A DNA stretch of 64,000 nt, taken from positions 82,900,255 through 82,964,254 of the forward strand of contig CATQJL010000223.1 in the NCBI GenBank assembly GCA_958299035.1. Reading direction: 5' to 3'. Below the pieces are notes generated by a model. It was not told where the DNA came from. It did no database searches and was given only the letters and a program-made list of their open reading frames with translations. Shown here piece by piece: positions 1 to 64,000 of the stretch (the first letter of the stretch is position 1; each line of letters opens with the position of its first letter). The stretch comes from Cylicocyclus nassatus. Its lineage: Eukaryota > Nematoda > Chromadorea > Rhabditida > Strongylidae. A program made the translations under genes and the position numbers.

Positions 1-19
1 TCGTAATGACGAAGCTAAG

Positions 20-475
20 CAAGATGTTTACATGAAATCAATAAATAATCTTTACTCAAGTGTCTGCTACACAAAATCTTTACAATTCAAAGATTCCTCC
101 TTTGACGCGAACACAAGCACGGGAATGCTTGGGAACGCTGTTCAGGGTGGCATGAAAGTGCTCCACGTCGACTTCTTCTCAGGCATCTAAAGGCACGTCG
201 CAGAGACTTCAGTTCTTGCGTGGGTGAGCGCAGGCTTTGGCCTAAAGAACTGGCCACACATTGCAGTCGAGTGTGTTCAAGTCCGGGCAATACGGAGGCC
301 ATTCCGCAGGAGCAATGAAGCCCTTAATGTTGCTTTGGAGCCAAGTTTGAACAACCTTCGCTTTCTGCGCAGGTGCGCTATCCTGCTGGGAGCACCAATC
401 GCTTCCAGCGAATGGATATTGACCCAGTTAACAATTCCTTCTTCAGCATGCTATTCACATGCGTAGCAGCTCAGA
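20..475 (-). pseudogene. Tc1/mariner (DD37D, maT-like) transposase, C-terminal part, broken
   Basis: The minus strand encodes the catalytic C-terminal half of a Tc1/mariner transposase, the DDE/D nuclease that cuts and pastes the element. The second catalytic Asp lies in a QQDSAPA motif (codon 380-382) and the third in PDLNTLD (codon 266-268). The 37 residues between them give DD37D, the signature of the maT group. Downstream the frame slips: LKSLRRAF is in one frame and HATLNSVPKHSRACV in another, with in-frame stops near 190 and 230. The copy is therefore dead. It continues the fragment at 1035-1620; the intervening block is an insertion. Confidence 0.8.
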
Positions 476-1034
476 TAATCGCCGGGGGCAGGCGGTCCGC
501 AAACTCGCGCTTTTCTGCAAGCGGTCAGCAGGATTCTGAGGCGTGGTCAAAGCTTCAGCGAGCGGTAGTTCCTTTACTGTCTAATGTTCTGCCAGCGGGC
601 AGAAATACAGAATTTTCTGCAGGCGCTCGTCAAATAATTTCTTTCAGCAAACGCTGGCCGAAATTTCAGCAGGCGCTCGGACTCTTTTTACGCATTTTCG
701 GGCATACGTCGAGCACATTTAAAACTCTGTGTGGCCAGAGGAAGTGACATCGATGGTTTAATTACTCAAGTTTGAGGTACTTTCCCTCAGCGGAAAGTAC
801 CTGGGGGCTGCGCGGTCCTCTATAAAGGACCGCACGGCCCACAAATATTTTGCATATTCTCGCGGAAAATTCGCGAGAATGCGGCCACTGCGCCGCAGCT
901 AGTATATAAGGAAACCGCGATTGTTCTCCAAGCATTCATCTAAAATTTCGCTGAAATTCTTCCAAATATCTGCAAGCGGACCGCAAGAAATCAGCGAACT
1001 ATTCTTCCGGTGCCCGCCCGCCCATGGTCGCCTG
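476..1034. other. insertion of about 560 bp inside the transposase, carrying an SL RNA-like gene
   Basis: Transposase homology stops near 1035 (GIKVDTLR side) and resumes near 470 (NSMLKKELL side), where family members have no gap beyond a few residues. The inserted block holds a loose array of TTTCWGCARGCG-like motifs (515-690), the SL-like gene (755 onward) and a row of hairpins. No terminal repeats or duplication were found, so the insertion mechanism is unknown and the edges are approximate. Confidence 0.6.
755..885 (+). ncRNA. SL1-type spliced leader RNA-like gene (variant leader)
   Basis: Positions 755-776 match the 22-nt nematode SL1 leader at 21 positions; the difference is T instead of C at leader position 12 (base 766). 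The leader ends in GAG and is followed directly by a GT donor (777-778), as in real SL RNAs. Downstream are perfect hairpins at 775-802 (11 bp, 6-nt loop), 812-833 (8 bp, 6-nt loop) and 856-880 (9 bp, 7-nt loop). A U-rich, Sm-like ATATTTTG (845-852) sits between the second and third. This is the order expected of an SL RNA: leader, donor, stem-loops, Sm site, terminal stem-loop. A fourth small hairpin is at 880-897. Oddities are the imperfect Sm site, the donor lying inside a hairpin with downstream sequence, and the location inside a dead transposase. It may be a variant SL gene or an SL pseudogene. Confidence 0.62.
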
Positions 1035-1620
1035 CCCCCGGCGACTCTGAGAGTGTCCACCTTGATGCCTTGGAACCCTAAAAACCAGCGGCATCTTGCC
1101 GTCGGAAACGATCGCCGGGCTATTAGGTGATGATTCTCTTCTTTTGGCCATCAAAAACCTCTTTACTGTAAAAATTTTGACGTCAGAAAAGAGCATCGTT
1201 TGGTGGCGTGCCTTGGAGAGACGTTCTGCAATCGATGGCATCTGCGCAGTCAATTTAGCTTCGTGTCTTCCCACATGACTATTTAGCGTCCTGAAAAGCT
1301 TCACCCAAGGCCCTGTTTCACGATGTCGGAGACTGTCCTGCCAGAGATGGATAGCTCTGAAGTCAGCTCAAGTCAAGCTTCGTCGACGATTGCCACGATG
1401 GCACTGGCGAACGATCCTCACATTTTTGTGAGTGTCCGCAGTAGCCGATTTACCACTCCCACAACAGTCCTGGGTGTGTTCATAACCTGGAAGCCACGCA
1501 AGGTGGAAAATACGCTAATTTGTGATGGGAACTCGCGCAATCTGCTAGTCAGCCATCCTCGTGCATCTTCGCCAACAGCGCTCGCTCCATTTTGGAAGGC
1601 ATATCTCCAACAGAAATAAA
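1035..1620 (-). pseudogene. Tc1/mariner (maT-like) transposase, N-terminal and middle part, broken
   Basis: Minus-strand upstream part of the same transposase. A GRP-type linker and second helix-turn-helix read through THKNVRIVRQCHRGNRRRSL, then GPWVKLFRT, then the first catalytic site LFSDVKIFTV (Asp codon 1182-1184), where family members usually have FTDEKIFTV. SDGKMPLVF follows, then the frame is lost before the insertion. Stops interrupt the N-terminal DNA-binding region near 1370 and 1500. Non-functional. Confidence 0.72.
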
Positions 1621-1639
1621 GCTAATGGTCCAGTTTCTG

Positions 1640-2140
1640 GAGGGCTTGCGCTTAAGAATATAAGAAGAAAATATCTATGATTAGCATACAAGAATTTGCT
1701 GAAAATGCGAACATACAATGACGTCAAAAATTGTTCAAAGACTTTCCCTTAACCCTGTACTTTCATGGTCAGGGTGCCCACAGTTACTTTGCAAATTTTG
1801 CAATTTTGCTGTATTTTGGAGATATCCTTCGTCTGAAAAAACTCTTTGGGTGCAAATAATTTGTGCACGGGTACCGCTACCTACTTTTTCTCTGGGTTTT
1901 TGGGTTATGAGCCCTGGAAAATTTCTGGAGCATCCCAAATTTTTTTTGCGCAGGGCCTTTTCCTTCGTTTTATGCCTCCCTCCTCTAACAAAATTTTTCC
2001 TACATTGCTGCATACCTACCCTGTGCACAACCAAAGGGAGTTCCCACGCAGGATGGGTAATCTTTTCGTAAGTCATGTCAAACCAATACTGTTTAACAAG
2101 TTTTAGCGAAATCTGGGACTTCTACTTGGCTTGCTTATCT
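1640..2140. other. no gene seen; low-complexity repeat debris
   Basis: Only short frames without family resemblance. Part of 1890-1960 resembles blocks near 4740 and 6510 (a motif about frozen-together ATTTCTGG and GGTTATGA words), suggesting fragments of one old dispersed repeat. Confidence 0.4.
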
Positions 2141-2285
2141 GTGGCCGTATTCATCAACAAAAACCCAGTGGGTTCCGGAACCCAGTTTAGTGCTTTTGAT
2201 GAATATCGATGTAGAATCGATATTCATCAAAACCACTAAATGGGTTTCGGAACCCACTGGGTTGTTCGTTGATGAATACGGCCAC
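2141..2285. mobile_element. 145-bp perfect-hairpin MITE
   Basis: The two halves are near-perfect inverse complements, from GTGGCCGTATTCATCAAC at the left to its complement at the right, with the fold centre near 2212. There is no coding capacity. It is a small foldback element; the target duplication is not clear. Confidence 0.7.
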
Positions 2286-2289
2286 TGAA

Positions 2290-2816
2290 GTTTCGAACAT
2301 GCTTATTTTTTTGGAAAGTAAGTTACACACGATTTCACGCCGCCATTAAGCGACGAATCCACTTCAGTGAATGAGTTGGTGGCTGTGATTTATAGAGACA
2401 TCAAGAATTATTTCTTAAGCAAAGAAATCAGTTTTACCAAGAAGAATGGGGATGACGAGACATTCATTAAGTTGCCCTAAAAGTTGTTGTTCTAAAACTC
2501 GAACGAAGTATCGCAACTGTGTAACCTTTTACAGTATCTAAGCTTTGACGCATACCGTTATCCTGCCATTCAATGGAAACCAGTCCAACTTTCAGAAAAA
2601 CCTACTGGCTTCACGAAAAAACGACTGGTTTGCCTTTTTGCAGATTTGGCGTTGTATGAATGATGTTTATTTATTTAATACATACGCACATAGGCGTGCT
2701 CTCATAAACCCAACAAAAAACCGCGTGATGAGGTATAAATATAAATATAAAGATAGAGAATTGGAAACAAAGTAAATGAAAAGCAACAAAGTAATTTTTG
2801 TTGGCACGGTTGCCAT
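2290..2816. other. no gene seen
   Basis: AT-rich sequence with only short frames. The stretch near 2665-2700 (TTATTTA then ACATACGCACATAGGCG) resembles 30415-30440, so it is probably a repeat fragment. Confidence 0.4.
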
Positions 2817-2819
2817 TTA

Positions 2820-3638
2820 GGACCGCATGCACTAACATCCCCGCGGGGAGGGGATCGCAGCTTAAAAGAAGGCTTCATATCCTGAGGCTCCAGATATCTG
2901 GATTTCATGTTGTGTACGTAACGTAAGTACTCCTACTATCCTTCACTATGAACACATTGAACAGCAGCGAGAAGCTGTACAAGCCACAGTTTCCAGCATT
3001 TGTATGATCCCTGATGATCCCCGGCGCTTTTCTTTGAAGTCATTTTTCTTTCTCCAAAGTTAACGAAAAGTTTTCAAAATGTGCAGATTATCTAACCCAA
3101 CACTGCTTAGCATGTTGCTGATAAGAACAAGTGATGTATCGGAGTTATGAAATTTGCGATGAACCACAAGTCGAAAGTTGTGGTTTATCGAAAAATTTAT
3201 TACAAAAACTCATTTGTTCTCATCAGTAACATGCTTAGCAGTGTCAGTATAATGTAGCCAGCACGAGGTTTGGGAGAAAGGAAGTTTGAATTATGCCGAG
3301 GTTTCAACAAGAGAAGACGAAAAACTTACTGATCAATGTGCTTAGCATTGTTGTGTTAGATAATTAGTACAGCATTGAAAGGTTTTCGTTGACTCCAAAG
3401 AAAGAAAAATGACTTTAAAGAAAAGCGCCGGGGATTGTCAGGGATCATACAAAAAGCTGGAAAATGCGCCTTGTACAGCTTCTCGCTCCTGTTCAATATG
3501 TTCATAGTGAAGGATAGTAGGAGTACTTACGATTACGTACACAACGTGAATTCTAGACATCTGGAGCTTTAGAATATGATGCTTTTTCTGAGCTGCGATC
3601 CCCCCCCCCCTCAACCGGGTTGTTAGTGTATGCGGCCC
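2820..3638. mobile_element. foldback MITE, TTA target duplication (copy 1)
   Basis: Terminal inverted repeats begin GGACCGCATGCACTAAC on the left and end with the complement of GGGCCGCATACACTAAC on the right. The arms are complementary over most of their length, including a shared TGATCCC and CCGGCGCTTTTC block. TTA flanks both ends (2817-2819, 3639-3641), a 3-bp duplication as in PIF/Harbinger-type elements. A second copy lies at 35101-35807. No transposase is encoded. Confidence 0.8.
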
Positions 3639-3641
3639 TTA

Positions 3642-5684
3642 GGCTCAAACAAATACATGACACCAGTGATAAGCCAAAATGACACACCCACATATAGAAA
3701 CTCCATAAGCAATGAATCGCGGCACAACCTACCCTAGCTTGCCACCAGATGTATAGTTGACAAGCAGCACGGACAGGGTGAAGGCCAGGCAAACGCATAC
3801 ACCGGCAGTCCCCGCTGGCATATCCAAACGGGTGCAGTTGTACGGGCCAATAGGGGGCCACCAGCGCACCCGCTCTGGCAAAAAAGGGCAAGGTCATGTT
3901 ACAAATACGAGTTTTCACAGGATGGGTGGTGGGGACGGAAGTATGAAAGTCTAACGCGGGCATGTCATTCAAGTTTACTAGTCAACCGAAACAGACTAAA
4001 ACGGTAACCGAGCGCTAGTCGAATTGAAGGTGCCACGCAGGCTTTCCAGTTAATCATGATGTAGAAGAGAATGAAGAGGGAAAGTGGCACCCTTTCAGTT
4101 TGTCATGACCATCGCGAAGGAGAAAACAAGAAGAATTGTCTTAACAAAATCAAAGTGCAGGAAGGATAGAGAAGAGATTTATGGAAAGACGCAAGAAAGT
4201 ATTCGGTAATGAAGTAGGGCGCTGTCATCTGACGTCCGCTATCTGCAGTAGTTAAGTACATCAAATATGGATAGTGCTTTTCTGAAGTGAGAATTTTTTG
4301 GTGTAGTTCAGAGGGTGGACCCTCAATCCATTTGGGCGTTCTGAAAGCAAGTGTGCACGACCTACGCAAACGATGGGATATAGGTAATTTAGGGTAGCGA
4401 AAAGCGGCGCAGGAGCGCCTTCCGTAAACACAACGAAAGCACCAGAAAGTGGAGGATTTTAGGCGGAGGTCGTCTTTGGAAATTCTGAATGCCAAAACGA
4501 GATCTGTTTGAACTCTTCTGTAGCACAACGAATACTATATGGAGGAAGAGTGTGAGATAGTTTTGATCAGTGAAGGCACAATAGTAAAGTACTCTAGTAA
4601 ATGTTTTTTGCAGGTTTTCAATTTTTGCTATATCTTCAGAGCAGTGGCGATCCCAAGATTTCGGATCGGTGGGGGGGGGGCGGCAAAAATTTTTTTTGAA
4701 TGAAGGAGCGTGGCGTCAGCCATGCACTCCGAAAAAATTTCTGGGGTGCTTCTTAGAATTTTTGCGTGTTCATAACCCCTAAAATCTTGAAAAGGGGGTG
4801 TGGCGTTAGCCACGCCTCTGAAAAAAAATTTCTCAAGACTGATTTGAACTTTTGAAAAATTTAAAAAATTGTTCCAAATTATCTACAAAAATAAACAAGT
4901 CACTAGCAATAATTTTGAAAGTACTCACAGCTTAATTGCTAAGGAATTTAGAATCTTTTGAATTTGTCAAGCTCAGATTTCTTCGTCAAAATTTGGATGC
5001 AAGAAGCTTCAAACGCTGTTGCAAAGCGGGAATAATCGATTGCTTATAGAACTTGCCGGTGTTCCATGCGTTTTTATGAGTGATTATGAAAGCGGAACTG
5101 AAAACCTGGTATTGTTCAAGCAGCTATGAGCAGACGAGCAACTGCAGCCTAATTATGCCAGCTGCGCATATCGCAGATCTTGCTAATTATTAGAAAGTTT
5201 AGAGTCGAATGTGAGCAGAATTTTACGACTTTATGATGAAGGGAGGTACATTTTCTGTCTTCATTTCAAGCAAACTATGTATGCGCACTGTTAAAGCAGA
5301 GATTGCAGGTATAGGCATCCCGCATACAGCGGCAGGACGCAACTGCAGATCTGCCGGCGTCTCTCTTTCGAGACGCACTTCCTTTCTCTTTTACTGTTTT
5401 CTGTTCCTCCTAAGCACTTACCCTGTCGGACGCAGTGACCTGCTTTTTTTTCTGCGTGCAATGACTCACCTTTAGGTCTAATAGCGAAAGTCTGTTGGGA
5501 ATGAACAGGTAGGTGTCTTTTTTCATCTGAACACTTGAGCGCAACTTTTTTGTGATAAAGGAGTACAAAGAGAAATCTATTTATATTAATTTATCTATCT
5601 ATTTATTTCTCTGTTTTTATTGAAGTGTAGTATGTGAATAGGAGCACAGAGTAATTATTTTTCAATCGAACATACAAAATCAAT
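3642..5684. other. repeat-rich gap without a recognisable gene
   Basis: A minus-strand open frame of 141 codons (4103-4528) has no recognisable motif and no neighbouring splice-compatible frame, so it is not called. A poly-G tract and partial inverted repeats (GTGTGGCGTTAGCCACGCC type) at 4665-4825 mark another decayed repeat. A TATC/TATT microsatellite lies at 5575-5610. Confidence 0.4.
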
Positions 5685-5992
5685 TCAATCACTGCTGATA
5701 CTTGAGCTTTTGTGTTCCGCGATACTTGAGCGCGATGCCTGAACTTCAGCTGAATGGCCCGCGACAGTTCTTTTCCTCTTCTTTAACTTGATAACTACGA
5801 CAATGACCAGCAAAATTATAATGATGCCCGAAACAACTAATACCGCTATTATCAGCGGTGACAACCTAAACTGGCTATTTCCAAGAAAAGTACGATTATA
5901 GCAAGCAGAGGTCAGAACGAACCCTCCTGATGAGGACGATTTTGCAGAAGAGCTGGTTGTGCTCGTAGATGTTGTGGTTGTGGTCCTTGTTG
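5685..5992 (-). CDS. last exon of a single-pass membrane protein (Ser/Thr stalk, TM helix, cytoplasmic tail)
   Basis: Translating the minus strand gives a Thr/Ser-rich run (TTTTTSTSTTSSSAKSSS), a short segment with one Cys and an N-glycosylation site (CYNRT), then a classic membrane helix: PLIIAVLVVSGIIIILLVIV plus VV. The stop-transfer KLKKRKR, a polar tail of about 30 residues and a TGA at 5685-5687 follow. The upstream edge is a splice acceptor (GATTCAG, exon from 5992). The topology predicted is an outside mucin-like stalk with the C-terminus inside. A Cys-rich exon lies 43 bp upstream, but the phases as read do not join (0 versus 2), so one edge may be wrong. The family is not recognised. 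Confidence 0.68.
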
Positions 5993-6035
5993 CTGAATCA
6001 TGAACAAAAATAATTGTAAAAGACTAATTTTCTAC

Positions 6036-6166
6036 AAAATTGTTGCAATATGAGAGCAATAACTGAAAAGAGGCATCCAAGTCTTTCGTAGAATTTTTTA
6101 TGCGGCAGCTTTGTTGGTCAGAGCTCATACACTTGTCGCAACTGTTTTCTGCTTTGGCACAGATGC
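6036..6166 (-). CDS. candidate Cys-rich ectodomain exon, upstream of the TM exon
   Basis: Between an acceptor (TTTCGAG) and a donor (GTAGAA) the minus strand reads ICAKAENSCDKCMSSDQQSC, followed by about 20 further residues with an N-glycosylation site (NST) and a final Cys. The 43-bp gap to the next exon (5993-6035) has normal nematode intron length. Cys spacing suggests a disulphide-bonded extracellular module. No named domain is recognised. Splice phase to the TM exon is unresolved. Confidence 0.45.
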
Positions 6167-6397
6167 CTCGAAATTACAATGCTGGCACAAAGCTTGCAAG
6201 ATTCCAGAAGGTTTTTGGTAGAAAAATCGTCTTGCAATTTTTTTCCATATTTTGCTCATAAACATGTAGATGTAACATATTCCTGTCTCAAAGTTTCTTG
6301 TAGAGAGCGAGCTACACTTTTCCGTCAACTGTAGTAGGTGAGAAAGGTCAGCCGAATGCTCGCAAGAGACTTGATGTAAAAGACGTGAGATGAAAGC

Positions 6398-6472
6398 GAA
6401 AAAGTTTTGTCTCCTCTCCTGGACCGATCCTGGCCGTCCCAGGTCGCTCCAGGAGAGGGGACAAAACTTTTT
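6398..6472. repeat. strong hairpin (25-bp arms)
   Basis: GAAAAAGTTTTGTCTCCTCT continuing to CCTGGA is matched by its inverse complement ending at 6472, with a further small inverted repeat in the loop. Probably the end-joined remains of a foldback element. Confidence 0.6.
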
Positions 6473-6924
6473 TCCGAATGGAGATGCGCGCCGATAATCA
6501 TCCACTCTGGAAATTTTTTGTGATGCTTTTAAAGATTTTTGCAGGCCCACAACCCCGAAATTTCAGAAGAAGGGCATGTTCGACAATTTTTCACAAGGCT
6601 AATTTGAATTTGAAAAAAATTTCTCTTATGTACAAGCATAAACAGGTCACTTACACATTTTTATAACTCATAAAAGTTCCAAAACCTTCGACCCATTCTC
6701 GGGAAGGTGGGGGGGCTACGGTCCGCCATTTGTTCTACTAATGTACTTATTTGGTTTTGAGTTGATATTGAGCGTCTCATCCATTTGTTCTCCTCTTGTC
6801 GCACTGCTTCTCATCTTCGTCAGCATCCTCAACACTAAGGAGCTTATGAGCAAATAGAAGAAAGCAATATTGCGCCGTTGTTTAGCCCAGTAGATTTGAC
6901 GGTAAATGTAGCCTATTATGGTGT

Positions 6925-7110
6925 AGATGGGCGACAGTATTCGGGCGCGAAGAAATTGTTTCGCCTGTAATGCCGGCAAATTGCGCGTGCAAAATCACCG
7001 TGAAGCCCACACATTTTATTCCTAGCATTCTTTGGATATTGTCGGCAAATTTCGGCACTGCAGGAATACTCGTCACATTGTAAGTTCCATTTCTTCAGCA
7101 ATGGGGCAGT
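6925..7110 (-). CDS. possible Cys-rich exon
   Basis: An open minus-strand frame reads WNLQCDEYSCSAEICRQYPK and continues with MCGLHGDFARAICRHY and a last Cys before TAA near 6925. Six spaced Cys resemble the 6036-6166 module and suggest another ectodomain exon of the same gene. A plausible acceptor (CCTGCAG) splits it internally and no good donor is visible, so it may be chance or a decayed exon. Confidence 0.28.
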
Positions 7111-7129
7111 AAAAATATGGATCAACCGC

Positions 7130-8837
7130 GAGGACAGCTAGCATAAGCTGTAATGTATACAGCTGAGTAGTTTGTTCCAGATGTGCGCACATGGGAACCC
7201 CCCCCCCCCCTTATGCGAGTGTCAAACAAGCAAGCAGGGAGAAGCAAGTTTATTCTAACAAGAGGATTGTGGATCTTTACCAATTTTTTTTTCTTTTAAA
7301 AGGAAGAAGATTGGTAAAGAAGTTTTGTTTAAAAGAGACCGTCTTGCTTCATTCTCGAATCCGCTAAATACAATGTGCAAAGTGAAGTGTACTCATTCTA
7401 ATAGGCCTCACGCAAAGCGCGGAAGTGTTTCCTGCCCTCACTCCCCTTTTCTCATGCACTTCAATCTTCCATTTTTATTCTGCTGTCTTGCCCAACCATG
7501 AACTACCTATTTTCACTGGAGCAACAGCGTTGCCCTCCGAACCCAGCGCTGACGACCTATACGAAGTATTCATGAGGAGTGACTGACTCTAAATGTGTTT
7601 TCATTGGTCGAACACAATCAAGTTTTCTACAAGCAGCTTGTCACATTGTGGAGGATATGCGGAGATCATGCTTCGCGATTCATATCACTAACCTTATCAG
7701 CTTTTCAGCCGCAGTGGCGAGGAAAATACAACGACAACTGTCAGACGGCTATAGCTAGAATCTGACCCCTTTCCTGCTTGAGATTGCATACTGAGTTGCT
7801 GGCACAGTTGCAGCGCCGTACCAGCGCCGTGCTAGCGCAGTGCAGCACCGCGCAAACGGTATACCGCGGAATTCTTGGGGGTTTTCCAATACGCGATGCG
7901 CCTATCTGACCAACAACTTCAGAACTTGCTTTTTCGCCGAATTGAGTTATACTTCTCTTCAGTCTACTTTTTCATTCATCCCTTATTTTATAACATGTTG
8001 AAAGGCATTAATTTTTCATTTCTTGACATATTAGAATTTTCTGAGAATTAGACATAATGTTATCATGAGCTACCGCCCATTATTCAAAATTTCCATTTCT
8101 AATTTCTGGAATAGCTTTAATTACTATTGGACAGAGTGAACAGAATGCAAGACGATGCAGCTTTTTGGCATTCATAACTGATTTTTGAAATCTTCGAAAT
8201 GATTTATTTTTGATGTTATCATATTCTATATTTGATCAACCCAGTCTTATAGAACACTGAACAGCTAGCAACTAGAGTAACATTTAATGCAATTTTCTCC
8301 TCCTTCTGGCAAGTGTTTTCACTCCCTGATTCGTGAGGGTTGCGGGGATAAAATTATCGTTTTTAGTTCCCAAACGCACCCCATGCTGTAATCGGAAAAG
8401 TCGATACTCAATATTCCGAAGCGGAAAACACTCATTTGTTTTGTTAACTCAACGTTCAATTATGAACGACTTTTAGAAGTTTCAAATTCTGAAGGTTCGT
8501 TGGTGCTTGAAGCGTTTGTGTATTTCACGAGTTCGCGAAAATGAAGATGGAAAACTTTTTTTTGACGAGGCCCAAAAAAAAATCATTGCATTGCATTTGA
8601 ATTCTACTCTATCTGAACAGCACCAAAGCTCTCTGAAAGTTAGAAATGGAATTTTGGAAAATAACTAAAGTAAGGGTAGGTAAAACCATGGGTGGAGATT
8701 CTGGCAGTTATTCGAGCGACCATCAAAGAAAAAGCGCCAATGCTAGAAAGAGAAAGGAATCGTACATCGAACAATATATAAAGCTGTCTGCTGTCTATCT
8801 TTATTTTGCACGGCAGGAAGATTAGCCTAGGACTAAC
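7130..8837. other. no gene seen
   Basis: Unique-looking AT-rich DNA. It contains a poly-C run (7198-7210), a short inverted repeat around 7270-7320 (TCTTTACCAAT and its complement), and no frame with family resemblance. Confidence 0.4.
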
Positions 8838-8981
8838 TTTTATCAGCTTTTGACGGGCGAAGCACTTTTGAGGCGGCAACAGTGAAGCACCAACAGAAGC
8901 GCATTCCAAATTTATGTTCTTTTGCAAGAACGTCAGCACGACAGCGTTTATCTGGTCAATAACTTGATTAGTAGGTGACTG
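8838..8981 (-). CDS. possible coding exon, 48 codons, phase 0 at both ends
   Basis: The minus strand is open from an acceptor (ATTCGAAAG) to a GTTAGT donor and encodes QSPTNQVIDQINAVVLTFLQ followed by KNINLECASVGASLLPP and a basic end. Length is an exact multiple of three with matching phases. The same strand carries the membrane-protein exons 2-3 kb downstream, so it could belong to that gene. No homologue is recognised. Confidence 0.35.
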
Positions 8982-8999
8982 CTTTCGAATAATAAATTG

Positions 9000-10560
9000 C
9001 AATCACCAAATAGCGACCTTACGGCTTAACTTCGATGATCTCTAAAATCAGACCACTTTTTAGCGACATTAGTTTGCTGGTATATACGATCGCGTTATGT
9101 TCAGGGCCCTGCACGAGATGGGCAAATGACAAGCTGGAAATCGTTTTGGGGCCAAAAAGCAAAGGGTATATCGTTTTTGCGGGATCCGGGACGGAGCCCC
9201 GTAAGAAGATTCCAAGTGCTAGCAAAAAAAGGTTTAATCATGCTTACCTTATACATCTAATTCATCGGAAAATAGTTTTCATAAACCTCAACGCACAGCA
9301 GACTTCGCGTGCACTATGCCGCGTTGCCGCTAATTGCCGCGTGCGCGACGTCGCATGAGCGATGCCGTTGAACAGCATGATTACATGATCAGCTCTCAAT
9401 GCAGGCGCAATGATATAGCACCAAATTATGTAAGCAAACAAAGAGAGGCTAGTAGAAACAAAGCATGGAATGTTATGAAAAACTTATGTGAATGGGAGGT
9501 GTAATAAGCATTTTTTCCAAAAATTTCGCAAAACTGGTAAATGAAGATGTGAATTCAAATGGCTCGTTTGTAGGCACAGATGACCATAGGTATGAAACTT
9601 GATAGTTACATGAACACTGGCCTGCAGGTCTTATCTTAGAAGTTTCATTGAAAAATTATGTGAATGAAGGTTGTGGCAAGCTTTTTTCTGAAAATTTCCC
9701 ACTATCAAGAAAATGGAAAAATGGCTCGTTTGCAGCGCAGAGAAAACGAAATCGCGCGAGACTTGGGTGTATACGCGCAGTAGGACTAAGGAACAATGTA
9801 TGAAAAATTATGAAAAACTTATGTGAATGAAGAGCGTGCTACCTGAGGTGAGCATTTCAATTCTCACAATTTTTTCAAAATTTTTACATAAATCTGTTGT
9901 TCACCTAAAGTTTACTATATGGTGAAATTTTGGTTCCGAAACTCCTCCTCTTGTCTTTGTTAGAGCCCAAAATCGCATCAGCAGCCTAGCTTTCTAAGAT
10001 GGAAAGCGCGCCCCAGTCAATCGATACGCGCGGGAACGGCGTCTCTCAGTCCTATGACTGCGTTCCTTTGATATTTTTTCATTCCTTCATTATTTACCTT
10101 GCTTCTTCTACTTCCTGTTTCCTATCTTGATACAGATGAGGAGTAATTAGAGGAATTTGAGCATTGCGCTTTTGAGCGCTTTTAGGCGAAGTGCGGAAGG
10201 TGCTCTCGTTCCACAAGCACAAAGCGTCATTTTTGGGCTCAAGGGGGTATTCGTAAAAACTAGTGCGGTCAAAGGGGAATTCGTTCTGGAAAACCCCGTC
10301 TGCCCACCTCGTGCCGGGCCCTGGTTATGTTGCATACATATAGTTCCGACTGCAGGTAATCGCCTTTATTGCCGTAGGCTGAACGCCCGCGAGCGTGCAA
10401 GTCCAGCTCAGTGCCCAACAGAGAGCGGCAAATGAACCGTGAAACGAACAAATCTTTGCCACTTTGATTTTTACGATTTCTCCCAAGAAATGCGCATCTT
10501 TTTTTAAAGCGCGTTTTCTTCCTTGAGGGCCCGCGACTGTTCGCTATCTCGGGCTGGGGA
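9000..10560. other. no gene; diverged repeated words
   Basis: AAAATTATGTGAATGAAGG-like words recur near 9474, 9650 and 9805, and AAAACTTATGT again near 10737. This suggests an old tandem or dispersed repeat. No coding signal. Confidence 0.35.
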
Positions 10561-10561
10561 A

Positions 10562-10621
10562 CGAACTTACATACCCCGAAAGGCTTGCCGCTACGCAAGC
10601 CTTTCGGGAAATGTAAGTTCC
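10562..10621. repeat. hairpin, CGAAAGGCTTGC arms
   Basis: CGAACTTACAT and CCCCGAAAGGCTTGC are followed after a 6-base loop by GCAAGCCTTTCGGG and ATGTAAGTTC, giving a stem of about 24 bp with one small internal loop. Confidence 0.65.
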
Positions 10622-10805
10622 CCCCCCACCCTCTCGAGCTCTGGTGAAAGAAAGAGGATGAGTTTGAAACCAAATTTGTACTATATAGTAAGCATTAGAC
10701 CTTAAACATTAGTGTGTAAACTTACTTAGGAATTATGAAAAACTTATGTAGACTAATTCTGCCAAGTGAATTGAAGTAATTTGGAAAAAAAGGTGAGTAC
10801 TATTA

Positions 10806-11425
10806 CTTTGGAATATTCGAGATTTTTTCGAATAATCGAATAACCGAATATATTCGAATCTCGAAAATATCAATAATCGAATTTCGAATATTTTCAAAAA
10901 CAAAAAGCGTCGAATATTCGAATATCGAATATATTCAAAAAAAACAATGTCGAATAATCGAATATCGAATATTTTCGAAATATGAAAATCGTCGAGTAAT
11001 CAAATATCGAATATATTCGAAATGAAAAAAATCCGAATAAACGAATATTTTGCACCGATTATGTCGAATATTCAAACAAATTTTGATCGAATTAGCACAC
11101 TGAACGACTCCATGCAGTTGACAACTTGGACAACAAACGATGGTTGCTGCTATAGTAGTCAAAATTGTGACGCTGCCAATTAGTTATTCGATTACACGAA
11201 ATTGTCAAATAATCGAATAACTTCTGAAAATAAATATTCGAATATTCGAATATTTTCGAAATCAGAATTATCGAATAATTGAATAATCGAATAAATTCGA
11301 AATTGACAGATTTCGAATAACCGAATATCGAATATATTCGAGATTTTGAAACTTTCGAATAATCGAATTTCGAATAAAATTTATTCGAATACTTTTCGAA
11401 TACTCGAATATTTATTCGATTCGGT
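10806..11425. repeat. degenerate (TCGAATA)n satellite-like island
   Basis: Over 600 bp is built from variants of TCGAATA and its complement, such as TCGAATATTCGAATATCGAA, with TTT/AAA spacers and a more unique middle (about 11060-11190). It has no meaningful coding capacity: the frames on it are rich in Ser, Tyr, Phe and Ile purely from the repeat. Confidence 0.8.
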
Positions 11426-11745
11426 CCAAAGTGGGTACGCTCTTCATTCCATAAGTTTTTATGTCTTTCGTTGTTCTTATTCATCAGGCGCATATAAAGT
11501 CGTTTGGGGACATGTCGTTTTGGTGCGTGCAGTCATTTTTCCCAGCAGTGAGAAACTTTCAGAGACAACCTTATCGCTCTCTTTAACATACAATTTCAAC
11601 CACAGCTGCTGCTACCCTTGGCCTTCGTCTCAGACCTGCCACGTGTGGTTAACATATTGGCAACGTCGGCAACAACATGTTTGTAACATGCAACAACAGG
11701 TTGGTAGAACATTTTGGCTTTTAGCCTTAACGCCGACGTTGCCGA

Positions 11746-12055
11746 TCTGACCAGGGAAGACACTTTGGTCGAAGTGACCATATGGAAAGTGTTGCATTTG
11801 AATAGACAGCCCTTCAAACGCTGACCTCAAAACTGCTTTCGCTATCTGGGGAGCGTCTCTCTAAAAGGAGTTATGGCCTTGGTTCTCCTCAAAAGCGGCC
11901 TTCTCTTTATCAAGCCGCGGCAAGGCATTTACTCTGCGGCGGCGTGGTGTAGTAGTAAATAGCTGCGGTTTACAGGTGAAAGAACAGGGTCCGAGTCCTG
12001 TTTTTGCCAAGCTGTCTTGCATTTTTCTAAAGTTATTGCTTGCCTTTGAAAATGC
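11746..12055 (+). repeat. dispersed repeat with tRNA-like core, copy 1
   Basis: About 310 bp shared in inverted orientation with 14088-14398, including AAAACTGCTTTCGCTATCTG and AGCGGCCTTCTCTTTATCAA. The core at 11936-12008 looks tRNA-derived (see separate entry). The two copies may be independent insertions or the ends of one 2.65-kb element. Confidence 0.65.
11936..12008 (+). tRNA. tRNA-Val-like sequence (pseudo-tRNA within a repeat)
   Basis: 73 nt with an A-box-like GTGGTGTAGTAGTAAATAG, a TTTACAG anticodon-loop-like word (TAC, Val) and a B-box-like GGGTCCGAGTCCTG. The acceptor arms pair only with G:T help and the anticodon stem is poor, so this is not a working tRNA. It resembles the head of a tRNA-derived SINE or a tRNA captured by a transposon. 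Confidence 0.4.
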
Positions 12056-12070
12056 CACATGTGGACAGTT

Positions 12071-12560
12071 TTATCTATAACTAGCTGGCTTTCCCGGCTC
12101 CGCCAAGCCTTTCAAAACACTACGACAAAGATTCCACCACTATTCATGTACAACCTTTCTCTGCGCTCACATACATGCCAATTGCCTATTCCCGCCGTGT
12201 TAGTAATCAGCATGCTCGATTATCCCCTGTGCCAAATCCCAGTCCCGTAGCTCAAACTTTGCAAAAAAATCGTAAAATCGATAAAAGCAGCGAATAATTC
12301 AACCTAATTTGTATTCGTAAACAGCATGCTCGACTACCCTCTCCCAACCCCGTGCCAACTCCCAGCCCCATAGCTCAAACTTTGCAAAAAAATCGATAAA
12401 AATCAATAAAATCGATATCGATCAACGACGAAAGTAGCCTATGACACCTGTCCGGCCCCGAAGTGTATGTGTGCGAAATTTGCTCCGGATCGGTTCAGAA
12501 ATGGAATTTTCTATTCGGAACATACGTACAGACAGACACTCAGACAATTGCATCGGAAAG
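12071..12560 (+). repeat. CTAGCTG...ATCGGTTC dispersed repeat, copy
   Basis: Begins ACTAGCTGGCTTTCCCGGCT, contains two internal copies of a GTAGCTCAAACTTTGCAAAA block with ATCGATAAAA words, and ends with GTGTGCGAAATTTG, a CGGTTCAG word and a CAGACAGACA run. Related copies lie at 15120-15310, 15430-15610, 41109-41560 and 59930-60700. Confidence 0.6.
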
Positions 12561-13194
12561 TTCGCGGCCTCAAACTTACATGGCGCCCCGTGGCCCTTGA
12601 CTTTTCAGAACCGCACGCCGCAGCCCATGTATCGTTCATTCGTTGACCGTACGGACTGCCGACCGCGTGGCGACTGCGACGCGTGCCTTCTAAACTTGCG
12701 AAAAAGTGACAAGTTGGACCGTGGCTTAAGATGAGAAGAATTCTTTGTTTCTTTTCTACATTATAAAGATGAGAAGAATTCTCTGTTTTCTTTCTATTCA
12801 TCTTTTCTACGAAAACATCATGCACGCGCAGCGGTCGCCGCGCGGTCAGCAGTCGTTACGGTCAACGAATAAACGATATATTTTACCTGGAACGCCGCGG
12901 CTAAAGTTGCAATTGGGAAAAGATTATCGGGAGGTTCGCGGCCCAACCGCCTCATTCGGGGACCGTGGGCCTTATCAAAGCCCGCATTTCTTACATGCTG
13001 TAGGTTAAGGCGCAACCTGCGATAGGGCTACCCTAAGCATTTATGACGCTGGATATCGCTACTTGGATCTGGTCCTATCTGACAGATTTGAGATCTTATG
13101 CTTACGAAATAAACTTCAGCAGTCGGATGACTGCTATCGGCGACACTAGGTGATGTCGACAGATGAGCTAACAAGTTGCTCAATTTGCACTTAA
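12560..13194. other. no gene seen
   Basis: A tandem duplication of AGATGAGAAGAATTCT (12730-12785) is the only structure noticed; frames are short and unremarkable. Confidence 0.35.
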
Positions 13195-13650
13195 AGGGAG
13201 AGTCCGGGCAAAAAGTCGATTTTGAGATTTTGTGCTTACTTGGGCCTATTCGCTACGCTGAATCCAAAAATGCACATTGTAGAGCGCGAAAATGGCAAAA
13301 AACGGCTCTAACACAGGAGGGATTTGAACAGGTGGGCGGGGTCCTCCCCACTGCGAATTCACGTTCCCGGCTTCCGGAGCGACCTTCTCGCTTCCGGTTT
13401 CAAGTCAATCATTCGCACTTGACCGGTAGCGATGACAGGACGGCTAGCGGAATCGAGAAAATCGTTCCGGGAGCTGGGAGCGTGAAATCGCAGTGGGGAA
13501 AGCCCCGCCCACCTGCTGATTTCCCTCCTATGTTAGAGCCCTTTTTCGCCGTTTTCGCGCTTTCCAATGTGGGTTTTCGGATTCAGCATGGCGAATAGGC
13601 CCGTATAAGCACAAAATCTCAAAATCGAGTTTTTCCCCGGACACTGCCTT
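13195..13650. mobile_element. foldback MITE with GTCCGGGC-type terminal repeats
   Basis: Ends AAGGGAGAGTCCGGGCAAAA and its complement (TTTTCCCCGGACACTGCCTT). The arms pair through GATTTTGAGATTTTGTGC. The left flank is TTAA and the right TGAA, compatible with a mutated TTAA duplication (piggyBac-like), but this is weak. The same terminal motif (AAGGCAGCGTCCGGGCAA) bounds the element at 50552-52462. Confidence 0.65.
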
Positions 13651-14087
13651 GAAGTCGTCATCTTGAAAGACAGACTAATAATTCTTCATTTTCCCAAGCC
13701 TTGCAAGCATGCTGATCGGGTCAACTATAGGCGTTTAACGGGCACTTACAGGATGCGCCGCGGTCACTTATCAGGTCTAACATGGGTCTACCGGGCAGCT
13801 CGCGGCATGGATGATTGGTGGTCGAGCATTCCCGATGCGATTGTCTGAGCATACAGACAGACATACATCCAGACAAACAGACATTTGACTTTATAAATAA
13901 GATATTCATAATTCTTGCGCGCTGGTAATCCAAAATGCACCTATTCTTAACACTTGTGAAATCGGCAAAAGATAGGCTTTCAAATTTTATGCCTTTTTTG
14001 AACATTTCTAGGACAGCTTCTTATTTGTAGCTAAAGAAGCGTTCCACAGTTGGCCAAATTCAAAAACTAATCACTTGCAGCGAGATT
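13651..14087. other. no gene seen
   Basis: Contains an ACAGACAGACATACATCCAG-type run (13852-13885), the usual tail mark of the dispersed repeats here. Confidence 0.3.
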
Positions 14088-14398
14088 CACGATAACTTGT
14101 CCGCAATTCAGAGGTAAGCAACAATTTTAGAAAAATGCAAAACTGCTGAGCGACAACAGGACTCGAACCCTGCACACTCATCTGTAAACCGCAGGCACTC
14201 ACCACACCGCCGCAACGGAAATGCCTTGCCGCGCCTTGATAAAGAGAAGGCCGCTTTTGGGAGAGCAAAGGCTCGTAACTCCTTTTAGAAACGCTCCGCA
14301 GATAGCGAAAGCAGTTTTGAGATCAGCGTTCGAAGACCTGTCTATCCATATGCATCACTTTCCATGGCCACTTTGACCAAAATGTCTTCCGTGGTGAG
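14088..14398 (-). repeat. dispersed repeat with tRNA-like core, copy 2 (inverted)
   Basis: Inverse complement of 11746-12055 with scattered differences. On the minus strand its tRNA-like core at 14150-14213 has a better B box (GGGTTCGAGTCCTG) than copy 1 and a 7-bp acceptor (GCGGCGG against TTGTCGC, three G:T pairs). Part of the D arm is deleted (64 nt in total). A third, partial relative is visible near 52590-52680. Confidence 0.62.
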
Positions 14399-14399
14399 A

Positions 14400-15115
14400 C
14401 GCATACCAAGAGTAGCAGCAACTGTGGAGACAATATGTAACTGGATCATCTCTTCTCTATTCGGTAGAAAGAAACTCGTTTTTCCAGGCGTCTGCGCGAT
14501 CGTGTTTCAGCATGTCAGTTGTGAACAGTTGGTCATCACGAGACCGGACATGTTTGAGGAGTACGTAGTGCATATGAACATATTTATACAATGTCCTCTT
14601 TGCATTTTCATGAAAAACCTTTTCCAGCGTTATATTAGCCACCCTCGTCCCGGGCCTGAGGCGACTGCCGAGATGGTCGGCGAGCTACGCTTGCATTGCA
14701 TATGAATCACAGCGCCAACATCTCCGTATGCCGGACCCCCGGGTGTTCCATCCAGGTCTTGGTATAGATGGCTTACGGGGCAAGGGGGATGTCGTTTACG
14801 AAAAGCTCAGCCCCCTCCCCTCCTCCCCCACAATCACTTTCCCATCCTCATGACGACCTTCGTCTTCTACTAGCTGATTTTCCGGTCTACGGGGTACTTC
14901 AGCTGATGCTTGCTCCAGCCCCCCCCCCTCCCATCCACCGCACCTCCCCTTCCCACCTAGCCATTACGCTGCGCTGCAAGGGTCTTCTGTATCAGAGTAA
15001 CTCACCCGCAGTAGGCTCGCCTTGAATCAACGCATTCTTCCTACCGCGAAAATCGAATGAACTCTACTGCTATTGTTTACACGAAAATCACGGAAATGAC
15101 TTGTTGGCAGATGTC
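14400..15115. other. no gene seen
   Basis: Pyrimidine- and C-rich stretches (14815-14960) create Pro-rich frames of no evident meaning. Confidence 0.35.
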
Positions 15116-15119
15116 GAAA

Positions 15120-15310
15120 ACTCATTCTTATGCCAAAAATCAATAAATCAATAGAATGGTGCGGCGAATCGCCGCAAAAAGTAGCGCTGAGCCACCTCCG
15201 GGGCCGAGTACATTTGTGTGCAAAGTTCTAGCTCAATCGGTTCATTAGCGGGCGGTTCTATAACGAACGAACAAATAAACGAACACACTTACAAATTTTG
15301 AGTTATATAT
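15120..15310 (+). repeat. CTAGCTG-family repeat, 3-prime part
   Basis: AATCAATAGAATGG, GGCGAATCGCCGCAAAAAGT, GTGTGCAAAGTTC, then a run of AACGAACAAATAAACGAAC and TTTTGAGTTATATA. Inverse-complementary copy at 15430-15610. Confidence 0.6.
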
Positions 15311-15429
15311 TAAGTTGCTTCATAATTAATGCACGTTTTCTCAACTTCCACTTCTAATAAAGATAATTCTTTTCCGAAACAATTTTTCTGCTTGAATCAA
15401 AAACTGTTGTAAACACCAACCCTCAAGCT

Positions 15430-15610
15430 ATCTATATATATATAAAACTCAATGTCTGTGAGGATGTTCGTTTAGTTGTTCGTTCGTTATAGAAACGCGC
15501 GCCACTGAACCGATCCGGCTGAAACTTCGCACACGTATGTTTTCGGCGGTGGTTTAAAGCTACTTTTCGCGGCGATTCGCCGAGCCATTCTATCGATTTA
15601 TTGATTTGTT
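15430..15610 (-). repeat. CTAGCTG-family repeat, 3-prime part, inverted
   Basis: Starts TATATATATATAAAACTCAA and carries the complement of the ATCGGTTC, GGCGAATCGCCG and ATCAATAA blocks of the preceding entry. The two copies face each other across about 120 bp. Confidence 0.6.
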
Positions 15611-16003
15611 TACTCAAACCTAAGAAAATGAAGGGCCATCATGACAACCGATCATTTTTACATATAAGCATGTAAACAGGGGCGGTAAAGTTCATTCTAA
15701 TCTCAAGGCTGACAGGATGCAGCGGGTTCGTCTCAAAGCGCTTTTCGCGCAATGTAAAAGTTAGAAAGTGTAAGTATGTTGGCTTCCAGATTCGTGTGGA
15801 GGCGGGCTGCGGAATTCATTGACTTCAAGGATAAGCTCGACGAGAAAGTACGAAGTTCAATGCTTTAACGTGGAGGTTTAACAAGTTTATCCTAAAGATC
15901 AGGGAAGTTTGCAACCCGCCTCTATACGAATGGGAGCCGATGACATATTGGTTAAACTAAGAGTCCCGGGTGAGACCGGGACTATCAGCTAGTACAATAT
16001 ATA

Positions 16004-16776
16004 TTAGGTTGGCACATAAGTAATGCAACTTTTTATATAACTTTTGTGTATTTGAACGTAGCGCATTCATTTTTTGGGCAATATAAGGAATATAATGTAA
16101 GCTTCTAATGCACACATTTTTGCCGAATTTTACCATCTTATGTGAGGATTACGGTAGGCTTACGGTACTATGGGAAAAATTTTAAAATGCATCAGATTTT
16201 GCTGAAACTTGGCCTATAGGGCTTATTTAACATGCTGATCACAAAAATGAGATCCGCTTCGCATGAAAAGGCCTCGTTCGTGAAATCAAAAGATGAATTT
16301 CATTTTAGCGACAAATAAATGTGATATTCGTGTTTACCGCACAGGATTACCCTATAGCGCAAAGTTATAGCGAATTCTGACTTTTCGCAGCTCAGTTATC
16401 GACAAATTGCCTTCAAAACTTGACGCATTTGACTTGTTCAACTTCTCAAAGGCGTCCCACCTTAATTTGTGTTTGAATTTCATTTCTTTTTCACTGATTT
16501 TAATGTTCCAACTTCCAGCTACATGCTGTCTATAACTTTTTCATATGTTTGAATCAGGTTTCGTAGGGCTTCATGTTTGCCAAAAAATCGTGAAACCTCG
16601 ATTTTCAGCAGTTTTCAAAAAATGCTTAGATTTTATGTACTATGTTATCAAAAATCAAACGGTTTGCGCAGACTTGCAGCTTACATCACGATCTACATGA
16701 TGCCACAAAATGAGCTTGCTACATAGAATAGGAGAAAAGTTACGGGAAAAGTTGCAAAACTTATGTGCCAACCTAA
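16004..16776. mobile_element. mariner-type MITE, TA duplication
   Basis: Termini TTAGGTTGGCACATAAGTAA and its complement ACTTATGTGCCAACCTAA, with TA on each side (16002-16003, 16777-16778). 773 bp, no coding capacity. The ends match the mariner-like TIR family that dominates the window. Confidence 0.82.
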
Positions 16777-17595
16777 TACTTTTATGTGATTGTACTCACC
16801 ACGCGAAAGATTTTCTGGCGCAAAATTTACCGAGAATTTTTTTCTAGCTAGGGAAAGCTCTAGTTTGGAATAGCATAACTTACTCTCAAAAGGACTAGAA
16901 TGGAGGAATTGCTCATTGTGTAGCCGATGGTCGATTCAATAGTAGCGTGGAACTTGGCTTTTACCAAAAATTTTCTGCGAAAAAAATATTGCCAAGAAAG
17001 CAAAAGTACATTTTCTCCTACATTTTAGAGAGGGCAAAAAATTGCATTTTTCAGATTCTTCCAATTTTTTCTCATTTGAAAAACGAGGAGATTTTGCCGT
17101 TTTCCTACCATTAGTAGTCCTTGGTCTACTCTATCAGAACCAGGTGAAAGTTCTGCAATCGCTTCTCACATAAGCATTTTATAAAACTCCGAGTGATCCC
17201 AGCATTCAGCTAAGTTCGAGTCAAAGCTTCTCGGCTCAGGAATTTTAAAAAATTCAGCGTTGGGGAGCATTTTGTAGCACAAATCTTCGCGATTATAACA
17301 CATATTTTTTGAAACAAATTTGCATTTTTCAGGAATTAGGGCAAGTCGAATGAAAGGAAAAAATTTCAAGTTTGAGATCCTCACATTCAAAGGTACGAAA
17401 CTTCGGAATGAACAAAAATTTTCGAAACTAGAAGTGCACATCAGAAAATAGAAGAAACGAGCTTTCCAATAATGTAGATGGTTTTAGAGAAAAACGATTT
17501 TTGACTGAAAACTAGCGTTTGAAAGAAGAGGTAGGAAAAACGTGCATTAATCATGAACCAACTTAATATAATTAATTATGAACCAACCTAATATA

Positions 17596-18610
17596 TTAGG
17601 TCGTTTCAAAAGTAATTTCGCTTTTTTCAAACGGGCACCATATGTGGCGGAACAAAGGTTTCTAAGAGGTTCTAGAAGATTTCGATGCAGCATTTCGTTC
17701 TCTTTCTAATGGTTATGAAAATGTTGCAAAACAGCCAATGAGCTTTTAGAGAGTAACCAAAATCTGCGACCTATGCTTTTCGAGATGGTCAAGTTTCACA
17801 ATTGTTTAAAACTTTCATATCAACCCTCCGAGAAAGTGCAAGTAAAGCCTTTATAAAGCAAACCCTACAGAATGCAAAACTACTTTTTTCTCCTTTCCAT
17901 AGCTTGTCATACATTTTTGATAGAATTTTAACTGAAGCTACCGATTTCCATACTTGGACAGCTAAATCCTCGTAGAACATCAAACGGTGAGTAGCTCGGG
18001 TGTCATTCGATGCAGCTTTTTCTCCTCTTTCTAATGGGTGTTTATTTTTTTCGTTTAGCTTCCGGGGAGAAAATCATCATAACTCATTTTTTTAGCGAGC
18101 CCCAGGCTGCACCCGAAAAACTCGAAATTTGATATTTTGAACCCGTAAACCCTCACTTGCTTTGTAAAATTAATGCTAACTCATTGTACCATCTTGGTAC
18201 TTTCAAATTCCCAAAAATTATGATGTTTAATGCGATTGTGGCTGAGGTGGGCCTGCCAAAACCCGATGGTTCTGTTAAAAAATCTCTAAAAAAATTACGG
18301 CGAGCTAGGAGAAATAGAAAAAGTAGTACTGTATTCTATACGGTTTACTCTATCGAATCGTTACTCGAACTCCTTCTGGGGATTGGTATGAAAGTTTAAA
18401 AAAATCGTGAAACTTGACCATCTCAAAAAGCATGGGTCGCAAATTTTGGTTACTTTCTGAAAGCTCATTGATTGTTCTGCAGCATTTTCATAACCGTTAG
18501 AAAGAGGATGAAATGCTGCATCGAATGCTTACAAGATCTCCTAGAAATCTTTGTTCCATCAAATGTGGCGCCTTTTTGAAAAAAGCGAAATTACTTTTAA
18601 AACGACCTAA
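17596..18610. mobile_element. palindromic mariner-type MITE (TTAGGTCGTTTC ends)
   Basis: TTAGGTCGTTTCAAAAGTAA at the left and TTACTTTTAAAACGACCTAA at the right, arms complementary nearly to the centre, flanked by TA (17594-17595, 18611-18612). 1,015 bp. The element at 24026-25038 is a diverged relative. Confidence 0.82.
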
Positions 18611-18612
18611 TA

Positions 18613-19290
18613 CAGGGTGTCCCAAAAAAATGTTTAGAACGTTTGATCGTTAATATCTCTCTTCCCAAGAAGTCTTTTGCTTTGCTTCAGGGACCGTTTT
18701 GTAGAGCTGGCTTCAACTTAGATTTGCATTATAGAACGAATCACCCATCTCTCTTCATTACTGTAGGATTACGGTAGAAACTTGAAACATGTTGTGTCAA
18801 TGTGGAAAAAGCTGCCGTTTCAAAATTTTTCAAAAAATTGTGAAAACTTGTGTAATAGGGTTTTTATAGACGCTGAGTTCATACTCAACTATTCACAAAA
18901 TTACGAAGCTTTCTAAATGGTGTAATCGCACTTTTTAGGAACATTGAAAAAAAGGCCGCTACCTCTCACCTGGCATAACTCTTCAATGAAGCATCATAAT
19001 AAGTTGGAAACTTTACAGTTATAATCAGCAGTTCTAATTAGCCTGGTGTAAAAGTTTTCAGGCTGTTTGGTTTCCTTTCTGAGGCAAAATATGGCCTTTC
19101 ATGGTTCAAAACCCTCTTTGAAGTTTCTACCGTAACCCTACAGTAATGAAGAGAGATGGGTGATTCGTTCTATAATGGAAATCTAAGTTGAAGCCAGCTC
19201 TACAAAACGGACCTGAAGCAAGGCAAAAGACTTCTTGAGAAGAGAGATATTAACGATCAAACAGTGCATACATACTTTTGGGACACCCTG
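18613..19290. mobile_element. Tc1/mariner-type MITE (CAGGGTGTCCC ends)
   Basis: CAGGGTGTCCCAAAAAAATG to its complement CTTTTGGGACACCCTG. It shares the TA at 18611-18612 with the preceding MITE and has TA at 19291-19292. Arms include ATTACTGTAGGATTACGGTA and its complement. Relatives at 49158-49750 and 60704-61343. Confidence 0.8.
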
Positions 19291-19294
19291 TATA

Positions 19295-20188
19295 TTAGGT
19301 TGTCCTAAAAGTTCTTGTGCCAGATTTTCAAAAAATCATAAAAAAAGCAGAAAGAAAAGGCAGGCCCGAAAATCCGAATAAATCACGAAAATCAAAATCG
19401 CTCCCGATTGGCACATTTTTGCTCAGCTAGAAAGGGAAGGTCACAAACCAATGTTTATGACTTTTTCGCCTATTCTGTGACGTTTTCAAGCTTTTTTGAT
19501 CATGCTCAAAAATTGCAAGACTAAAGAAATTTTCTTCATTTGCTTCTAACTCTCGGTTTTTTTTCGTTTTAATTCATGAAAAAGATGCCACTGTAATGTG
19601 CAAATTTTCTCTATCAAATAAAAATACTTCCAGAACTTTTCATGATTTAGCTTGAAAAATGTCGATCTTGACTAATTTCCTTCAATTGCTTTTAACTCTC
19701 GAACTTACCAAGGCTAATTGATGGCAAAATCATCGCTATAAAGAAAAAGGCTTCCTCTTTCATAAAAAATTAATTTTGAGACAAATTATTGAGAAGAAAG
19801 GAAGTTATGAAAATTCATAAATCTTGTAGATGAACAACTTGCACAAGAAAATAGTCACGGCCGGAACCATCTCGTCTCCGCCTTCATAAAATATATGACA
19901 TGTCTGAGTTCCGTCCAAGTGTTTGAGTGAAGGGTGTGCCTAGTGATTTCTGGAGATTTTCGACTTTTCAACATAAAAAATTCATAATTTTTGTTGATGA
20001 ACCTTGTACCAATAAATGGTCACCATTGGGACCGCCTCGTCCTCTTCTTTCAGAAAATATATAGCGTGCCTGGGGTCCGTCGAAAGAAGTGCCTTGTGAA
20101 GGGTGGGTAAGACTCTTATAACGGGAGTTCTCAAGTAGACGTTCTTCTAAATTGGTAAAAAGACCTCCGCCTGAGAACTCCCACTATA
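19295..20188. repeat. TIR-bearing fragment with two copies of a 175-bp minisatellite
   Basis: Starts TTAGGTTGTCCTAAAAGTTC like a MITE, but no matching right end is found. From about 19800 two diverged tandem units contain ATTCATAA, GTAGATGAAC, CAGAAAATATATA and GTGAAGGGTG. The block ends in GGGAGTTCTCAAGTAGACG and a partial complement. The same minisatellite appears three times at 28140-28670. Confidence 0.55.
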
Positions 20189-20677
20189 TTAGGTTGTACC
20201 GAAAGTTCGTTACTTCTGCTTTTTGACCGATTTGCGTGTTTTCATTTTTTGAAAAAGCAAGTTATTTTCTTCATAGCGCTGTCTTAGCGGCATTCCACTG
20301 CGTAGATGTAAGCGGTAAGATAAAATCTCTCAAATTTTGAATTTTCTGTGTAGGGTCATAAAAAATCAGAATCTGCAGTACAAACCGGAGCAGTCAGTAT
20401 TATAGGTTCTTTCACGAGCTCTTCCTTAAATGCCGGTCATACCGGTCAGCGATCCATCGCGTCGCTGACTTTCCCAAAGGACAAGTGTTACAAGGCCGGA
20501 GATAACTGCGTGTCTGTGCTGGCTGTCCGGCGCGATGCATCGCGGGCCGTTTTCTACCCGGCCATACCGATTTTAGCGAAATCGCCGCGATCGTCGCTCA
20601 TCCTAGCGAATTCGCGTCGCTCATTTCAAATGCGCGACGCGATAGATCGCTAGGATTGGAATCTCCAGGAAAGTTTT

Positions 20678-20797
20678 ATGATTGTTCGTTACTTTCTTAA
20701 GCTGGTCTCGTGTCTGGGGATTGGAAACCATTCTTCAAAAACCAATTCTTCGAAAGTTCCATCTATTCTCAAGGAATACTTCTTCAATGACTTGTCG
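20678..20797 (+). CDS. candidate first exon (40 codons) of the enclosed gene
   Basis: ATG at 20678 opens MIVRYFLKLVSCLGIGNHSS and continues to EYFFNDLS before a GTAAGC donor. The N-terminus is mildly hydrophobic but not a clear signal peptide. Phase at the donor is 0, matching the next exon. Confidence 0.38.
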
Positions 20798-20872
20798 GTA
20801 AGCACCTCTGGTCTCTTCTCTTAGTTTTCCGCTTTGACCCAACTAATCCTTGCTAGAATTACGATTGAACAG

Positions 20873-21010
20873 GTTATGCAGTCGATTCGTCGAGTTTCAA
20901 GTGGAGAGGCAAAGCGGAAAACTAGAAGAAGTGAAGAAGTAGAAGTGGAGGATGCTGCTTGCATGATTGCATCACGATTCACCTTCTCTTCTCTCGAAAT
21001 TATGCGACAG
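20873..21010 (+). CDS. candidate second exon (46 codons)
   Basis: From an ACAG acceptor to a GTAAAT donor: VMQSIRRVSSGEAKRKTRRS, then an acidic EEVEVEDAA and SRFTFSSLEIMRQ. Phase 0 at both ends, intron upstream of 75 bp. Protein family not recognised. Confidence 0.42.
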
Positions 21011-21131
21011 GTAAATCTGTTGTTGGAATTACGCCATTGATACATGTGTTTTCAATTAAGTTTTCCTTTGATAGATGATTTTTCCATTCAATCATTCATT
21101 CAATTCCAGCTTCTACTGCGTTTTCTTCTAG

Positions 21132-21334
21132 GCATATTATGCCTTTGATGTGAAGTTCATGGTCCTGATGCGCTTCGTCTGATACGAGAAAATTGAATTA
21201 CTACAACGGATTTGTTCCACATCATCGTTACCAAGGTAGGCTCTATAAAATTTAATTTGTGAAAGCGTTGTTCTATCTTTATTTTAGGCACTTCCTCATT
21301 TGGAGCGCGAGAAAGATACCGCCTTTCAACACAG
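21132..21334 (+). pseudogene. candidate exons 3 and 4, frame interrupted
   Basis: Exon 3 (21132-21235) follows a CTTCTAG acceptor and ends at GTAGGC. Exon 4 (21288-21334, 47 nt) follows a 52-bp intron ending TTTTAG. In phase 0 exon 3 reads AYYAFDVKFMVLMRFV then TGA. In the frame that connects to exons 4-5 (VHGPDALRLIREN, TTTDLFHIIVTK, ALPHLEREKDTAFQH) there is also one TGA. The spacing and sites look real, but the gene copy appears broken or mis-read. Confidence 0.38.
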
Positions 21335-21384
21335 GTAGGCTCGATTATTTCTCATACATCATTATCTAGCGTCATTTCCTTCAG

Positions 21385-21538
21385 GTTTTATCAACTAGTA
21401 CAATACGGGGCCAAGTACTATTCTTATCTTGTCGCAAGATCTGCCGCGAGTTTGATATGGAACTCAAACTTGTTTGAATACATTTGTTGTTTGAACCATT
21501 GTTTCATAACTGGTGCATGCGGTCGACTAGGAAATCAG
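21385..21538 (+). CDS. candidate exon 5, ends in a GRLGNQ motif
   Basis: After a 50-bp intron ending CCTTCAG, the frame reads FYQLVQYGAKYYSYLVARSA and ends CFITGACGRLGNQ before GTATG. GRLGNQ is reminiscent of the first conserved motif of alpha-1,2-fucosyltransferases (GT11), but the rest is not convincing. The frame stays open beyond the GTATG to 21832 with hydrophobic stretches (FLAFLFLYCVGPIALV). Confidence 0.35.
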
Positions 21539-21832
21539 GTATGTTGCTTGGGCTCACTCGAGTTTCGTTTAGCTAAACCACCAACTCACTATTTACCCGT
21601 TCTAGCGTTACTTCGTCATGTTTTTGTTCTGGGCTTGTGTTGGTTTATTACTTGGAGCACGATACACCACTGTACCTGTATGAGACCTCTTCGCCTGGGT
21701 GAGCGTTACAGTCATTTTGGTGTTGAATGTAGCAAAATCGATGCATTCTATCTTTACCCGTTCCTAGCTTTCCTCTTTTTGTACTGTGTTGGCCCGATAG
21801 CTCTTGTTCGACCAATTCGACCAGTTCCATAG

Positions 21833-22350
21833 CGACTAATCTATTTCATGTGAGGAGCAAACAACTCTAGCTATCTGTATACACAGTTACTCCATCAAAT
21901 TTCTGTCATAAGTTTCCGATCTCAAATCATGACGTTGATATGCGTGTCACTGTAACGCTTTCGTTTGTACGGGATGTCCTAGTGCAATAATGGATGTACT
22001 TTCTCGTTTAAATTTGCTGAACGTTGTTTCCTACAGTACTTTATGTCTCGACCAATTGAGTGGCTTCATGTAGCCGGTGCATAAATTATTTTCAACGGTG
22101 TTTTTGAAGATACCATCATGCAGAGTATGTATTTCACTGTGCTCCAGAGGGCCAACACAAGTAGATCGTGCAAAAAATCTGCAAGTTCATAAAATGCGAC
22201 ATTTTTTTTCAGATTTTACAGTAGCTCAAACATCATTCGGTGATAAACATGGCCTGGCCTTCCTGTAGTCTAGCTGAAACTTTAGCACCCTTCCTCCCCC
22301 AGAGTGAGTAAGGGAAGTTTCTTGTAACCTAGATATTGATGAGCCTTAGG
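21833..22350. other. no further exon recognised
   Basis: Interior of the inner inverted-repeat element. Short frames only; could hold UTR or intron sequence of the trapped gene. Confidence 0.3.
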
Positions 22351-22580
22351 CCTCGAGCAGAGTTCACGCGATTTGATCGTCGCGATTGATGGCACAAGAC
22401 AACTGTAACAATATCATGCATGCCGATCTTCTTGTATTTCGATTGTGGTAATTTACTAACACAACTAATCGTGACTAACTATCACAACCGAAATGCAACA
22501 AGATCAGCATGCATGGAACTCGTAACACTTGTCTGTAGCGATTGAGTCGCGACGATCAAATCGCGTGAACTCTGCCGAGG
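22351..22580. mobile_element. 230-bp hairpin MITE
   Basis: CCTCGAGCAGAGTTCACGCG and GATTTGATCGTCGCGA pair with their complements at the right, and the inner TTGTATTTCG and TGCATGC blocks also pair. A foldback insertion inside the 20432-23619 element. Confidence 0.7.
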
Positions 22581-24025
22581 CATTAGCCCCCCCCCCCCAA
22601 GAAAAAGTAGAGACATTTTCGAAGCTCCCACCCTCGGGCCGCCATATCTTATTTTTGCAAAACGCTCCCTGGAAAGTGTTTCTATCTAAGCTACGATAAG
22701 GTGTATTTCGATCAAAGACAACAACACTTTGGGAGCGAGGAGTTGGGTCGATACAGATCTGCTGATTTATATTTGCGAATCTAAGTGTACAGAGTCTCTT
22801 TCACAAGACACTGGGAAACAAAGGAAGCTTGACGCTTATCCTTCTGAGATAAAAGAGAGCTTTACTTTGAGATGTTTGACGCTGATAAAGAGATGTTCCA
22901 AACAAGGCTTCCAAGAACAAGGTTACTTCTCGTACGGTGCAGTCATTTTCTCGTACTGTGCAGTCATTTTGCAACCACTATGAAGTCAAAGAAAGCTGAC
23001 ACTGTCTTTGCGCGCGGAAATTATATATTCAGACGAAAAGAACTGCAACAGGAATCTAACAGCACGACAGCATAGTATTGTTTGCATATGATTGGATGTA
23101 AATCCATAGTATTTCTTCTAACTATGAAATTTGTAAGAGTACCCACAAAGCAAATTGCTATATTTCGCAGAACATGCCCTTTTCGAAAAACATATGTACA
23201 AACTAAGCACAAGCTCTAGAACAACCAGCAACACAAAAAGTCCCAGTTCTTCTTTCTGTGGGTCACTGAATCTCGCAGTTCTTCTGCACAGAAGCCATCT
23301 AGCGATTTATGGAGAGAACAAGCGTCGGAGCTCTCATGAGTGGAATCCTACGAACATGGCACTATAATCGCTGACGACGACATCCTACCGCTTCGACAAA
23401 GACTAAGCTAGACATCTGTGCATTCTTTGCTATGAGCAAGTTCAGGATTGTGAAGTGAACGTGTACCATGTGATGTAGTGTGAGAATGCACAAATCGTTC
23501 TGGAGGTATGCCCCCTTATTCGAGCGATCAGCGATCCGTCGCGCGTTTTCGTCGCTAGTTTCCACCCAGTCGCGACGATCATCCATCGGGGCGATGGATC
23601 GCTGACAGGTATGACCGGCCCTTTACTGTGCAAAGTTTGCGCTGATTGAGCGTCTCATGAAAAGTTATGATTCCGAGCAAGCAATACAAAATGGCGAATT
23701 TGGCATCAGGAAAATCGTAAATTTTCATAGAGATGTTCAATTGGCGCAAACTTTGCACTGTTAGAAAGAGCTGGTAAAAGTCCGAATTTTGTTGCAAGTT
23801 TCCGATTTTTTATGACCCTACACGAAAAATTCAAATTTTGAGTGATTTTGGTTTTCAGCTTCTATCTCCTTCATTTGTACATACTAACGAACAGTTCAAG
23901 CGCAGATGTAAAGAGCATGAGCTCCTCTCCTAAGCAAAATTTTGTTCGCACAAATTTGTCGGGAATTGAAAGAGTTATGAATTTTTGAAGATGGTGCGAA
24001 CGAACTTTCGGTTCAACCTAATCTA

Positions 24026-25038
24026 TTGGGTCGTTCCGAAAGTAATGTCGCTTTTTTCAAACGAACGCCATATCTCGTGGAATAAAGATATGTAAGAGGT
24101 TCTGGTAGCATTTGATGCAGCACATCATTTTCTTTCTAAAGGTTATAAAATCATTGCACAAAATCCAATACTTTTCGAAAAATTATCAAAATCTGCGACC
24201 GCTTTTTGAGAAGGCCAAGTTTCACAATTTTTCTAAATTTTTATAACAACCTTCGGAAGGAGTCCAAGTAATGGATGGATAGAGCAAACCCTACAGGAAA
24301 CAGCACAACTTTTTTTACTTTCCAGAGCTCGTCAAAATTTTTGTATAGATTTTTTGATGGAACCACCGAATTTTAGCATTCTCGCCTTTGACATAAATGC
24401 ATCAAACACCAATGAATTCTCTGATTTTGAAACTTACAAAGATGGATTATGGTTTGACACTAAGTTCACAAACCAATTGAGCATTCACCGCTTCAGACTA
24501 GCAACTTTCGAAAATTTCGGGTACAGCCTGGGGCGCCCTGGAAAACCTGAATTAAGATGATTTTATCCCGGAAAACTCGATGAATCGAAACAAAAAACAA
24601 CTCGTGGAAAGAGCATAAAAAGCTGAGTCGAATGACACCCGAGTTGCTTGCCGATTTGTTCTGTGAGGTTTGAGTTATCAAATATCGAATTTGATGGCAC
24701 TGAAAAATTTGTTCCAGAAACTCTAAGAAGCAAGCTGAGGAAAAGAAAAAATTACTCTGTATCCTGTAGGGTTTGCTCTATCTACCTGCCCCTTGTATTT
24801 CTTCGGAAAATAGTTACAAAAATTTAGAAAAATAGCCAAACTTGACTATGGCAAAAAGCATGAGTCGCAAATTTTGGTAATTTTTCGAAAGCTCATTGGA
24901 TATTATGCAATGCAATTGCAATCATTAGAAAGAGGATGAAATGCTGCATCGAACGCTTCTAAGGCTTCTCGAAAATCTTGATTCCATGAAATGTGGCGTT
25001 CATTGGAAAAAAGCGACATTACTTTCGGAACGACCCAA
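24026..25038. mobile_element. palindromic mariner-type MITE inserted between two facing TIRs
   Basis: TTGGGTCGTTCCGAAAGTAA to TTACTTTCGGAACGACCCAA, TA at 24024-24025 and 25039-25040, arms complementary. It sits exactly between the right end of the 3.8-kb element and an inverted copy of that same end (25043 onward). Confidence 0.82.
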
Positions 25039-25042
25039 TAGA

Positions 25043-25172
25043 TTAGGTTGTCCCGAAAGTTCGTTCGCACCATTTTCAAAAATTCATAACTCTTTAAATT
25101 CTCGACAAATTTGTACGAACAAAATTTTGCTTAGGAGAGGAACTCATGCTCTTTACATAAGTATCTGAACAG
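25043..25172. repeat. inverted copy of the 3.8-kb element's right end
   Basis: TTAGGTTGTCCCGAAAGTTC followed by CGTTCGCACC, AAAATTTTGCTTAGGAGAGG and CATGCTCTTTACAT, matching the complement of 23890-24021. The match fades after about 25172. Confidence 0.7.
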
Positions 25173-25174
25173 TG

Positions 25175-25310
25175 AGACGGATCTAAACACATGAGATCGT
25201 TTAAACCGCTTTCCTGTTACAAATATGTCAGCTTGAGTCGGAGGACACAAAATAACAATTGATTTTATCTCAACAATAGTTCCATTGGCAATAAGAAACT
25301 TCATGCACCG
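25175..25310 (-). CDS. candidate coding exon, truncated by repeat
   Basis: From a CTTAG acceptor the minus strand reads RCMKFLIANGTIVEIKSIVI, then LCPPTQADIFVTGKRFKRS, and runs into the TIR fragment. It starts in phase 0, matching the donor of the exon at 25377 across a 66-bp gap. Family unknown. Confidence 0.42.
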
Positions 25311-25376
25311 CTAAGACTACATAGCGTGCTGTAAATAAACATCAGTACATATAAGGCTAGCAAAAGTGAAATTTAC

Positions 25377-25640
25377 CTCAAATTCATTGGTGAATACGAA
25401 TCGCTCAAGGTACATTTCACCTTCAGGAGTACATTTCACCTTGAGGATTTGCCTCAGGTTAGAATCAACCTCAGTGATAAATGCGGCCTCTGGCGTGCGA
25501 GCTTTCCATTATTCTATGGCTTCTGGCTGAGATGAGTTCAGGACAGCCTTGAAATTTCCCAAGGTTGCCGAAAAGAGGTTCTTATGGCTTTTTTCCCGTG
25601 TTGGAGATTGAAAGTGCCGGACCGAAGATTTCCGCGAACT
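25377..25640 (-). CDS. candidate coding exon, possibly with one stop
   Basis: Reading down to a GTAAAT donor (phase 0), the clean part (25377-25508) gives ARTPEAAFITEVDSNLRQIL, KVKCTPEGEMYLERFVFTN and EFE. A TAA at 25509-25511 precedes it, and the same frame upstream is again open and plausible (NLFSATLGNFKAVLNSSQPE). Either an acceptor lies between or the copy is a pseudogene. Product not recognised. Confidence 0.42.
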
Positions 25641-26213
25641 GAGGGCGATCAAAAGGATAAAGGCTCAAGGATTTGGCGTCTTCAATACCCTATGAGGGCA
25701 TGCGCCGAACGCACACACTAACTTCATAGTCGAAGAGGCTACTAAAGCGTGCGAGCCTTTTAAAGTGACTTTCGGGGGCCAGCCGTTTATCAAGTCAGTG
25801 CTTCAATCCTCCCAGATTACTCTGGTACCATTTCCGGCCCCAGAGGGTAGAGGACTTGACTGGCCCAGGGGTGGGATCGAATCTGTGTCCATGTAGTCAT
25901 AGCGGTGCCTCATAACTAAGCCACTCAACCCCGGCAAATGGCTGCCTGAAATCACCCAATAGCCGCCGAAATGGTGGAGTGGCTGCACCTTACTGTCTTC
26001 ACCAAATCATTCACTAACGAGAATCTCAGGTCCACCTTCTCCAGCGATCTCCAAGAAATACCTTAGAAATACTTTTCAACACCTTTGAGAGATTTCACGA
26101 CCTTAGACTTAGCATCCGAAAGGCCGAGGAGCGATGAAAAGCTTGCTACTTAATTTGCTAAGCCACTGCCTTAAAGAAGGGGAACGCTCGAAAACAAATC
26201 GGAATTACTAATT
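25641..26213. other. no clear gene; U2-like scrap
   Basis: On the minus strand 26106-26135 resembles the first 30 nt of U2 snRNA (ATCGCTCCTCGGCCTTTCGG then a GCTAAG word), with about five differences. Similarity stops there, so it is at most a 5-prime U2 fragment. Confidence 0.3.
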
Positions 26214-26770
26214 TTGCTGGCGTATAGTTATGCTTTGGGATGTGAAATTCTCGACGATGCCGGCGACGTGGGCGACTTCACGTTTTTTGCCAACTTCGAA
26301 TTGCCGAGCATTTTCCAGTCTGTTGTCATACCGTATGGCATTGTCATAACTGTAGAAAAGCTTGTAGACTACTTCAACGTGAAGATTTGGAAGAAAAAAT
26401 TTACACAGGGTTTGGTCATCTGCTAGCAGCAGGGAAAATAATTGCTCTATTAATTACCAATTAGTATGGCCGGAGCAAGCGGCTTACTTCAAACTACTGC
26501 GAGGGAGATGTCTAGCGTGATTTTTGGAGAAATTAAAGGGCAACTTTGCAGGAGCCGATTTCAAGCCTGAGCATGCATGTTGGAGGATTAATAATTCTGT
26601 GAATATTACAGATATGGGTCTAAGGTCCGTTTTATTCGACAGATCTCTGAAAATATGATTTTTAGGAAAAAGGTCGTGGAAGAACAGCCAAACTTGGGAA
26701 TTCTATCACTAGGGGCGAGTTTGCGCCCTTTTATCTCCGCGAGTTGCAGGGTTGGAATAATGACAGGTGA
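26214..26770 (+). repeat. direct repeat, unit 1
   Basis: Shared blocks with 29750-30320 in the same order: GACTTCACGTTTTTTGCC-like, AAATTTACACAGGGTTTGGT, TTTTATTCGACAGATCTCTG, AGGAAAAAGGTCGTGGAAGA, GGGCGAGTTTGCGCCC. A roughly 560-bp segment present twice about 3.5 kb apart, now diverged. No protein is preserved between the two copies. Confidence 0.65.
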
Positions 26771-28040
26771 ACATCTATGTCAATTTCAGAAGCTCTATTT
26801 TACTGGATGTAGTTCGTGCCTATAGCTCCTGCGTAGGAGGCGCTATATATAGTGGACGTGCACATTTTGACTTCTATCTCCGTGAAAAGCAAGGGAGACG
26901 GGCTGGGATAGCCATGTTTTAATTTGTATACGAGAGAAGCAACACATACAATTCGGAAAAAATATAGGGGCTTCCTCTGTGGGAGTCCATCTATGAAACC
27001 TTCTAGACAATTTTTCTTTTAGATGGGACCACGCGATATTTTCTCTTTTTCCACCCTTCATTTCCCCCTTCCCATTTTATTACCAAAACGCATGTAACAG
27101 TTTCCAGCAGCTATCTGAACCGTGCATAGGGTCAATGTTGGGTATAAGTAAGGGAATGAAGCTAGAAAATCACTTTTCGCTTATTTCTCCTCATTTTCGC
27201 TCTAATTTTCGTTCATTTTTTGATTTTGAGAGTTAAAAAATTTGCGATGCTTGTTTAAAGGAGTTGTGGCTGTATAGCACCAAAAGTGAGCTGGGAAGAA
27301 TGGGTGGAGCTTGTGGTTGAGTGGGCGGAATCTTAGGAAGTGGGCGGAGCCTCAGAAGGTAGGTGGAGCCTTGGGGTTCAAAATTGGGGGTATGAATCTC
27401 AAAAATTGGCAAAACGGAATTTTTTTAGGTTGTGGAATCTCCAAATTCTCCAAATCTTCGATTTTATCGATTATAAAGGTTTCGCAACCTCCAGAACAAC
27501 GATTTTATCGAGTTAGCTGTGATTTGTAAGCCCCGCCCACTACCATTGTAACTGATACCCAATATATGGGTGAGAAGACCTAGTCTAGTCTAATCTTATC
27601 TGAGGTGTTTAATTATGTTCTGCGAACGGTTTTTTGTTAGGGCGCAACCCAATACTTAATGTGGATAGAGAGCTAAGATAAACATCATTCGATACAGCAG
27701 CTTCGCGAGTTCCTTAGCAGTTAAAATTGGTGCAAAGTATCATTTGGAGTGAATTTGAAAATGGCTAGCAAAATTTGTTAGAATCAACATTTATTCGAAA
27801 TCTAGCTACCGTCAACCCTACAAAAAGAAGCTAGGTAGCAGACGTGTCTTTTATAATCAAAGTCGGATAACCTTTATGCTCAAATTTTCTAAGAAAAAGG
27901 CGCCATATGTTTTTCTCGATTTTCGATCTTGACCACTGGTTTTGGCTGAAATATTGATGATCTTGAATTGACCAGTACTCCAATCACAGCACAGGTGCGA
28001 TAGTGTGAGAATTTTCTCACCCTCCCTTCACCAAAAGCCG
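26771..28040. other. no gene; short GTGGGCGGAGCCT tandem
   Basis: Four imperfect 18-22 bp units of AGTGGGCGGAGCCTCAGAA type at 27300-27375 and their complement CCCCGCCCAC near 27533. Otherwise unremarkable. Confidence 0.4.
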
Positions 28041-28139
28041 AGAAAAATAATCAACAGTGAGGTAAGGTTAAGCAAAGAAGATATTTGTACGTGAATTGTT
28101 TATGAAATAGGAAAGGAGGAGTTTGTTGAAAAAAAGGGC

Positions 28140-28670
28140 TTGGTGACGGGTGTGAATAATGATCTGGAGATTTTCGAGTTTTTAACATAGAAAAATTCAT
28201 AACTTCTGTAGTTAAACATCTTGTACGCCTTGATGGTCACCATTGGAACCCTTCCGTTCTCCGCTTTCAGAAAATATTTAGAACGATCAATATCCATCCA
28301 AGAAATTGCAGTGAACGGTTTGCCTAGTGATTTTTGAGGATTTTCGGTTTTTTGACATAAAAAAAATTAATAACTTCTGCTGATGAACATAGTACGCCGC
28401 TATAGTTGCCGTTAAAACCGTCTCATCCTTCGCCTTCAGAAAACATATAATATGTTTGGGGTCCGTTGAAAAAAGTGCCTGGGTGAAGGGTGTCCTGTTG
28501 ATTTTTGGAGATTTTCGAGTTTTTAACATAAAAAAATTCATAACTTCTGTAGATGAACATCTTATACGCCGAGATGAACACCATTAGAGGCGCCTCGTCC
28601 TCCGCTTTCAGAAAATATATACTTTGCCAGGGGTCGATTAGAAAAAGTGCCGGGTGAAGGGTGGGTGAGA
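28140..28670. repeat. 175-bp minisatellite, three tandem units
   Basis: Units start near 28150, 28325 and 28500. Each has GATTTTTGGAGATTTTCGAG, AACATAAAAAAATTCATAAC, TTCTGTAGATGAACATCTTA-like, CGCTTTCAGAAAATATA and GTGAAGGGTG. The block ends with GGGAGTGCTCAAGTAC, as at 20110-20150. A hairpin of CTCAAGTAGACG and its complement follows at 28711-28760. Confidence 0.7.
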
Positions 28671-28769
28671 CCTTTATAATGGGAGTGCTCAAGTACAGGC
28701 TTTTTTACCAAAGTGCTCAAGTAGACGTAAAAAGACGTCTACTTGAGCACTCTATACACTCTATACACT

Positions 28770-29745
28770 CTTGAGCACTATATACTCGTAAATATCCAGA
28801 AATCACTACCCACGCTCTCCACCAGACACTTTTTGAATAGACTCCAGGCAAGCTATATATTCTCTGAAAGCGGAAGACAAGAGTTGTAAAAACCTTTTCA
28901 TTGCTGACGTTGCTGTTCATCTACAGAAGTTACGAATTTATTCTTTTAAAAAAATTCGTAAATGCTTAAAAATTGTCTAACTCTTCCGAAACAGATGTTC
29001 TCGCATACACATCTTCTAGGGTATTTTTAAAAACATATAGGGTTGTTCCAATTCTATCAGTTTTCACATTTTGGTAAAAAAACAACCAATGATGGCAGAG
29101 AATTTAATATGATAAACTTTTATTTGGAAAATAAGAAAACACCATCTCCTTCTCCCCTCCTCCCCCCCCCCCCCCCCCCTCCCGGTCGGCATTTTATGAT
29201 TGCTCGATCAACTGAAACACCCTTCACCCTGGAGGGACTGCGAACACTGTGACCCCCTTCACCCTGGAGGAGTCATTCTCACCTTATCGCACTGTGAATC
29301 ACAGTAATTTTCAAACCGACTGTCAACGAAAATCCTGGTCATTTCGCGAAAGAGTTTTACAGTGAAATTTCAAATAGAAAAAAAAATTTGGGCAAACCCG
29401 CAAGGCTGAAGTTTGTTTGCACTTCTCGTCTTCTCTACCAAAAAACTTGCTTGCGTATTTTTGTAAATTAGAATCTCTGTAAAGAACGCCATCAGGTCGT
29501 GATTAGCACAGGCCCCTATGTGCACTGTTCATCAAATTATGAGGTTACAAACGCACGTGCTCATGAATTTTCTCCCACGTTCGAGAGTCGTGTATTTTAG
29601 GGATTCTCATCTCTATAATTTGCCACCAGCAGCAAAACAATGTAAGAAATGTTGTCAGCACATTGAGTGTCTATTTGAGCGGAAATTTGAGAAAATTGCA
29701 TCATGCAGTCAAACAGTTACGACTTCAGAATGTAAAAATCTCGGA
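28770..29745. other. no gene seen
   Basis: Includes a poly-C run (29162-29180) and a doubled CCTTCACCCTGGAGG (29220-29270). No coding signal. Confidence 0.35.
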
Positions 29746-29749
29746 AATG

Positions 29750-30320
29750 TCGACGAAGTCGGCGACTTCACCTTTTTCGCCTACTTTGCCGAATTCGATG
29801 AGAATTTTCGCATTCTACTGCCATAACTTATGGCACTGTCATAACTGTAAGAAGCTTGTAGATCACTTCAACATGAAGATTTGGATGAAAAAATTTACAC
29901 AGGGTTTGGTCATCTGCTAGCAGCAGAGAGTAAATCATTGTTTTATCAGTTATCAATTAGTCTAGCCGGAGCGATGCTTACTTCAAACAGCATATGGGAG
30001 GCTACAAAAAATACGGTGTATATAGGTGCAACGGATGTGTCTAACGTGATTTTTGGAGGACTTAGGGGCGACTTTGGAGGAGCAGATTTCATGGCCTGAG
30101 CATGCATTTTGGAGCGTTGATAACTCTGCGAATATTACAGATATGGGGCTGAGTTTTGTTTTATTCGACAGATCTCTGAAGATATGATAAGATATTTTAG
30201 GAAAAAGGTCGTGGAAGAACAAGTCTTTAATAAAAGTCGTAATTGACAACTTGGGAATTCTGTCATTAAGGGCGAGTTTGCGCCCTTATATCTCTGCGCG
30301 TTGCAGGATTGGGCTACAAC
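29750..30320 (+). repeat. direct repeat, unit 2
   Basis: Second copy of 26214-26770, slightly longer: an insertion of about 40 bp near 30010 (TGTATATAGGTGCAAC region) and another near 30220. Confidence 0.65.
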
Positions 30321-30635
30321 ACTGCAAGTCGCCAACATAGCCGAATTTGCCGAAAATTTTCACATTCTCCTGTCATAACTGTAATCAAAGGGAAATTGTG
30401 AATTATTTAATTATTTATTTATTACATACGCTCTAGGCGTTCCTTAAAAAGACAAAAATACACAGTTACTCATACTCTAATACCACGATAATTCATCATG
30501 TAGTTAGGGTCTAAGCATTCGGACTAGATTATTGGAAGTGTGATGATAGCTTGTTTGTGACTGCTCTAAGACTGTAGTCAACAGAACCGAATTAGTGTGT
30601 TTCATGGAGATGGTACTCATGCCCCCTTTTAAATT

Positions 30636-30789
30636 ATGAAATTAAAAAAGGCGAGTAGTTCCTCAGGTCCCCATTTGCCATCTCCCTGCCAAGCTCTGTT
30701 TTCTGCCATCGTTTTCAAATTATTACACATGGTAGTGCCAAGAATTTCAAGCTTCACGGAACCGATCGTTGGCTGGCATGGTCTAAGCC
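30636..30789 (-). CDS. possible coding exon
   Basis: The minus strand reads LRPCQPTIGSVKLEILGTTM, then CNNLKTMAENRAWQGDGKWG and PEELLAFF before TAA. Composition looks coding, but no acceptor gives a phase compatible with the exon at 31073-31117. If real it may be a terminal exon. Confidence 0.33.
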
Positions 30790-31072
30790 TTGGGGATGAA
30801 TCTCAAGACTCATACTAGAGATGCAAATGGATCTGACAGACGTGGACAACACTTACGTATCGGCGGACAGTATACCTTCTTGAGATTGTCGATTCTGAAA
30901 CAACTTTCGTGCAGAAGCTTACGAATAGGCCAAATTTCATTATTCATTTAGAAACATTGTGCATTCATACTTTTTATGTAGTGCAGAAGTATCGTTCATG
31001 TTTCTAAAATCCTCTAGTGTAACCTACAACAAAATCAAATGATTCATTTATAATAAAAGTAATGCCAATCAC

Positions 31073-31117
31073 CTGAATCCAGTTTTTCTCATCTAAAAAT
31101 CCTTTCTTCTGCGGCAC
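31073..31117 (-). CDS. candidate 15-codon exon
   Basis: VPQKKGFLDEKNWIQ between an AACTAAG acceptor and a GTGATT donor, phase 0 at both ends, matching the upstream exon's phase. Tiny, so supported mainly by context. Confidence 0.38.
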
Positions 31118-31226
31118 CTTAGTTCATAGTTTTTAGCTCCAAAAACAGGCACAACTCGACAAAAGTCGCTCTGCAAGAGGGAAAAAACTGATGCTTTATC
31201 ATTCAAATCACTCGAAAAAGGCTTAC

Positions 31227-31379
31227 GTCGTCACTGGGTGGCTTCTCTATGTACTTGAGCTCACACTTCACCGTAGTATTAAAGTCAAAATCACATTCGA
31301 AATTTGATTCGTCTTCCGGCAACGGCAGTTTAATCACATAAACTGCTTGATAATTCGTTCCGTCCTCTGCGCCCTGAGT
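31227..31379 (-). CDS. candidate 51-codon exon
   Basis: After an AAACTCAG acceptor: TQTQGAEDGTNYQAVYVIKL, PLPEDESNFECDFDFNTTVK, CELKYIEKPPSDD, then a GTAAGC donor, phase 0 at both ends. Two Cys and an N-glycosylation site (NTT) suggest a secreted or extracellular protein. With the exons at 31.1 and 25.2-25.6 kb it may form one transposon-invaded minus-strand gene. No homologue recognised. Confidence 0.48.
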
Positions 31380-31385
31380 CTGAGT

Positions 31386-32312
31386 TTATTATGAATACCA
31401 GGAACAATCAAGGCAGCTCCAGGCACCTGTCTTCGGTCCGTACTAGCGGACTACTTGCATCGGCTTGAGGGGTTTCGCGCAAAGACCCATCGGGCGGTGG
31501 GTTCACACGCAGCAGTGTGCAACCGGGGTCGGGGCTATATCTCAGACATTCGCGGTTGAGTCGCGCAGGACAAAACGAGCTATCGTCACGGAATGCCTGC
31601 GCGACACCCGAAATCGGAGTCGGGACAAAATCAGGACACCTGATTTTGTTCCGGGACAAAACTGCAAGACAAAATCAGGTGTACCGACGGACACATTCCA
31701 GACAAAATCGGGACACCCGCGGGAGACACCATGATGTCCCGATCGCTTTCAGAGCACGCGGCTTACGCCTTTATTAACAGGTTTTTGCGTCCTCTGTGCC
31801 TCTCTCACGCTTCCCTTTTCACTTACCTTGAGCCCTTGGTTTCTTTGGGTCCCATTTCTCATGCTTGTAACTTTTCTGCTAGTAAAAACCAGTCTTACAT
31901 TGTAATTTATTAACAAATACCACACGATCTTGTCGAGCAAGCTTTACAACGAAAGCGAAATGAAATGCGCAGAAAGCAGCAAATACAAATATAGGTAAGG
32001 TTGCGACACAAATGCAGCAAAAAACAAAATGTAGACAATATTATCGAGCTTCTTTTCTCAGCTTCAACGCATTCAGTCTTCTCAATCACTAGGTCTTCTT
32101 TGATGATACTGCTGCCTTCGATACTCTCAACGACACGCTTTTTTTTTTGAAAATCACAAACTATAGTACCAGTGACCATGAAACAAATAAATCACCTTGA
32201 CGGAAGAAGTGAGGCTCTTTTGGGGACAAAATGGTAAGTGCGGATGTCGGCGCTGCAAAATTACAGTTCAAAAGTTTTTTTTAATTATATTTACCTTTTC
32301 AATTATAAAACA
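31386..32312. other. repeat debris; no confident gene
   Basis: 31530-31560 (CTCAGACATTCGCGGTTGAG) recurs inverted near 50120. A cluster of GGGACAAAATCAGG units and complements spans 31620-31745. A minus-strand frame at 31910-32179 (KKRVVESIEGSSIIKEDLVI part) is open but has no recognised relation. Confidence 0.4.
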
Positions 32313-32314
32313 TA

Positions 32315-33310
32315 TTAGGTTGATGCATAATTCCTGCACCAAAATAGGTACAGACCGCAATAACTCGGAATAATCCTTTATCCCAAGTAGGATTCGATAT
32401 ACCATTTGATAGCGCAAACCTAGCTCTACAAGATAATGCTCAAATATCTGCACCAGCTTTGATCCACGCGAAGTTTTGAGCCAAAAACTGAAAAAAAACC
32501 ATGCGTCCGAAAACCTTGAGACAGATCTTAAAAAAATTGTAACTTCGTACAAAAAGCTCATACAAATTTTCTTTCTTGCTCACGCGTAGACGTTCCACGT
32601 AAGACATTTATCTATGAGGTTGCTGTATTTTTTTCTCAACTAGGCGATGAAAAAACGAAGTTTTTTAAAGTTTTTCATGTTTTTGCCAAATTAGTGCTGA
32701 GATGTTCTAGTATTAACAGTTGTATAGTGCAAGCCGTTAGCAGTGAAACTTTACATTTTCAGCGTTCTAGAACAGCTGATTCACGAAAAATAACGAATCT
32801 AGCTCTCCTTATCCAAATTTTTCTTGCCTAGTTGCTAAAAATTCGATATTTCTCGTAAACCAGCTGCTCTATAGAGCTGAAAATTCACATTCACGCTTAA
32901 GGTTCTATACTATACAACTGTCAGTGCTAGAACATCTCAGCATTGTTTTGGAAAAAACATGAAAAACTTCGTTTTCTCATCGTCTAGTTGAGAAAAAAAT
33001 ACAGCAACCGCATAGATAAATGTCTTACATGGAACGTCTACGCGTGAGCAAGAAAGAAAATTTGTATGAGCTTTTTGAAAGAAATTACAATTTTTTATGA
33101 TCTATCTTAAGGTTTACGAACGCATGGTTTTTTTCAGTTTTTGGCTCAAAACTTCGCGTGGATCAAAGCTGGTGTAGATATTCGGGCACTACCTTGTAGA
33201 GCTAGGTTTGCGCTATCAAGTGATATATCGAATCCTACTTGGGATATAGGATTATTCCGAGTTATTGCGGTCTGTACCTATTTTGGTGCAGGAATTATGC
33301 ATCAACCTAA
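32315..33310. mobile_element. palindromic mariner-type MITE (TTAGGTTGATGCATAATTC ends)
   Basis: Complementary right end GAATTATGCATCAACCTAA, TA on both sides (32313-32314, 33311-33312), arms paired over most of 996 bp. Carries an AGCTCTACAA module like other MITEs here. Confidence 0.82.
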
Positions 33311-33316
33311 TATCAT

Positions 33317-33700
33317 TGTAACCGGGGGTGTCTAGTGGTATAACGGTTTTAACCGGATCGATAGACTACACGGATTGAACGACTAATAGTTTATCTCAGG
33401 AAAAGGCAACTAACAACAACAAACAAGAACGTGTATCTTGAACAAGGCGTAACAACGAAACGAGGGCTTTACCCTCTTTGACCACTTCGGCAGGTTTACT
33501 GTATACTCTCTATCTAAGGGGGAGATCCGCCTCTCTTCGATGGCTTTAGCTCCCGCTAGCGCTTCCTCAGCGCAGTCTGAGGCCTCCCCCTGACTCCCGG
33601 TATTTATACCCTGCCGAAGGGGTCAGCGCGGGCTTTTCTTCCCGCCACTGAAGATCGGTAGGTCGGTGATCCGCGCCCTCTGACATCATTAGCTGTTACA
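33317..33700 (-). mobile_element. probable solo LTR
   Basis: Bounded by TGTAAC and GTTACA, 384 bp, GC-rich against AT-rich surroundings. On the minus strand it has a core promoter word GGGTATAAATACC at about 33598-33611. TG...CA ends and TGTAAC/GTTACA resemble BEL/Pao-type LTRs. No matching 5-bp flank duplication was found. A tRNA-A-box-like GTCTAGTGGTATAACGG lies at 33339, so another repeat type cannot be excluded. Confidence 0.42.
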
Positions 33701-34335
33701 AATTAACTCAACCATTAATTTACAATATTAATAACAAAACAAAAACATAAACAAAAACACTTACACAACAACAAAAACACTTACACAACACAAAACACTT
33801 AAACATAAACTAATGATATCAATATTATTGAATAATTTTATAATTATATTCATACAAAAAATGCTATATCTGAATTAAAGTTATTTTGTCTGAATATCAT
33901 AATCAAAATTTATTTATCAAATATATTTATTTGTTGACAACTTATTTACAAATAATCGAAATCAAAACAGGTAAGCTTATTTTTTTATATTGTAAGATTT
34001 TGTTTTATTGCAGATACCTTACAAATTCTTTGATGAGAGGGCCATATCTCTTGTTCTATAAAAATAGGGGGACATGATGGGTGAAACCAGTGGGGATGTG
34101 GGGACATGAGGGGATACACCCCCTCCCCCCTGCGACTCCATGGGTCCCGTTTATTCATTTGTAAACCAAAGTTTCAAAAACTCACTAAACCAGAACAGGG
34201 TCGGTCATGAACCCCCTGGCAGCAGCCCTGCCAAATCATTATCTCCCGCACTTCCTAAGGTAAAGACCTGCCGACAGGAAGTTATTCAAGTGGTCTCGAA
34301 AAACTACGTCTTGCAATGCTGATGATTATTATAAA
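33701..34335. other. AT-rich leader region upstream of the decayed PLE
   Basis: Runs of ACAAAAACACTTACACAACA and AT-rich DNA without a conserved frame. It could be the 5-prime end of the permuted PLE, but no boundary repeat was identified. Confidence 0.35.
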
Positions 34336-34389
34336 CAATCACAATTTCGTAAAAGGTTAACAAAATGTACACATTAAACAATTTTGGTA

Positions 34390-34950
34390 ACGATGACATC
34401 AAAACTGCATGTCGTTCAAAATGCGTCATTTGTAGACAAATGGATCACAATCCATATATATCGTAGGTAATTCAACAAAATTAAAAATATACACATTTTG
34501 CACAAATAACAGCAATTGCAAAAATAACAATGTCATCTATTGCATCACATGTAATGCAATAAATAATATGTAGGTTTAACGACTAGCAATCTGAAAAGCA
34601 GGATAAGAGAACGCTTTTATCATTCTAAAAAGAATGATATAAGTAACTTTCTATATTATCTCTTCAAAACATGCACAAATAGAAGTATGACGGTTCAAAT
34701 ACTAGATAGTTTGGAAAAGAATAAAGACAAGAATGTCTTGGTAAGTAAAGAACTATTCTGGATCAAATTACTCAACACAGCATATCCTTTTGGATTGAAT
34801 GACAATATTAAAGGATATGGAAATATATTCAATATTGTTAACCCTCTTTTACAAAAAGAAACACATCCTTACTATAATTTGAAAATAACAAAAGACAGGA
34901 TACTTGGCCAATACAGACATGAAAAAAATAAAGAAACACTAGATTAATTC
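34390..34950 (+). pseudogene. permuted PLE (Naiad/Chlamys-like): zinc-binding and GIY-YIG nuclease region
   Basis: With frame slips, the plus strand reads CRSKCVICRQMD (Cys pairs), NVIYCITCNAINNMYVG (a GIY-YIG core in degraded form), SNLKSRIRERFYHS, and then FWIKLLNTAYPFGLNDNIKG (34760-34820). This places the GIY-YIG nuclease before the reverse transcriptase, unlike canonical Penelope elements. That order is known for the Naiad/Chlamys group. A TAG near 34465 and a slip near 34570 kill it. Confidence 0.66.
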
Positions 34951-35100
34951 TTAAAAACTATCAATAGTAAGAGCTCACTACAGGATTTATTTCAATATAT
35001 CCATTCATTGAAAAAAAGTTTTATAAAACAAGTAATTGCAGATGTTTTGATCCTAAATTTCTAATGAAAATTGAACAAAATATAAAAGTGACTACTCTTA

Positions 35101-35807
35101 GGGCCGCATGCACTAACATCCCCGCGGGGAGGGGATCGCAGCTCAAAAGAAAGCTTTATGTTTCGAAACTCCAGATACCTGGATTTCACCTTGTGTACTT
35201 ATCCGTAAGTGTTCCTACTACCCTTCACTATGAACATGCTGAAGAGGAGCGGAAGCTGTACGAACCGCATTTCCAGCTTTTGTATGATCCCTGATGATCC
35301 CCGGCGCTTTTCTTTGAAGTCATTTTTCTTTCTCCGAAGTTAACGAAAAACCTCCAAAGTGGTGCAGATTATCCAACTCGGCAGTGCTAAGCATGTTCGT
35401 GATAAGAACAAATGATGTTTTGAAGTCGTGAAATTTCCGATGATCCACAGGTCGAAATTTGAGCTTTACCGAAAAATTCGACTTTTCAAAAACTCATTTG
35501 TTCTCATCAGCAACATGCTTGGCACTGTTGTGTTAGATGTTCAGTACAGCTTTGGAAAATTTTCGAAAGTTTGGAGAAAGAAAAATGACTTCAAAGAAAA
35601 GCGCCGAGGATCATCAGGGATCATACAGAAGCTGGAAAATGCGGTTCGTACAGCTTCTCGCTTCTTCAACATGTTCAAAGTGAAGTGTAGTAGGAATACT
35701 TACGGATAGGTACACAACGTGAAATCCAGGTATCTTGAGTTTCGAAATATAAAACTTTCTTTTAAGCTGCGACCCCTTCCCAGGGGGGAGGTTAGTGCAT
35801 GCGGCCC
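35101..35807. mobile_element. foldback MITE, TTA target duplication (copy 2), inside the permuted PLE
   Basis: GGGCCGCATGCACTAACATC to its complement, TTA at 35098-35100 and 35808-35810. Same family as 2820-3638 but shorter (707 bp). PLE sequence continues directly on the other side. Confidence 0.85.
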
Positions 35808-35810
35808 TTA

Positions 35811-35920
35811 GTATACTTTGCAAATTTATGTTCAATGGTAACAAAAAAGAAAAGGAAAATATTAGTTATAACAATATCAAAGTTGAATATATCCATAATA
35901 TACTAGACGAAATCAATCTA
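35811..35920 (+). pseudogene. permuted PLE, fragment between MITEs
   Basis: About 110 bp ending with YNNIKVEYIHNILDEIN in frame, then TA and the next MITE. The frame resumes at 39509 with NKIINNSYVKNILKNSK. Confidence 0.55.
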
Positions 35921-36391
35921 TTAGGTTGTCCCGAAAGTTTTGTCGGTTTTTTCAAACCACTATAAAACCACGCACAATGAAGGCTTGAATGAGCTGCAAC
36001 ATGCATTCGATGCAGCTTTTCCTTTTCTTTCTTGTGGATACATTTTCAAACCAAAATCCTTTATGCTTTTTGTGATAATTGCTAAAAATCTTCACTCGTC
36101 ATTTTTATCTGCTCAAAGTTCGGCTAATTTTTTATAATTCCGTTTTAGGGTTCCGGAGAAGTTTAAGTATGGTTAAAATAGAGTAATTCTCGGACTATAT
36201 GGCAGTATTTTTAGGTTCTCCTAATCTGCTGTTTTTAGCTCTAAAAAATTATTTCTTCGAAAGTCTCGATTTTTGGCAAAGTCATGAAACGCGCAACTGC
36301 AGCAAAAACATGGAAGCTTTCAAAGTTTTCGCGAATTGAAACTTGTTTATACTGTAGGTCCTCTTGTCTTTAAACCTGGGCATCTTCTGGA

Positions 36392-36534
36392 TCAAGTACT
36401 GTTCAGTTTTATTGTGCCGTAACAGGTTGGTATAGATGATATACTATTTATTGCCTGACGTTTCGGCTTTACGCCGTCTTCAGAGGCTGAAAAGGCGTCA
36501 GTCACCTTGATGTACGTACTTGGCCGTCAAACAT
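36392..36534 (-). repeat. PLE pseudo-LTR, left, inverted
   Basis: Inverse complement of 38901-39043, with a single-base difference visible in GTACGTACTTGG versus its partner. Contains the complement of the hammerhead-like motif described at 38948. Confidence 0.8.
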
Positions 36535-36536
36535 AA

Positions 36537-38723
36537 CAACATATCAACACTGCAGTCCCTCAGTCCGAAAACGAAAAAACGGCTAGAGTCACCGTTTTAG
36601 GTAATGCTCAGGTCTCTTCTAACGCCATCGAACTCCTGAGCCTAGGGCCTTCTTTCGCACCTTCTCAAAACATAAGTGCTAGGACGTATCGCAGTGCATT
36701 GGGATCGTTACAAAGATTGCGAGATCAGCTTAGGGTTAGATTGAAACAGCAAAATCAACCGCAACTAGCTGATGCTCTGAGTAGACGTACATTGCCACCT
36801 ATACCGTTTCCATGTTCGTTCTATAAAGAGCCTGAACCATACGCCGTCGCGGACATCAAGTTTCGGATATTATCATTGAGCATCTTGAAGGTCCTCAATG
36901 ACAACAAAGCCATAAAAAATTACAACTTGACACGCGCGCAACAGCTAGGTCTCAAAGAATTAAAAGAAATGACTAACAACGGTACCATCAGACTATCGGT
37001 TAGTGATAAAGGCAGAGAATTCATTGTCATACCGCAAAGCCTCGACCGCAAGATAACCGAAATTCATCTGTCTGATGAGACTTTATACCGTTGTACAAGC
37101 GAAAAAGAATTTCTCTCGCAGTGCAAAAGGTTGAACCATGTATGGACGATGATAGGTAGAGAAGCTGGTATACACGAAAAATTCCTCAGTAGACTGAAAC
37201 TAGAAACACCCACTTGCCCTGTATTCTACAGCTTAATCAAGACGCATAAATTTTCTGCGAACGAAATGCAATCCGCATCCGCAAACTCCTATAAGATACG
37301 ACCTATCGTCAGTTGTACAAACGGGCCAGCCGATCGCATATCGTGGTTCCTTGCTAAAATTGTTGGCCAACTCTTAGATAAAATACCCGCCCACTTGAGC
37401 AATACTAATCACTTCCTTGAGCTTTTGCGCCAAACGAACTTCACCTCGAACTGTGCAGTCGAATCGTTTGATGTCGCATCATTATATACAAATGTATCTA
37501 ATGAAAAGGCCTTACAAGCCTTGTCTGAGCTACTCGAATCACATGGCACATCCATGTCAACATATGGTCTCAGTAAATCGCGCATCATGACGCTTACCGA
37601 GGAATGCGTAGATTGCAATATTTTCAAATGGTCGGGTAAATATTATGCACAGATAAGAGGGCTAGCAATGGGCCAACGATTAGCACCTGTTCTAGCTATT
37701 TGCTTTATGAGCAAAATAGAGGAACCGGTGCTTCTCAGAGGCCCGCTTATGTATTGTCGTTACATTGACGACTGTTGTATCGTCACAAATACACAGTCTG
37801 AAATGGACGAATGTTTTAGATTGCTAAATCACCAATCACAATACATAAGCTTTACAAGAGAAAAACCACGCGACGGCTGGCTACCCTTCTTGAACACCCA
37901 GCTGAAGTTGGTCAACGGAGGGGTTCAAGTCAAGTGGTTTCGCAAAGAAAGTAATAAGAATATCATCTTGAACGCCAATTCCGCACATCCAGAAGCTGTC
38001 AAACGTGCCATCGTTCGCAACATGTACAAAACAGTAACAAATATCTGCAGTGGCAAGAACGAAAGGCAAGAGTCATTGAAACTGGCAGCTAAAATTATGG
38101 CCTCAAACGGATACACTATACGGCCCAGACGATCAAAAAGAAGTGCAATAAGAGCAAGCGAACATGATACTAACAGAATACCTTTGTGCTTACCGTACAT
38201 CTCCGAAAGGGTCACTACAGCAATCAAACAATGTCTGACACAGGCGCAGCTTGAGAAAGACGTTGTCTTAGTGAATATCCCGCAAGACAACATTAAAAAG
38301 CAGTTAGTACGTAATAGACTGTACGATAGAGCCTGTGTTTCACGAAATTGCGTAGTTTGCCCATACGGAAGACCTGGAGACTGCGCAAAATCTGGCGTGG
38401 TGTATCAAATTGAATGCATCCAGTGCTCCGCCATCTATATAGGTGAGACTGGGCGGCCATTGAGTGTGCGCATAAGTGAACATTTAGCTAGTAAGAAACG
38501 GCAAAGCATAGTAAGTCCACTCGGAAAACATAGAATGATAGAGCACGGTGGTACTGACTATAACATTAGGTGCAAGATCTTGGCTTACGAACATCAGATT
38601 TCTGCACGGAAAGCCTTGGAAGCTTCTTACATCCTTGCCCGCGATCCCAAACTGAATGGCAAGAATGAGAAATTGTCTATAACGAGTGACTTGATGCCAT
38701 ATATATCATACTGTAATCTATAA
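36537..38723 (+). CDS. Penelope-like reverse transcriptase with C-terminal GIY-YIG endonuclease
   Basis: An uninterrupted frame of 728 codons from 36537 to TAA at 38721. In order: an N-terminal region (SLGPSFAPSQ, then DKGREFIVIP), RT motif 1 PVFYSLIKTHK, motif 2 KIRPIVSCTNGPADR, motif A SFDVASLYTNV (Asp codon 37470-37472), motif B GLAMGQRLAPVLA, catalytic YIDD (37761-37772), and the thumb. Then Cys-rich CVSRNCVVCPYG and a GIY-YIG nuclease VVYQIECIQCSAIYIGETGR with SVRISEH and ALEASYI. All catalytic residues seen are intact. There is no in-frame ATG before 36969, inside the conserved region; the true start may come from an upstream exon or a mutated codon. Its role is target-primed reverse transcription of the element's own RNA. 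Confidence 0.9.
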   Translation, partial: QHINTAVPQSENEKTARVTVLGNAQVSSNAIELLSLGPSFAPSQNISARTYRSALGSLQRLRDQLRVRLKQQNQPQLADALSRRTLPPIPFPCSFYKEPEPYAVADIKFRILSLSILKVLNDNKAIKNYNLTRAQQLGLKELKEMTNNGTIRLSVSDKGREFIVIPQSLDRKITEIHLSDETLYRCTSEKEFLSQCKRLNHVWTMIGREAGIHEKFLSRLKLETPTCPVFYSLIKTHKFSANEMQSASANSYKIRPIVSCTNGPADRISWFLAKIVGQLLDKIPAHLSNTNHFLELLRQTNFTSNCAVESFDVASLYTNVSNEKALQALSELLESHGTSMSTYGLSKSRIMTLTEECVDCNIFKWSGKYYAQIRGLAMGQRLAPVLAICFMSKIEEPVLLRGPLMYCRYIDDCCIVTNTQSEMDECFRLLNHQSQYISFTREKPRDGWLPFLNTQLKLVNGGVQVKWFRKESNKNIILNANSAHPEAVKRAIVRNMYKTVTNICSGKNERQESLKLAAKIMASNGYTIRPRRSKRSAIRASEHDTNRIPLCLPYISERVTTAIKQCLTQAQLEKDVVLVNIPQDNIKKQLVRNRLYDRACVSRNCVVCPYGRPGDCAKSGVVYQIECIQCSAIYIGETGRPLSVRISEHLASKKRQSIVSPLGKHRMIEHGGTDYNIRCKILAYEHQISARKALEASYILARDPKLNGKNEKLSITSDLMPYISYCNL

Positions 38724-38900
38724 GATTGTGTGCTCGTATTTAAGCAGTCTCAAAGTGTCCTGACTGCTTACTTTGACATCACACTCGATCGACATCTCGA
38801 GCGGCTGCAAGCATAACAACGGTGATATACTTGGTGGGTGGAGTTTACTCCAGTACTCCCTACTTCTATCTTGGATGACTCAAATGACAAGTGGGGGGAG

Positions 38901-39043
38901 ATGTTTGACGTCCAGGTACGTACATCAAGGTGACTGACGCCTTTTCAGCCTCTGAAGACGGCGTAAAGCCGAAACGTCAGGCAATAAATAGTATATCATC
39001 TATACCAACCTGTTACGGCACAATAAAACTGAACAGTACTTGA
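38901..39043 (+). repeat. PLE pseudo-LTR, right
   Basis: Contains GACGGCGTAAAGCCGAAACG and an AATAAA-like GGCAATAAATAG stretch. Pairs with the inverted left copy; see the element entry. Confidence 0.8.
38948..38982 (+). ncRNA. minimal hammerhead-like motif in the PLE terminal repeat
   Basis: Stem I GCCT/AGGC, core CTGAAGA, stem II GGC-loop-GCC, then GAAAC and GTC with almost no stem III. PLE terminal repeats are known to carry such minimal hammerheads, thought to act as dimers. One extra C (38959) lies between core and stem II. The inverse complement is at the left repeat. Confidence 0.6.
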
Positions 39044-39508
39044 AACTTGTTTGTTATTAAACATTATTTATGCAACATAACCAAGTTTGATTTGCTTTAA
39101 AAATCTGCTTTTTGGAATTTCCGGTACTTTTGCGTGGTAGGCGTAATCAAAAAGCCGCGGTTTTTATCAAATGAATAATTATAAAGGGGTTAGTAAACGT
39201 GGCCCATGTAATCTAAAGAGGATACAATGTAGCCAAAAGTTTGCTCTACATAATGGTTATCAGTGCTCTTTGGAAACATCAGGATAAAAATTTTTAAAAT
39301 TCAGGAAAGTTTTGACGCTACTGCTGAGGTGCTCAAAATGCCGTGGCGATAACATCGTAAAGACGGGGTAGATCAGGGAACACATATATCTGTAAGAAAG
39401 AGGATACAAAAATGAATGGAATGACACCTAGGTCGTCCATGGAATGTTGTTGTATGAGTTTTAGTGACCGATGAAAAAAACGGACAAAACTTTCGGGACA
39501 ACCTAATA

Positions 39509-40095
39509 AATAAGATTATCAATAATAGTTACGTAAAAAACATTCTCAAAAATAGTAAAATCAATTACAATCCATGCAGACTTGTATATAAATACAAAAA
39601 TCCAATTTCTATGCAAATTTTCAATTACAATTCCATTCTTGCTAAACTTGATACGAACGAAAATCAAATTCTTACTCAAAAATGTAAGCGTAGAGAATCA
39701 GAAATGACACATATATTGATAACCAGAAATAATTAAAGGCAAACACTTAGAATCCGTAATGAACGAAGGTACTAAATACAGAATACCTAACAACACCAGT
39801 AAAAAGAAATAATAGATTGGATCCATTCAACAGTTCAACTCATTATGAATACTTACATCAAAAAATACAAACTTAAACTTGGAGAACCTAAAAACATAAA
39901 AACTTTTCTTCTGAAAAAAATTAAACTTAGATTCAAACCACTTCTCTATAAAGCCAGACTAAAAAACAAACAATACCCAAACGAACAAAATTACAATTTT
40001 GAATGTAATTACATTAAAAACCTCAAAAATCAATTTGTAATTTGCCCACTTAATAAAGCAAGTTATAACTTCGGTATTATCTGTAAAAAATTCTA
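39509..40095 (+). pseudogene. permuted PLE, region between nuclease and reverse transcriptase
   Basis: NKIINNSYVKNILKNSKINY, CRLVYKYKNPISMQIFNYNS, then after a break NTYIKKYKLKLGEPKNIKTF and NLKNQFVICPLNKASYNFGI; the last is the start of the RT N-terminal conserved region (a DKG-like position). Interrupted at TA by the next MITE. Confidence 0.6.
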
Positions 40096-41019
40096 TCAGG
40101 TTGTCAAGAAAATAATGTCGTTTTTTATTTGCTTGCTTTAACAAAGCAAACAGACTCAACCCAATAAAGGGTAATGGGTATTGTTCGATAGAGCAAAGCA
40201 AGCTCTACAAGATGGCGTTCATGATTTTGCGCCAAGCTCGATCCGCGGATAGTTCGAACTCAAAATCTGAAGATTACCGAATGCCCAAAAAATCGAAAAT
40301 AATCAGATCTTTGCCCAAATAATTTCTACGGCCCACTCGCACACGTCAATACTTCCGATATGTGATACCCATATGTGCAGCTGCTTACTTTTTCCTTGAC
40401 TAGAAACTGAGAAAACGAAAATTTTCGTGTTTTTCTAAAAGCAATGATGAGCCGTTCTTGCATATGTGATTGTTTACTACAAGCTTAGATAAGTATATCT
40501 ATAGATTTTCAGCCCATTCCGGGCAGTAGTTTTCGAGAAATGTACGAAATCAGCTTTCTTTTTTTCAGTTTCAGTGCTAAAAGCGACATTTCTCGAAGAC
40601 TATCGCTCGGAATAGGCTGAAAATATATAGTTATACTTATCTAGGCTAGTAGTATAGAATCACATATGCAAGAACGGCTCAGCATTGCTTTTAGAAAAAC
40701 ACGAATCTAGTCAAGGAAAAAGTACAGCAGCTGCACATATCGATATCAGATACCGAAAGTATTGACGTGTGCGAGTGGGAGATCCGTAGAAATTATTTGG
40801 GCGAAGATCTGATTTTTTTCGATTTTTTGGGCATTTGGAAATCTTCAGATCTTGAGTTCGAACTATCCGTGGATCGAGCTTGGCGCAAAATCATGAACGC
40901 CATCTTGTAGAGCTTGCTTTGCTCTATCGAACAATACCCATCACCCTTTGTTGGATTGAGTCTGGTTGCTTTGTTAAAACAAGCAAATAAAAAACGACAT
41001 TATTTTCTTGACAACCTAA
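40096..41019. mobile_element. palindromic mariner-type MITE (caggttgtcaagaaaataatg ends)
   Basis: Left end TCAGGTTGTCAAGAAAATAA, right complement TTATTTTCTTGACAACCTAA, TA to the left (40094-40095); the right flank is AA. Arms share CGATAGAGCAAAGCAAGCTC and complement. Near-identical family member at 53001-53944. Confidence 0.8.
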
Positions 41020-41108
41020 AACATACAAACAATAATGAAAGAATTAGGGATCACATTTGATAAGAAAAACCAAGTTTTAAATGAAAATGAAACATATAAT
41101 TTACTAGC
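41020..41108 (+). pseudogene. permuted PLE, short fragment
   Basis: MKELGITFDKKNQVLNENET then YNLL before the inserted repeat; the frame continues beyond it. Confidence 0.5.
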
Positions 41109-41560
41109 TGCGGTTCCCGGTCCCGCCCGGGCCGAGAATCCAGAATGGCCCAGCATAGGATGTGCTTCAAGATGTATACTTACCAGTCCCCCACTTTCTT
41201 CAGTTCATATCTTCTGTTCTGTCCTGCTTCACCTCCATGTCAGTTTTAGCGCTCGTGTAGTATCCGTGGTGAATAGTCTTCTTTCTTGACCGGCTCGCTT
41301 CATGACACCGCATACTCCTCACCACAAAATGTAAGTGATCTCTACCACTCCTTACTACTCACTTGGAGAAATGAATGGTATAGCCTTCATTTTCCTAGAT
41401 TTTAGTAAACAAAATCAATAAATCGATAGAAGGACCCAGCGAATTGTCGAAAAAAGTAGCCTATCTTTTGCGCCGTGGCCTGTTTATAGGGAAACAAAAT
41501 TCAGCCTCTTTGGTTCACATACAAAGGAGTCTATAAGCCACAAACATCCTAACAAACACG
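41109..41560 (+). repeat. CTAGCTG-family repeat inserted in the permuted PLE
   Basis: Begins CTAGCTGCGGTTCCCGGTCC and ends TTTGAGTTTTATATATATAT, with ATCAATAAATCGATAGAAGG inside: the same head and tail as copies elsewhere in the window. Confidence 0.62.
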
Positions 41561-42728
41561 GTACAGTGTTTGAGTTTTATATATATATATATGAAGAAGA
41601 AAATGCTAATGATATAACAAAAAGACATATTGACTTTTGCAAAAATAACAAGTTACCACTGCAAAATATTAACAACATACCATTTATATACTGTGTACCA
41701 AAACTCCATAAAAACCCTATTAAACTCAGATTTATTACGGAGCTACACACAGCAACATTAAATTCCTTGCCCTGAAATTACGATGTATATTTCAGCACAT
41801 AAAAATACATCTTAAAAACTGTACAAAACTATACTCGTACAAACGATTAAATATAAGAAACAAACTTCATATAATTATTGATAGAGACAGTATTAATATC
41901 AGTGATAGACTATCCAATATCAACATAAACGACATGCAATTATACTCAGCTGATTTTACAAATATGTTCACTAGCCTACCACATAACATAACAAAACCAA
42001 TTTCAAGGAACTTCTCAAATTATGCTTCAAAAATGCAAACAAAAAATATCTGACATATAATGGCTTCAATAAAATATACTACACCGTTAATATAAACACA
42101 AAATCTAGCCACAGAAACTACACCATTTCAGATTTATTGTATTATATTGATTATATTCTTGATAACAGTTTTTGCAGATTTAGCACGTACATTTTTAAAC
42201 AAAGAGTAGGGGTGCCATAAGGCGGTAATTTTAGTCCATTGTTAGCAGACCTGGCACTATCTTGGTATGAATACAAGTATATAGTTAATGAAGTCAATAA
42301 CAATAAACAACTTTTTGCTTTTCGTTATATGGATAATCTATTAATCATACACAACCGCACTGAACCTACAATTCATAATATAATCAAAAACGTATATGAT
42401 AACAAACTAAATTTGGAAACTACTCATATAGATAATTTACATTGCAATTATTTGGACTTACATACTACAATCATTAATAACAGAATCATAACTAAAACGT
42501 ATAACAAAACTGATAGTTCCCTTATCAAGTAAAAAGATTTATACACATCACTTCTGGTGTATCTAATCACATGAAAAACGCAATTGTTTACACAGAAACT
42601 TTAAGAGTTGCCCGTACTTGCACTTATCTTGACGATTTTGTCAAAAAATACTACAGTTACGAAACTTACTTATTTCCAATGGATACAATGAAATATGATT
42701 TATTCAAATATTTTCAAATGCTTACATA
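41561..42728 (+). pseudogene. permuted PLE, reverse transcriptase core
   Basis: Across several frames: NDITKRHIDFCKNNKLPLQN, IPFIYCVPKLHKNPIKLRFI (RT motif 1-2), DMQLYSADFTNMFTSLPHN (motif A, about 41935-41990), RVGVP with GGNF (motif B, degraded), and FRYMDNLLIIHN (about 42320-42355; the second Asp of the active site is Asn). A final NHMKNAIVYTETLRVARTCT block follows. Inactive. Confidence 0.66.
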
Positions 42729-43729
42729 AGGTGCAAAAGTTTTGTCAGTTATTTCAATCCATCGGCAAACACGCTAGAATGAAGATAAACAATCACTTTT
42801 AAATGTATCCGATGCAGAATTTCCTCTTCTTTCTAGTGGCTAAACTCTCATTGTGTTTTCTTAAAAGACTGATGAGATATTCGCTAATTGCAACCATTCG
42901 TTTTTACCATGTCCACATTTCACTAATTTTCAAAAATTTTGTATGAAATTTTCGGAGGAGCCCTGATAACCATCAGATAGGGCAAACCTTTTGCCAACTT
43001 ACGCAATTTTTTCTTCTTTTCAGCTGCTTTTTTGAGATTTTTGCTAAATAATTTTCTAAAGGTCTTGTGTTTTGAAAAATCGCATAACCTGTTATTGAAC
43101 CAAACACTGCAAAACCTGCAGAATGCTGAGGTTTCCACACTCGATTATTACTACGCTACCACTGCAAAGTAAATGAGCGATAAATTATGAAAATTTTGAA
43201 ATATAGGTAACGTCACTGCGCACTCCTGAAATTGAGAAATACTGCGGTTTTTCGCACAAATTTCGCCTGTCTTAGCAAAAAAGACAAGTGTTAGAAGGAG
43301 GAGAAAAAGTTGCATCGAATGGTGACTGAAGTGTTTCACATTCAACGTTCTACGAGGTTAAAATAGGCAGAATGTAAAATTTGGTTACTTCAAAAAATGA
43401 ATCGTAGAAATTCTGAAAGACAAGCCATAGAGCTACAAAAAATTGCTTCTGTTGGCAAAAGATTTGCCCTATCTGCTGGTTATTAGGGCTCCTCCGAAAG
43501 TCTCACATAAAAATTTTGAAAATTAGCGGAACTTGGACATGTTAAAAACGAGTGGTTGCAATTTCCAGCGAATATCTCATCACTCTCTCAAGGAAACACA
43601 ATGGCAGTTTAGCTACTGGAAAGAGGAAGAAATTCTGCATCGGATACATTTCAAAGTGATTGTTTTTCTTCATTCCAGCGTGTTTGCCGATGGATTGGAA
43701 AAACTGACAAAACTTTGGCACCGACCTAA
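42728..43729. mobile_element. palindromic mariner-type MITE (AAAGTTTTGTCAG ends)
   Basis: Left TAAGGTGCAAAAGTTTTGTC, right complement of TTAGGTCGGTGCCAAAGTTT. Arms share CAGTT..TTCAATCCATCGGCAAACACG type sequence. About 1 kb. The left terminus has lost a few bases. Confidence 0.72.
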
Positions 43730-43735
43730 TAATTT

Positions 43736-44455
43736 TATACTATACCAATGCGTCACCTCTGCTTCGCAGAGGTTCGCACTGGCTCTACTATCTATGTGCC
43801 TTACTCATTCTCGTAAAATCGTGGCACTGGAACTCACCGCGCTATGCCGACTACCACGAATAAAATGTAAACAACCACTCATTTAGAAAATCTTTTCACG
43901 TGAAATCGGTGATTTCGCGCGGATGAAACTTTTCACAGGAAGACAGACGCAAATTTGAATAGGTTTTGGATTTGTCATGACTTGGTAGTCGCCATAAAGG
44001 TAATGATAACCGTGAGCTACATCTCTGTGCGAAAATCTTCTCAAACGCTTAGCCAGAACCTTGGAAAATTGACCATTTACACAACCAACTCGTTTTGGCG
44101 CCGTTTTCGTTACGTAGAAAACTTTCGACCACTTTTCTGGCTAAACTCCATCGCTTGCACATTTGCTTACCAAACTCATCCACGACTCTGCAAAAAGTGG
44201 TGATACGGACCGAATTTTGTGGTACAGAGGACAGGTGGACCCGTTCGGCGCGCAATTTCTGAGGGATCCACTCAACGAATCTACTCATGCTTTTGCATGT
44301 TGGACTTTCACGAAGGTAGCATGCGCTATACAAAATTTGGGCTTAGAACGCTGGCTGGAACACTCTCCACGAATTTCGTAACAGACACACAAACACACAC
44401 ACAAAGTCACGTAAACATTCTTAGCCCGTTATTATAAGTCATGATAAATACAAAT
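43736..44455 (-). repeat. TCTGTC-family repeat, minus orientation
   Basis: On the minus strand it starts near AACGGGCTAAG, has TGTGTGT runs and CACGAAATTCG, and ends in the hairpin CCTCTGCGAAGCAGAGG followed by GACGCATTGG. Other copies: 45640-46345, 46380-47062, 55080-55740. Confidence 0.65.
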
Positions 44456-44484
44456 TTTACAATTACGATAAAATTAAAAAATTA

Positions 44485-45338
44485 TTAGGTTGGCACGGAA
44501 GTTCTTGCGTAATTCAAACAAAATTCAATAACTTTTCGAAGACTAAACCTAAATTCATAACCGTGTATGCTGAAAATACTAGAAGTCTCACGCTCCAGGA
44601 AGGAAATTCAAGCACAACATGTCATGAACTAGCCATCTAGAACGAAGCTCTCAAATATGGGGCTTCAAATTTTCCGATTTTGAGTTTGGTGGCAGAAATT
44701 CGCAGAAGGCAGCTGGCTAGCCGAAAAAAATCTGTAGAATTCACTTACATAGCAAAAGCCCATACGTAATTTTAGCAGGCTTTGATCTCACATGGAAACG
44801 CGAAAACAAAAAATTTGTGAAAATTCTCATTTCACAGGACAAATCCCCTTATCGCTCTAATATTTCCACAGAAACACAGTTTGCAACCAGAAATTAGACA
44901 TAGTGCCTACTTAGAGCCTTGGGACGTTTTTTCGATTGTAAAAAAGTGTTTTCGCTGGAAAACTGCGGACATGGGGGGATTTTTTCCGCAAAATAACATA
45001 TTTCACGAATTTTTTGTTTTTGCTTCACCGTGCAAGAACAAAGCCTTTCAAAGTAACATATGGACTTGTGTTGTGTAAGTAAATTCTACAGATTTTTTTC
45101 GGCTAGCTAGCGGCACTCTGCGATTTTCTGGCCCCAAACTCAAAATCGCAAAATTTGAAGCCCCATATTCGAGAGCTTCGTTCTTGATGTCCAGTTCACG
45201 GAATCTTATGCTTAAACATCCATCATGAAGCGTAAGGCTTCTAATATTTTTAGCATGCAAGATTGTGAATTTAGGTTTAGCCTTTGAAAAGTTATTGAAT
45301 TTCGTTTGAATTACGCAAGAACTTTCGTGCCAACCCAA
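44485..45338. mobile_element. palindromic mariner-type MITE (TTAGGTTGGCACGGAAGTTC ends)
   Basis: Right complement GAACTTTCGTGCCAACCCAA, TA at 44483-44484 and 45339-45340, arms complementary over most of 854 bp. It lies between two inverted copies of the TCTGTC repeat. Confidence 0.82.
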
Positions 45339-45639
45339 TATTACACATTCTACATAAAAGCACAAGTTATAGTTAATTGATGTGATATATGTCTTATACT
45401 AGTCTTCAATTAAGCTATTTCATACGATCCTAATCAATAGCACATATCATTAATCAGTATAGTTATTTCGATACACATCTACTACAAACAACCAATTTAG
45501 TAAAGTAGTCTATCAAAATGACCAATATCATAATAAATAAAATCAACTACAAAAACACTAACATGTTTCATTTTCTTTAGTCTACCAATATGGTCACTAC
45601 TATAGTTTATAGTATATGATCAATATCATAACTTATAAT

Positions 45640-45662
45640 AACGGGCTAAGGATGTTTACGTG

Positions 45663-45701
<39 letters not shown>

Positions 45702-46345
45702 GTTTGTCTGTCCGTCACGAAATTCGTAGAACACCTCCTGAGCCCAAATTTTGCACAGCGCCTGCTACCAACATGAGAGTCTATTACACAAAAGCACGAG
45801 CGGATCCGTTGTGTGGATCCGTTAAAAAACGCGCGTCAACCGGATCCACTTGGCTTTTGGCCAGTAAAATTGAGTCTGTAGCGCAACTTTTTGCAAATTC
45901 ACAGATATGTTTGACAAGTTAATGTGCAAGCCATGGTCTTTAGCCTAAAAATTGAACTAAAGTTTATTACTTTGCGAAAACGACGCCAAAAAGAATTGGT
46001 TGCGTAAATGTTCAATTTGCCAAGTTTCTACCCGATCGTTTGAGAAGATTTTTGCACAGATATGTAGCCCACGGCGATTGTGCCATCTTATCGCGAATAT
46101 CAAGCCATGAAAAGTCCAAAAACCGATTCAAATTTGCATTTGTTCTTTCGAGAAAAATTTCGTTCATGCGAAATTACCGATCTCATATGGAAAAGCTTTT
46201 GGAATGAATAGTTGTTTACAAATCATTCGTGATAGTCCGCATAGCGCGGTGAGTTCCAATGTCATTATTGTGCGAGAATGAGTAAGGCATATAGATAGTA
46301 GGGCCAGTGCGAGCCTCTGCGAAGCAGAGGTCAAGCACTGGTATA
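45640..46345 (+). repeat. TCTGTC-family repeat, plus orientation
   Basis: A (GT)n run at 45668-45698, GTCTGTCCGTCACGAAATTC, and the closing hairpin CCTCTGCGAAGCAGAGG then CAAGCACTGG. Its upstream TATAATAACGGGCTAAGGAT mirrors 44425-44450. Confidence 0.65.
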
Positions 46346-46379
46346 ATATATCATATATTCTTATCATGACTTATAATAA

Positions 46380-47062
46380 AGCACCAAGCGTCTGTCTTTT
46401 TGTGCGTGTGTGTGTCTGTATGTCTGTCTGTCACGAAATTCATGGAGGAAGCTGCAGCCAAGCTATCGAGCTCCAATTTTGCATAACATACCGCACTAGC
46501 ATGTAGGTCCACTATGCACAAGGACAGTCGGTTCGATGAACGGGCCCATAAAAATTGGCGCGTTAAACGGGTCCAAGCGGCTTTTGGCAGGCGAAACTAA
46601 GTCGCTAATTCGACTTTTTGCAAAGTCATGATTTGCCTGACACGTAAATCTGCGTGCCATGAATTCCAGCCCAAAAGATGTTCAAAAAGTCTGTTCATCT
46701 GCGAAAACAGCGCCAAAAAAGGTAATCGCGTACATAGTCGATTTGGCAAGGTTTTACCTCGAATTTTGAAAGGATTTTTGCACGGAAATGAACTCAAAGT
46801 GACTATTATCCTTATAACAACTACCAAGCCAAAACAAATTCAGTAATCCATTCAAATTCGCATTTTTCCCTCGGCAAAAAAGTTTTTTCTTAAAATTACC
46901 CTTACATGGAGATGCTTCAAAAATGAACAGTTGTTTAGGATTCATTTGTGATGTTCAGCATCACGTGGTGAGTTTCAAAGTCATCATTATGCGAACATGA
47001 GGAAGGCATACGGAAGGAGCCAGTGCGTCACCTCCGCGAAGCGGAGGTGACGCACTGGTTAT
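46380..47062 (+). repeat. TCTGTC-family repeat, second plus copy
   Basis: TGTCTGTATGTCTGTCTGTC, CACGAAATTCATGGAGG, and the closing CACCTCCGCGAAGCGGAGGT with compensatory changes in the hairpin stem (CTCCGCGAAGCGGAG instead of CTCTGCGAAGCAGAG), then GACGCACTGG. Confidence 0.68.
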
Positions 47063-47080
47063 ATATAATAAAAGACGGAG

Positions 47081-47087
47081 TATAAAA
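47081..47087 (+). promoter_or_regulatory. TATA-like box upstream of the ribozyme
   Basis: GAGTATAAAAGC lies about 80 bp before the hammerhead parts. It is a good match to a TATA box but unsupported by other promoter evidence. Confidence 0.3.
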
Positions 47088-47161
47088 GCTGTAAGTTGTT
47101 AAACTTCAACTATTTCAACAACATTCAAATTTTATCTAAAACTATTTTGAAATATACAGGA

Positions 47162-47247
47162 CTCATGAACTCTCCTTCCTTACTGATGAGTTCCGGGGAG
47201 AGTTCTGAGCTCTTTTACTCCGTCTAAGGACAGGAACGAAACGGAGT
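47162..47247 (+). ncRNA. hammerhead ribozyme with permuted strand order (two kissing hairpins)
   Basis: All conserved parts are present. Core strand TCCTTA (47177-47182), CTGATGA (47183-47189), GTTCC (47190-47194) lies in the loop of a hairpin closed by 47167-47175/47197-47205 (9 bp, extended by CTCA/TGAG). A second hairpin, 47217-47223/47241-47247 (ACTCCGT/ACGGAGT = stem III), has in its loop C17 (47224), TAAGGA (47225-47230, complement of TCCTTA = stem I), CA, GGAAC (47233-47237, complement of GTTCC = stem II) and GAA of GAAA (47238-47241). Predicted cleavage is after C47224. The linear order is strand 2, 1, 3 rather than the usual circular order 1, 2, 3, so the fold is a pseudoknot. Confidence 0.66.
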
Positions 47248-47249
47248 TA

Positions 47250-49157
47250 GATTAGTTCACTGCAAAATTGATTCCCATGTTAAACAACTTATGGTACCAC
47301 ATCTTGTATATAACTATCTCTATTTCTATTTCTATTTCTATTAGTGCCACTTAAAACACAAATATGTAGGCCAACCAGCCAACCAATCGAGCTCTTTTTC
47401 TCCTTTTCATCTCTGAGAAATGATCAAGAACTCAAATGGATTCCTGCTTAGTGTTGTTATGCTTTAAAAAGTTGGAGATACCACCATGCTGGTTAATTTC
47501 ATCAAATCAAAAGAACGTTATGCCTTTTACAAAAGAAAACCATTTGGTTCCAAGAACTAATCCAATCTTTTTTCTCTTTATCGTATTGTCACCAAACATT
47601 TGCCGCTTTCAACATTATATTGGGTGTTGAATTTGAATGGCATCAGATCACTTTGACCGTTACTAAATTTTGAATATACTGGAGTACTAGTGAAACAAGG
47701 GGTCGCTGCAGCAGCACTTATAGATGTGATATTTTTTACACCAAAGATGTCGTTCTTCATACTCAGTTTCATATATGAGGTCGTAACCGTTCATCTCAGT
47801 CATATTTCAATATTTCATATTGCCAGCGCAGAAGTAGTGGGATTTTGGGCCACTTCGGATCCGAAAAGTGTAGGACAGATAGAAGAGCTTTCAGAAAAGG
47901 AAAAGAGAAGATCTTGGAAAGCTTTTTCGAAGAAAATTTTGTGAGCGAGAAATAAACTGTAAACAGTTTTAAATGAGGATTTAAGGAGATAAAAAGTGCC
48001 TGGACTTTGGCGATTCGAACCTTGGCAATAAAAAACCAAAGTATGTGCTCTAAAAACGTGGAACGGGATATTGAGAGCAGTTTGCCCCATTTAAGATAGT
48101 GGAGGTGAGGGGTATACCGTGGCTGGGCAGTCACGTAAGTACAGCTGACTCTCGAAAGTGTGGAAAAACCTGCACTTTGGTCAGGAATTCCTGAGCGTGG
48201 AGCTCTGGAAAGCGCTGAAAACTCTTGCAAAGAGTAAAGGTCATTTCAGGTAGGTGAGAGATTTCGAGATAATGCATTGAGATGAAGATAACTATAGAGT
48301 AATAAGACCGAAAGCAGGGCTCAAACGAAAAGTGCAAAATATTTGAAAAACTTCATAGAGAAAAAAAGAGAAAATTTTATTGAAAATTTTCTCAGTCACT
48401 CTAACCTTTATTACTCCTCTAATCTTTACTAGAAGGAAACGAAAAGGAGGGGTGCGAGGGGGGGGGGGGAGGGAGATGCTTGAACTAGGGAATAGAGGAA
48501 AAACGGCACACACATGAACATAATGAGCATTATACGTTAATGCTCCTGGATGGTACAGAATGGGTAAGGGGTACTACGGCAAGGATGGAAAAGGCCTGTA
48601 GAGAGTAGGCAAGCTACTGACATGTTTGCTCAAACTTCGGCACAGAAAGATTGTGGAGCTAGGAGAAATAATAAGGCATGGGGCAGTTTTAGCCCATATT
48701 AGCTAATGAGCTTTTGATTTTTTTTGAAAAAGTTTGCATGGTGGGAGCTAACTTCTAGCCAGTGCTTTCCACATAAGGAATGCGAGCTTGGAAGATGCCA
48801 TACTGTCGGCGAGGAATATCTATGCAACAAATTTCAAAAGTTTTTATCATAATTTGCCTTTTAAGTTGGTAAAACCTTTTGCTTACATTTGGAATTATTT
48901 ATTTCTTAGAGTTAACTATAAATAATAAGTCAAGCTCTAGTTTGAAAAACTGCATTCCGCAAATCTGCTGAGTCAAAAAAGTCCTATGATATCTTGATAG
49001 AGGTCAAGAAAAAGAGCGCTCACCTTTGATCTTCAACAAAAACGCAGAGATCTTCACTGGAGTTGCTATTTGGACGGACGGCCTCATCTAAAACAAAATG
49101 GCGTAAACTACTGTTGTAAGATAGGCAGTGGATTGAAGCTTGTCAAAATATGCTATA
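47250..49157. other. no gene; microsatellite and tRNA-box-like scraps
   Basis: (TCTATT)n at 47318-47343. On the minus strand near 48012-48030 a B-box-like AGGTTCGAATCGCC occurs without a foldable tRNA. A poly-G run lies at 48459-48470. Open frames are unremarkable. Confidence 0.4.
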
Positions 49158-49750
49158 CAGGGTGTCTTAAAAAGATATGCATACTGATTGATTGTCAATG
49201 ACTTTCTTGCTTGAACGTCTTTCGCATAGCTTAAGGTACCATTCCGTGAGGTGAGCTTAAACTTGGATTTACACTTTGGAATCAATCACACTCGCTTTTC
49301 ATTATTGTAGGATTATGGTAGGAACTCTTCTAAGGATAAGTTCAAGCCATGAAAAGCGGTATTTTGGCTCAGAAAGAAAGCCAAACAAGCCAGAAACTTT
49401 TACGCTCAGCTAATTCATGTTGGTGATTCTCAGAAATTTCAATATGGCATTAAAAATGCTCGAAAAATGGTGAAAATTTATGTAGTAGAACAGCACTCTG
49501 AACACCTTGCTACACACATTTTCAGATTCTTTTGAAACTATTTCATTAAAGGGCCTATTCCACAGTGACGCTGTATGCTGAAAGTTCATACCGTAATCCT
49601 ACAGTAATAAAGTGATTATGATTCGTTCCAAGCTGCAAATCTAAGCTAAAACTTGTCCTGCAGAATGGTACCTTGAGCTCGACAAAAGACATGAAAGCAA
49701 GAGAGTTATTAACGATCAAACAGTGCGCACATCTTTTTTGGAACACCCTG
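49158..49750. mobile_element. Tc1/mariner-type MITE (CAGGGTGTC ends), copy 2
   Basis: CAGGGTGTCTTAAAAAGATA to the complement of CAGGGTGTTCCAAAAAAGAT, TA at 49156-49157 and 49751-49752. Arms share TTATTGTAGGATTATGGTA-like sequence. 593 bp. Confidence 0.78.
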
Positions 49751-49752
49751 TA

Positions 49753-50551
49753 TATCAATGAAATAATGTGAAAGAGAAAGAATAGGCATAGTCAAAGAAC
49801 ATAATTCATGAAAAAATGACAATCGCCTTTAGATAATACCAGCCTATGCTGTAGGAAGTCCTAAATGGTGTCAATAAGCGATTAAAACAGTGTAAAGGAA
49901 GAAGCGAAAGCAAAAACGTTGAAGAAAAGAGCACTAATCAGCGGAAATCAATCAGTTCAGAAATGGCAATTATTTCGCAACTTTCAAAGCCTCTACTATA
50001 TTTACGCGCGTAGTGCACTTCGGTACAAAATCGCACCAAAGTCGAGACGAAACTAGATGACTCCCGCCCGTGCACCAGATTTTGGTGCGAACGTCCATTT
50101 TGTGGGCGAATCTCCTGCGCGACTCAACCGCGAATGTCTGAGATGTCACCAACTCTATCACGCACGAACAGCCGGTTCGAAATTGCGATGTCTGTGTGTC
50201 TGTCGCAGATATCCGCATGGGACTACTTTCTTCGGTGCCATATATATTCACGTATCTTGCAGCACGATGCGACTCTTCGCCAAAGGCAGTAACGGGATCT
50301 AGTATGGGAAAATATCTTACAAGGGAAGGATACTTGGTGATCGTGACATTTTGCAATGAGATGCATGCTGGTAGATGCGCCTTGAAACCTTGAAACGTTG
50401 ATTCCAAAACTATGTTTGTTATCTGTTGCTCGACTCTCCAAACGAAATTATAAACTTTTTTCTTTATTAATTTTACAAGATTTAAGAAGTTAGAATCGTC
50501 AGTATCCTAACTTTCTAGACTCTGATATATCGGGAACAACTTTCCTGAACT
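49753..50551. other. no gene; repeat fragment shared with 31.5 kb
   Basis: 50108-50142 (GCGCGACTCAACCGCGAATG, TCTGAGAT) is the inverse complement of 31538-31575. No coding evidence despite overlapping frames on both strands. Confidence 0.4.
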
Positions 50552-52462
50552 CAAAGGCAGCGTCCGGGCAAGATTTGGCCTCTCATGTTTTTGTCGTTAT
50601 AGGGCCTTTTCGTGGCTCTGGTTACAGTCACAAAGTTCAAATTGTTCAGAACCCTCAAAACCCAATTCCCTGGGATTCTGTTTTGAAGGCGCGGACGAGT
50701 TTTACATTGTCTATCCCTTCCGGCTCGCCAGCGAGGAGGAGCTGCAACTGCATACAGTGACCGCCAAAAAGTTGCGGACAAGCCTCCCTCCCTTTTTCAT
50801 CGCTCTTCTTCAGAGGGAAAAAAGGATGAAAAAATGTAATAATTGCAGGAGGTGATAGAGCTCTTCAAGATCTACAATCTAAACTTTGAGCTTTTTGAGA
50901 AACATGTGTTCTTAATATTTTAAGAATCCTTTTTTAAGAAAAGTCCGAAAATGGCCGCGTCACAATGTCGCGGACAATAATTCTTCGAACGCAAAAAATT
51001 TCTTTTGAATCCTATTCTGAAGCGGAAACACAAATTATCCGGACGGTTAGCATACTACTATATAGAGCTCGTCAAGAACTACACACTGGTTATGGGTGCT
51101 TCCCCAAAAAACGCAAGCTTGAGTTTTATTTTGCTTTTTTCACAAAATAACTTCTGATATCCTTTATCAAGCCAAATTTCTTCACACGGAAACCTGTTCA
51201 AGACATCCCAACAAAGCCGTCTGGATAAAATGGATGCTCTCTGCCATCCTCTATGCATCAGATATGTGCTGATGAGTTTCTTTGCTGAAAATGGCCCTTG
51301 GCAGTGCTTGCACATGACCTCACCTGCATCTCACCATTGACTTGTACTGCTTTGCAGGCTTGTAACTCGGCCTGCAGTCAATATTTGAGCCTGCAATTAG
51401 GCTCATTAAGAACGAGACTTCCTCTATACGAGGATATGCAAACGAGTTGAGTTTGAGAAAATTCAGAGATTTGGCGGCTGGGGTGAAAAAGTGTAGCCTC
51501 AGAGGTGATTGGAGTGAAAGCTCTTATGAACACCAGAAGAGTCTTAGAGCCTCGAAATGGATCTATTACAAAAAAATTGACAGCTTTGAACTTCCAGGAT
51601 GAAATTGGCAGCGAAAGGAACTCTCTTCAACTTTAGCTGAAAAGTGCTTAGACTACAACTGAAGCTGCCCTCTACCACCCCATCCGCCAAATCTCTGAAT
51701 TTTCTCAAACTCAACTCATTAACATATCGTCGTATAGAGGAAGTCTCGTTCTTTCGAATGAGCCTAATTGCAGGCTCAAATATTGACACGGCTTTGTTAG
51801 GATGCCTTGAACAAGTTTCCTTGTGAAGAAATTTGGCTTGATAAAGGAAATTAGAAGTTGTTTTCTAAAAAAGCTAAAAGAAAACTCAAGCTTGCGTTTT
51901 CTGAGGAAGCACCCATAACCAGCGTGTAGTTCTTGACGAGCTCTGTATAGTAGTATGCTTACCCGTCCGGATAACCTGTGTTTCCGCTTCAAGATAGGAC
52001 TCAAAAGAAAATTTTTGCGTTCGAAGAATTATTGCCCGTGACATTGCGACGCGGCCATTTTCAGACTTTTTTTAGAAAAGGATTCTTAAAGCACGTGTTT
52101 CTCAAAATGCTTAAAGTATAGGTTGAAGATCTTGAAGAGCTCTATCACCTCCTGCAATTATTACATTTTTTCATCCTTGTTTTCCCTCTGAAAAAGAGCG
52201 ATGAAAAAGGGACAGGGGTTTGTCCGCAACTTTTTGGCGTCACTGTATGTGCAGATGCAATCCATGATCGATCGATGCGTGAGCACACGTCCTCAGGGGG
52301 AGGTTTGTGATACGAGGGGCGGTTTGTGATACGTATGACAGGCCCGTATCTTCTCTTAGAGGCAACGTCAAAGGATTGGACCAACGCAGATCGAATACTC
52401 ATAGGGCCCGCTTTACAATTTTGTGGTAACGGTGGGTGGATCTTGCCCGGATGCTGCCTTTG
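50552..52462. mobile_element. outer element with CAAAGGCAGCRTCCGGGC ends
   Basis: Inverted termini of about 23 bp (CAAAGGCAGCGTCCGGGCAA and complement with one difference). Sequence between the termini and the inner element is not complementary. Target duplication unclear. Same terminal motif as 13195-13650. Confidence 0.6.
50755..52245. mobile_element. inner palindromic MITE, TA duplication
   Basis: CAGTGACCGCCAAAAAGTTG and the complement of CAGTGACGCCAAAAAGTTGC, TA at 50753-50754 and 52246-52247. Arms complementary over about 500 bp each (GGAGGTGATAGAGCTCTTCA, GCGTTCGAAGAATTATTG and others). Confidence 0.8.
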
Positions 52463-52861
52463 ACGTGAAGCTTTATTTTATTTAGACGCTTTTTTATAGT
52501 GCGTAAGCGAATATTCGGACGATATTGGTGAACGTTGCATCAAAAGCAGTGCAAATTTTTGTGATAAAAAATGTATAACTTCTTTCGAAGAGCGCACAGC
52601 AGATACCGAAAGCAGATTTGGAATCAGCGCTTCAAGATGCATTTAGTAGTATACGCTTCATTCTAAAAAGCCACGGTCATCAAGTATCCTTCCCTTGTTA
52701 GCCGCAAGGACAACATCTGCACGTTACTTATGCAACTCAGAGTTAGTTGTCACGGGTGATGTTCATGTGTCCAGATTTGCCTAGGCATTGCATTTGATCT
52801 GTAACATTATATCTGATACTTGCAATTTATTGCAACATTATAATTTGATATTATTTATTTA

Positions 52862-54173
52862 TTAGGCTGGAAACTAAGTTTTGCAACTGGTTTCATAACT
52901 TCACTCTCTTTGAATATGGCGCACTCAAACTTTGGCATCATGTAGAAGGCAATGTGAGCTACAAGTGAGCACAAATTGTTTAAATTTTGAATACGATATA
53001 TTAGGTTGTCAAGAAAATAATGTCCGTTTTTATTTGCTGGCTTCAACAAAGCAAACAGACTCAACCCAACAAAGGGTAAGGGGTAATGTTCGATAGAGCA
53101 ATGCAAGCTCTACAAGATGGCACTCATGTCTTTGCGCCATACTCGATCCACGGAGAGTTCGAACTCAAAATCTAAAAATTTCCAAATGCCCAAAAAATCG
53201 AAAAAAATCAGATCTTCGTCCAAATAATTTCTACGGACCTCCCACTCGCTCACATCAATACTATCGATATCTGATATCCATATGTGCGATTCCGTATTAT
53301 TTCCTTGACTAAAACTGAGAAAACGAAAATTTCCCTGATTTTCTCAAAGCAATGCTGAGCCGTCTTTGCATATGTAATTCTATACTACAAGCCTAGGTAA
53401 GTATAACTGTAGATTTTCAGCCCATTCCAAGCGGTAGTTTTCCAAAAATAACGAATTCAGATTTTTTTGTTTCAGTTTCAGTGCTAAAATCGAAATTTCT
53501 CGAAAAGTACCGCTCGAAATAGGCTGAAAACCTATAGTTATGCTTACCTAGGCTTGTAGTATAGAATTACATATGCAAAAACGGCTCAGCTTTGCTTTGA
53601 GAAAATCAGGGAAATTTTCGTTTTCTCAGTTTCTAGTCAAGGAAAAAATACGAAATCGCACATATGGATATCAGATATCGATAGTATTGATGTGAGCGAG
53701 TGGGAGGTCCGTAGAAATTATTTGGACGAAGATCTGATTTTTTTCGATTTTTTGGGCATTTGGAAATTTTTAGATTTTGAGTTCGAACTCTCCGTGGATC
53801 GAGTATGGCGCAAAGACATGAGTGCCATCTTGTAGAGCTTGCTTTGCTCTATCGAACATTACCCCTTACCCTTTGTTGGGTTGAGTCTGTTTGCTTTGTT
53901 GAAGCCAGCAAATAAAAACGGACATTATTTTCTTGACAACCTAATAGAAAAGTTTCAGGTGTTTTTCGAAAAGCAGTGAAATTTGAGAATTTTTGGGGTT
54001 TCAAGCTAAAATGAAGCCTTTGGCAGAACCCTGACTGCGACGTCAGAATCTGGCAGGTTAGCAGCTGCACTTGTAGTTTACGTAATAGTCAACGCAGTGG
54101 CAAAATTTGAGTGCGCCATGTTGAGTGAGAGGGAAGTTATGAGACCAGTTGCAAAACTTAGTTTCCAACCTAA
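52862..54173. mobile_element. mariner-type MITE (TTAGGCTGGAAACTAAG ends), host of a nested MITE
   Basis: Right complement CTTAGTTTCCAACCTAA, TA at 52860-52861 and 54174-54175. Only about 140 bp left and 230 bp right of the nested MITE remain, with complementary ends (GTTTTGCAACTGGTTTCATA). Confidence 0.78.
53001..53944. mobile_element. palindromic mariner-type MITE nested in the previous one
   Basis: TTAGGTTGTCAAGAAAATAA to complement, TA at 52999-53000 and 53945-53946. Arms nearly identical, suggesting recent insertion. Same family as 40096-41019. Confidence 0.85.
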
Positions 54174-54464
54174 TATTTATTTATTTATTGCACCAAAAGT
54201 GCGCCATCGACTAGTCAAAAATCTGGACAATAGTCATGGCAAATAAAAACGAACTCAGATAAAAGTATCATTCAAAGAAAAAAAAGTTCTTAGTCTTGAT
54301 ACAACCAAACTAACATGAAAGGAAATGAAATTATAGCACCCAAACTTGACCACTATATTACCTGTTCAAAAAGCTCATTTGGATAGTGAGCAGAATTGGA
54401 GTTGGATTAACAGCGCCAGAGGTAGCTTTCACATTTTCCTGTACTTAAGCGACCAGATTTGAAA

Positions 54465-54680
54465 CAGGGTGAGACCAGGGCGAATGGGCTAAACCATGCG
54501 TGCCTAAGTTAATTCACTGAGCTCACCCTAGCTATCTCGTGTTACAAAACATTGCTTTCGGATATAGTGCATGACTTCCTATTGCTCTGAACCGAACTTA
54601 ATATAAGAGGGTGAGAGTAAGGCGAATGGGCGAAACCATGCGTGCCTAGACTAATTCGCTGAACTCACCCTAAGTACTTC
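54465..54680. repeat. duplicated 70-bp hairpin-ended unit
   Basis: GGGTGAGA, AGGGCGAATGGGC, AAACCATGCGTGCCTA, CTGAGCTCACCCTA occurs at 54468-54535 and again at 54608-54672. The GGGTGAG and CTCACCC ends of each unit are complementary. Confidence 0.6.
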
Positions 54681-55079
54681 TCGGGCAGTCGAATGTAGAA
54701 TGATGTGACATTGTGTAAGTGATCAAAGTAGTCAAATTTCTGCCATAATTACGGTAAAAGTAGAAAAAAAAACGTCTGGTAGAATCAATTTGACATGTAA
54801 ATGGAAGTAAGTAAGTTCGTATAGTGCATCCTGTGTCATTTGTTCGTAATAAAGCTGGCATCAGTGTAGCCAAGGTAGCAGAACTCCATAACACAATACA
54901 AGAAGGACCGATGAGAGAGTTGACCAAATAAGATGAAATTCAACTGAAATAATACGCTTTAAAAGGGTAGATGTGATTTTTCACCTTCGGTCAATATGAT
55001 CAACTTAGCCTTCAAAGAACGTGCACAGCGTGAAGCAATTAAATCCTTGGGTAAGAGCTAGATATTAAAGAACTTAGGC
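54681..55079. other. no gene seen
   Basis: A minus-strand frame near 54670-54927 has no recognisable motif. Confidence 0.3.
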
Positions 55080-55740
55080 CGTCTGTCTGTTTGTCTGTCT
55101 GTGTCTATATCTGTCTGTCACGAAATTTATATAGAGAGTTGCATCAATTTTCTCTAGCCACAATTTTGCATAACACACATCACCAGTACGGAGGTCCATA
55201 ACGCAGAAGCATGAAAGTATTCGCTGAGTGGAAGATACGAAAACTGCGAAACAGACAGGTCTACGCGTTGGCCTGCAATATTGGAGCGGATAGACTTTTT
55301 GGAAAGTCACATATATATATTTGACAGATTCATCTGCAAACAATCGACTTTAGCTTAGAAAGAATGCAAAAGGTCTATTTTCGCAAAATTGGCGCCAAAA
55401 AGGAATGATTGCGTAGATTATCAACTTGTCGAGATTTTACTCAAAAAACAAAATAATCTTGCTCAGAGGTTTATTTACGGTGGCTATCGGTTAGGGTGAG
55501 GATCAAGCCAAGATATATAAATTCAATAGCTGATTCAAACTTGCATCTGTTCTGCAGACGTTTTTTCTTCCAAAGTCACAAATCTTAGAAGAAGTTCTGG
55601 TAACTGTTTACAATTGATTCGTGATGGTCATCACTGCGCCGTGAGTTTCGAAAAAGTCATTATGCCAGCACGAGGAAGGCCTGCGGATTTTAGGGCCAGT
55701 GTGCGAACCTCTGCGAAGCAGAGGTGAAGCTCTGGTAAAC
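55080..55740 (+). repeat. TCTGTC-family repeat, third plus copy
   Basis: GTCTGTCTGTTTGTCTGTCT, GTCACGAAATTTATATAGAG, closing hairpin CCTCTGCGAAGCAGAGGTG and AAGCTCTGG. Confidence 0.65.
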
Positions 55741-55861
55741 GTAAGAATGCAGAGGAGAACTGAATTTATGACTACCTCCCCAAACATGCCGACTTTGCCT
55801 TCTCTATCATGACCAGTTTCATAGCGCAACCCATAAGCATAATGATTCGAACAGTATAAGT

Positions 55862-56794
55862 ATCTTACAAAAATTCTAACTCGCTCTCATAAACACTATT
55901 CATAGAAGGCATCCATCATTTCTAAGTAGACTGCAAAGTACCATTCGATAGAGCAAAGCAAGCTCTACAAGTTGGTGATCTCGCTTTACAGCTCTAATAC
56001 AGCTCGAGTTTTGAGCCAAAAACTAAAAAGACCCAACTGCCTCAAAAATCGAGAACAATCGTGAGTCAGTTCATAAGTATCTTACAAAAATCCTAACTCT
56101 CTCATGAACACTATCCACAAAAGGCATCCATATACCCCGTTGCCGTATTTTTTCCTATGTTAGAAATCAAGAAAATGGAAATTTTCGTCAAAGTGATGCT
56201 TTGCATTACCCACATAAGTAGTGTATACTACAGACCTATAGAAGAACAAACGTAAATTTTCAGTTCTCTATAAGCTTTGGTTTTCGAGAAATATCGAATA
56301 TGGTTTTCCCTAGTCAGGTAATTCAAGCCAAAGTCCGAAGTTTTCGAGAACTAAAGCTTGTAGAGAGCTAAAATTTACGTTTGTACTTCTACAGGTCTGT
56401 AGTATACAACTACTTATGTGATGTGAGGATGGCACAGCATCACTTTAGCAAATGCACGAAATTCCGTTTTCTTGATTTCTAACAGAGGAAAAAATACGGT
56501 AACGGCGTATATGGATGCCTTTTTTGGATAGTGTTTATGAGAGTTGGAATTTTTGTAAGATACTTAAGAACTGACTTACGATTTTTCTCGATTTTTGAGA
56601 GTTGGGTCTTTTTAGTTTTTGGCTTAAAACTCGAGCTGTATTAGAGCTGTTGCTAAAGCGAAATCACCCTCTTGTAGAGCTTGCTTTGCTCTATCGAATG
56701 GTACTTTGCAATCTACTTAGAAATGAGAACTTTATGACTTAATGCGGTTGAAAATGAAAACGGACATTAATTTCCGTTTTGATTTTCAATCTAA
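55862..56794. mobile_element. palindromic MITE, left end rearranged
   Basis: Arms from AAGTAGACTGCAAAGTACCA and complement pair to the centre. The right end TTTTCAATCTAA is present with TA after it, but no left terminus exists. Instead 55862-55912 is a copy of the internal stretch 56087-56137 (CTTACAAAAAT..CTAACTC). Confidence 0.62.
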
Positions 56795-57014
56795 TACATT
56801 ATTTCATTATCAAAATGCAGAGTGATTTACAATACTTTGCAACATGTGAGCAGAGGCGCGATAGTTGAAGCCGAGTCTCCGCCTACCTTCACTTTTGAGC
56901 TGGTACAGGGTGACCATCTTCACTTTTGAGTTTGAAAAAATTTTTTGCTGATTGAAAGAAGGAAAATAAGCAAAAGGAACGCAAAAGAAAGTATTTAGAG
57001 CATATATTTATGTA

Positions 57015-58375
57015 TTAGGTTGTCCGGAAATTAATGCCCGTTCTGAATTTCAAACGCAATAAGTCATACACTTCTCACTTCTAAGTAGGTTGCAAAATAC
57101 CGTTCGATAGAGCAAAGCAAGCTCTACAAGATGACCATCATGCTTTTGCAACAGCTCTCATCCATTTCGAGTTTCGAGCCAATAACTAAAAAGACTCAGC
57201 AGCCCGAAAAACCGAAAAAAAATCGTAACTCAGTTCATAAAAACCCTACAAAAATTCTAACTTGCTCACGTAAACACTATCCATCTAAGACATACTGTTA
57301 AAAATCAAAAAAACGGATATTTTCGTGCATTTGCCAAATTGTTGCTGTGCCGTCCCCACGTAGGTAGTTGTACAGTACAAACTTGTAGAAGTATAAAAGT
57401 AAATTCTCAGCTCTCTACAAGCTTTAGTTCTCGAGAAATTTGAATTTTAGCTTGGACCGCCTAACTAGGGAAAGCTATATTCGGTATTTCTCGAAAACTA
57501 AAGCTGTAGAGAGCTAAAAATTTAGGTCTGTACTTCTACAGATTTGTACTGTACAACTACCTATGTGGGGACAGCACAGCATCACTTTGGCAAATGCAAA
57601 AAAATCTGTTTTCTTGATTTCTAACAGAGGAAAAAATACGGCAAAGGCGTATACAGACCTTATGTGAATTGTGTTTACGTGAGCAAGTTAGAATTTTTGT
57701 AGGATTTTTATGAACTGAGTTACGATTTTTTTTCGATTTTTCGGGCTGCTGACAAGGGAATGGTCAGAAGTCGAAGTGGCCAAACCAAACAAGCTGTACA
57801 CCATTCGATGCAGTATAGAACGGTGACTTCGAATCTGTTTTTCTTATCTGCTTCCCGCATCTGTGGATGAAGCTACAAGCGGTTTTATTGTGGAAAAATC
57901 ACACATAAAAACAGCACTGTTGCATTTTTAGCTCAGCTTCTTCCTTTAAAAACTTGAAGTAGGCTAGCTGCATGTTTTGGCTCAGCATTAAGGCGAACGT
58001 GGCTCTGCACGGCTAAATTTTCAATTTCAAACGTAATTTCATAGCAAAATAATGGTCTTTACTGGCTTGTAGCTTCATCCACAGAAGCGGGAAGCAGATA
58101 AGAAAGACAGATTCGAAGTCAGCGTTTTATACTGCATCGAATGGTATACAGCCTGTTTGGTTTGGCCACTTCGACTTCTGACCATTCCCTTGTGAGCCTT
58201 TTTAGTTTTTGACTCAAAACTCGAGGTGGATGAGAGCTGTTGCAAAAGCAAGATGGCCGTCTTGTACAGCTTGCTTTGCTCTATCGAGTGGTACTTTTAA
58301 CCCATTTAGAAGTGAGAAGTGAGTGACTTATTACGTTTGAAATTCAAAACGGGCATTAATTTCCGGACAACCTAA
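57015..58375. mobile_element. palindromic mariner-type MITE (TTAGGTTGTCCGGAAATTAA ends)
   Basis: Complementary right end TTAATTTCCGGACAACCTAA, TA at 57013-57014 and 58376-58377. Contains CGATAGAGCAAAGCAAGCTC and a nested element near its centre-right. Confidence 0.84.
57753..58192. mobile_element. foldback element with CAAGGGAATGG ends and TGA duplication
   Basis: CAAGGGAATGGTCAGAAGTC on the left, complement GACTTCTGACCATTCCCTTG on the right, TGA directly on both sides. Removing it restores TCGGGCTGCTGAGCC, which matches the complementary arm of the host MITE (57190-57210), so the empty site is verified within the window. Confidence 0.85.
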
Positions 58376-58377
58376 TA

Positions 58378-59519
58378 GTAGGTCGATCTAGGCAGTACCC
58401 ACCGAGAACCAGAATTTCGAATAACAAAATAACGTAAAATCATGCGAAATTTCCACTGTTACAAATCTGGTGGTTGAAGATTTCAGCCCTTGCGAGTTCA
58501 TAGGTTCTTAAGAGTAAGTGGTGAGAGAGAGTCGCTGAAAAAAGAATTCCAAAACATAACGTCATTTCAGCGAGTTCAGTGACAGCTGTTGATTAAACCC
58601 ATATAAATCTTGAATGTGAAAATGTGTCATGTTGCGACTTCATAGGTTTTGTAGAGTAAGGTTTGCCTTATCAGAATGTATTTTAGCCATACCGATCCAT
58701 TCAAACAGCGACGAGATCCAGGGTCTTGAAAAAGCAGGTAAAAAAGCGCTTTTTGAACTTCAACAGCTCATAACTTCTTAAGAATCGCATGAATCATGTT
58801 GGGACTTCATAAGTTGGATTTTCCTCTTCAAAAGCTTTCAGAACGTTTATAACATGTGGGGGGTTCAATGATTTTCGCGGCTCTAACCCGGGGTAGAGAC
58901 TTTTCATACCAAAATCTTCACGTTAATGTATTGACTGGAGGCCGCCAGCGGAGACTTTGTGATGAGAAGTCTCCACCTTCGGGCATATGACGTGAGAGAC
59001 GCGAGATTTTCACATATTGTATACCATCTGAAAGCTCTTGAAGAGGGGAATCCAAACTATGAAACCCAAAATGATTCATGCAAATCTGAAGAAGTTATGG
59101 GTTGTTAAACTCAAAAAAACGCTTTTTACCTGCTTCATCAAGACCCTGGATCTCAGCGCTGTTTCAACGGATCGGTACGACTAAGATATATTCTGATAAG
59201 GCAGACCTTAAGCTATCAAGCCTATGAAGTCGCAACATCAAACACTTTTACATTTAAGATTTATATGTTTAAATGTCAGCTGTCATTAAACACGGTAAAA
59301 TGACGTATTTTTTTGAATTCTGGTTTTGGGCGACTATCTCTCAAATCACTCGATTTTTTCACTATCTGATAAAACGCCACTCACTCTTGAGAACCTATGA
59401 AGCCAAGCGCTGATATCTTCAAACACCAAATTTATAACAATGAAAATTTTGCATGTTTTTTTGTTACTTTCTTATTCAAAATTCTGGTTCTCGGTGCTTA
59501 TTCCCTAGATCGACCTACT
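58378..59519. mobile_element. palindromic element with AGTAGGTCGATCTAGG ends
   Basis: Left GTAGGTCGATCTAGG and ACCGAGAACCAGAATTT; right is the complement. Arms remain complementary toward about 58950 (AACTTCTTAAGAATCGCATG against its diverged partner). No TA flank on the right; boundaries approximate. Confidence 0.7.
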
Positions 59520-59929
59520 TTCTTCGCAGACGTTATAAAAAAAATTTACTTAAAAAATACGATCATAAAAAAGTTAATAGAACTTTTAAGAAAGAAATTT
59601 TTGCGAAAAGAGAAGTCGAGCTGTGCTTCCTCCCCCCCCCCCCACTCCCCCGGTTGATGTTTCTGGGGGAGGTGAGTGTCCGGCACCACCACCTTCACTT
59701 TTGGCCGGCCAGGGGTAGCTGGAACCACCTTCGCTTTTGGGCGCGGCTCCACCTATTGCACCTCTGCAGTGAGGTTCTGATTGCGAAGTGTGGTTCATTT
59801 TCAACAAGGACTCTGCTCATACAACCGGGAAATGATTGAGAGGCATGCCCTCAGAACGTAAATTTATCACCGTTCCGTGATGGGCAGTGCGAGGCTCTGC
59901 GAAGCAGATAAAATCATGAAATTGACATG

Positions 59930-60703
59930 TTAGTTTGATGTTGAGAGCTCACTCTTAGGCCAAATATCAATAAATCAAAAGAATGGACCAGCGAATCGCC
60001 GAAAAAAGAGCGCTAAACCACCTAAGTTGAATACATATGTGTGCAAAGTTCCAGCTCAATCGGTTCAATGGCCAAACTTCTTCTTCCGTGGGCGGAAAGC
60101 GTTTTGACAGACTGTCACATACTGTCGACCTTGAGATTAAGAAAGCTTCATCGCCCCTACTCAAATGTTTATTGGAAAATGACTGGTTGGAGCATGTTCG
60201 GGGCTGTCTTAGGCTACTTTTCGCATCGATCGATATCGGTTTTATCGAGTTTTATCGATTTTTTCTAAAGCTTGATCTACGGGGCTATGAGTTGGCAAAG
60301 GCGGGTAATCGAGCATGCTGATTACGAATACAATATTGGTTTTTAAAGATATCCATTAATTTTATCGATTTTATCGATTTTTTGCAAAGTTTGAGCTACG
60401 GGGCTGAGAGTTGGCACAGGGGGGAGGGGTAATCGAGCATGCTGATCACTAAAACAGTTGAAATAGTGAATTGGCATGTAGACTTGGGCACAGGGAAAAG
60501 TTGTACAGGGATAGGGATGAAAGCTTTATCATAATGTTTTGACAGGGCCGAGCGGAGCCGGGCAAGGCAGCTAGTAACGTATAATCTGCACAAAGGTCGA
60601 GTTCATAATGTGCAAATTTTCAGCTCAATCGGTCTAACGGCGGGCATTTCCAAAAAGACAAACAAATAAACCGGAACCTTACAGACATTGAGTTTTATTT
60701 AAA
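59930..60703. repeat. CTAGCTG-family repeat copies, back to back
   Basis: 59955-60070 has AATCAATAAATCAAAAGAATGG-type start and TCCAGCTCAATCGGTTCAAT. 60230-60580 is the inverted head part (two TGATTACGAAT/AATCGAGCATGCTGAT units, ending GAGCCGGGCAAGGCAGCTAG). 60600-60703 is a tail with TTTCAGCTCAATCGGTCTAA and ACAGACATTGAGTTTTATTT. Confidence 0.58.
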
Positions 60704-61343
60704 CCGGGTGTCCCAAAATTATGTATACACTTTTTGATAAATCTCTTCTGAGAATTTTTTTTGCCTACGTTCAAAAACATTTTGTAGAGCTGGCTTGAAC
60801 TCAAGTTTACAGTACGGAGCGAATCTCCAATCTTCCTTCATTACTGGGATTACGGTAGGAACATTTGGCTTACATTGCCATTGCGGATTTGTCATGTTTC
60901 GTAATAAAAATTTCATTTATTCTGAAAAGTGGTGCATTAGGGATAATGCGCGGTTTGATCTTATTATTCAACTTTTTTAGGGGTTTGTAAAGCTTTTCAA
61001 GTGGTGTAATGCAAGTTAGGAAGCATTGTAAGGGCAGCTAATGCGGTTCCAGAAGCATGGCTGTAAAATGCAAAGGGATTTTAGCGTCTTTAACTAGCCT
61101 ATTGCAAGAGTTCCCGGGTTGTTGGTTTGCTTTCTGAGGCGAAACAAGGTCCTCAATGGCTCAAAACCCTCTTTGAAGTTTCTGCCGTGATCCTACATTA
61201 ATAAGGAAAGACCGGCGATTCGCTTCACACTGTAAATCTGAGTTGAAGCCATCTCTACAAAAGGTACCTGAAGGTAGGCAAAAGACTTCCAAAAAGGAGA
61301 GATATTAGCGATCAAACAGCGTTCATACTTATGGGACACTCTG
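60704..61343. mobile_element. Tc1/mariner-type MITE (CMGGGTGTCCC ends), copy 3
   Basis: CCGGGTGTCCCAAAATTATG to the complement of CAGAGTGTCCCATAAGTATG. TA follows on the right; the left flank has decayed. It shares TTCCTTCATTACTGGGATTA-type arms with 18613-19290. Confidence 0.72.
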
Positions 61344-61365
61344 TATATAGATATTTATTACTTAC

Positions 61366-61929
61366 TTAGATACTTAGATAGCCCATCCTCACGTGATGTG
61401 CGGACACCAGTACAGAAGTTGCCATTGATCCCTGTCTCTCGCTTCGGACATCCACGATCTTCTTGGTTGTCGTCGGTGGCTGCGTCCACGAGTTCCAGGT
61501 GCAAAAATCGTATCCAGATGATTTCAGCTGGTCCATCCGTTCCACGAACACGCCTGCCCATCTTGTTGGAGGTCTTCCTTGGAGACGTTTCTCTTCGCGA
61601 GGAATCAACTCAGATGTTCTTAGTGTTCATCTCATCTGTTCTTCTCATGATGTGACCGGCTCATCGATGTTTCGCTTTCACAACATATTCCGCTGAGTCA
61701 CCAAGACGGAACATTCTTCTCAAATCCGTACTGTGATGAAGTCCGACAAGATGCCGCTTGTGTCGGTCATTTTTAAACAACTGCGCTCTAGCGCTCTGTG
61801 AGTGGACCGTAGAGCTTTCGGCGTGGCTACAGTCTCTGCCCAAGTCTCAGCTGCGTAACAGAGCATTGAGAGGACGATGAGTCGAACAGGTGGGCACGAA
61901 GCTTTGGATCGTCAGTTGGTCGGTGTCCT
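61366..61929 (-). pseudogene. RTE retrotransposon, C-terminal region
   Basis: The minus strand, in broken frames, encodes the post-RT region with REEKRLQGRPPTRWAGVFVE and RMDQLKSSG, a hallmark order (GRPPTRWADVF..RMDQL) of nematode RTE polyproteins. Several frame breaks at about 61660 and 61850. The 3-prime tail ends near 61366. Confidence 0.7.
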
Positions 61930-62806
61930 TCAGAGCCCGAAGGCGGCCCAGGCTGCTATTCTTCTCCTGTTAAGTTCTTTCCTCAGGTCCTTCTCCAAAT
62001 TCATCGAACGTCCGAGATACACGTAAGAAGACGTCTCCATAATAGGGGTGCCTTCCAATTCCATTTCTGCATCTTTACAAAGGGCGTTCTTCATGAACTG
62101 AGTCTTCTTCCAATTTATTTGCACTCCGATCTTCTTCCCTACCTCGTTTAGTTCCTTCAGCATCGTCTCTGCTTCGGTGATACTGTTCGAGAAGAGAACG
62201 ATGTCGTTCGCAAAACAAAGGTTCGACAGGAATCTCCCATCAACTCGTATGTCTCTCTCGTCCCAGTTTAGTGACTTCATTACCCACTGCAAGGCCGCGG
62301 TGAACAGCTTCGGCAAAATAGTGTCGCCTTGTCGAATCCCCTTCCCAATTGGAATGGTTAGGGGGCGATGGAATAGCTGCATCGTTGTTGTACAGTCCTT
62401 GTAGCAGTCGGCTAGTGTCCTCACGTAAGCTGGTTCCACTCCTTGATCGACTAGCGCTGACAGAATGACGTTGGTTTGGACGCTGTCAAAGGCTTTCTCG
62501 TGGTCGACAAAGGTTAGGACGAGAGGCAGTCGGTAATCCTGGCAGACTTCTATAACCCTCGAAACCGTCTGGATGTGTTCCATGCAGTTGAATCCTTTGC
62601 AAAATTCAGCTTGTTTTTGGGATTGGGCTTCATCCAGTGTCCTAGATATGCAAGCGAGGATAATCTTTGTGAAAAGTTTATAAATAAATAAATAAAATAA
62701 ATAAATAAAAGTTTATACAGCACACTAGGCAGGCATATTGGACGGTTGTTTCGAAGATCTTCCCGTTCACCCTTCTTGAAAAGAAGGACGGTCTTGATGT
62801 TCTCCA
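61930..62806 (-). pseudogene. RTE reverse transcriptase domain, inactivated
   Basis: Minus strand: LTFVDHEKAFDSV (motif A, Asp codon 62503-62505), GKGIRQGDTILPKLFTAALQ (motif B), LCFANDIVLFS where the catalytic FADD has become FAND (codon 62206-62208), and YLGRSMN. Upstream, RPICLPSVLYKL is separated from the rest by a 35-bp AAAT-repeat insertion (62672-62717) with an 11-bp duplication AAAAGTTTATA. Active-site loss and insertion make it dead. Confidence 0.86.
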
Positions 62807-63505
62807 CTAGTCGGGAATCCTTTCCTTCTGAAGGTAAGATGTTAGGTGCGACGCGAGAATCTCGTGTAGACGTTGTCCTCCAGCTCGCAGAAATTCGACG
62901 CAAAGATGGTCTGGTCCTGGAGCCGTGGACGTCTTCATGGCTTGATTCGCCGTGCGCACTTCAGCAGGTAGAATTCGTGGTGGTACCTCTCCAGTGGGAA
63001 CAACGGTCATCGGCACGGGTCTTGATGAGCGGAAGAGGTTGGTATAGAAGTTCTTCGCGATAGATTCCATCTTGTATCGGGAAGAAGTCGGAGTCCCGTC
63101 TTCGTTCAATAGTGCAGCCAGCGGTACGTGATATTCGCAGAGGTCCCTTCGGCACTTCTTGAAACTTCGTTTTTCTTCGGCTGCTTCCAGTATATTGGCT
63201 TGTCTATACCTCCTAAGATCCTCGCGCAAAGGTGTTCTGCAACTGGCAATAGCTATCAGTCGCTCGAGACAGGTTGCATTCGAATCTATCCTCAGAAATC
63301 TTCTTCTTTCCAGCAATTTTTGGTGATCTTCAAAATTCGTTCCAAGTTCTTCTCAGAAGCCACAAAGGCGCACTTTCCGCGGCTTGCAATCCTTTAAGCC
63401 GGTCGTAGTTGTACGTTGGGTCCCTTCGATAAGCCAGTCACAACTTGATATAATCTTCTTCAGCCCCTTCTTGCGGCACCGTGGCAAGCCTTCTTTTGCA
63501 GCTTT
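62807..63505 (-). pseudogene. RTE linker between nuclease and reverse transcriptase
   Basis: Open for 62807-63316: EEKRSFKKCRRDLCEYHVPL, LLNEDGTPTSSRYKMESIAK, FYTNLFRSS, and EVRTANQAMKTSTAPGPDHL (the conserved APGPD block before RT). Joined with frame breaks to the nuclease part upstream. Confidence 0.8.
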
Positions 63506-64000
63506 CTAAATCGTATCTTCGCTCGAAGAGTGGTGATTAGAGCCACGCAGAAGGATGCAATTATGAGACATCGAGCAAGCTCCATCTTCGGTTTGTGAGA
63601 ATATGGTCGATCCCGCTTGAGTCTTTCCGTTGCGCGGTTCCCTGTCCATTTGCGATTCTTTCTTCATGAAGATGGAACTCCCATGGAAGGGTCGTGCGAC
63701 GAAGAGAAGCCCAATGAGACGGTTGCCGTTTTCACTCCGGAGCCCATATGCGAACTTCCCAATCCTTTTCTTTTCTAAGGGCATCCCGATTTTCGCGTTA
63801 AAGTCGCCCACAACAAATGTGAAAAGGAATTCTCGTTGCGGACGACCTCCTCCACGTCATTGTAGAAAACATCTAGTTTTGAGTTGTCAGCTGCTGATGT
63901 TAATGAGTAGCAGTTCATGATGCTGATGGTCTTCTGACGTAGAGGTCGTAATTGTGGGATGGCTAGTCGACTTGATAGAATCTTATGCGAATCAACAAGA
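63506..64000 (-). pseudogene. RTE AP-type endonuclease, C-terminal part, runs off the window
   Basis: Minus strand: SIMNCYSLTSAADNSKLDVF, then GDFNAKIGMPLEKKRIGKF (catalytic GDFNA motif, about 63790-63811), RSENGNRLIGLLFVARPFHG, and GSNHH where SDH is expected, so the final catalytic motif is mutated. A frame break lies near 63815. The N-terminal half lies beyond position 64000. Confidence 0.8.

Follow-up and report, generated by a model that had tools for sequence, protein, structure and literature searches.

What is formed by the stretch at 47167-47247 of the plus strand of the window (the whole 64-kb stretch of DNA analysed, C223:82900255-82964254), in which all strands of a hammerhead ribozyme are present but follow one another in an order that is not a circular permutation of the usual one, and to what does it belong? 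The reading favoured here is a functional hammerhead of type CSG belonging to a Penelope-like retroelement (PLE), to which we assign a probability of about 0.86.

The motif was read from the letters and its pairs were checked by script. Every conserved hammerhead nucleotide is present together with four helices, I (6 bp), II (5 bp), III (7 bp) and IV (9 bp), and all 27 pairs are Watson-Crick, in agreement with an earlier sequence-only reading that had listed all invariant hammerhead parts and perfect stems of 6, 5 and 7 bp. A U176-G196 wobble could be added to helix IV beyond its nine Watson-Crick pairs, and the linkers are U176, GG195-196 and CA231-232. The features used below are:

45600-45640, plus strand: part of the retroelement copy to the left of an insertion of about 1.4 kb (45641-47058)
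47059-47346, plus strand: 3' part of the same retroelement copy, placed by repeat alignment, with a (CTATTT)n tail at 47320-47342
47073-47081, plus strand: upstream arm, complementary to 47217-47225 (9 bp) and competing with stem III
47167-47205, plus strand: hairpin 1, in which helix IV (47167-47175/47197-47205) closes a loop with block C; the covariation set shows both-sided changes at 6 of 10 pairs
47177-47194, plus strand: block C, made of the stem I 3' strand (47177-47182), CUGAUGA (47183-47189) and the stem II 5' strand (47190-47194)
47217-47230, plus strand: block S, made of the stem III 5' strand (47217-47223), the predicted cleavage nucleotide C47224 and the stem I 5' strand (47225-47230)
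47233-47247, plus strand: block G, made of the stem II 3' strand (47233-47237), GAAA (47238-47241) and the stem III 3' strand (47241-47247)

The CUGAUGA strand thus comes first, followed by the cleavage strand and then the GAAA strand, with stem I formed by 47177-47182/47225-47230, stem II by 47190-47194/47233-47237 and stem III by 47217-47223/47241-47247. A scan of both strands for stems of at least 3 bp around CTGATGA in any block order gave C-S-G as the sole strong combination in the window; the next-best stem combinations (4/5/4) were far below it, and none of the orders of types I, II or III (CGS, GSC or SCG) was found at comparable strength. The non-circular order claimed in the earlier reading was thereby confirmed. 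The core has the form CUGAnGA, GAAA and an NUH site, here GUC with its C at 47224, so that a cut would be predicted at 47224/47225. In the nested fold of 47160-47260, helix IV is present together with the region of six of the seven stem III pairs, and the ribozyme fold therefore amounts largely to the nested fold plus loop-loop pairing. As isolated duplexes, stems I and II were calculated at about -4.9 and -4.7 kcal/mol.

This topology had been thought possibly undescribed, which does not hold. Eckert, Friedrich, Weinberg and Weinberg (2023, NAR 51:2850, PMC10085705) split the hammerhead into three blocks, C, G and S, and reported three non-circular orders: type SGC, with 583 predicted sequences; type CSG, with two metagenomic DNA sequences (CSG-1 and CSG-2) that cleave in transcription at the expected site, at rates of 0.004 and 0.03 per min; and type GCS, for which they had a single weak candidate. 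It is to their type CSG that the window motif belongs. Compared by topology and not by letters, it shares with CSG-1 and CSG-2 the C-S-G order, the full core, stems I-III and a helix tying stems I and II; it differs in having a PLE as carrier, in residing in many copies in the genome of an animal and in its strong covariation, whereas CSG-1 and CSG-2 are metagenomic DNA sequences with no known carrier. Type-SGC hammerheads are also non-circular and also have a helix between stems I and II (PMC10085705), but the window motif and its 23 relatives described below are all CSG. In the accessible parts of the open-licence literature, no CSG hammerhead placed in an animal genome or in a retroelement was found, which is a weak absence given the scope of that literature, and nothing was found there that treats Penelope-like, Naiad and hammerhead together. 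What is new is the regular occurrence of the CSG type in permuted PLEs, with many copies in the genome of an animal; the topology was already known.

The carrier was identified from other copies of the repeat. The element copy in the window is split by some 1.4 kb made up of two other repeats. Two copies, L346 and L353, have an open 963-codon frame for an intact 963-aa protein upstream of the motif. Pfam placed GIY-YIG at 92-176 and RVT_1 at 654-816 of the L353 frame, and GIY-YIG alone passed in L346. The element is classed as a permuted PLE on two observations, the position of GIY-YIG N-terminal of the reverse transcriptase in L353 and the head-to-tail arrangement of copies (3 of 3 spacers, see below). 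Naiad/Chlamys-type permuted PLEs, reportedly described by Craig et al. in 2021, are said to have GIY-YIG before the reverse transcriptase, and the present element is likened to them by this domain order and not by a reverse transcriptase tree. Other Penelope-like elements, and retrozymes, carry small type-I hammerheads. The hammerheads of types I, II and III, those included, share with the present motif the core and an occurrence in mobile elements with tandem units, but differ from it in block order. A protein search with the element ORF gave 14 matches, 13 of them across most of its length, on short contigs of which one is labelled a bacterial MAG; a profile search with the element protein gave 13 matches, none beyond those of the protein search. 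At E up to 0.1, 7 of 10 relatives had GIY-YIG and 6 of 10 had RVT_1, and in all four relatives with both domains GIY-YIG came first.

The genome (514,686,895 bases) is likely that of a strongylid nematode, to judge from the closest relatives of the protein of the window's other PLE (36699-38723). The element protein matched it in at least 53 places (47 scored of 4382 candidates), and 3' flanks were read for 23 copies with 48-90% protein identity; the 30 other matches, which were left out, were copies more than 90% identical, pieces ending before the ORF end and some others, including three at 89-90%. A CSG hammerhead was present 3' of the ORF in all 23 diverged copies, in the first 0.9-1.1 kb after the ORF in 18 of them and in the next 1.2 kb in the other five. 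Among these five, the frame of L367 is broken and the match of L368 ends early; the motif assigned to L367, which lies in L385, has the 64% family type and may be that of a neighbouring copy. Helix IV is the part that varies most between families. Stem III is 3 bp long in L360, and in the 48% family (L377, L378) stems I and III differ and the cleavage site reads GUA. In the remaining three of the five (L370, L372 and L374), simple repeats (ACATACAC-like or GCAACAT-like) take up over 800 nt between the ORF and the ribozyme.

The window and 19 diverged sequences were combined into a covariation set of 20 rows, 18 of them distinct. In this set 97.6% of cells were paired, and 11 of 28 pairs and 48 cells were changed on both sides, values reached by none of 500 shuffles; with the partners slid by 1-3 columns, at most 56.5% of cells, 2 pairs and 5 cells, respectively, were obtained. 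The both-sided changes fell in helix IV (6/10 pairs), stem I (2/6), stem II (1/5) and stem III (2/7). A measure of further pair types showed no excess over the 20 rows (21 against a shuffle mean of 21.2). The order of the three blocks, the core, stems I-III and a helix that joins stems I and II are found together with covariation, as type CSG demands. The two kissing hairpin loops and the fourth helix, which the sequence-only reading had proposed on structural grounds, are thus upheld, with nine Watson-Crick pairs in helix IV, and its view that the hammerhead is natural proved right as well: the homologous copies that it had asked for in a nematode genome exist, and they covary in all four helices.

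Still more distant relatives were sought by a scan of prokaryote genomes with a protein profile, which gave four loci (L354-L357) in microbial MAGs at 31-32% identity. All four have open PLE frames of 921-1013 codons, on contigs deposited as bacterial or archaeal MAGs, which most simply suggests eukaryotic contamination. Next to proteins of 31% identity, L354 and L355 carry CSG motifs 3' of the ORF whose sequences are unrelated to the window motif: stems I-III are 4, 5 and 15 bp with a helix IV of 11 bp in L354, where stem I lacks its fifth and sixth pairs, and 6, 5 and 10 bp with a helix IV of 12 bp in L355. The L355 motif has one U inserted after CUGAAGA; it was missed by the strict scan and spotted by eye, and one inserted nucleotide after CUGAnGA was then allowed post hoc, in the shuffles likewise. 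The standard set by L354 and L355 was reached 0 times in dinucleotide shuffles (48,664 per flank). When the two were pooled with the 20 rows, both-sided changes were found in 5/6 pairs of stem I, 3/5 of stem II, 5/7 of stem III and 10/10 of helix IV. L357 has a likely hammerhead of SGC order at L357:3342-3410, approximately 0.35 kb 3' of the PLE ORF, with stems of 6, 3 and 4 bp, a helix IV of 7 bp and the site GUA. It is a weaker case than L354 and L355, because its standard was matched in shuffles of the same number (13 times in the L354 flank and once in that of L356, 0 times in those of L355 and L357), because stem III has 4 bp and because three helix IV pairs are G-U. No motif was found in the 366-nt flank of L356. 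There may thus be two non-circular orders, CSG and SGC, in one PLE clade.

The position of the ribozyme within multi-unit arrays was assessed in the spacers of three pairs of adjacent copies that lie on one strand; the close pair at C112:26980687 and C112:26988365, a fourth, lay outside this sample. In all three, the 3' end of one copy with its tail is followed by about 1.6 kb of 5' UTR and then by the next ORF start, so that the ribozyme sits immediately ahead of the point where one unit joins the next head to tail. The three spacers showed no second hammerhead. The starts of L346 and L353 differ from the predicted 3' cleavage product; both copies are 5'-truncated, since about 1.6 kb of 5' UTR precedes their start point, and they lend no support to 5'-end processing. 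Separately, a strong hairpin leader lies directly after each head-to-tail junction (L386:97-181 and the equivalent positions past the tail in L387 and L388, in element orientation); it folds at -31 to -32 kcal/mol for 85 nt, the fold is kept between two families, and no Rfam match to it was found.

From these observations the following course of events may be proposed. The type-CSG hammerhead is very probably a regular component of a clade of permuted PLEs. One hairpin, closed by helix IV, would present the CUGAUGA strand, and a second one, closed by stem III, would present the cleavage and GAAA strands; the two loops would pair with each other to form the side-by-side stems I and II of a pseudoknotted hammerhead core, which would cut after C47224. 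Both self-cleavage of the window motif and the position of the cut are expected here by analogy with other hammerheads. As the motif lies near the 3' end of the element, just before the unit junction, such a cut could release unit-length RNA from multi-unit or read-through transcripts. The formation of unit-length RNA through cleavage has been proposed for other ribozyme-bearing retroelements. For the processing role in transcripts taken by itself, we consider the odds about even.

The head-to-tail units also permit a different use of the same strands. In a tandem transcript the cyclic order C-S-G-C-S would by this reasoning allow block C and its own block G to combine with block S of the next unit (C1-G1-S2), which gives the type-I order with no pseudoknot, so that cleavage would take place in dimers or in trans. 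However, sequences with no relation to one another retain the 2-3 nt linkers between S and G as well as a helix IV linking stems I and II, and neither would be needed by a distant partner, which counts against such an arrangement. The published CSG monomers, moreover, cleave in vitro (PMC10085705). Cleavage between units is accordingly considered improbable, and the monomeric CSG ribozyme is retained as the preferred reading.

In the genome, the query 47100-47300 gave at least 41 matches (40 scored of 644 candidates). The alignment consisted of 40 rows, the window and 39 places, the window self-match and a 32-nt piece adjoining another match being omitted; L307 duplicates the entire neighbourhood of the window (98% across 3 kb) and was then dropped from the counts, which left 39 rows, the window included. 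A duplicate of this neighbourhood lies about 110 kb away in L300 (C223:83055582-83058776), with about 98% identity across 3 kb. In the 39 copies, 56 of 3150 sites (1.8%) of the motif were off the majority, as were 260 of 3925 (6.6%) in the upstream and 125 of 2215 (5.6%) in the downstream flank. The core was intact in 33 of 39 copies, and the core and every pair in 20; the other 19 had at least one broken pair or core change. The copies are of common ancestry, and counts over the 39 rows are therefore not independent. A hammerhead-derived fold that lost cleavage and serves the element otherwise, e.g. as a binding site for its reverse transcriptase, would be suitably located, since target-primed reverse transcription would be expected to start close to the 3' end. 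The catalytic nucleotides, however, would be needless for such a site, yet the 23 diverged copies retain them, as do L354 and L355, and across the 39 copies changes affect only 6 of 468 core cells. We regard a non-cleaving fold as unlikely, slightly more so than cleavage between units, and prefer the active ribozyme.

The expectation by chance depends strongly on the standard applied. Watson-Crick stems of at least 6, 5 and 7 bp in C-S-G order within 80 nt are expected 1.9e-10 times per window by analytic calculation, and on adding a helix IV of at least 9 bp the expectation falls to 3.6e-14. A lax standard (segments around CTGATGA from a first-order Markov model, site GTC, G-U allowed, any split of at least 18 pairs, within 80 nt) gave 3 events in 1.9 million simulated segments, or 2.1e-5 per 64-kb window, a figure which over the whole genome is not compelling alone. 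The reality of the motif is settled instead by its copies, that is, by the 40 aligned rows of the repeat and the 23 of 23 diverged copies. Although three stems alone, at the lax standard with G-U, are not vanishingly rare genome-wide, a chance origin of the pairings, or a shuffling of the segments by faulty assembly, is ruled out for practical purposes. The expectation with helix IV is 3.6e-14, and the same order recurs in copies spread over six large contigs, in every one of the 23 diverged copies and in two records that come from other assemblies.

Motifs of this kind are missed by current Rfam models. No hammerhead was matched in the window at gathering scores, in 30000-64000 of the window at E up to 10, or in L346, L353-L357 and L386-L388 at E up to 1, and Pfam gave no match on ten ORF stretches near the motif. 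Scans of viral contigs with the C-S-G pattern gave 18 stem combinations with stems of at least 3 bp among at least 298 loci; these were taken as chance, as the best among the matches listed had 16 pairs and a helix IV of only 2. An exact piece of blocks S and G had 0 matches in prokaryote contigs and 0 in viral contigs, and none among 29 stretches of viral contigs encoded a relative of the element protein.

A possible control of the ribozyme was observed upstream of it. An 18-nt inverted repeat (47073-47090/47208-47225) is paired at 16 of 18 positions, and its 9-bp part, the upstream arm, covers the cleavage strand. Each pair of the arm is kept in 36/38 to 39/39 copies, and no such arm was found up to 500 nt upstream in L354 or L355. 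In the nested fold of 47060-47270 the arm displaces stem III; this fold reaches -52.4 kcal/mol, and the one on which helix IV and stem III are imposed reaches -44.9 kcal/mol, loop pairing not counted. Without the arm, stem III is favoured in the nested fold. It may be speculated that the arm acts as an off-switch of the ribozyme. A wider proposal, for and against which we see the balance as roughly equal, is that non-circular hammerheads (CSG, joined by SGC in one or more relatives) would be the standard ribozyme of the permuted-domain PLE clade, spreading with the elements, cutting near head-to-tail junctions, restrained by the upstream arm in one lineage, and the source of the orphan metagenomic CSG sequences.

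With a retroelement as its carrier, an orphan RNA form becomes an element component whose history can be traced via the linked protein. Three questions thereby become testable: how the strand order of an RNA can change naturally, for what reason a retroelement retains a pseudoknotted ribozyme, and whether replication is served by its place before the unit junction.

Links of the motif to two other elements of the window were considered. A repeat of roughly 0.7 kb has four copies in the window (45674-46355, 46390-47070, 43735-44447 on the minus strand, and 55062-55736), two of them inside the ribozyme-bearing element, and ends in a near-perfect GC-rich hairpin (47020-47058); a link of the motif to the copies just upstream was rejected, the repeats being read as an insertion into the element. 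As a side observation, reverse transcriptase ORF stretches at 61930-63316 (minus strand) look like a non-LTR retrotransposon, on the basis of 61930-62583; Pfam gave no match on 62807-63316. An ordinary PLE lies at 36699-38723 (plus strand), with an open 674-aa frame in which RVT_1 is followed by a C-terminal GIY-YIG; a link of the motif to it was rejected on account of this C-terminal position and the distance of 8 kb. Its closest protein is from Ancylostoma ceylanicum (66% identity), with Haemonchus and Necator next.
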